Below, piece by piece: positions 1 to 38,929 of a stretch of DNA of 38,929 nucleotides; the first letter of the stretch is position 1; each line of letters opens with the position of its first letter. This DNA is from Mycoplasmatales bacterium (lineage in GTDB: Bacteria; Bacillota_I; Bacilli_A; Mycoplasmatales; JABAAY01). The stretch covers positions 1 through 38,929 of the forward strand of contig JABABL010000007.1 in NCBI GenBank assembly GCA_014238225.1. Reading direction: 5' to 3'. Below the pieces are notes generated by a model. That model was given only the letters and a program-made list of their open reading frames with translations, did no database searches and was not told where the DNA came from. A program made the translations under genes and the position numbers.

Positions 1-102
1 TTGTTCATTAGTTGGAGAACATTCTTGTGCTATTGCTCCAACAGCAACAACGGATCCAACCGCTCCTGTTGTTATTGCGGTTACTATATTTTTCTTTTTC
101 AT
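1..102 (-). CDS. Putative secreted or lipoprotein, N-terminal fragment
   Basis: Only the first 34 codons lie in the window; the gene continues past position 1. The start is ATG at 102..100, with a good Shine-Dalgarno (GAAAGGA) about 5 nt upstream. The N-terminus is a short Lys-rich segment (MKKKN) followed by a hydrophobic Ala/Val/Gly/Thr stretch to about residue 25, then Gln-Glu-Cys-Ser. This has the shape of a signal sequence. The Cys at residue 27 resembles a lipoprotein attachment site, but the residues before it (Ala-Gln-Glu) are not a canonical lipobox, so signal peptidase I cleavage or a simple N-terminal anchor is also possible. The product cannot be named from this fragment. Unlike the operon-leading genes nearby, it has a conventional SD-containing leader. 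Confidence 0.6.
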   Translation of the reverse strand, partial: MKKKNIVTAITTGAVGSVVAVGAIAQECSPTNEQ

Positions 103-138
103 TTTGTTCCTTTCAAAAAATACTTACATCTATAATAG

Positions 139-144
139 ATTATA
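139..144 (-). promoter_or_regulatory. Candidate -10 box for the secreted/lipoprotein gene
   Basis: On the minus strand positions 144..139 read TATAAT, about 37 nt upstream of the ATG at 102. A second -10-like hexamer, TATTAT, lies at 137..132. No clear -35 element is visible. The region between this gene and the stop of the upstream RibU-like gene (103-195) holds nothing else I can identify. Confidence 0.4.
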
Positions 145-195
145 ATTTTTTTTAGGTATAAATTTACTTTTGTTTAAAATGAAAATTCAATCACT

Positions 196-852
196 TTATA
201 AAACATCGTTTAAACCAGCCACAAAAGGAAAATAAATTATTTTTGTCAACGTTGGCAAGACAACAATAATCGCACCGCTTATTAAAATAGTTTTTAAAAA
301 ATTTATTGCGAATTGTATTAGAACAAAATAATCAAACGCAACATCGATAGGTATTCCAAACAGAGGGTAAAGTCAAATATTTAATAATGCAGATGCAATA
401 GAAGAAAATAACGCTCCGATAATAAGCGATAAAGCCACAAAAAATATTCTTTCATCTCTAAAAGAATAAGGGGTTTGGATAACGGCATTTCCAAATGAAT
501 GGATATCTTTCTTCTTTTTATTTAAGTTACTTACTAAAAAATATATTAATGAAAGAATAATTCAAAACGCGATTAGAAAACTAAAACCATTCACTCAATT
601 TGCAAAAGCTCCAATTATTCCAGCACCATTAGGACTAATCATAGTAAAAAAGGCCTTAGCAGTAACAACAAAAAACGCCGGTAAGAAGCCCAATCATAGT
701 AAAGCAATAATTACTACAACATTGCTTATCTCAAAAACAAACTGAACTCCCAATATAGGAATCGCGATTAAAGAAATAGCGAAGGAAATCGCTGCCAATA
801 AAGAAACGAAGACCATTTTTTTTACTAGCAGAGTAGATTTGGTTTTTCTCAC
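196..852 (-). CDS. ECF transporter S-component, RibU-like (riboflavin uptake)
   Basis: A 218-residue, highly hydrophobic protein with about five to six membrane segments, read with UGA as Trp at several places. The N-terminus (basic residues, then KKMVFVSLLAAISFA) is the usual opening of energy-coupling-factor S-components. The middle part, with a short polar run before VVVIIALLWLGFLPA and then the segment ending IIGAFANWVNG, and the later SIASALLNIWLYPLFG segment, resemble the RibU group, which binds riboflavin and works with the shared EcfT-EcfA1A2 module (not in this window). The fit with ribF further along is sensible because mollicutes import riboflavin and convert it to FMN/FAD. Substrate assignment is inference from these motifs. 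I chose GTG at 852 because an in-frame TAA lies directly upstream and a perfect TATAAT ends 6 nt before it. ATG at 816 is the alternative. No FMN riboswitch fits in the absent leader. Confidence 0.75.
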
Positions 853-858
853 GAATTA

Positions 859-864
859 ATTATA
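859..864 (-). promoter_or_regulatory. -10 box of the RibU-like gene, leaderless spacing
   Basis: Minus strand 864..859 is a perfect TATAAT, followed by six bases (TAATTC) and the GTG start at 852. Transcription from this box would begin at or within a base of the GTG, giving a leaderless mRNA. There is no SD upstream of the GTG. Confidence 0.65.
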
Positions 865-908
865 TATTTTATTATTCGGTTATTTTTTCCAATTAATACT
901 GAAACAAC

Positions 909-1667
909 ATGAACAAAATTTTAATTTATTTCGCTATCAAATATGCCGGAAGCTGGGATCTAATATACAAAGCACTTGAGGAAAAGGAAGAAATAAACAT
1001 ACCTGAACTAGAGGACAGTTTGTTGAAGATAAAATCTAAATGCATCACTCTTTTAGATGATGAGTACCCTATTTGTTTTAAGACAGTTGAAAAACCTCCT
1101 TTTGTAATTTTTTATCACGGGGACATATCTTTGCTTAATAATAATAATCTTGTTTCTGCAATTGGAACAAGAAACAATACCAAATATGGAGAAATATGTT
1201 CTTACAAGCTTATAACTGAATTGGCAAAAAATTATGTAACTGTTAGTGGAATGGCAAAAGGAATAGACACACTTGTACACAAATACACTATAAATAATGG
1301 AGGCAAGACAATTGCTGTTTTGGGATCGGGAATTAATTACATTTATCCTTTAAATAACGCTGTTATTTATAAAGAAATTAAGGAAAAAGGGTTGATAATA
1401 AGTGAATATCCGAACGTTACAGTGCCAGAGCAAAAAAACTTCAAAGAGAGAAACAGGTTAATTGCATCCCTTGGGAAAGGACTTTTGGTTGTTGAAGCAG
1501 CCTTGAAGTCAGGCACTATGAACACAGTCTCACATGCCTTGAATTATGGTAAGGATATTTGATGTGTTCCCCATACAATGGATAAAAAGAGTGGTTGTAA
1601 TTTTTTAATAAAACAAGGTGCAAAACTAGTCGACAGTGTTTCCGACATAATTGAAGATTTAAATTAA
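909..1667 (+). CDS. dprA: DNA processing protein DprA (Smf family)
   Basis: 252 residues, with one UGA read as Trp at 1560-1562. DprA binds incoming single-stranded DNA and loads RecA during natural transformation. The Rossmann-like DprA core is complete: the IGTRNN motif near residue 84, SGMAKGIDTLVH near 112, GKTIAVLGSGINYIYP near 135, then a SEYP segment, the ERNRLIASL motif near 181, VVEAALKSGT, and the closing CVPH motif. It lacks the C-terminal winged-helix extension of longer homologues, as in other small mollicute versions. The gene precedes topA, as in Bacillus. There is no obvious SD upstream of ATG 909. The 56-bp divergent region towards the RibU-like gene must hold its promoter; a weak TAATAC lies at 893-898. 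Whether the cell is competent cannot be judged here. Confidence 0.93.
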
Positions 1668-1691
1668 ATATTAAAACATAATAAAATAATA

Positions 1692-1697
1692 TATATT
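1692..1697 (+). promoter_or_regulatory. -10 box of topA, leaderless spacing
   Basis: TATATT at 1692-1697 is followed by six bases and then the topA ATG at 1704. No SD is present in the short AT-only region after dprA. The spacing matches other presumed leaderless starts in the window. Confidence 0.5.
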
Positions 1698-1703
1698 ATC
1701 TTT

Positions 1704-3725
1704 ATGAAATTAGTTATAGTTGAATCGCCAGCAAAAGCTAAGACAATCGAGGGGTATCTTGGTGATAGTTATAAAGTCAGAAGTAGTATAGGCCACATTA
1801 TGCATCTTTCCAAATCGGGGACTTTTCACTTAGGAATTGATTTAGATACTTTCGAACCCAAGTATTCAGTTAAAAAAGATCACTTGAAATTGGTAAATGA
1901 ATTAAAAAAAGAGGCTGATGAAAGCACACATGTTTTTCTTGCTACTGATAAAGATAGAGAAGGGGAAACGATAAGTTACCACTTAATGAATAAATTGAAT
2001 ATTAAGGACAAGTGTTCGCGAGTTACATTTAATGAAATTACGAAAGATGCCATTCTACATTCGGTTCAAAATCCTCAAACAATAAACATGGACATGGTTC
2101 ATTCACAACAAGCAAGAAGAATGTTGGATAGAATTGTTGGCTTCAGACTAAGCAACTTATTAAGGAAGAAAATTTTTGCACCAAGCGCCGGAAGAGTTCA
2201 GTCAGTTGTTCTTAAACTAATTGTCGATAAGGAAAAGGAGATTGAGAAGTTTGTTCCAAAGGAATTTTGAAAAATAAATGTTGAATTTAGCGATGGAGTT
2301 ATTGCTGAACTACAAAAACATAACGGCAAAAACATAGAAATTAAAACTGAAAAAGAAGCAATTTTTGTAGTTGATGATTTCAAAAACGAATACAAAATAG
2401 ATAAAATAAACGAGAAAATCATTCACCGTAGTCCGCCCTTACCCTTTATAACGTCCACACTTCAACAGACTGCTCATAATCGACTGGGTTTTACTTCAAG
2501 AAAGACAATGGGAATTGCTCAAAAATTATATGAAGGAATTACAATTAATAAATCCCATAATGGCTTAATTACATATATGAGAACTGACTCAACAAGAATA
2601 TCCAATACATTTTCAGCAAAAGTAAAAAAGTATATTTTAGACACATATGGAAAGGAATATCTTGGTGGAGACATCCGTCCACAAAAAAAGAAATCAAACA
2701 TTCAGGATGCACACGAAGCTGTTAGACCCACAAATATCAAAAACAATCCTGAAAAACTTAAACAATATCTTTCTGTTCCTGAATACAAGTTGTACAAACT
2801 TATTTTCGAAAGAACAATTGCATCTTTCATGAGTAAAAACAAAATAACAACAAAAAGATACGAAATTAAGAATAACAGTTACCTTTTTAGTTGTCACAGT
2901 TCTAAATTAAAATTTAAGGGATTTAGTGTTGTTTATCACTTTGAAGAAAAAGAACACAATACTTTTAATTCTGAGATAGAGAATTTAACAGAAGGACAAG
3001 TTTTAAAAAATAGAAAAGTTAACAAAGTTCAACTATTCAGCAACCCTCCGTCCAGGTATACAGAAGCAGGTTTAATTAAGATTCTTGAGTCCGAGGGTAT
3101 AGGAAGACCCTCAACATATTCACTAATTATAAATACACTTATTGGAAGAAATTATGTGAAAGTGGTTAGCAAAAGTTTTTATGCAATTAGATTGGGAAAA
3201 CTAGTTATTGAAATACTTGAGAAGTATTTTTCCGACTTAATTAACACGGACTTTACCAAGGACATGGAAAATACTTTAGATGAAATTTCCCAAGGAACAG
3301 TTAACTATAAATCCTACATAAAAAATTTCTACAATTTTTTTGAACCAGTCATTGAAAATCTATTGGAAATAATTCCGGTCACCAAAATAAAAATAGAACC
3401 TAAGTGTCCACAATGCTCTGGAGACCTCATTTTCATGTACGGTAGATTTGGAGAATTTATCGGCTGCGATAGATATCCAGAGTGTGATTACAGTCGTAAA
3501 TTTTATCCTTATGGTTTTATTCCTGAAGTAATTGAAAACAGTGTGTGTCCTAAATGTGGACAAAATTTAATTACTCGTTTCAATTCGAGACGCGAGGAAG
3601 TTTTTATTGGCTGCACCATGTTTTTTAGGTGTAATTTTGTCGAATCATTGGATGAACAACCCGATTTTATAAAAAAAATAAAAAACAAGAAAAAAACCGA
3701 AAACAAACCTGAAACTCAAAATTAA
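1704..3725 (+). CDS. topA: DNA topoisomerase I (type IA)
   Basis: 673 residues, with UGA as Trp at 2268-2270. The enzyme relaxes negative supercoils by cutting one strand through a 5'-phosphotyrosine. The TOPRIM domain opens with KLVIVESPAKAKTIEGYLG and carries the metal-binding DKDREGE motif near residues 82-88. The RRMLDRIVGFRLS segment follows. The catalytic tyrosine is Tyr291 in LITYMRTDSTR, and EGIGRPSTYS lies further on. Two C-terminal four-cysteine zinc ribbons are visible, one starting CPQC near residue 568 and one starting CPKC near 614, before a Lys-rich tail. Length and domain order are normal for Firmicutes TopA, although two ribbons is a modest number. It follows dprA after 36 nt and seems to have its own promoter. 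Confidence 0.97.
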
Positions 3726-3762
3726 TTGTAATATATAAAGTAGAAAAACAAAATAGTGAATT

Positions 3763-3787
3763 GACGCTGTGTCCGAAAGGTTGCGTT
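3763..3787 (+). promoter_or_regulatory. Stem-loop in the rpsB leader
   Basis: The 87-nt region between topA and rpsB contains GACGC (3763-3767) able to pair with GCGTT (3783-3787), enclosing CC-GAAA-GG (3773-3780), a GNRA-type tetraloop closed by two G-C pairs. It lies about 25 nt before the start, just upstream of the GAGGAG Shine-Dalgarno. A possible -10 (TATAAA) is at 3734-3739, which would place the hairpin in the 5' leader. S2 represses its own operon through the leader in E. coli; a similar role here is inference only. Confidence 0.4.
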
Positions 3788-3812
3788 TTGGAAGCTATTT
3801 GAGGAGAAACAC

Positions 3813-4709
3813 ATGATAGATATAGACATACAAAAATTAGTAGAAGCAGGGTTACATTTTGGCCACAACACCGACAGATGAAGTCCCAAAATGGCTAAAT
3901 ACATATATACAAAGAAATTTATTCCAAGCAGCAGATCATCTATTCACATAATTAATTTACAAAAAACAAAAATAATGCTTGAAGAAGCATATAAAGCGTT
4001 GTATGACATAATTTTGGAAGGCGGAGATATCCTTTTTTTAGGAACAAAAAAACAATCCAAGGACTCTATAAAACATTATGCAGATTTATCAGGGTCTTAC
4101 TATATAAATGAAAGATGAATGGGAGGTACTTTTACTAATTTTCAAACTATAAGAAAACTTATAAGATCATTGAAACAATACGAAAGACAAGATCGTGAAG
4201 GTTATTTAAAACAACTTCCTAATAAAGAAGTAATTAGAATTAAAAAATTGAGATACAAATTCAATCATTTTTACTATGGAATTAAAGACATGTTTCAAAT
4301 ACCTAAAGCAATTTTTGTAACAAGTGTTATTGATGGAGAAATTGCGATTAGAGAAGCCAAAAGAATGGGCGTTAAAGTGATCGCTCTTTGTGATAGCAAT
4401 GCTAATCCCGATCTAATAGACTATGTCATCCCGGGTAATGATGATGCATATCTAGCAATTGCTGTTGTTTTAAAATATTTAAGCGATGCAATTATTCAAG
4501 CAAAAATAGAAAAAGGTGATATGGAAAAAAGCACCATCGAGGATACCTACTATCAAAACCTAATTGCTCTAAAAGAAGCAGGCATGGCTGATGGTAAAAG
4601 AAAAAGTCAACAAATTCAAAATGAAATAACCATAACCAGTCCAGAAAAAACAAGAAGCTCCATTGATTCCAATGAAATTGTAGAGCCTAAAAAAGAAATT
4701 ATTGAATAG
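3813..4709 (+). CDS. rpsB: 30S ribosomal protein S2
   Basis: 298 residues, with UGA as Trp at 3868-3870 and 4116-4118. It is a component of the small ribosomal subunit. Family landmarks are the N-terminal LVEAGLHFGHNTDRWSPKM, the ILFLGTKKQ segment, NERWMGGTFTNF, and a later stretch ending ALCDSNANPDLIDYVIPGND before DDA. The start ATG at 3813 follows a strong GAGGAG SD. The protein is longer than the usual 240-260 residues because of a charged, probably unstructured tail of about 50 residues after the core. It opens the rpsB-tsf-pyrH-frr block and has a structured leader. Confidence 0.97.
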
Positions 4710-4718
4710 GGGATATTG

Positions 4719-5543
4719 ATGAAAACAATTACAGCAAAAGACGTCAAAGAATTACGAGAAATTTCCAGTGCAGGAATGATGGATTGCAAAAAAGCTTTGG
4801 TGGAGTGCAATGGAGATATAGAAAAATCTATTGAATGATTACGAAAAAAGGGAATAGCTAAATCAGTAAAGAAGAATGCAAATTCATCTTCTGAAGGAGT
4901 TTGCAACACATACATAGAAGATAACAAAGCCATTATTTATGAAGTAAAATGCGAAACTGACTTTGTGTCTTCCAATAAAGATTTTGTTACTTTTTCTTCG
5001 GGTTTTGGCAAAGTTTTGTTAAGTCTTGAAAACAATAATAAAGATATTTCTGAAAAAGAATACGATGGAAAACAGATTAAAGAGTGACTATTGGAAAAAG
5101 CAGCAATGTTTGGAGAAAATATTATGATTGGCAAACATAAAATTCTAGTGTCGGGAAGTGATGAGTTCTTCACAGGTTATACACATACAGGCGGAAAAAT
5201 TTCTGTACTGATTTTGGCAAAGGGAAAACCATGCGAAGAAGCAAGAAATATTGCTATGCATATTGCGGCAATGGATCCTCGATTTTTGTGTAAAGAAGAA
5301 ATAGACAACGACTATATAGCTAAAGAAAAAGAAATCATTATTGCTCAAAGTAAAGACTTAAAAAATAAACCCGAAAATATTCAGCAAAAAATAATTGAGG
5401 GAAAAATTCAGAAAATTCTTTCTGGACAGTGTTTAGTAGAACAAACGTACGTAAGAGATTCCTCTAAAAAAGTTAAAGAAGTATTAAAGGACAGCAATAT
5501 CGAGGTAATAGAATTTATTAGATACCAAATAGGTAGTAATTAA
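4719..5543 (+). CDS. tsf: Elongation factor Ts
   Basis: 274 residues; EF-Ts exchanges GDP for GTP on EF-Tu. The N-terminal UBA-like domain is clear ([20 protein letters not shown], then [22 protein letters not shown]), followed by the core segment containing [13 protein letters not shown] and the [14 protein letters not shown] helix. UGA encodes Trp in the EWLRKKG motif. ATG 4719 lies 9 nt after the rpsB stop with AGGGG just upstream as SD, so the two genes are co-transcribed. Its TAA stop overlaps the next ATG by one base (TAATG). Confidence 0.97.
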
Positions 5544-6103
5544 TGTCGAAAAAGACCAACCCCATTAAAAAACCCGCAAAACCAAGTAAAAGAAAAAAAC
5601 AAAGAGACTTTTCTGGTAGCAAAAAAAGTAGAATATGAAAAATTTTAAGTAAATCATTTCTTTACGCGGTAGGAATAGGTATAGTTGTTTCTATTGTTAC
5701 TTTAATCATTTTGGCTATTACCAATGTTAACAGCGGATCAGGAAGTTTAGGAGACGTGATAAGCATAGGGATTTACATTGGATTTGGCATTGTTTCATTT
5801 ATTGTTGTTTTCTTCTACATTCTAATTTACGAACTAATTATTGAATATCGTTTTGCTACAAACAGAATACCTAACAAAAAAACAATTCTAATTCATGATA
5901 ATATTTTGAGTGAAGAAGACGATGTGAGTGTACATGATGAAAAACATAAGTCCAGCAAACAAAAGGGAAAAGTAAGTAAAAAATCGATAAAAAACGATGA
6001 GTTAGAAAGTAAGGAAACAGAAACAAAACCAAAATTTACTGAAATAAAAACCGAGACTCAAATCCAAGAAATTAAAAAAAACAAAAAAAGAAAAAAAAGA
6101 TAA
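5543..6103 (+). CDS. Two-TM membrane protein with Lys-rich ends, unknown function
   Basis: 186 residues, not recognised. The first ~33 residues are very basic (Lys/Arg/Ser/Pro). Two hydrophobic helices follow, near residues 36-56 and 73-98, separated by a Ser/Gly-rich loop. The C-terminal half is a low-complexity, Lys/Glu-rich cytoplasmic-type region ending in a run of Lys/Arg. It overlaps both neighbours by one base (TAATG with tsf and again with pyrH), so it is translated within the rpsB-tsf-pyrH operon. In Bacillus tsf and pyrH are direct neighbours, so this gene is an insertion into a conserved block. Similar basic two-TM proteins are common in mollicutes, and no function should be read from it. 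Confidence 0.8.
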
Positions 6104-6822
6104 TGCAAGAAAACTCAATTTTACTAAAAATTAGTGGTGAGTTTCTTACAGCGCCCGGATCAGGAGTTATCAATCTAAAAAACATTCAGGCAATTTGTGA
6201 AAATCTTGCTAAATACTTTCAGGAAAATAAAACACATCACGTCGGAATAGTTTTTGGTGCAGGCAATATTTGAAGAGGGGAAACTTATAAGAATTTCTTT
6301 TCTGATTCTATCGGGAAAAAAGACTACATAGGTATGATAGCTACAGTTATTAATGGCAGTGTTTTTGCAGAATGCTTAAACCACTTAAGTATTTCAAATA
6401 AAATTTTTTCACCCATACTTTATGACAAACATCTAGTTCACAAATTTAGTAAGAGAACAGCATCAGCTGCACAACAGAAATTTCAAGTTTCTATTTTTGT
6501 AGGCGGTACTGGCACACCGTTCAAAACAACAGATAGTGCAGCGTCATTGGTAGCAATGACGCTGAATTATAAAAAAATAATTGTATACAAAAATAACACG
6601 GATGGACTGTACACAGCTGATCCAAACAAAAACAAAAACGCAAAATTCATAAAGGAAATTTCTAAAAAAGAATATCTTAATAAAAAATATAAAATAATGG
6701 ATATAAATGCGATTCAAATGTTAAAAAATAGTGATACAGAAATTGAAATTATTGGTGCCAAACATTTACTTGACACAAATAATCTTTTCAACAAAAGTAT
6801 TAAAAAAACGTTAATTAGATAG
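6103..6822 (+). CDS. pyrH: UMP kinase
   Basis: 239 residues, amino-acid-kinase fold. It phosphorylates UMP to UDP with ATP. Motifs in order: LLKISGEF at the N-terminus (phosphate-binding Lys), VGIVFGAGNIWRG (Trp by UGA), the GMIATVINGSVFAE helix, VGGTGTPFKTTDSAASLVA (UMP binding), the NNTDGLYTADP motif, and a closing KIMDINAIQML segment. The usual GGGN glycine loop is GAGN here. The start is fixed by the one-base TAATG overlap with the upstream gene. Frr follows after 7 nt, as in most Firmicutes. Confidence 0.95.
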
Positions 6823-6829
6823 GAGAATA

Positions 6830-7366
6830 ATGAACGAGAACGAATTAAAAGTAAGTTTAGCAAATGCCGTTAGCTACTTGGAGAAGGAATTTCAGAAAAT
6901 CAATGTAGGAAGGGCAAATCCAATCATCGTTTCCGATATACCGGTTAATAATTACGGTGTAACTAGCAAGCTGGATCATATATCTTTAATATCAGTGCCC
7001 GATGCTAAGCATTTATTAATCAGGCCATACAATAAATCTCAAGTAAAAGATGTTATGCAGTCTTTATCAATTCATAAACCAGAGCTAAATTGTCAAGAAG
7101 AAGGAGACAAGATTAGAATTATTTTCACACCTTTAACATCAGATAAAAGAAAATTATTTGTGAAGGATGCGGAAAAACTTTCTGAAAATTCGAAAATTGA
7201 AATCAGGAACATAAGAAGAAAATTTAAAGACGAAATTAAAAAATCTAATGCGTCAGAAAATGAACAAAAACTTGTAGAAGAAAAATTACAAAAAATAGTG
7301 GATCTTGCAATAACTAAAGTTGTTGAAATGACAAGTAAAAAAGCAAAACAACTTCAACAGGTATAA
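6830..7366 (+). CDS. frr: Ribosome recycling factor
   Basis: 178 residues, close to the usual 185. With EF-G it splits post-termination ribosomes. The family signature GRANPIIVSDIPVNNYGV near residue 27 and the C-terminal KDEIKKSNASENEQKL helix are present. ATG 6830 has an AGGAG SD 4-5 nt upstream that overlaps the end of pyrH. UppS starts immediately at 7367. Confidence 0.97.
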   Translation: MNENELKVSLANAVSYLEKEFQKINVGRANPIIVSDIPVNNYGVTSKLDHISLISVPDAKHLLIRPYNKSQVKDVMQSLSIHKPELNCQEEGDKIRIIFTPLTSDKRKLFVKDAEKLSENSKIEIRNIRRKFKDEIKKSNASENEQKLVEEKLQKIVDLAITKVVEMTSKKAKQLQQV

Positions 7367-8065
7367 ATGACAGAAAAAAATCCCGATCACATCGCAATAA
7401 TAATGGATGGGAATGGTCGTTGAGCAACAAATAAAAATAAAAGCAGAGAATACGGACATTTAGCAGGAACTCGTGCGCTACTTTATTTATTTCAAAAAAT
7501 TAACAGCATTCAAATAAAATACCTAACTGTTTTTGCTTTTTCAACAGAGAATTGAAAAAGACCAAAAAAGGAAGTAAATATGCTTCTTAAAATTGTTCCG
7601 AAAATTAAATTGAGAGTTTATAACCATTGCAAGAAAAATAAAATAAACTTGAAAATTATTGGCGATATGACAACACTTCCTTCTTTCGTGAATGAAGCAT
7701 TTGATAAATGAAAAACATTACAACATAAAAATCCTAAAACCACATTAATTGTGGCATTTAATTACGGTGGAAAAAGCGATATTGTGCACTCTGTGAAGAC
7801 AATTATTGATAATAAAATTCCTTCGGATGAAATAACCGAAGCATTGATTAGTCAAAATCTTTACACAAGAGATCTTCCGCCCGTAGACATCTTAATTAGA
7901 ACCGCCGGTGAAAAAAGAATAAGTAATTTTTTAATTTGACAATGTGCGTATGCGGAATTTTTCTTTTTAGAAAAATGCTGACCGGATTTTGAAATTACTG
8001 ATTTACAAAATGTAATGAAAAGTTTCAGGAAGAGAAAAAGAAATTTTGGTAGCATCGACAGTTAA
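7367..8065 (+). CDS. uppS: Isoprenyl (undecaprenyl) diphosphate synthase
   Basis: 232 residues. It condenses isopentenyl diphosphate onto farnesyl diphosphate in cis to build the C55 carrier lipid. Key motifs: IAIIMDGNGRW with the catalytic Asp, FAFSTENWKRP, VAFNYGGKSDI, and the C-terminal DILIRTAGEKRISNFLIWQ followed by YAEFFF and WPDF. Five Trp positions in these motifs are UGA codons. The start abuts the frr stop with no gap. In a wall-less cell the product may serve as a glycosyl carrier for lipids or glycoproteins, which is inference. It sits next to cdsA and dxr, the classical order. Confidence 0.95.
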
Positions 8066-9023
8066 AAAAAGATTTCTCACAGCAGTAATACTTATAATTT
8101 TAATAAGTGTTATTACTTATTTTATTTCATGAAGCAGCTTCCCTCCAAATGGAATTCGTGGTTTTGTCACTGCTTCTTATGCAATAGTTTTTTCTATAGC
8201 CAGCATTGCTTACATGCTAATTGCTTTTGAAGTAGTAACTGTTGTTTTTAAAAACAAAAGCAAAAAAATAAAAACGTTACTATGGATTCTTTTGTGCTTA
8301 TACGGTTTGTATATAATATGAAGATATTTCAGCATCGAAAATGGATTTCCAACTAGTGATTTTATTGGTGGTTCAAGGTTTGTTGTTTTGGGACTAAGTA
8401 CAGAACAACTTTTGGTAACTGTTGTTGTTTTAAGTATAGTGTTACTTTTTTCCTTTAGATTAGGATTAAAAAATATCCTTGCAATGGCAGCCCTTATTAT
8501 AATCGGTGCTCTTGTGATGAAAAACATAGCTTGAATTTCGACAAGAATTGGTTATGAAACGATTTTTTGAATATTTTTAATATCGATTTTCACCGACACT
8601 TTTGCATATTTTATAGGAAGTAAATTTGGCAAACATAAGGTTTTTGAAAGTATCAGTCCTAAAAAAACTTGAGAAGGAGCTTTGGGTGGCTTTGTTTTCG
8701 GCACAACAGTGGCTGTTGTTGTTGGTACTATTTTTTCTATTTTTCACAGCGGGGGGACCCAAGGTTCGCTTTCTGCAAACAGCATTTTTCAATTGGGACC
8801 GAGTTACTTCTGAGCATATCTTTTATTAGGCATTGTTTTATCTTCCTTTACACAAATTGGTGATTTATTCTTTTCTGTTTTTAAAAGAAATTACGGGGTC
8901 AAAGATTACTCCAATATATTTCCAGGACACGGTGGAATTCTTGACCGTATAGATGGAACAATATTTTCTATTTTAGTGTTTTCACTTATTTACGTAATTT
9001 TTGTATTTCCTCCATTTCTTTAA
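8046..9023 (+). CDS. cdsA: Phosphatidate cytidylyltransferase
   Basis: 325 residues, integral membrane. It makes CDP-diacylglycerol from phosphatidate and CTP for phospholipid synthesis. About seven to eight hydrophobic segments are seen. The PROSITE-type CdsA signature is intact near the C-terminus: SVFKRNYGVKDYSNIFPGHG, then GILDRID. SPKKTWEGALGG is also present, with Trp as UGA. No ATG or GTG fits. An in-frame TAA lies upstream at about 8013, and TTG 8046 is the first usable start, giving MVASTVKKRFLTAVILI, which matches the usual basic-then-hydrophobic N-terminus. A weak AGGAAGAG lies 11 nt before it. The gene thus overlaps uppS by 20 nt. Function is secure, the exact start less so. Confidence 0.9.
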
Positions 9024-9051
9024 TTTAGTAAATTTATTGCATAGTTTTTAG

Positions 9052-9057
9052 TATTCT
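9052..9057 (+). promoter_or_regulatory. Candidate -10 box of dxr, leaderless spacing
   Basis: TATTCT at 9052-9057 is separated by six bases (TTAATT) from the dxr ATG at 9064. The 40-nt gap after cdsA contains no SD. This is the weakest hexamer of the series but has the same geometry. Confidence 0.4.
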
Positions 9058-9063
9058 TTAATT

Positions 9064-10200
9064 ATGAAGAAAATAACTATTCTAGGTTCGACTGGTTCCA
9101 TAGGCGTTCAGACACTAGAAGTAGTAAGAAGACACCGTAAGGAGATACAAGTTGTTGGGTTGGCATGCGGTAAGCAACTAGACAAATTAATCGAGCAAAT
9201 TAATGAATTTTCCCCTACGAGAGTGTTCATTAAAGATGAAGAGTCATTTGCAAAATTACGTAAATTGTTTCCGAAAATAAAAGCCTTTACAGGAGAAAAC
9301 GGGATTTCTGAAATGATCAGAGAAGCAAACGTTGATTTAATAGTTAATGCGCTAGTCGGGTTTGCTGGGGTTATTCCTACCATAACTGCAATTGAAGAAA
9401 AAACCAATATTGCTTTAGCCAACAAGGAAAGTCTTGTAGCGTGTGGTCATATAATAATGAAAAAAGCTGAAGACAATAAAGTGAGAATATTTCCTATTGA
9501 TAGCGAACACAATGCAATGTGACAATGTTTACACAGCGGCAGAAAAAGCGAACTTAAAAAAATTCTTATAACATGTAGCGGTGGTCCATTCTCTAGTTTA
9601 TCATTAGAAGAAACAAAAAAAGTTACTAAGAGACAGGCTCTAAAACATCCAAATTGAACAATGGGAAGCAAAGTGACAATAGATAGTGCCACCGTCACAA
9701 ATAAAGCATTGGAAATAATCGAAGCTAAGTGACTATTTAACATTAGCAAAGATCAAATAATACCAATTTTGCATAAAGAGTCAATCATTCACTCAATGAT
9801 TGAATTCAATGACAATAGTATAATTGCTCAAATGTCAAACCCAAACATGTCTCTTCCTATTTCGTACGCTTTGATGGAAGGAAACAGATTTGCTAACGAA
9901 ACATCTTCTATTAACTTTAATGATGTTTCACAGTTGAACTTTGAATACATGAATCAAAAGAGATGGGAACCGCTTCAAATTGTTTTTGATATTTTTGACA
10001 ACCCATCCTTATGTGCAGTATTTAATTCTGCAAACGAGGCAAATGTTAACCTTTTTTTAAATGACAAAATATCGTTTTATGACATTACGGAAAGAAACAA
10101 AAAAGCCGTCGAAAGGCACAAGAATATTCCTAGACAATTAGAAATTAATGAAATTATTCGCTTGCACAACTCGGTTATACAACACGAGGAGTCCATATAA
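9064..10200 (+). CDS. dxr: 1-deoxy-D-xylulose-5-phosphate reductoisomerase
   Basis: 378 residues. It converts DXP to 2-C-methyl-D-erythritol 4-phosphate with NADPH, the first committed step of the MEP isoprenoid pathway. The NADPH loop GSTGSIG is at residues 7-13. LANKESLV, FPIDSEHNAMWQ (acidic metal ligands), CSGGPF, LKHPNWTMGSKVTIDSAT and NKALEIIEAKWLF follow in order. The SIIHSMIEF motif is intact, but the preceding HPQ of most homologues is His-Lys-Glu here. The catalytic set looks complete. MEP genes are missing from many described mycoplasmas, so this is a useful lineage marker. The product would feed uppS. The stop overlaps the rseP ATG by one base. Confidence 0.95.
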
Positions 10201-10967
10201 TGGGCTTTCTTATAGAAATCGCTGGTATTTTTATTGGTGTCGGCTATATCTTGTTTTCCATTACTTTTCATGAATTTGGTCATTTTATAATGGCAAAAGC
10301 ATTTAAATTTCATATTATTGAATTTGCGATTGGTTTCGGACCAAAGCTTTTTTCAATAAGAAAAAAACCAACAGAGTATTCTGTAAGATGGCTTCCTCTT
10401 GGGGGATATGTTTTAGTGGCTCAAAAAGATGCTTTGGAAGACGAGGAATTGCGAAACGTTCCTTTACATAAAAGGTATGACAAAACCAAACCATGAAAAG
10501 CGTTACTATTTTTAGCAAATGGTATTTTTTTCAATCTGATTTTAGCTGTTGTTGCAGCTTTTATAGCTTCTAGCATAAACGGTGATTTAGGAGGCGGATT
10601 TACAATACTAGGAAATGCTATTTCGGGCTTTTTTCAAAACTACGTCGAATTATTTAATTTCACCGGAGGAAGTCCAAGTGGGGAACCATCTAGTTCTTTT
10701 GGAAGGTTGATTGACGGTAATGCACAACAAATAATAATCACTAATTTTTCCTATTTAGCAGCTCTTAATATTGGCTTAATGATTTTTAATCTTCTTCCCT
10801 TTCCGCCTCTTGATGGATTCAAATTTACCGAAGTGTTTTTTGAAATTTTATTCAAGAAACAGTTACCCAGAAAATTGCAAATTGGTTTGTATTTTACAGG
10901 TTTTGTAATATTAATATTATTTTCTATTGCGATATTTGGTGCTGTTATAGTGAACAGTATAGCTTAA
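10200..10967 (+). CDS. rseP: Site-2 metalloprotease, RseP/RasP family (minimal)
   Basis: 255 residues with about four hydrophobic segments. Site-2 proteases cut substrates inside the membrane. The zinc-binding HEFGH is at residues 24-28 in the first helix, and the second conserved motif, NLLPFPPLDG, lies near residue 198, so both catalytic elements are present. UGA at 10494-10496 is Trp. The usual RasP/RseP has about 420 residues with a PDZ domain between the motifs. Here the space holds only a LGGYV loop, one membrane helix and a Gly/Ser-rich linker, so the PDZ domain is absent. It lies between dxr and polC, exactly the Bacillus position, so orthology is likely despite the small size. Confidence 0.88.
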
Positions 10968-10968
10968 A

Positions 10969-13900
10969 ATGAAAAACAAACTCTTAAAAATATTTCCTGC
11001 TGAATTTTTAAAAGAAAATAAATTTCTTGAAAATTGCATAATTACTCGCATCCTTTATGATCCATCTGATGATATTGCTACTTTCTCCTTGCAAACAAAT
11101 AAAATTCTTTCCTTTGAACAATTTCAAAAAATACAGACAATTTTAACTGAAAGAAATTCAAATATACAAATAAAAATAACACCAGTGGATTTTGACTACA
11201 ACAATATAGTTTTAGAAAAATACATTGCAGGCTTCTTGAAAAATTACGATAAGGAAAATTTCGCAAACAAAATAACTGTTAAAGGAGATAGTCGTCATAA
11301 CAGAGTACATTTTACTATTGAAAAAAACTTCAGCAATGAGTCTTGAAAAACATTTACAAAAAATATTAATTTTTTTCTTGATTCGGCAGGATTTCCGTCT
11401 ATAAACATAGCATTCAACCTTCTTAAAAATGAGGAAAGCAGCGAAAGGCAAAAAATAATTGAAAGCATTCCTGTTGTTGTGCCCAAAAAAAGCACTGCCA
11501 CAAATACATTTAATAGTAATTTTTGACTTTCGTCTATTAAAGATAATGTTCCTTTAACTAAAATTGGGGAATTGAAAACTGGTGTTTTTCAAAATGTAAA
11601 AGGTCAAATATTCAAGAAGAATGTCATTAGAACCAGGACAGGCGCAACCATTTTCTCCATTGCAGTTACAGATTTTAAAAAATCTGTATATTTAAAATTA
11701 TTTACAATGAAACCCAAGGATGAAGAATACATGCAGTCTTTTAATGTAGGTGATTGCATCATGGCAAAAGTTAATCCTAAGTTTGATCCATTTTTGAAAG
11801 AAGATGCTGGATGAATTAATAAAATCATTAAGATTGCTTCAATTAATCCAAAAGCAAATGTTGCCGAAAAAGAAGAAAGAGCTGAATTGTCTATACACAC
11901 AAACATGTCGACACTTAATGGTATCTCTTCTTTTGAAAAGTACATCGATAAAGCTGTGAGTCGTTCACACAAAGCAATTGGAATAACTGATCTAAATTCC
12001 GTACAAGCCTTCTCTTTAGCTGAAAACACTGTAAACAAATTAAAAAAAGATGGAAAAAACATCAAGATGATTTACGGAGTAGAAGTCAACATATTGCCAG
12101 AAGACTTGTCACCATTCATTAATTACGAAAAACATAGGGCAAAATTTGAGAAATCCTCTCTTTCAGATTGTGTATACATAAGTTTTGATCTAGAAACAAC
12201 AGGACTAAGTCCACAATGGGATGAAATTATCGAATTTGCTGCTGTAAAAGTGGCGAAGGGTACAATAGTTGACAAAATATCGTTTTTTATCAAAAACAGC
12301 AAACCCATTCCAGAAAAAATATTTTTGATCACACATATTTCTGAAAGTATGACGAAACAAGGACTAGACATTAAAGAAGCATTACAAAAAATAAAAGATT
12401 TTTTTGGTGACGATATAATTGTTGCTCATAATGCAAAATTCGACGTTGCGTTTCTAGAACACTCCTTTTTAAAAAACGATATTGAATGAAATCACAATCT
12501 TGCCCTTGACACGTTGCAACTTTCCCGTTATATTCATTCTTCTGCCGTAAGACATCAATTAGGGAATGTCGCCAGAAAATATAAAATTACTTACGATGAA
12601 GAAATTGCACACCGAGCATTACAAGATTCACTAGTTCTGTCCCAGGTCCTTTCAAAATTATTGGCAGATTGTAGCAAGGTGAACATAGAAACCATCAAGG
12701 ATTTATACAACGTAGACAAAGGAAACCTGTATACGAGATATAGAAATAAATCATTGTTAGTTTACGCAAAAAATCAACAAGGGTTAAAGGAACTGTACAA
12801 AATTATTTCGCTTGCTCATACAAAGTATTTTTTTGGCACTCCTTCCATTCCTAAAGACATTTTGAAAAACTTCAAAAATATTTACATTACAAATTCCGAT
12901 TTTAATAGCGAAATGTACGAAGTTGCATTTTTCTCCGGAGTTAGCGAATTAAATAAAATTATCGAACAGTATGACTGAATTTCGATACACCCAATTCTTA
13001 ACTTCACTCACTTAATAAACAGGGATGTTCTTGCAAAAAAAGACATTATCAGTGCGATTCATAAAATAATAGAAATCGCAAAAGAGAAAAACAAATTAAT
13101 AATTTCTTCTGGAGGTGTGTATCATTGTGATAAAAATGAGAAAATAATCAGAGATATAATAATTGAAACAAAAGGAATTGGTGGAAAAACCCATTATTTG
13201 TATAGTTATAGTGATAAAAGTCCTCAATATCCTGATTCTCACTTCAGAACACAAGCTGAGTTAATGGAATGTTTCGCATATCTAAAAGACAAACTTGACA
13301 TTTTAAATTTAATTACCAAAAATGTAAACAAAGTTATTGATAAATTTGAGGATATAGTTATATCGAACGAAACGCTTTCCTTCCCCATTATAGAAGACGC
13401 TGAAAAGTTACTTTCTGATATCTCCAATAAAAAATTAATAGAAATTTACGGAAAAACACCACCTCTATATGTTTCAAACAGATATAAAGAAGAATTGAGA
13501 ATGATTAAAGAGTCAAAATATTCAGTTATTTATTATATTGCACATCTTCTTGTAAAGTTTTCTGTTGAAAATGAATACATTGTGGGGAGCAGAGGATCTG
13601 TAGGAAGCAGCTTCTTGGCATTTTTATGTGAGATCACCGATGTCAACCCACTTCAGGCACATTATATTTGTGATAGCTGTAAATATTCAGAATTTTTACT
13701 TAATGAAACAACTGTTAGTGGATTTGACTTGTCTTCAAGAAAGTGTGCAAAGTGCAAGGCTTTGCTAAGAGGTGACGGACAAAACATTCCCTTTGAAACG
13801 TTTCTAGGTTTTAAAGAAGAAAGCAAGATTCCTGATATTGATTTGAACTTTTCAGGCGACTTTCAAATAAAGGCACATAATTTTATTAAAGATAAGTTTG

Positions 13901-15285
13901 GAGAAAAACATGTGTATCGTGCTGGAACCATTTCAACAGTGGCAGAACGCACTGCATTCGGATACGTAAAAAGCTACCTTGAAAAACACAATTTACATGA
14001 AGATGTTTCAAGAGCGGAATTGGATAGATTAGTTGCTGGATGTGTAGGAATAAAGAGAACTACCGGACAACATCCAGGAGCAATTATTATCATTCCTAAA
14101 AACAGTGATATTTTTGACTACACACCATATAATTATCCAGCAGACGATAAAAGTTCAGATTGATTTACAACACATCTTGATTTTCATTCCCTAGAAAAGA
14201 ATCTATTAAAATTAGATATTTTAGGACATGATGACCCAACAGTTATTAAAAAACTTTCTGAATTAACAAATATAGATGTTAAAACCATACCCAACCATGA
14301 TGAAAAAGTTATGAGTTTGTTTTCTAGCAATAGTAACTTAAATCTAGAAAAGGACATTCTAAATGACAAAACAGGAGCAATCGCTATTCCAGAGTTTGGA
14401 ACCACTTTTGTCCGAGGAATTCTTTCAGACACCAAACCACATAAATTTTCTCATCTTATTCAGATTTCTGGATTATCGCACGGAACAGGCGTTTGATTGA
14501 ATAATGCAAGAGAACTAGTTGTGAACAAACAAATTACTTTAGAAGAGACAATCAGTTGTAGAGACGACATCATGACATTTTTAATAAAAAAAGGACTTGA
14601 TAAACAAAATTCTTTTCGAATTATGGAAAACGTGAGAAAGGGGAAGGGGATAACGAAAGAAGAAATTAAAAAAATGAAAGAGTTAGGTATTCCTGACTGA
14701 TACATTAACAGCTGTATAGAAATAAAATATCTATTTCCCAAGGCTCATGCGGCAGCATATGTTTTAATGGCATGACGTTTTGCATGATTCAAGTATTACT
14801 TTCCTTTGGAATTTTATGCTACATATTTTTCCATACGTTCTTCTGTTTTTGAAATAGAGATAGTTTTAATGGGAAAAGAAAAAATAAAGCAAAGAACAGA
14901 AGAACTCTCTAGAAAACAAAAAAGTCGCGAGAAAACAACGCCAAAAGAAGCAGAGTTAGCAGTAATCTTCGAAGTTATCTTGGAAATGTATTATAGGGAC
15001 TATGTCTTTGAAAACGTTGACATTAAGAAAAGCAAAGTGAGTGAGTTTATAATCAATAAAGAAACCAAAGCATTGATTTTACCATTTAATACAATTCCTG
15101 GACTTGGCGTCGCTGCTGCAGAAAGTATTGTGGCTGCAAGAGATGAAAAAGAAATTAGTTCAATTGAAGATTTTAAGAGTAGAACATCGGTAAATAAAAC
15201 AGTTATGGGTAAAATGAAAAAATTTGGCTGCTTCGAAGAATTGCCAGAAGCAGAGCAATTAAAAATTAAATTAGAATTCCAGTAA
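10969..15285 (+). CDS. polC: DNA polymerase III PolC, replicative alpha subunit with exonuclease
   Basis: 1438 residues, with about eight UGA Trp codons. It is the Gram-positive type replicative polymerase. Layout: N-terminal region, OB-fold near residues 200-300, first PHP half from about 305, inserted DnaQ-like 3'-5' exonuclease with DLETTG near 407, AHNAKFDVAFL and HRALQDS, second PHP half, then the polymerase. The polymerase shows VGSRGSVGSSFLAF, a CDSC...CAKC zinc module from about 902, the catalytic PDIDLNFSG near 955, and RTTGQHPGAIIIIP. The exonuclease triad is intact. The PHP domain is not: the usual ELHLHT is ELSIHT and ITDH is ITDL. It starts 1 nt after rseP. A terminator-like hairpin follows. 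Confidence 0.97.
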
Positions 15286-15315
15286 TTATTATTAATAAAA
15301 TCTTGTAAAATAATT

Positions 15316-15344
15316 TTGAGGTAAACCTCATTTTCTTTTATAGA
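15316..15344 (+). promoter_or_regulatory. Promoter of the nusA-infB operon
   Basis: TTGAGG at 15316-15321, a 17-nt spacer, and TATAGA at 15339-15344 form a plausible housekeeping promoter. The expected start near 15351 would leave a very short leader containing the AAAGGG SD (15349-15354) before the ATG at 15359. The -35 element lies inside the hairpin listed separately. Confidence 0.5.
15317..15339 (+). terminator. Terminator-like hairpin after polC
   Basis: TGAGG (15317-15321), loop TAAA, CCTCA (15326-15330), followed by a T-rich tract (TTTTCTTTT, 15331-15339). The stem has only five pairs, so it is a weak intrinsic terminator at best. It is well placed to separate polC from nusA, and it shares bases with the nusA -35 element. 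Confidence 0.45.
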
Positions 15345-15358
15345 AACGAAAGGGTATT

Positions 15359-16909
15359 ATGGAAAATAGCATTAAACTTTTATCAGTAATTAATAATGTT
15401 TCTGGAAAAACAGGCATAAGTAAAAAAGAAATTATTGTCAATATTACAGAAGCATTTAAGAGACTACTAGAAAAGGACAATCCCGATGTAGATGCAGAAG
15501 TTTTAATAGACCCCATAACTGGAGAATTATCAATTACGCAAAAATTCACGGTAAAGGAGATTATTGAGGATTCCTTAAACGAGATTAATGTTAACGATCC
15601 CGTTTTAAACAACAAATACAAAGATGGTGATACTTACACTAAAGAAATGGATCCCCAGGAATTTAACAGATTACATATTCAGTATCTAAGACAATATATT
15701 AGTCAATTTTTGCACGAAAGCGAAAAAACAAAAATATACAATCAGTTTCATCCATATGTTGGGAAAATTATGATGGGAACCGTAGATACTATCGATGACA
15801 ACAGATGTTTAGTAGAAATAGGAGACACATTAACTCTTCTTTTGAAAAAAGAACAGATTATTGGTGAAGAATTATTTGCAGGAAAGTGCTTTTTTCTATA
15901 CATTAAAGAAGTTTCTGAATTCAACAAAGGAAATCAAGTTTTGGTATCGAGAAGAGATCCAGGTCTTATAAAAGGCTTGTTTGAACACGAGATTCCTGAA
16001 GTTGAAGAAAAGACCATCATCGTTAAAAGAGTCGTACGTGAAGCAGGTCGTCGTAGTAAAGTTGTTGTGTTTTCTAATGATGAAGTCGTTGATGCACTGG
16101 GAAGTTGTGTTGGAGAAAGAGGAAACAGAATTCAAAATATCATTAACGAAGTAAGAGGGGAAAGAATTGATGTGATTGCGTGAAATGAGGACTTCTTAGA
16201 ATTTTCACGAAATATATTTTCTCCTGTTAATGTGAAAAAAATTGTTTTTTCCAAGTTTGAAAACGAAGAGGGAGAAACCGTTGACTTAGGAACCTTAGTA
16301 ATTGAAGAGTCTGATTTTCCAATAATTATAGGGAAAAAAGGTTCTAGCATAAGATTGTCATCTCAGTTACTGGGAATCGAATTAGACGTCAAAAGCGTAA
16401 ATGATGCCATTAGAGACGGTGTAAATGTTAATGAACCCACTTTAGTTCCTTCTCATTTAAAAATCGTAAAACTTCCCGAAACCATTACATTTAACGAAGA
16501 AGAAAAATCTGGGAAAAAGGAACTTACTTTCGAGGACATTATTCCAAGTAAATCCGTAGCAAGTGTAGATAGTGGAGTTAGTCAAACCGAAGAAACCGAA
16601 GAAATTAGAGAAGACGAAACAGTTTCTGAATCTAAAGATACTAAAATTTCTATGGAAAATCTTTTCTCTCATAAAACAAAATCGATCTCTGAGGACGAAA
16701 AAGAAAAAATTTCTGCATTGTTTTCTCATACTGAACCTACAAAAAAGACAGTTAAACAAAAAGAAGAAAAAGAAATTTACGAAGATGAAGAAATGGATTT
16801 TTTCGATGACGATATGAAAGATGAAGAAATGTTCGTGAAGGAAGATTTTTCTGATGCAGAAGATAGCGATTATAATGATGATGACTTTGAGGATTATTAC
16901 GAAAAATAA
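15359..16909 (+). CDS. nusA: Transcription termination/antitermination factor NusA
   Basis: 516 residues. NusA binds RNA polymerase and nascent RNA and tunes pausing and termination. The N-terminal RNAP-binding domain comes first, then an S1 domain near residues 135-200. Two KH domains follow, with [12 protein letters not shown] near 247 and [12 protein letters not shown] near 322. UGA at 16181-16183 is Trp in the VIAWN segment. After about residue 380 comes a long low-complexity tail, rich in Glu/Asp/Lys/Ser and ending in a strongly acidic Asp/Glu/Tyr run, which is not part of the standard Firmicutes protein. The upstream rimP and the downstream ylxR/ylxQ genes of Bacillus are absent. The stop overlaps infB by one base. 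Confidence 0.95.
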
Positions 16910-18744
16910 TGTCAAATAAAAAAAGCAAAATTGTAAACATACAAAAAAAAATTCAAAATAAATTTGCGAATAATACATTTTACTTTCATATTTCACCTAC
17001 GGTAAATCAATTTTGTGAACTTACCAACACTCCCAAAAACAAAATAATGGAGCATTATTTTGAACAAAGTCACTCTTATTCTCCATTTCAAACTCTAAGC
17101 TATGATGACGTGGAAGAGTTATGTACTGTATTTAATTTTGACTTGGAAAGAGACGACACACTTTCTCACGGAACAGTAATTGAAAAAACCGTAATTTTTA
17201 ATACTAAGGATGATAAAGACGAAAGACCACCAATAGTAACAATAATGGGGCACGTAGATCATGGAAAAACCACTTTACTTGATTATTTAAGAAAAAGTAC
17301 AATAATAAATCAAGAAAGCGGTGGAATTACTCAACATATTGGTGCATACACAGTCGAATACCAAAATAAAAGCATCACAGTTATTGACACACCAGGACAT
17401 CAGGCCTTTACAACAATGAGAGCAAGAGGTGCCAATTTAACAGACATTATTCTTTTAGTTGTGGCAGCAGATGACGGAGTTAAACCTCAAACCATCGAAG
17501 CAATTGAACATGCAAAAAATGCTAAAGTTCCAATAATCGTAGTTATAAATAAAATTGACAAACCTGACATAAATTTTGAAAAAATACAAACTGATCTTGC
17601 CAATGCCGGAATTACTCCTGAAGAATGAGGAGGCGACACCATTTTTGTTAAAATTTCCGCTATAACGGGAGAGGGTATTAATGATTTAATGGAAGCAATA
17701 CTAATTACAACAGAAATTTTAGCTCTTAAGGCAAACAAAAACAAAAACGCCGTTGGTACAGTAATCGAATCCAGAAATGAAAAAGGCAAGGGGAACACCG
17801 CTACGGTTATAGTGCAAAATGGAACTTTAAAAAAGGGTGATTCTATGGTTATTAACAACTCTTATTGTAAAGTTAAACACATACTTAATCAAAAATTTCA
17901 AAGTGTTGATGAAGCGCTTCCTTCTACACCAGTTCGTATATCAGGACTAAGCGAACAAGCGATTGCTGGCGACAAATTTGTGTGCTTTAAGAATGATAAA
18001 GAAGCACGTAAAATTGCTAACTCTAGATCGCAACATCAAAAAATCTTAAAAGGCAGAGAAGGAATGCCAATCCAAAGTTCACAAATTGAAGAGTTTTTAG
18101 AAGAGAAGAAGACTAAAAATTTAAATTTCATTATTAAAGCTGACACAGAAGGTACGGGAGCCGCATTAAAAGCCATGATTGAAAAAATTAAAAATGATGA
18201 AATCACAATCAGAGTTATCTCAAGCAACACAAGTCCCATTTCTGATTCGGATGTTGTTCTGGCGGCAGTAAGTAACTCTAATATAATCGCCTTTAACAAT
18301 TACCCTTCTTCGAAGGTTTTAAAGACCGCTTCTGAAAACAAAGTCCAAATCAAAAGGTATCAAGTAATATACGACATAGAAGACGACATAAGACAAGCCA
18401 TGAAAGGATTAACCACACCTATCCATGAAGAAGTAATGGTGGGAGAAGCGGAAGTTCGAGAGATATTTAAATCGACAAAAATAGGATTAATCGCTGGATG
18501 TATGGTTGTGAATGGGTCAGCCTACAGTAATAAAACCGCGAAGATAATAAGAGAAGGAAAATTAATTTTTTCGGGAACTGTAGCATCTTTAAAAAGATTT
18601 AAAAATGATGCAAAAGAAGTGCGACAAGGCATGGAATGCGGGATCACGATTGGTGATTTTAAAGATGTTAAAAAAGGAGACTTAATTCAATTTTTTGAAA
18701 ATAAAGTTTTAGAAGATGATAACAAAAAAAGAACTACAAAATAA
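16909..18744 (+). CDS. infB: Translation initiation factor IF-2
   Basis: 611 residues, a short IF-2 with a reduced N-terminal region typical of mollicutes. It brings fMet-tRNA to the 30S subunit. GTPase motifs: G1 GHVDHGKT from about residue 114, the [11 protein letters not shown] switch region, G3 DTPGHQAF, G4 NKID, and a SAITGEG G5. UGA is Trp at 17626-17628. Domains II-IV continue normally to [19 protein letters not shown]. The start is coupled to nusA through TAATG. The rbfA reading frame begins 29 nt before its stop. Confidence 0.97.
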
Positions 18745-19060
18745 AAGACTAGAATCTGAGTATGAATATTTTTTATCCTCCGTTTTAATGAGCTATTGTC
18801 AAGACAACTTTTTGAATTTTGTCTCTATTTCAAAAGTTATGCTTTCTAGAGATCATGGTTTTATAGATGTATATATATTCTGTCCTAAAAAACATGAAAA
18901 AAATACAATGGAGAAACTTAATCATGCAAAAAAACACATTAGATATCAATTAACAACCTTTCTAAAAACAACCAGAAATGTTCCTAACATTCGATTTTTT
19001 TATGATAATTCGATGGATGTTTATGAAGAAATTCAAGATTTAATTGAAAAAGCCAAATAA
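18716..19060 (+). CDS. rbfA: Ribosome-binding factor A
   Basis: 114 residues, usual length. It is a KH-like factor in 30S maturation. The N-terminal helix ending SSVLMSYCQ, the VSISKVMLSRDHGFIDVYIF strand pair and the helix with IRYQL, then RNVPNIRFFYDNS fit the family. It starts inside infB with a 29-nt overlap, so translational coupling is likely. The order infB-rbfA-truB is the normal Firmicutes one. Confidence 0.9.
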   Translation: MITKKELQNKRLESEYEYFLSSVLMSYCQDNFLNFVSISKVMLSRDHGFIDVYIFCPKKHEKNTMEKLNHAKKHIRYQLTTFLKTTRNVPNIRFFYDNSMDVYEEIQDLIEKAK

Positions 19061-19734
19061 TGAATGGGTATATTTTAGTTAATAAAGAAAAAAACTGAAC
19101 AAGTTTTGACGTTGTGAAATTTCTTAAAGGAAAACTTAATTGTAAAAAACTAGGACATTCCGGAACTCTCGACCCTCTTGCAACAGGATTATTGATTCTT
19201 CTTGTAAACAATTACACAAAATTATCATATGAATTTACCTCCCTTTGTAAAACTTATTCTTTTGTAATCAAGTTATTTGAAACCACAACTACTGGAGATG
19301 CAGAAGGAGAAGTGTGTGAAACGAAAGAAAGAGTCTCTATTGAAGACAACCTAATAAAAAAGACGTTAACACAAAGTCTGGGTGAAATGAAATTAAGAGT
19401 TCCAGAACTCTCCGCCAAAAAGGTCAATGGTCAAAAACTTTACAATTTGAAAAGAAAGGGTAAAGAAGTTCCCGTTATCTTTCAAGATGTAAAGATAAAC
19501 ACAATTGAATTTATTTCTTACAACGCTCCATTTTTATCCATAAAAGCCAATGTTTCATCAGGCACCTATATAAGGTCTTTAGTACAAAAGATTGCTAAAG
19601 AATTGGAAACAATTGGTTATATGTACAGTTTAGAAAGAAATAGTATTGGAAGGTTTAATGTGAAAGATTCAAAATTTGTGAAAAACATAACAAAGTCCGA
19701 CATTATTAAAGATGATGATTGTAAAAACTATTAA
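19060..19734 (+). CDS. truB: tRNA pseudouridine(55) synthase TruB
   Basis: 224 residues. It makes pseudouridine 55 in the tRNA T-loop. The catalytic motif GHSGTLDPLATGLL holds the essential Asp near residue 38. KTYSFVIKL, the LRVPELSAKKVNGQKLYNLK segment and the SSGTYIRSLVQKIAKELE segment follow. UGA encodes Trp near residue 13. ATG 19060 overlaps the rbfA stop (TAATG); a second ATG four bases later is out of frame. At 224 residues the C-terminal PUA-type extension of longer homologues is missing, as in other mycoplasmas. Confidence 0.95.
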
Positions 19735-20656
19735 TAAAGAAAATTCAGAGAAAGAAAACCATGAATTAACAATTTGTATAGGGAAATTTGATGGGTTTCA
19801 TCTTGGACACAGAAAGATATTAGAAACAGCAAAAAATATTGCAAGCAAAAATAAAACAAAAGTCGGAGTATTAACTTTCGACGTTCCTCCCAAAGAAGTA
19901 GTAAAACGTAAAAGTCATAGGATTTTGACTTCACATGATCAATTGTATGAACACTTGCTTAACGACGAGATAGATTATTTTTATATTCTGGAATTTACTG
20001 ATGAAACCAGTCAATTGAGTCCAGAAGATTTTATTCGAATATTTTTGTTTAATATGGGAGTAAAAAATATAGTCTGTGGTGAAGATTTTAAGTTTGGTCA
20101 TAATGCAAAAGGCGATATTACGTTATTAAAAAAATACTTTAATGTCCGTGTGATGGATTACAAGAAAATAGGAAATTTAAAAATAAGTTCATCTAAGATA
20201 AAGGATTATATTAAAAATGGCGATATAAAAAGAGCTAATGAAATGTTAGGAAGGTCTTACAGCGTGTATGGAACGATTATACACGGCAACCAATTAGGCA
20301 AACAGATTGGTTTTCCTACTGCGAACATTTTATTTTTGTACAACTATTGTTGACCAGGGGTTGGAGTTTACGGCGGGAAAGCGCACATAGATGATAAAAC
20401 CTACAAATCCGCCATAAGTGTTGGGTACAATCCGACTATTAATGAACAAAAAAAGCCACGATTCGAAGTTCACATTCTAAATTTTTCTGAGGATATTTAT
20501 CATAGAAATATAATCATAGATATTGATTTTTTCGTAAGAGAACAGAAAAAATTTAATAACATCGATGAACTAAAAAAACAATTGACAAATGATTGCCAAA
20601 CGATAAATAATTTTTGCTATAATTATAAAAAAATAAAAGAGGAAAAAATTGACTAA
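19712..20656 (+). CDS. ribF: Bifunctional riboflavin kinase / FMN adenylyltransferase
   Basis: 314 residues, full family length once UGA at 20351-20353 is read as Trp. It converts riboflavin to FMN and then FAD. The N-terminal nucleotidyltransferase shows CIGKFDGFHLGHRKIL, and the middle has CGEDFKFGHNAKGD. The C-terminal kinase shows GNQLGKQIGFPTANI, the GVGVYGG segment, SVGYNPTI, and FEVHILNF. It overlaps truB by 23 nt and rpsO by 8 nt. It is the partner of the RibU-like importer at 196-852. The promoter of rpsO lies inside its last codons. Confidence 0.95.
20593..20623 (+). promoter_or_regulatory. rpsO promoter with extended -10
   Basis: TTGCCA at 20593-20598, a 19-nt spacer and TATAAT at 20618-20623, preceded by TG to give the extended -10 TGCTATAAT. 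It lies inside the 3' end of ribF. Transcription would start near 20630, about 19 nt before the rpsO start, leaving room for the GAGG Shine-Dalgarno. It is one of the most consensus-like promoters in the window. Confidence 0.65.
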
Positions 20657-20915
20657 AAACACTTACAGTACACTAGTAAAAGAATTTGCACATCAAAAGA
20701 AAGATGTAGGAAGTTCAGAATTACAAATTATCTCATTGACTTACCAAATAAAAGAGTTAACTGAACATATGAAAAAAAATAAAAAAGATGTTCATTCTAG
20801 AAAAGGTTTGATTGGAAAAGTCTCTAAGAGAAAAAAACTTTTGAAATATTTACAACGAAGCGATACAGAAGAGTACGCAAAACTTTGTAAAAAACTAGAA
20901 CTTAAGTATAAATAG
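20649..20915 (+). CDS. rpsO: 30S ribosomal protein S15
   Basis: 88 residues, the exact family length. The helix motif DVGSSELQIISLTYQIKELTEH and the DVHSRKGLIGKVSKRKKLLKYL block are diagnostic. The start is TTG at 20649, within the last codons of ribF, preceded by GAGGAAAA as SD. Choosing TTG gives the standard N-terminus (M-TKNTYSTLVKEFA). It has a strong internal promoter and is followed by pnp, the order found in Bacillus and E. coli. Confidence 0.96.
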   Translation: MTKNTYSTLVKEFAHQKKDVGSSELQIISLTYQIKELTEHMKKNKKDVHSRKGLIGKVSKRKKLLKYLQRSDTEEYAKLCKKLELKYK

Positions 20916-20923
20916 TTTTTTTT
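20889..20923 (+). terminator. AT-rich hairpin with T-run between rpsO and pnp
   Basis: AAAAAACTA (20889-20897) is perfectly complementary to TAGTTTTTT (20913-20921), with a 15-nt loop containing the palindrome ACTTAAGT. Eight T residues follow the rpsO stop, which lies in the 3' arm. The stem is almost all A-U, so it could be a weak attenuator or an RNA-processing site rather than a full terminator. The pnp SD follows at once. Confidence 0.35.
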
Positions 20924-20939
20924 CTTTAGGAGGAAAAAA

Positions 20940-23003
20940 ATGAAAAATTACACTTTTCAATTAGACAAAAAAGTATTAACAATTAATACAGAAAAATACG
21001 CAAGGTTAGCAAATGCCAGTGTGTTTTTAGAATTCGAAGGAACCACAATGCTTACAACAGTGGTGTCGAGTAAAAAACCATCAACATTAGGATACTTTCC
21101 TTTGCAAGTTGTGTTTCAAGAAAGATTGTATGCAGCGGGCAAAATTCCAGGTGGGTTTTTAAAAAGAGAGGGAAGACCATCAGATCACGAAATCTTAACA
21201 GGACGTATAATTGATCGTTCTTTGAGGCCATTATTTCCCAAAGACTACAACAACGAAATTCAAATTGTTGTCACTGTGCTTGCTTATAACGATAAAACAG
21301 ACTTAAGGACATTGGGGTTATTTTCTGCTAGTTTGGCTACATTAATTTCAAATATACCGTTTAATGGTCCTGTTTCTGGATGCAGTGTGAATGGTAAAAA
21401 GGATAAGTTATCATATTTTGTTTCTGAAGATATAGAAGAAGTGAATGATTTAAATATGTTTGTTGCTGGTACTGAACAAAAAATCAATATGCTTGAAGCC
21501 GATTGTAAACAAAGTAATGAAAAATTCATTATAAAAGGTATTGCTGGCGCCCATAAGCAAATAAAATCTCTTAATAAATTTCAAAAGAGTATTCAAAAAG
21601 AAATTGGGAAAACCAAAATTAAATTTGATTCTCCTGACACTAAAAATATGTATAAAACAATCTCTTCGAAATACAATGATGAATTCAACAAAATTGTAAA
21701 TGCTTCTGCATCAAGCAATAGAAGTCTTGAGATAGAGTTATTAATAAATGAAATAGTGTCTAACAAAGATCTAGATTTCAGTCCAAACAATTCTCTTATT
21801 TCTGGCGTTGTTAATGAAATTTATGTACAAAAAATGAGAGACAACATTCTCTATGAAAAAAAGAGACCAGACGGAAGAAGTGAAAACGATCTTCGTAAGC
21901 TTTACTCTGAAATTGACATATTAGATATGGTGCACGGCAGTGGATTATTCGAAAGAGGAGAAACACAAGTATTGTCGATTTTAACATTGGGTTCTTTAAA
22001 AGAAGGCAAAATGATGGATAGCATTCAAACTAGTGAAGATAAAACATTCATGCATCACTATAACTTTCCACCATTTTCAGTTGGAGAACCTGGTAGAATC
22101 GGCTTTACTTCAAGAAGAGAAGTAGGTCACGGAGCGCTAGGTGAAAAAGCTTTAAAGCAAATATTACCAAGTACAGAACAATTTCCTTACACAGTGAGAC
22201 TGGTTGCTGAAGTTTTAACAAGTAACGGAAGCACTTCACAGGCAGCTATTTGTGCAGGCACTTTAGCATTAATGAGTGGTGGAGTTCCTATTAAAGCACC
22301 GATTGCAGGTGTTGCCATGGGTTTAGTTAGAGAAAATAAAAAACAAATCTTATTAACAGATATAAGTGGATTAGAAGACCACATCGGAGACATGGACTTT
22401 AAAGTCTCAGGCTCTCGCTCAGGAGTATGTTCTATCCAATTGGACATTTGTATAGATGGATTGGACATTAAAACTATTACGGAGGCACTGGATAAGGCGA
22501 AAGAGGCGAGGATAAAAATGTTAGACGTAATGGAAAAAACAATTAATAAACCAAGAGAAGAATTATCCAAAACAGCTCCCAAATTTATTAATTTTAAAAT
22601 TAAAAAAGACAAGATTAGAGTTGTTGTAGGTCAAGGCGGGAAAACCATTAATGAAATTATCGACAATTGTGGAGATGTAAAAATAGACATAAACGATAAT
22701 GGATTAGTAAACATCTATCACAATGATAAGGAAATGATAAATAAAGCTTCGGAATGAATAAAATCTCTAATTTGAGAACCAAAAATGCACGAAGTATACG
22801 ATGCAAAGATTATGAGAATCGAAAAATATGGTGCATTTGCGAAAATTGGAAACACTAAATTTGAAGGTTTGATACACATTTCTAAGATTTCGAAAGAACG
22901 TGTAGAAAATGTTGAAAGTGTTTTAAAAATGGGACAAAAAGTAAAAGCAAAAGTCTCTCGAATTGATGAAAAAGGTAGAATACAACTATCGATGATTCTT
23001 TAA
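20940..23003 (+). CDS. pnp: Polyribonucleotide nucleotidyltransferase (PNPase)
   Basis: 687 residues. It is a phosphorolytic 3'-5' exoribonuclease. Two RNase PH-like cores are present: the first with IPGGFLKREGRPSDHEILT, then GRIIDRSLRPLFP; the second with RPDGR, MHHYNFPPFSVGE and the catalytic MDFKVSGSRSG block. A KH domain (VVVGQGGKTINEI near residue 560) and an S1 domain (last ~72 residues, EKYGAFAKIGNTKFEGLIHIS) complete it. UGA is Trp at 22755-22757 and 22770-22772. ATG 20940 has a perfect AGGAGG SD. The RNase J homologue follows after 3 nt, making a two-gene RNA-decay unit. Confidence 0.97.
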
Positions 23004-23006
23004 ACA

Positions 23007-24656
23007 ATGAATGATAGTATAAAAATAATCCATTTCGGAGGGCAAGACGAAGAGGGCAACTACATGACAGCCCTTGAGATTAAGAACAATATTTTTATAT
23101 TTAATTCTGGTTCTAAAACACCTAGAAAATATGAACTAGGTTTTGAAACCGTGATACCATCTTTTGAATATCTAAAGCAAAATGCTGGAAGAATCAGAGG
23201 ATTATTCATAACTCATGCCAAAAAAAACTGTTGGGGTTCGTTACTTTATTTAATTAAAGAAATTAAATGTCCTGTTTTTTGTTCACCATTTACAGAATTT
23301 TTAATAGAAGAAGAGCTTGCTAAAATAGAAGACGTTAAAGGTAAATTAAGAATCGTTGAAAGAAATCACACATACTCAATCAACGACATTAAATTTCATC
23401 TTTTTTCACTAACCTCTTCTCAACCAGATGCCTTTGGATGCGCAGTTGAAACTGAACAAGGCATGATTTACTATATGACTGACTTCATAATAGAAACAGA
23501 TAGTAAAGAAGCGTTTTCTATGAACCTCAGAATACTTTCTAAAATAAGTTCGAAAAAGACACTTCTACTGATGATGTCGGCAACTAATTTCCACATCCCT
23601 TCCTTTACCGCACCGTTTCACAAACTATCTAATTTTACAAAAAAACATTTATTTGGCTCCAAAAAAAGAATAGTAGTTGTTAATTACGAACATAGAATTA
23701 CCGAATTAATTGAAGTAATTTTAATAGCTTCTGAAGCCGGAAGAAAAATATTTTTTCATGGTGAGCATTTTACTAATCTTTTTACGCGTGTTTGTTTATT
23801 GAAGTATATAGATACTCAAAAAATTAAAATCGCTACAGAAAAAGAATTGGAAAGTGAAAAAGTATTGATTGTAATTACTGGCGACAACCTTTCGCTTTTC
23901 CCTTCCATTGAAAAAATTGCAAACAATTCTACAACTGGGGGTTTAACCTTTCATGATAACGATACAATGTTGGTAGTTTGTAATCCTAAATCCGGTACTG
24001 AGATTGATGCTGCTAGGTCACTTGACGCAGTTGCCGCCCACAACGTGGAAGTGTTCACAGTTAACAAGAGAGACAAATACGACATGCACCCTTCCTTTGA
24101 AGACGCAAGGTTGATCGTTAATCTCATTAAACCTAAATTTTTTATGCCTATTAATGCTAGATACAACAGAATGATTGCTGCACAACACATTATTGAAAAA
24201 ACTAATATGGATAACGATAAACTTCTCATGCTTGATAATGGTGATGTTGCAGAGTTTAAAGGCGGAGAATTAGTTTTTTCCAAAAGTTACAAAAGAGTTC
24301 CAGCTGGAAACATATATGTTTCCACAAATCAAATTAGAAATGTTAGCGACAAAAACACAGTGGAAAGAATGCGAATTGCAACTAACGGACTTATTTTAAT
24401 AGGTCTTGGTGTAGATTTAAAAAGAAAATCCATAACATTTAAACCATCCGTTGAAGCAAGAGGATTTTCGAATAACAGTATAAGAAATTTAAATTATGAA
24501 TTATCACAAATAATCTTTAAACAATTATTGATGAAAATTAACACCCTCTCAAACAAAAGTGAAGTTGAAGGATTCGTTCATGATGTTGCTAAGGCTTATT
24601 TCCATAGATATAACCAAGACAAAATCCACATTGTTACAGTCTGCAAAGCAGCATAA
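23007..24656 (+). CDS. RNase J family protein lacking catalytic motifs
   Basis: 549 residues with RNase J architecture: metallo-beta-lactamase, beta-CASP insert and C-terminal domain. Recognisable pieces are the opening IIHFGGQDEEGNYM, the ALEIKNNIFIFNSG segment, SASEAGRKI-like ASEAGRKIFFHGEHF, and the VIVTG-like IVITGDN. The zinc-binding residues are gone: the THxHxDH motif is THAKKNCWG (residues 69-77), the GDF motif keeps only TDF, and the P-HGEYR motif is PINARYN near 382. It should not be a nuclease. Its place after pnp and before ftsK matches rnjB (RNase J2) of Bacillus, whose product mainly partners RNase J1. A structural partner role is therefore the best inference. ATG 23007 is 3 nt after pnp. 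Confidence 0.85.
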   Translation: MNDSIKIIHFGGQDEEGNYMTALEIKNNIFIFNSGSKTPRKYELGFETVIPSFEYLKQNAGRIRGLFITHAKKNCWGSLLYLIKEIKCPVFCSPFTEFLIEEELAKIEDVKGKLRIVERNHTYSINDIKFHLFSLTSSQPDAFGCAVETEQGMIYYMTDFIIETDSKEAFSMNLRILSKISSKKTLLLMMSATNFHIPSFTAPFHKLSNFTKKHLFGSKKRIVVVNYEHRITELIEVILIASEAGRKIFFHGEHFTNLFTRVCLLKYIDTQKIKIATEKELESEKVLIVITGDNLSLFPSIEKIANNSTTGGLTFHDNDTMLVVCNPKSGTEIDAARSLDAVAAHNVEVFTVNKRDKYDMHPSFEDARLIVNLIKPKFFMPINARYNRMIAAQHIIEKTNMDNDKLLMLDNGDVAEFKGGELVFSKSYKRVPAGNIYVSTNQIRNVSDKNTVERMRIATNGLILIGLGVDLKRKSITFKPSVEARGFSNNSIRNLNYELSQIIFKQLLMKINTLSNKSEVEGFVHDVAKAYFHRYNQDKIHIVTVCKAA

Positions 24657-24683
24657 AACTTAATTAATATAAATATTTAAAAG

Positions 24684-24689
24684 TATAAT
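24684..24689 (+). promoter_or_regulatory. -10 box of ftsK, leaderless spacing
   Basis: TATAAT at 24684-24689, then six bases (TATAAT again) and the GTG start at 24696. No SD is present. The geometry is identical to that of the RibU-like gene. Confidence 0.6.
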
Positions 24690-24695
24690 TATAAT

Positions 24696-27302
24696 GTGAA
24701 AAATAAACTTGAAAAAAATTCTTTTTCAACTAAAGCACTAATTTTTTGAGCTGTCTTGGCAATTATTTTGTTTATTTCCTTTATTAGGGTTCCATATGTT
24801 GGGGAATTTATTGACGACATCTTTTTTAAGTTTTTGTTCGGTTACTCCAAGTTCTTTATTTATGCCATTCTTTTTTATTTTTGTGTTACACAACTTTTTT
24901 TAATCACTACATACGGATGGTTTAAAAAAACGTGACCAGGAATAATGCTAACAATAATCTCTACAAGTTTCATCATTTCTGTAGCTGTTTTCTTTACAAT
25001 ATTCCCCGATGTAGATCGTCCTGCAAACATTCCAAACGACATAAACATTTTTACCAACGAATGAATTGGTAATTCGGTATTCAGGAATCCTGCTGGAAGT
25101 TTTTTCAACTCTAACTGAATAATAAACCCTGCAGGTGGATTCATAGGCGTTTTATACTCGTCTATTTTTCAATACATTACTTTTGTTCCAGCAATTATAA
25201 TTGCTATTTTATTGTTCACGTTCGGCATTAGCTGAATTATTACAGGAAGTTTCTTTGGAATCTATATTATATTTGCAAAGAACATAAGCAAAAAAAGTAA
25301 AGTCGTAATCGAAACAATTAGTAAGAATAAAAAAGTTACAGAAACAACTCCTACAAAAAATTATAACTCCAGAGTCCTTTTTTCACCAATAACTACAAGT
25401 AAAGTTGTTGATAACGAGAAAACAGGAGTTTTTTACATGGAACATAACGATAATTTTGAATCCAAAGATTTTGCAGAAGAAAAAACAAGTAGAAAACACA
25501 ATAGTTGAAACAAGACGAAAGTTAACATTGTAAACAAGCAAGATCAAAAAAAAGAAAGCAAGGGAACCGATGAACACGAACCTAAAACTAGCAAAAAAAA
25601 TCTATTTCATCCCTTTTCTGACTTACTAAAGAGAAATAAATCGCGGAAAAAAATACAAACTAAACAACATGACGAGGATAAACAAAAAACAGAATTAGAA
25701 ATATTATCAGGTAAAAGAAACGTTGAGGCATTCGGGCAGGGATATAGAAGCATTGTTAGCAATACCGCGCATGGTGGGGAAAACACAACTTTTTTTGATA
25801 AGAGCAATGCTGATACAAACAGTGACGAAGTTAGCAATATTGATACAGAAACAACACCAGATAAAACCTTAAGTGAAAAAACACTTCTAGAAAATCAAGA
25901 AGATAATTTGCAAATCAAAAGTCATGGAATAAAAGAGAGTTCCGATATTCATGTCCCCGATGCAGACACATCTTTTTTTGAAAAAAATTTAAAAGTCAAT
26001 AATTTTCCACCCGAAGAGAATTTAATTTTAAAGTCACACTTGGAAAAGGAGACCATTTCTAAGGAACAAAAAGAAACAATAGAACAAAACCATGAAGGAG
26101 TAGTTTTCAAAGGGAAACGAGTTCAATATAATTTACCACATATAAGCTTGTTACATGATACTTCAAAAAAAGTTGACAAGAGAAAAGTAGAAGAATACGC
26201 AAGAGAAATTTCTTCTAAAATAAAGCATGTTTTTAGTGTTTTTTCTATCAAAATACAAGTCAATAGTTACATCGTAGGACCTAAAATCATCAAGTATGAA
26301 ATCCAAACACAACCTGGAGTAAGAATAAGCAAAGTAACTCAATTAGAGAATGAGATTAAGTTAGAACTCGCAGTTACTGATTTAAGAATAGAAGCCCCAA
26401 TTCCTGGAAAATCAGCAATTGGCATCGAGATACCCAATCCCCAGCCAGAATTAGTAACTTTCAAAGAAATGGTTGAGCAAATACCTAAAAAATGTAAAGA
26501 CAACAATACATGTGTGGTCGTTGGTAAAAACATTTATGGAGAATCTATTTTTGCCTTTATCGACTCACTACCGCATTTATTGATTGCAGGAGCGACCGGT
26601 AGTGGAAAATCTGTTTGCATAAACAATTTTATTACATTTCTAATTTTGAATTCTAAACCTAGCGATTTAAGATTATTATTAATTGATCCAAAACGTGTTG
26701 AACTATCGTTTTTTAAAAAAGTTCCACATCTTCTTTCCGAAATAGTTGTTGATTCTAAAAAGGCAGTCTTTACTCTTAAAAAAATAGAAGAGGAAATGGA
26801 TAATAGATATAAGTTGTTACACGATTTAGGTTTTAGAAATGTCAAGGACTATAATGACCATCAATCGAATTATGAAAAACAGTTGCCTACTATTGTTGTT
26901 TTCATTGATGAGCTTGCTGATTTAATGAAAATAGCTGGAAAAGAAGTAGAGGGAAGTATACAAAGAATTAGCCAACTTGCAAGAGCAGCGAGCATACATC
27001 TTATAGTGGCAACACAAAGACCTTCCGCAGACATATTGACAGGGGTTATTAAGGCAAACATTCCTGCAAGATTATCTTTTAGATTACCCTCGGCAATTGA
27101 CTCAAGAACAATTTTAGATCAAAAAGGAGCGGAAAGCCTACTGGGAAGAGGAGATCTTTTATTTATAGATCCATTACAAAACTCTGTATTTCGCTTACAA
27201 AGCCCACTGATTAGTGATAGCGATCTTAGAAGATTGATTAACCATGTTTCCGCAAAAACAAAACAACGATTTGAAACAAAATTTACAGAATCCGATATAT
27301 AA
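24696..27302 (+). CDS. ftsK: DNA translocase FtsK/SpoIIIE
   Basis: 868 residues, with about seven UGA Trp codons. It is an ATP-driven pump that clears chromosomal DNA from the division site. Four hydrophobic segments occupy roughly residues 13-190. A Lys/Glu/Asn/Thr-rich linker runs to about 450. The motor has Walker A GATGSGKS at 632-639, DPKRVELSFF, Walker B VVFIDELADLM, ATQRPSADILTG and the LPSAIDSRTILDQKGAESLL segment. The protein ends about 40 residues after the last motor motif, so the C-terminal gamma (winged-helix) domain that reads DNA polarity and contacts XerD is missing. The start is GTG 24696; ATG 24694 is in another frame. It precedes uvrC. Confidence 0.93.
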
Positions 27303-27307
27303 AGGAG
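27302..27307 (+). promoter_or_regulatory. Shine-Dalgarno that sets the uvrC start
   Basis: AAGGAG at 27302-27307, directly after the ftsK stop, lies 6 nt before ATA 27314. No ATG, GTG or TTG occurs in the uvrC frame between the upstream region and ATG 27374, which is too late for the GIY-YIG domain. The SD therefore points to an AUA start. Confidence 0.55.
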
Positions 27308-27313
27308 AACAGT

Positions 27314-29077
27314 ATAGAACAGTTAATTTCTAAAAAATTTATTCAAAATATACCAAACAGCGCGGGATGTTACATGTTCCTAAACAAAAATGAAAAAATT
27401 TTATACATCGGTAAATCAAAAAATCTACACAAAAGAGTAGCTAATTACTTTTTAAAGTCGAAAAGTCTAAAAATTACTAAACTCATTGCGGAAACGAAAC
27501 ATATTAAATTTATGATTACAAACTCTAACAAAGAATCACTTTTGTTGGAACAAAATTTAATTAATAAACACAAACCTAGATTTAATGTTTTGTTGCAGGA
27601 TGATAAAAAGTATCCTTACATACAGATCACAAAGGGAGACAATCCTAAACTAAACTATGTACGATCCTCAGATAAGACCAAAGGTGAAAACTTTGGTCCC
27701 TTTCCTGATGGGTTTTCGGCAAGAGAATTTTTGAAATTATTAAATAAAATTTTTCCCTTTCGCAAGTGTTACAAAATTCCCAAGAAAACTTGTATTTATT
27801 ACGATATTGGTCAATGTCTAGCGCCATGCATAAACAAAGTTGATACGATTGTTTATGAAAGAATGAAACAACAAATAAGAGACATTTTTGACGGTAATAT
27901 CACACAAATAAAAGAAATTTTACTGAAGAAAATGTTTTTTTACAGTGATAAAGAAGAATACGAATCGGCTAATAAAATAAAAAACATTATTCTCAATTTA
28001 GAAGAGTTTGTTAAAAAACAAAACGTTATACTTCCTGATTCAGATAATGTAGATGTTATTAGTGCATTTTCGAAAGAAGGTTTTGTTGTTCTTAATATTT
28101 TAATAATTAGGTTTGGAAAATTAATCAATCAATTTCAATATTTTGACAAAATCAAGCTAGATACAAAAACTGACCTTAAGCAAATAATAAATCAATATTA
28201 TTCGTTCAATATGTATCCGAAAAAAATACTTTCCTTAGAAGACTACGGGTTCTATGATGTGAGAAACTTTGGTGATTGTAAAATTACCGTGCCTGTTAAA
28301 GGAGAAAAAAAAGAACTAATTAATTTATCACTTACTAATGCAAAGAATTTTTACAATTTGGAAATTATAAAACACAGCAACAAAGAAACAGAACGCAGAG
28401 AACTAAAAGAAACGTTTGAGCATTTAACAGGAATAAAAGGTGCATCATATTTTGAAATGTTTGATAATTCACATCATTCTGGACAAAACATGGTGTCAGG
28501 AAAAATTGTAATGAAAAATTATAAATTAGAGAAAAATCTTTATCGAAAATATATTTTGCGTCATTCATCGCCCGGCAATGATGTGGAAGCAATGTACGAA
28601 GCGGTGCATAGAAGTACATTCAGACATTTAAGTCAGAAGGAAAATTTGCCAGACATCATATTTGTTGATGGAGGAAAACCACAAGTTAACGCTGCACAAC
28701 AGGCATTAACTGACCTATCAACAAAAACATTGGTTTTAGGCCTAGTTAAAAACGAAAGGCACCAAACAGAAGCACTTCTAACGGAAAAAGGAAAAAGAAT
28801 ATTGGAGAAAGGAAGCGCCCTATATAAATTTTTGGGAAAAATGCAAGATAATTGCCACAACTACATCATTTCCTTTTCTAGGCAAAAACAAAGAAAATCA
28901 ATGCTGAAGTCTTTTCTTGATGACATTTCCGGAGTAGGAGAAAAACGTAAACAACTTTTAATAAAGAAGTTTACTACCATCTCTAAACTAAAAAATTGTT
29001 CTTTTCAAGATTTACAAGCTGTGCTTCCAAAAAATGTTGCTGAAAAAGTTTTTTTCCATGTTACCACTAATTTATAA
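27314..29077 (+). CDS. uvrC: Excinuclease ABC subunit C
   Basis: 587 residues from the proposed ATA start. UvrC makes both incisions in nucleotide excision repair after UvrAB loading. The GIY-YIG nuclease begins at residue 12 with IPNSAGCYMF and has ILYIGKSKNLHKRV. The UVR motif (YESANKIKNI) lies near residue 215. The RNase H-like second nuclease has EMFDNSHHSGQNMVSG, FVDGGKPQVNAA and GLVKNERHQTEAL. The C-terminal HhH has DDISGVGEKRKQLL. The first in-frame ATG (27374) would delete the start of the GIY-YIG fold. The AUA codon at 27314 after a good SD is the best start, TTA 27323 or ATT 27326 being weaker. uvrA and uvrB are not in the window. Confidence 0.93.
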   Translation: MEQLISKKFIQNIPNSAGCYMFLNKNEKILYIGKSKNLHKRVANYFLKSKSLKITKLIAETKHIKFMITNSNKESLLLEQNLINKHKPRFNVLLQDDKKYPYIQITKGDNPKLNYVRSSDKTKGENFGPFPDGFSAREFLKLLNKIFPFRKCYKIPKKTCIYYDIGQCLAPCINKVDTIVYERMKQQIRDIFDGNITQIKEILLKKMFFYSDKEEYESANKIKNIILNLEEFVKKQNVILPDSDNVDVISAFSKEGFVVLNILIIRFGKLINQFQYFDKIKLDTKTDLKQIINQYYSFNMYPKKILSLEDYGFYDVRNFGDCKITVPVKGEKKELINLSLTNAKNFYNLEIIKHSNKETERRELKETFEHLTGIKGASYFEMFDNSHHSGQNMVSGKIVMKNYKLEKNLYRKYILRHSSPGNDVEAMYEAVHRSTFRHLSQKENLPDIIFVDGGKPQVNAAQQALTDLSTKTLVLGLVKNERHQTEALLTEKGKRILEKGSALYKFLGKMQDNCHNYIISFSRQKQRKSMLKSFLDDISGVGEKRKQLLIKKFTTISKLKNCSFQDLQAVLPKNVAEKVFFHVTTNL

Positions 29078-29078
29078 T
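29073..29078 (+). promoter_or_regulatory. Possible -10 box of the tRNA-Arg transcript
   Basis: TATAAT at 29073-29078 overlaps the uvrC stop codon and would start transcription about 10 nt before the mature tRNA. TATAGT at 29085-29090 is a closer alternative that would start at the tRNA itself. No clear -35. Confidence 0.3.
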
Positions 29079-29095
29079 TGTTAATATAGTAATAT

Positions 29096-29171
29096 GCCCG
29101 CGTAGCTCAGGGGATAGAGCATATGCCTTCTAAGCATAGGGTCGGGGGTTCGAATCCCTCCGCGGGTGCCA
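29096..29171 (+). tRNA. tRNA-Arg (anticodon UCU)
   Basis: 76 nt including an encoded CCA. The acceptor stem GCCCGCG (29096-29102) pairs with CGCGGGT (29161-29167) with one G-U pair. The D-arm has AGCTCAGGGGATAGAGC. The anticodon stem is TATGC/GCATA with loop CTTCTAA, giving anticodon TCT at 29129-29131, which reads AGA (and AGG by wobble). The T-arm is GGGGGTTCGAATCCCTC. AGA is the main Arg codon in this AT-rich window. No terminator follows: the next ATG is 7 nt after the CCA. Confidence 0.97.
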
Positions 29172-29177
29172 CTTAAA

Positions 29178-29939
29178 ATGAATTACTACGAAGATCTTTT
29201 CAAAAAAATAGAAACATTGTTCACTAACAAAGACAATGAAGAAGCCCTTATTTTAATAAATGATGAAATTAATATGCCTTACGTTCCTATTAAAGTCATG
29301 GATAAATTATACGAATATCGCAATACAACGGAACTAAATCTTAAGATTGAGTCAAACGAAAAAATAAAAAACCACAATATGGTTCATTTAAAAGCCTTGC
29401 TTGTTGATTTAAAATGATTTAGTGCGTATAAATTTTTGCTTTTTAATTTTAATTTTAGCTCCGAAAAATCTTTTACACTGTTAAAAAAGTTGTCATTGAA
29501 TACTGAATGCCCCCTTTATATCAAACATTTATTGATAGAGAGATTGGCGTATAAAAGAATGGACGAAAAAGTATTTATTAAAAACACACAAGATGATTCA
29601 AAATATGAAATAGACATAAAAACATTTCTGCCTATTATTGAATTAAATTTTTACTCCTTTTTATTCTCAAAACATGAAGAAATAAAGGGAGAAACAAACC
29701 AAAAAATATTTTGCGATGTCTTGTTGTTTTTTTGCTATCAAACATACCCAAAGAACGTTAGTCCTATTTTCTGGAATTATTATTTTACTTTTTTTAATAA
29801 AATTCTATTTGGGGTAAATAAAAATAAAACAAACTACAAAGCAGACATTAATTTGTATAATAAAACAAACAAAAAGGAGCAATTACATTTTATTGAAAAT
29901 CAAATAAAAACAGTAATTAAATTTTATGGCAAAGAATAA
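29178..29939 (+). CDS. Helical protein, DUF3196/MPN330-like
   Basis: 253 residues, largely alpha-helical, with no signal or TM segment. Its opening (MNYYEDLFKKIETLF, then EEALILINDEINMPYVP) resembles the mycoplasma DUF3196 family, whose M. pneumoniae member MPN330 is a solved TPR-like protein. In M. pneumoniae and M. genitalium that gene also stands directly before tig and lon, so synteny supports the call. Bacillus has a TPR-type gene (ysoA) upstream of tig, and common ancestry is possible but unproven. The molecular role is unknown. UGA is Trp at 29415-29417. ATG 29178 follows the tRNA by 6 nt with no SD. A GTG at 29166 lies inside the tRNA and is rejected. It overlaps tig by 14 nt. Confidence 0.8.
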
Positions 29940-31269
29940 AGACCCAAAAATAGACCAAATCAACGGCGAATTTAAGGCTATAGACAACAAAAAAGGCGAC
30001 GGAGAATACACCGTTGTACTTATAGGTGATACGTGAAACAAATACAAAAAGAAAGCTAAAAATAAAATTGTTTCGACAATGGATATCAAAGGCTTTCGCA
30101 AAGGAAAGATACCATCATTTTATGTCGATAAATATGTTTCTCAGGATGTTGTGCTTAGAAAAGCGGCAGAATCTGCTCTTTATTCGGCTTATATGTTTGC
30201 AATGAATCAAAAAACAGAATTGAAACCTTTTGATATGGAGAAAACAACGCCTAAAATAGAGGACATAACCGACGATAAAGTTATTTATAGCTTTGTTTTT
30301 TCTTTGAGACCGACAGTAAAAATAGGAAAATACAAAAACCTAGACATTGAGTGTAAAACGCAGAAGGCGACAAGCAAGAATATTGAAGGAGAAGTTAAGA
30401 AAGTTTTTCGCAGATTTGCAAATTTTGAAAAAAGCAAGGAAGTGTCTGCCAATGGTGACATCATTGTTATAGATTTTGAAGGAAAAATAGATGGAAAACC
30501 TTTTACTGGAAATTCTGCTAAACAATTTGAAGTCGAAATAGGAAGCGGCAAGATGCTTGAAGATTTTGAAAAACAACTAATTGGGCTTAAAGAAGGTCAA
30601 AATAAAAAATTTAAAATAACTTTTCCTGAAGATTACCATGCACTTGCTTTACAAAATGCAGTAGCTGAATTCAGTATTAAGGTCAATGAAGTAAGAAAAA
30701 TAAAATACCCAGAATTTAACGATAAATTGGTCACAAAAATTAAAATTCCTAACATTAAAACCATGAGCGAGTTAAAAGTCTATTTACGTGATAATTTAAA
30801 CAAGAAATACAATGAGGAAGCGAATGCAGATTTTGTAGCAGACATAATGGAGGCTATCATGGACAATTCTAAATTTATAATTTCTCCAAAACTTTTAATG
30901 GAAGAAACAAAGAGTTCTATAGATAGATTTAAAGAAAATCTTAAATTGAAAAATTTAAAAATAGAAGATTACCTAAAAAGAGAAAACGTTCAATACGAGG
31001 TTTTGGAAAGTGAAATTATGGATGACATAGAAGCAAAATTTCAAATAGAAATGACTTTCATGGAAATCGCTAAAAAAGAAAATATCTCTATTGAAGAAAA
31101 AGACATAAAAGAGTTTTATGAACTTGTTAAAATTCAAAATCCTAAGGCTCGTAGAGAGCAAGTGGATATGCAATTGAAAAAAGATCCAACAATCAAAACG
31201 AAGCTTCAAAATGAAAAAATTGTGAAGTCTTTAAAAAAGTGAAATACAAAGAAAGTTGAGAAGAGTTAA
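29926..31269 (+). CDS. tig: Trigger factor
   Basis: 447 residues. It is a ribosome-bound chaperone and peptidyl-prolyl isomerase. The ribosome-docking signature GFRKGKIPSFYVDKY is at residues 56-70. An FKBP-like domain (GDIIVIDFEGKIDGKPFTGN, the IGSGKMLEDFEKQLIGLKEG block) is in the middle, and the helical C-terminal chaperone arms follow. UGA at 31240-31242 is Trp, so the protein ends at the TAA in 31267-31269, ten residues later than a standard-code reading. It starts inside the DUF3196-like gene and ends 7 nt before lon, forming a protein-quality-control operon. Confidence 0.96.
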
Positions 31270-31276
31270 TAAAATA

Positions 31277-33598
31277 ATGGCAACTAATTATAAAATTAAT
31301 AAAATACCTTTAATAATCACTAGGGGCGTAGTGGTATTCCCAGCACACAATACAATTATAGAGGTCGGTCGTTTAAAAACCGTAAATGCTTGCAACGAAG
31401 CATTTGAAAACTTTGATGGACAAGTTCTAGTTATAAGTCAAAAAGACCCTAATATCGAAGAACCAGGCGCTAAAGATGTTTATAAATTTGGTACTTTATG
31501 CAGAGCTCGTTTAATTAAAAAGTGAGAAGAAGGAGCGATGAGGATAACTGTAACAGGCATTCACAGAGTTCAAATTAAGCAAATCCAAGATGATGAAAAC
31601 ATGTTTACTGCTGACGTTGTGGTGAAAGAAAACGAAAACGTTGACTCCGCTGAAGAAAATGCTTTTGTTAGACAGATTGCAAAGTCCATTGAGGAAATGG
31701 CTACAAGACATCCGATAATTCCACAAGAGATTATAAACGAACTGTCACAAGGTGTCTCTGCAAGTGAATTAGCTGATACCGTAGCACATTACTTACCTAT
31801 GCCCCTTGTAAAAAAACAAGCTATTTTGGAGCAAATAAATGTTAATAGTAGATTAAAACTTGTTCTAAAAGAAATTGAAGAAGAAAAAAACATCAATAAA
31901 ATTGAAGACACAATTAGTAAAAAAATTAGAAATAAAATCGACGATTCTCAACGTGAATACTATTTAAGAGAAAAACTAAGAGCAATAAAAGAAGAACTTG
32001 GTGAAATCTCCCCCAAAGGCGACGATATTGATGAAATTAGAAAACGCGTTGAAAAGGAACCGTTTCCTAAAGCCGTAAAAGAAAGAATCAGAGAAGAATT
32101 AAAACGTTTTGAATTAACACCACCCGCTTCAAGTGAAGCAAGTATCATTAGAACTTACATTGATTGATTAATTTCTATTCCTTGATATAAGAAAACGGAA
32201 GATGTAGTTAATCTTGTGAAAGCGCGTAAGGTTTTGGATAGAGACCATTACGGATTAAAAAAAATTAAGGAACGCATTATTGAATATCTTGCAGTTCTTA
32301 AAAAAACTAATAAGCTAGCTGGACAAATTATTTGCTTAGTTGGCCCCCCAGGTGTAGGAAAAACATCTTTAGCGAAAGGAATAGCTGAAGCAATTGGCAG
32401 AAAATTTGTAAAAGTATCGCTGGGCGGAGTGAGAGATGAAAGTGAAATTCGCGGACACAGAAGAACTTATATCGCTTCAATGCCTGGAAGAATTATACAA
32501 GGTATGAAAAAAGTAAAAACACTTAATCCTGTGTTTCTGATTGACGAAATTGATAAAATGTCTTCAGACTTTAGAGGAGACCCTGCAAGCGCAATGCTAG
32601 AAGTGTTAGATCCTGAGCAAAACGAACAGTTCTCCGACCACTATATTGAAGAACCATACGACTTAAGTAACGTAATGTTTTTAGCAACAGCAAATTCATT
32701 AGATGATGTTCCAAATCCGCTCCTTGACAGAATGGAAATTATCCAACTTTCTTCTTATACAGAACACGAGAAATTACAGATTGCTGTGAGGCACTTAGTT
32801 GGAAAAGTATTGAAAAAACACGGTCTAACAAAAGAAGAGTTGACAATTTCAAGAGATGCAATTATGGAAATAATTCAGCACTACACTAGGGAAGCTGGTG
32901 TAAGACAATTAGAGAGAAACATTGCTAAACTATCACGCAAAGTTGTTTTGGAGATTTTGCAACACAAAAAAGAAGTTGACAAAATAACTAAAAAAAATAT
33001 AGAAAAATATCTTGGGAAATGAATTTTTAACCATACAAAAAAGAACAAAGATGACTGTGTGGGGATTGTAACGGGCCTTGCATACACTAGTTTTGGTGGC
33101 GATATAATGCCTATCGAAGTTACTTATTATAGATCTAAAGAGGGAAAACTTTCATTAACTGGGCAATTGGGTGATGTAATGCAAGAAAGCGCTTCGATTG
33201 CACTTAGTTATATAAAAGCAAATTACAAAAAATTCAATGTTAATTATGAACTGTTTGAAGAGAACACCATTCACATTCATGCACCGGAAGGAGCCATTCC
33301 TAAAGACGGTCCTAGTGCTGGTGTTACACTGACAACCGCCATTATAAGTGCAATAAACAAAAAGCCTGTTTCTGCCGATATAGGAATGACTGGTGAAATT
33401 ACCCTAAGGGGCAATGTTTTACCAATAGGTGGCTTAAGAGAAAAATTAATCTCTGCAGCGCGTAGTAAACTTAAAAAAATATTTATTCCCAAGGAAAACA
33501 TGAAGGATTTAGAAGAGCTGCCAAAAGAAGTTTTGGATAGTCTTGAAATCATCCCAGTTAGTTATTATGGGGAAATATATAAAGCCATTTTTAAATAA
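31277..33598 (+). CDS. lon: ATP-dependent protease Lon
   Basis: 773 residues. Lon degrades misfolded and tagged proteins. The N-terminal domain opens [15 protein letters not shown]. Walker A GPPGVGKT begins near residue 356, Walker B is [10 protein letters not shown], and [18 protein letters not shown] lies between. The catalytic dyad is Ser680 in PKDGPSAGV and Lys723 in GGLREKL, 43 residues apart as in E. coli Lon. UGA is Trp at several positions. I chose ATG 31277; a TTG at 31256 in the same frame lies within tig and adds a non-homologous leader. It is the main soluble ATP-dependent protease of mollicutes that lack ClpXP. Stop and yihA start overlap by one base. Confidence 0.97.
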
Positions 33599-34173
33599 TG
33601 TTTCATAAAATAGAGTTTATAAAATCCGCAACAGAGATAAATAATTACCCATCTCCTGATAAAAAGGAATTTTGCATTGTTGGTAAAAGTAATGTTGGAA
33701 AATCATCGTTTATTAATAAAATTACCAACAGAAAAAGTATTTCTAAAGTTGGTAAAACACCGGGAAAGACAAAACTTCTTAATTATTTTTTAGTTAATGA
33801 TCTATATTATATGGTCGATACCCCAGGTTACGGATATGCAAATATTTCCAAAATTGAACAAAACAGAATTGAAAAAATGATTATTGAGTATTTTGAAAAA
33901 AGAGTAACTCTTGAACTTATTGTGCTGCTTGTTGATATACGAAGATTAGTGGGGGAACAAGAACAGTGATTTCTAAACTTAATAAAGGAAAAAAACATGA
34001 AAATAATAATTGTCTTCACCAAAACTGACAAATTATCAAAGAATCAGTTATATAACCAAAAACAAAAGATAAGAAATGCCAATGTGGGGATTTTTAATTG
34101 TTTTGCTTCAACTGCAACAAGTGATTGAATAATTCCTCTTTCTGAGAAAATAATTAACATTCTTGAAACGTAA
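33598..34173 (+). CDS. yihA: Ribosome-biogenesis GTPase YihA/YsxC (EngB)
   Basis: 191 residues, family length. The GTPase acts in late 50S assembly. Motifs: G1 VGKSNVGKSSFIN, G2 GKTPGKTKLLNYF, G3 VDTPGYGYA, and G4 TKTDK; SER-like G5 is the CFASTATSDW segment. UGA is Trp at two places (33967-33969 and 34126-34128). It starts on the lon stop (TAATG). lon-ysxC is also the Bacillus order. Its stop marks the end of the conserved block before the accessory island. Confidence 0.95.
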
Positions 34174-34192
34174 ATTTTAGTCATGTACAGTA

Positions 34193-34214
34193 AGGAATGG
34201 AAACATACATTTCT
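34193..34214 (+). other. Imperfect hairpin after yihA
   Basis: AGGAATG (34193-34199) can pair with CATTTCT (34208-34214) with one G-U pair and an 8-nt loop. The following sequence, AATTTAG, is not a proper U-run, so this is a weak terminator candidate. It sits just upstream of the -10 of the next gene. Confidence 0.25.
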
Positions 34215-34226
34215 AATTTAGTGTAG

Positions 34227-34232
34227 TATAAT
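34227..34232 (+). promoter_or_regulatory. -10 box of the four-TM protein gene, leaderless spacing
   Basis: TATAAT at 34227-34232, six bases (GAATCA), then ATG 34239. No SD is present. This is the clearest ATG example of the leaderless geometry. Confidence 0.65.
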
Positions 34233-34238
34233 GAATCA

Positions 34239-34829
34239 ATGAGTAACATAGAAAGAAAAACTAAAAAAGGAGCTAAAAGAGTCTTTTCATTTATTGTTGG
34301 GTTAATAGCGCCAATATTTTCAGTTATTTTGATTGTAGTTGGCTTAATTTTGAGTTTTGTCGGTTACAACAATGAAGTGATTAATCGCGGACTAGTAGAT
34401 GGAGGAATTGCTCTAATTATTGTTGCTTACTTTACTTTCGCACTAACCTTTATATCTATCGCATATCTGTTTATTAGTTATAATCCGATTACGGTAAATA
34501 AAAACAGTACGATTCAAAATGTCACAGTGCAGAAAATTATTTCAAGATTATGAGTCCTTTTGTTTGTTGCGGGCATTGTTTTTCTTATAAACCTTGGTTT
34601 TACAATGTTTTTTATCTTTCTATCTGCAGGGCAGTTTAGCTTTAATATTCAGTTTAGTAACGGAACTAATCCATTTTTAAATTATCAACAAGAGATAGAA
34701 GTTTATTTCTACGGTGTGTTTGCAATTTTTATTGCGTTCGAATTATTTATGGGTTCTTGAATTGGATATATAATTGTAAAATTATATAAGGCAGCCACAT
34801 ACAAGGCTTATCGTTCAGAAAAGGAGTAA
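34239..34829 (+). CDS. Four-TM membrane protein, unknown function
   Basis: 196 residues, not recognised. A basic N-terminus (Lys/Arg in the first 15 residues) precedes four hydrophobic helices at about residues 17-43, 54-80, 106-132 and 150-176. A polar loop with many Asn, Gln and Phe lies between helices 3 and 4. UGA is Trp at 34551-34553 and 34758-34760. It has its own promoter and leads the next gene, whose SD overlaps its stop. It stands between ysxC and valS, where Bacillus has heme genes, but shows no similarity to heme enzymes that I can see. Confidence 0.8.
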
Positions 34830-34832
34830 GAG

Positions 34833-35435
34833 ATGAATATTTTTTTTCACTTAGAAGAGGAAAACAATGTCGCACAATTATTATCATTACAACTAATTGG
34901 AGGAAAAAAGATCATTTCTTTCGCTAGAAGAAAGATGAATATTTTTAAAGAAAAATTAAGCCCAGTTGTTTTGAATCGTATTCAAAATTTTCCCAAAAAC
35001 GAAATAATGCTTTTAGCAAGAGATCTAATCATTCAATACCTAAAAGATGAAGATAGTAAAGTTTCTTATTACTTAAATCTTTTTGAAACAATAATCATTA
35101 ATCATAGCAAGTATACTTTGAGCTTTTTTCATAGAATACTAACATTTATTTATGAGAATGACATTAGAAGCCTTGACTTCATAGGACTAGTACACAAAGA
35201 AAAAATTCCTTCTTTTAAGGAATACACTCCGACCATGCTAAGACACTTAGTTAAATATGTAAATAAAGAACAAGTCAAAGCGCATATATCTTTTTGCTGA
35301 ACACCACAAGTTATAAGTATTTTTAGTGCTTTGCGTGCCGCTTCAATTATGATTTTGGACGGCAAGATCACTAAGGAATCATCATTCCAAGTTACCGATA
35401 TTTTTAATGAAATAAGTGAATTTTTAGCCGTTTAG
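34833..35435 (+). CDS. Predicted soluble helical protein, unknown
   Basis: 200 residues, mainly alpha-helical, with no TM segment and no motif I recognise. UGA is Trp at 35298-35300. ATG 34833 has an AAGGAG SD six bases upstream, overlapping the end of the four-TM gene, so the two are co-translated. Its TAG stop (35433-35435) overlaps the TAA stop of the convergent minus-strand gene by two bases, so the two 3' ends share four bases and no terminator fits between them. A small helical partner of the membrane protein is one guess; nothing in the sequence proves it. Confidence 0.75.
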
Positions 35436-36457
35436 AAGAAGTCAAAGTAAGAACCAGCAGCAACACCTAACCCAGCTATTAGTACAATAAAAATAAGAAA
35501 TGGTCAGATTCAAACGATGAATTTAGCGTGTTTTCTTTTTTTCTTATAAGCCTTTTTTTGCGGTTTAGATAATTTTGCCTTTTCTTTTCTAGACATCTTA
35601 TCTCAATCACGTGTATCAGTGCCTGAAATTGCAGGATTTACAGTAGATCCGGAATTTTGTGTGGATAAGGATTGCATTTGTTGTTGTATTTGTTGTAGTT
35701 GCATTTGCTGTAATTGTATTTGTTGCATCTGCATCTGTTGTTGTAAATTAGTGGGTTGCGGTGTTTGACTTTGAGAAGCAGATTCTAGGTGAGGAGTTTC
35801 TTGTTTTTTGTGTGTTTGAATAAAAGGATTTTGTATAGTGGTGGAAGTTTGTGTTTCAACAGAGGGCATTTCACTTGAGTTGGCATCATTTAAATCGGAA
35901 GTAGATGCGACATTATCTAATTGGGCCAGCGCTTCTTGGGGGGTTAAACTAGCGGAGTCTGTAACCGTTTCATCAGAGGTTTGATTCTCTGAATTCAACT
36001 CGGTTTCGTCTAATTCGCTTTGCACCTTTAAGTTTATTAGATTCTCAACGGTAAAATTCACACTTAGTTTAAATGCAGAAGTAACTTTTAGATTATTTTT
36101 GGATATTTTTAAATTTCTTAAAAATATTTTTTTAAGTATTGTGGAGTCAAAATTTTCTTTTGCAAAGTCGATTTTTTCCTTGATAAACTGCTCAATTTGT
36201 TTAACGTATTCTTTTGCTTCTTCCTCGCTATCGAACGAAACGTCCAGTTCTTTTTTGTCCATTGAGTCAAATGTAATTTGTTCACAAATAATTTCGAATG
36301 CTTTCTCGTAGTCGCTCACAAGCAAATCAATTACAGGCACCTCATTATTTTTTAAATTGTTGAATTTTTTGAAATTGTAATCATCCAAAATGTAATTTAT
36401 TATTTGATATATATTTTGTTCAAGTATTTTTTTTTGATTGTTTGATAAATTTTCCAT
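35432..36457 (-). CDS. Tail-anchored Q-rich coiled-coil protein, unknown
   Basis: 341 residues. Residues 1-150 are charged and helical. About 150-235 is a Ser/Thr/Glu/Asn-rich disordered linker. Residues ~238-263 are almost only Gln, Met, Leu and Ile (pattern QLQQMQLQQIQQQMQ), a probable coiled coil. A Lys-rich stretch (about 290-312) then leads into a single hydrophobic helix (~314-339) that ends at the C-terminus. This is a tail-anchor layout with the bulk of the protein in the cytoplasm. UGA is Trp at 35603-35605 and twice in the TM start; under the standard code the membrane anchor would be missed. ATG 36457 diverges from the Z1 gene across 23 bp. Function unknown; an oligomerising membrane scaffold is inference. 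Confidence 0.78.
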
Positions 36458-36466
36458 TTACTTATT

Positions 36467-36474
36467 ATTATAGT
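36467..36474. promoter_or_regulatory. Overlapping divergent -10 boxes
   Basis: Within the 23-bp region between two divergent start codons (36458-36480), the plus strand has TATAGT at 36469-36474, six bases before ATG 36481. The minus strand has TATAAT at 36472..36467, nine bases before ATG 36457. The two share the self-complementary TATA at 36469-36472, so RNA polymerase can probably melt only one direction at a time. Both -35 regions fall within the opposite gene and are not consensus. Confidence 0.5.
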
Positions 36475-36480
36475 ATTGTA

Positions 36481-38241
36481 ATGTTAATAAATGGAAAAGA
36501 TAAAAAAGTTAACTGAATAGATGAAAAAAAATGATCTATTATTAACGACGTCATAAGAACATTTCCGTATTTAAACAACAAAGAAGCTAGAGAAATCATA
36601 TTTGAAAATATTTCTTGAACATTAAACCATTGTGCGGCACCTAACGTAGAGGAAAAAACGAAAATCACTAATTTAGTACAAGGTAGAGTACAGTCCGGCA
36701 AGACAACTAATTTTGTTTCTTTGGCAGCAGGTGCTTTTGATCAAGGTTATAAAATAGTTATAACATTGGCCGGCACCAATTCCACACTGGTTAATCAAAA
36801 TTTGGATAATGTTTCCAAAGCCTTTGGTGTTCTAAGAGACAACAATGTTAAAATTTTTGTCACAGACGACATTAATCAAAACTGCACTGCTTTCATTACT
36901 GAAAACATTAAAAACAACAATAATGTTTTTATAGTTATTATGAAACATATTAAACACATAAAGAGTGTAGCTTCCGCTTTAAAAAGTAATTACAATGCTA
37001 AATGACCAGTGTTAATAATTGACGATGAAGCCGATATAAACACCATTAATTTATGCGTTCAAAAACTTTCTCCTCTCCATGGAGAAATTATAAACCTACA
37101 AAATATAATGCCTTTAACAAGTTATATTGAGTATACGGGAACTCCCCAATCACTACTTTTAGGGTCCCATAATAATTCTTTATCTCCAGTTTTTGGCAAC
37201 ACAATAAGAACATCACCACAGTATTGTGGACTAAATTTTTATCATCTTCCTGACAGCAAATATGTCGAAACTATTGAGAGTGTTGATAGTGTTTGTTCCT
37301 ATTGTTATTCTCTATACTATTTTTTGCTTGCTAGTTACTTTGCTGGAAAACAAGAAGATTTAAATTACGAGATGCTTGTATACAGTAATTATGAAATTAA
37401 TCAAAATAAAAAATTGGTCCAAATTTACAGCACTGAAATTGAAAACATTAAGAACCAAACATTTAAGGGTGAAATTATTAATTTGCTTTTTTCAAAATAC
37501 AAAAATTTTGTGACAAGAAATGGCAAAAAAGAACTTGAAACAATTTTGTCCCAACAGGCACGTTATGTGCGAATAAGCGAATTATTTGGAAAAAGTACAA
37601 AAAAAATGAAAATTGAAAACGACCAAAAAATCTTTCCCTTATACATTGGCTCCAAGTTATTAGGAAGGGGAGTTTCTTTTCGAAATCTTCTTGTTGAGTA
37701 TTTATCATTAGAAAATAAAATCGTTAAGGTTGATAATCTCCTACAAAAAGCAAGATGATTTGGATATAGAACAAAAAACAGAAATAACTGATTGAAAGTA
37801 TTTACAACTCAAAAACTCAAAGAAACTTTTGAGGACTGTAGGAAAGCCGACAATGCCATTTGGACACAAATGAGACTAATAAGACATAGCGAAAGTTCTC
37901 TTTCGAATCATGCTATTTACTTTCCAAGCGCCTTTAACTACTTAGTTCCGACCGAAGCCAAGAAAATGAAAGGGTCAGAAAAAGAAGTTTTAAAAAAAGG
38001 GGAAGTTATTTCTGTAGAAATTTTCAATGTTTGAGATGAGAGTGTTCATTGTTTGCAAACACTAGTTGAATATTTTGTAAAATCTCATGATATTCCCGTT
38101 ACGCAAGATTTATTAAAACTTGCGATGGCTATTTCTTATTTAGAAGGAAATGCCTCTTTAAATATTGAGGAAAAAAAAGCAAGCTATGTTGTAAAAGCGG
38201 ATGTTATTATTTATTCTAGAAAGACAAAAGATGAAGTATAA
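36481..38241 (+). CDS. Z1-domain P-loop ATPase (SF2 helicase-like)
   Basis: 586 residues, with several UGA Trp codons. Walker A is GRVQSGKT at residues 68-75, the Walker B-like DDEAD at 181-185 (preceded by VLII), and YIEYTGTPQSLLLG corresponds to the YTATP motif. LYIGSKLLGRGVSF near 388-401 matches the family IGG-x-LSRG motif, and QKARWFGYR at 422-430 is the arginine-finger motif. These define the Z1 domain (PF10593), known from restriction/defence operons with GHKL ATPases, Vsr-like or PD-(D/E)XK nucleases and methyltransferases. None of those partners is here. The first ~60 residues and the last ~140 are unassigned. ATG 36481 follows a -10 by six bases. It overlaps valS by 11 nt. Confidence 0.9.
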
Positions 38242-38929
38242 TTTTTTAGAAATTGAAAAAAATAAGATAAATTTTTGAAGAGAAAATAATTTTTTTATCA
38301 AACATGATAATGACAAAGAAAATTTTGTTGTTTTGCTTCCTCCTCCAAACATAACAGGAAAATTACATTTGGGGCATGCTTGAGACGGAGCATTACAGGA
38401 TTTTTTTATTAGATACAATCATTTGCAGGATAAAAATGTTTATTATCTTCCTGGATATGACCATGCTGGAATTGCAACGCAAGTAGCCGTTGAAAAGTCA
38501 TTGAATAAGAAAATAAATACTGAATCAAGTCAGGAAGATAAAGAAATTTTTTATAAAGCAGTTAATGAGTGAAAAGAAAATTTATTTGATGCAATTGATA
38601 AACAATGAGATGTTCTTGGATTATCAGTACAAAAGTCTTATAAGCAATTTACACTAAGCGAAGAGGTTAAAGAATTAGTTTCAAAAGTCTTTGTTGACTT
38701 ATACAATCAAAAATTAATTTATAAAGGCAAAAAAATTATAAATTGAGATGTTAAATTGCGGAGCGCCATTAGTAACATAGAAGTTGACTACAAAAAGGAA
38801 AAAACCAATTTATTTTTTATTAAGTATTTTTTGGAAAACTCAGGTGAGCAATATTTGGAAGTAGCTACAACAAGACCAGAAACTATTTTTGGAGATTCTG
38901 CATTATTCGTTAATCCTTCCGATCCAAAA
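38231..38929 (+). CDS. valS: Valyl-tRNA synthetase, 5' part
   Basis: The first 233 codons of a class I aminoacyl-tRNA synthetase that charges tRNA-Val; the gene runs off the window. The [17 protein letters not shown] block contains the HIGH motif (HLGH, near residue 47), followed by [28 protein letters not shown] and [13 protein letters not shown] (editing-domain entry) are at the end of the visible part. UGA encodes Trp several times. ATG 38231 lies within the last four codons of the Z1 gene, so translation is coupled to it. No T-box leader, which often controls valS in Firmicutes, is present directly upstream. Confidence 0.95.

Follow-up and report, generated by a model that had tools for sequence, protein, structure and literature searches.

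The 23-bp spacer that separates a glutamine-rich (Gln-rich) protein gene from a divergent Z1-domain ATPase gene in a Mycoplasmatales genome is most likely a sigma-70-type bidirectional promoter, in which two overlapping and opposed -10 elements would direct leaderless or near-leaderless transcription both ways. This reading follows from the overlap of the hexamers and the registers that they form, from their placement at distances to the start codons that the genome prefers, and from their conservation in a relative. The promoter would be of a known kind, here probably a leaderless version that seems widespread across the genome, and would add an exceptionally compact two-way promoter from a reduced genome, joining the two known themes of leaderless transcription and bidirectional promoters. 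A literature search on bidirectional promoters of mycoplasmas and on those with leaderless output yielded no relevant report.

Genome and Genes at the Locus

The window, the whole stretch of 38,929 nucleotides that was analyzed, is contig C58 of a Mycoplasmatales draft genome (G000; 680 kb in 60 contigs, 88% complete), of which 660 kb were examined together with approximately 450 kb of a relative (G001). Genes were called on the 660 kb with starts picked mechanically, and the open frames of the genes at this locus require TGA to be read as tryptophan (Table 1). The N-terminal region and the C-terminal hydrophobic segment of the Gln-rich protein are conserved, and the part between them varies. 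Homologues of its gene were found in 2 of the 59 genomes searched, only within its own genus, a count to be read with the low complexity of the protein, which hampers detection of distant relatives. The gene has a dN/dS of 0.16 against the relative, and its first ~30 codons are 98% identical, with three synonymous and no non-synonymous changes among 33 codons; as amino-acid conservation largely accounts for this identity, no extra element is claimed there. The Z1 ATPase carries a Walker A (GRVQSGKT) and a Walker B (LIIDDEAD) motif, both seen by eye, and is under strong purifying selection (dN/dS 0.07 against the relative). Its end overlaps the beginning of valS, and no -10 stands at leaderless distance ahead of the valS start. 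Given this overlap and the absence of a leaderless-type -10, valS is probably co-transcribed with the Z1 gene, such that the predicted plus transcript would feed an essential gene.

Table 1. Features of the locus and of other short divergent spacers in the genome. Positions are those of the window unless a contig label is given; L046 is the contig of the relative that carries the locus.
Feature	Position	Strand	Description
Gln-rich protein gene	35432..36457	-	ATG at 36457; 341 aa; C-terminal hydrophobic segment, tail-anchor-like
Divergent spacer, proposed bidirectional promoter core	36458..36480	.	23 bp, TTACTTATTATTATAGTATTGTA, read directly
TATTAT, further plus hexamer	36463..36468	+	in spacer
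AATAAT, alternative minus -10	36464..36469	-	6 nt before Gln-rich gene ATG; AATAGT (4/6) in L046
TATTAT, alternative plus -10	36466..36471	+	9 nt before Z1 ATG; kept in L046
TATAAT, minus -10	36467..36472	-	6/6; 9 nt before Gln-rich gene ATG; kept in L046
TATAGT, plus -10	36469..36474	+	5/6; ends exactly 6 nt before Z1 ATG; kept in L046
Z1-domain ATPase gene	36481..38241	+	ATG at 36481; 586 aa; stop 38239-38241
valS (valyl-tRNA synthetase) start	38231..38929	+	11-nt overlap with Z1 end; start inside last Z1 codons
Peptide deformylase / rsmD-like spacer			17 bp, TTATATAATATTATTAT
BPL_N-domain protein / MATE transporter spacer	L061:808-831 (G000 C11)		24 bp, AGTTATTATTATAGAATTTTATTA; shares 12-mer TTATTATTATAG with the locus
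PTS IIB / unknown spacer			27 bp; identical in relative

Opposed -10 Hexamers in the Spacer

An earlier note on this DNA had described a 23-bp gap between the two genes and, within it, a plus-strand TATAGT and a minus-strand TATAAT that share a TATA. Direct reading confirms both the gap, which lies between the two ATGs, and the pair of hexamers, which overlap in the TATA at 36469-36472. This pair corresponds to a predicted start-to-start distance of 21 bp. The same TATAAT forms a second register of 18 bp with the alternative plus TATTAT at 36466-36471, in which the -11A and -7T of the plus element pair with the -7T and -11A of the minus element, an arrangement that is kept in the relative; indeed, both registers are intact there. 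The alternative minus AATAAT is less likely to be a functional element than TATAAT, as it is weakened to 4/6 in the relative.

The note had also likened the spacer to published bidirectional promoters with symmetric -10 sequences, and this comparison is supported by the reciprocal -11A/-7T positions of the 18-bp register, by the distances and by conservation. Bidirectional promoters have divergent start sites 7-25 bp apart and overlapping -10 elements, most often at 18 bp (PMC10268837), and the 18 or 21 bp predicted here from the hexamer positions lies inside this range. Overlapping opposed -10 elements are likewise present in Escherichia coli PacrA/acrR, PsoxS/soxR and others (Warman et al. 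2026, PMC12825309) and on Salmonella plasmids and the chromosome (PMC10268837), and the present locus, like these promoters, sits between two divergent coding genes. Unlike them, it belongs to a mollicute, both of its transcripts are predicted to be leaderless or nearly so, and its starts are predicted from sequence. A T at -18 relative to each start is common, though not obligatory, in bidirectional promoters under the Warman/Grainger definition; for the plus start at 36478 of the 18-bp register, the base at -18 (36460) is an A, and other start choices differ.

A -35-like TTGATA is present on the plus strand at 36442-36447, with a spacer of 18 to the TATTAT at 36466-36471, and no good -35 was found for the minus strand at this spacer. 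The spacer contains neither an extended -10 nor a Shine-Dalgarno (SD)-like motif. In the 200 nt upstream of each ATG, perfect -10 hexamers are confined to the spacer; alternatives further upstream on both strands reach 5/6 at best and are situated inside coding sequence.

A Leaderless Signature Across the Genome

The distance of each -10 hexamer to its start codon was measured for the genes called on the 660 kb. Among 101 divergent genes, 22 have a -10 of at least 5/6 whose end lies exactly 6 nt upstream of the ATG (2.0 expected), and a perfect TATAAT is found at this distance in nine divergent genes against an expectation of 0.25, with a second, smaller peak at 9 nt (10 divergent genes, 2.0 expected). 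The 6-nt peak also appears in same-strand genes whose upstream neighbor is distant (13 of 99 vs. 1.5 expected) and is weaker in operon-internal genes (15 of 184 vs. 2.1 expected). The same two peaks, at 6 nt and 9 nt, are present in the genome of the relative. SD-like motifs precede 12% of divergent genes vs. 35% of genes within operons. As a -10 that ends 6 nt before the ATG places the usual start, the seventh nucleotide, on the A of that ATG, many genes are predicted to be leaderless, and leaderless transcription is predicted to be widespread in this genome. No -35 signal is visible in its leaderless promoters, and for this reason the TTGATA at 36442 was not leaned on.

These distances bear directly on the spacer. 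TATAGT at 6 nt and TATAAT at 9 nt both stand at genome-preferred distances, and both mRNAs are thus predicted to be leaderless or nearly so. The Z1 gene matches the leaderless, or TA-led, layout exactly. The Gln-rich gene has its TATAAT at 9 nt and not at the main distance of 6 nt, and would possess a leader of 2-4 nt. Leaderless TA-led genes have been described with a Pribnow box whose first T lies ~12 nt upstream of the start codon, and are reported at 18.3% on average in five Mycoplasma genomes (BMC Genomics 2011, PMC3160421). The locus shares this placement, with no or almost no predicted leader, and differs in that a single 23-bp spacer combines two such boxes, joined back to back. Sigma-70 promoters of Mycoplasma gallisepticum likewise lie in AT-rich surroundings, with a -10 of the form TA[T/A]AAT and without a detectable -35 (PMC4245973), features that the predicted leaderless promoters described here have in common with them. 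The difference lies in the leaders, as in M. gallisepticum the most frequent length of the 5' UTR is close to 15 nt and no more than nine leaderless transcripts were found (PMC4245973).

Taken as a bidirectional promoter, the spacer would accept RNA polymerase in either orientation, but never in both simultaneously. Plus-strand transcription is predicted to begin at the A of the Z1 ATG (36481), or at 36478 in the alternative register, and the plus transcript would probably run through the Z1 gene into valS; the minus start is predicted at about 36459-36461, 2-4 nt ahead of the ATG of the Gln-rich gene. If the spacer is as weakly active as promoters of this type usually are, constitutive use of both directions would be expected, with no noticeable interference between them.

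Conservation in the Relative

The relative (G001, contig JABAAY010000040.1) is the sole one with the locus and has all three genes in an unchanged order. The earlier note had called for the conservation of the spacer to be checked in related genomes, and in this relative the spacer is again 23 bp long with 22 of 23 bases identical; the one difference, T to C at 36465, falls outside TATAGT, TATAAT and the TATTAT at 36466-36471. Approximately 34% of synonymous sites differ in the flanking genes (dS 0.45), a level at which one change or fewer in 23 positions is unexpected (binomial P = 9e-4). Measured against the columns of other divergent spacers, of which 14.5% differ, the conservation is not significant (P = 0.13), and constraint is therefore claimed relative to neutral sites and not relative to other promoter regions. 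Across the 12 divergent spacers that could be aligned with the relative, columns of predicted leaderless -10 elements differ in 3 of 98 cases, compared with 121 of 837 elsewhere (Fisher P = 7e-4), which supports the view that leaderless -10 hexamers are functional in general.

Chance and Alternative Explanations

When 23-bp spacers were simulated (Markov-1) to match the dinucleotide composition of the divergent spacers of this genome, 7.2% contained an overlapping pair of hexamers, each of at least 5/6, and 2.3% contained such a pair with one hexamer perfect. In DNA this rich in AT, the overlapping pair by itself is just somewhat uncommon and is weak evidence. Position relative to the ATGs is much stronger evidence: a plus element at 6 nt together with a minus element at 6 or 9 nt is found in 0.2% of simulated spacers and in 0.45% of AT-rich genomic 23-mers. 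Pure chance was thus rejected as the origin of the pair, as hexamer position and conservation make it unlikely, though a bare overlap is not rare (7%). A rival explanation is that only one set of hexamers is a real promoter, while the other is a by-product of the near-symmetry of TATAAT in AT-rich DNA, with the second gene transcribed from elsewhere. The frequency of overlapping pairs among random AT-rich 23-mers and the weaker hexamers further upstream on both strands lend this explanation some weight. However, each element stands at a genome-preferred distance from the ATG of its own gene and is retained intact in the relative, and the upstream alternatives are the inferior, intragenic ones described above; an arrangement of this type is considered unlikely.

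The earlier note had proposed that only one open complex should fit and that the two genes would be expressed in a mutually exclusive or noisy manner. Its structural part stands, as the -10 elements overlap, steric exclusion is real and two open complexes cannot form simultaneously. Whether the shared TATA would also force a competitive switch, with exclusive or bistable and noisy output, is a separate matter, and such a switch is considered improbable. In all five bidirectional promoters tested in E. coli, basal activity was too low for competition, which arose only upon strong activation of one side (PMC12825309), and no activator site was identified for the present locus. Further, in the E. 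coli case studied, transcription constrained by interference led to lower cell-to-cell noise (PMC12825309), a result that, if it may be transferred to a mollicute, runs counter to the noise that had been expected. An off state is also unlikely because the plus transcript probably includes the essential valS, and the same layout is present at unrelated housekeeping pairs. Least probable of all is the notion that the dyad in the spacer, TACTAT-T-ATAGTA in the relative and with one mismatch in the window, is the operator of a regulator that controls both genes. The relative does possess a perfect 13-bp inverted repeat, and the 12-mer TTATTATTATAG occurs only twice in 660 kb, each time in a short divergent spacer. 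However, two opposed -10 elements by themselves yield such a dyad, and no complete dyad exists elsewhere in the genome, which contains just a single further copy with one mismatch, different in type, and a single copy of the version in the window. The dyad as a repeated operator was consequently rejected, only isolated copies being present in the 660 kb.

Other Compact Divergent Pairs

The bidirectional promoter proposed for the locus has counterparts elsewhere in the genome. In 13 of the 66 called divergent pairs, both starts have a -10 of at least 5/6 at a distance of 4-10 nt, and this is true of all four spacers of 17-27 bp, the locus included. The layout recurs at compact divergent pairs of unrelated (housekeeping) genes and is a general feature of the genome, not one special to the Gln-rich and Z1 genes. 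The suggestion of the earlier note that the promoter joins the two proteins into one regulatory unit is not supported: adjacency alone links them, the Gln-rich gene was found only in its genus among the 59 genomes searched, Z1 homologues in other Mollicutes reside in other gene sets, the Z1 gene here overlaps valS, and the layout recurs at unrelated pairs.

It is possible, if somewhat short of an even chance, that the shortest divergent pairs of this lineage share fused leaderless bidirectional promoters. A stretch of 17-27 bp would then accommodate the promoter, its start sites and the 5' end of either gene, close to the smallest size at which divergent transcription can still be independent, and at the present locus one of the two genes would probably feed the essential valS. 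Should start sites confirm this, the compact divergent pairs of mollicutes would form a convenient natural set with which to define the minimal size of a divergent promoter, and the same set would be suited to asking whether polymerase interference matters where there is neither a leader nor a -35. The 27-bp divergent spacer at L085:14144-14170 (G000 C33), GTTTATATAATATATTATACTTATTAA, contains the perfect palindrome TATAATATATTATA, is identical in the relative and is a still more symmetric candidate bidirectional promoter.

Neighborhoods of Z1 Genes

In other Mollicutes, Z1 homologues are found in same-strand clusters with other gene sets, some of them defense-type operons. Their neighbors include an HSP90-like ATPase (HATPase_c_3) together with HNH (L003), HATPase_c_3 (L007) and DUF4420 (L004). 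HSP90-like ATPase and nuclease genes are absent beside the Z1 gene of the window, whose neighbors are the Gln-rich gene and valS. A DUF4420 search of its own genome gave no match, a result to be read with the control, which also gave no match anywhere, and a search for a C5 DNA methylase found none. The proposal that the Gln-rich and Z1 proteins constitute a defense unit was rejected, as neither PADLOC nor Pfam support was found for the Gln-rich protein and the Z1 gene of the window lacks the partners that Z1 has in relatives. The Z1 ATPase is possibly a domesticated relic of a defense operon, with the partners known from other Mollicutes absent beside it, its sequence under the purifying selection noted above and its end overlapping valS by 11 nt.
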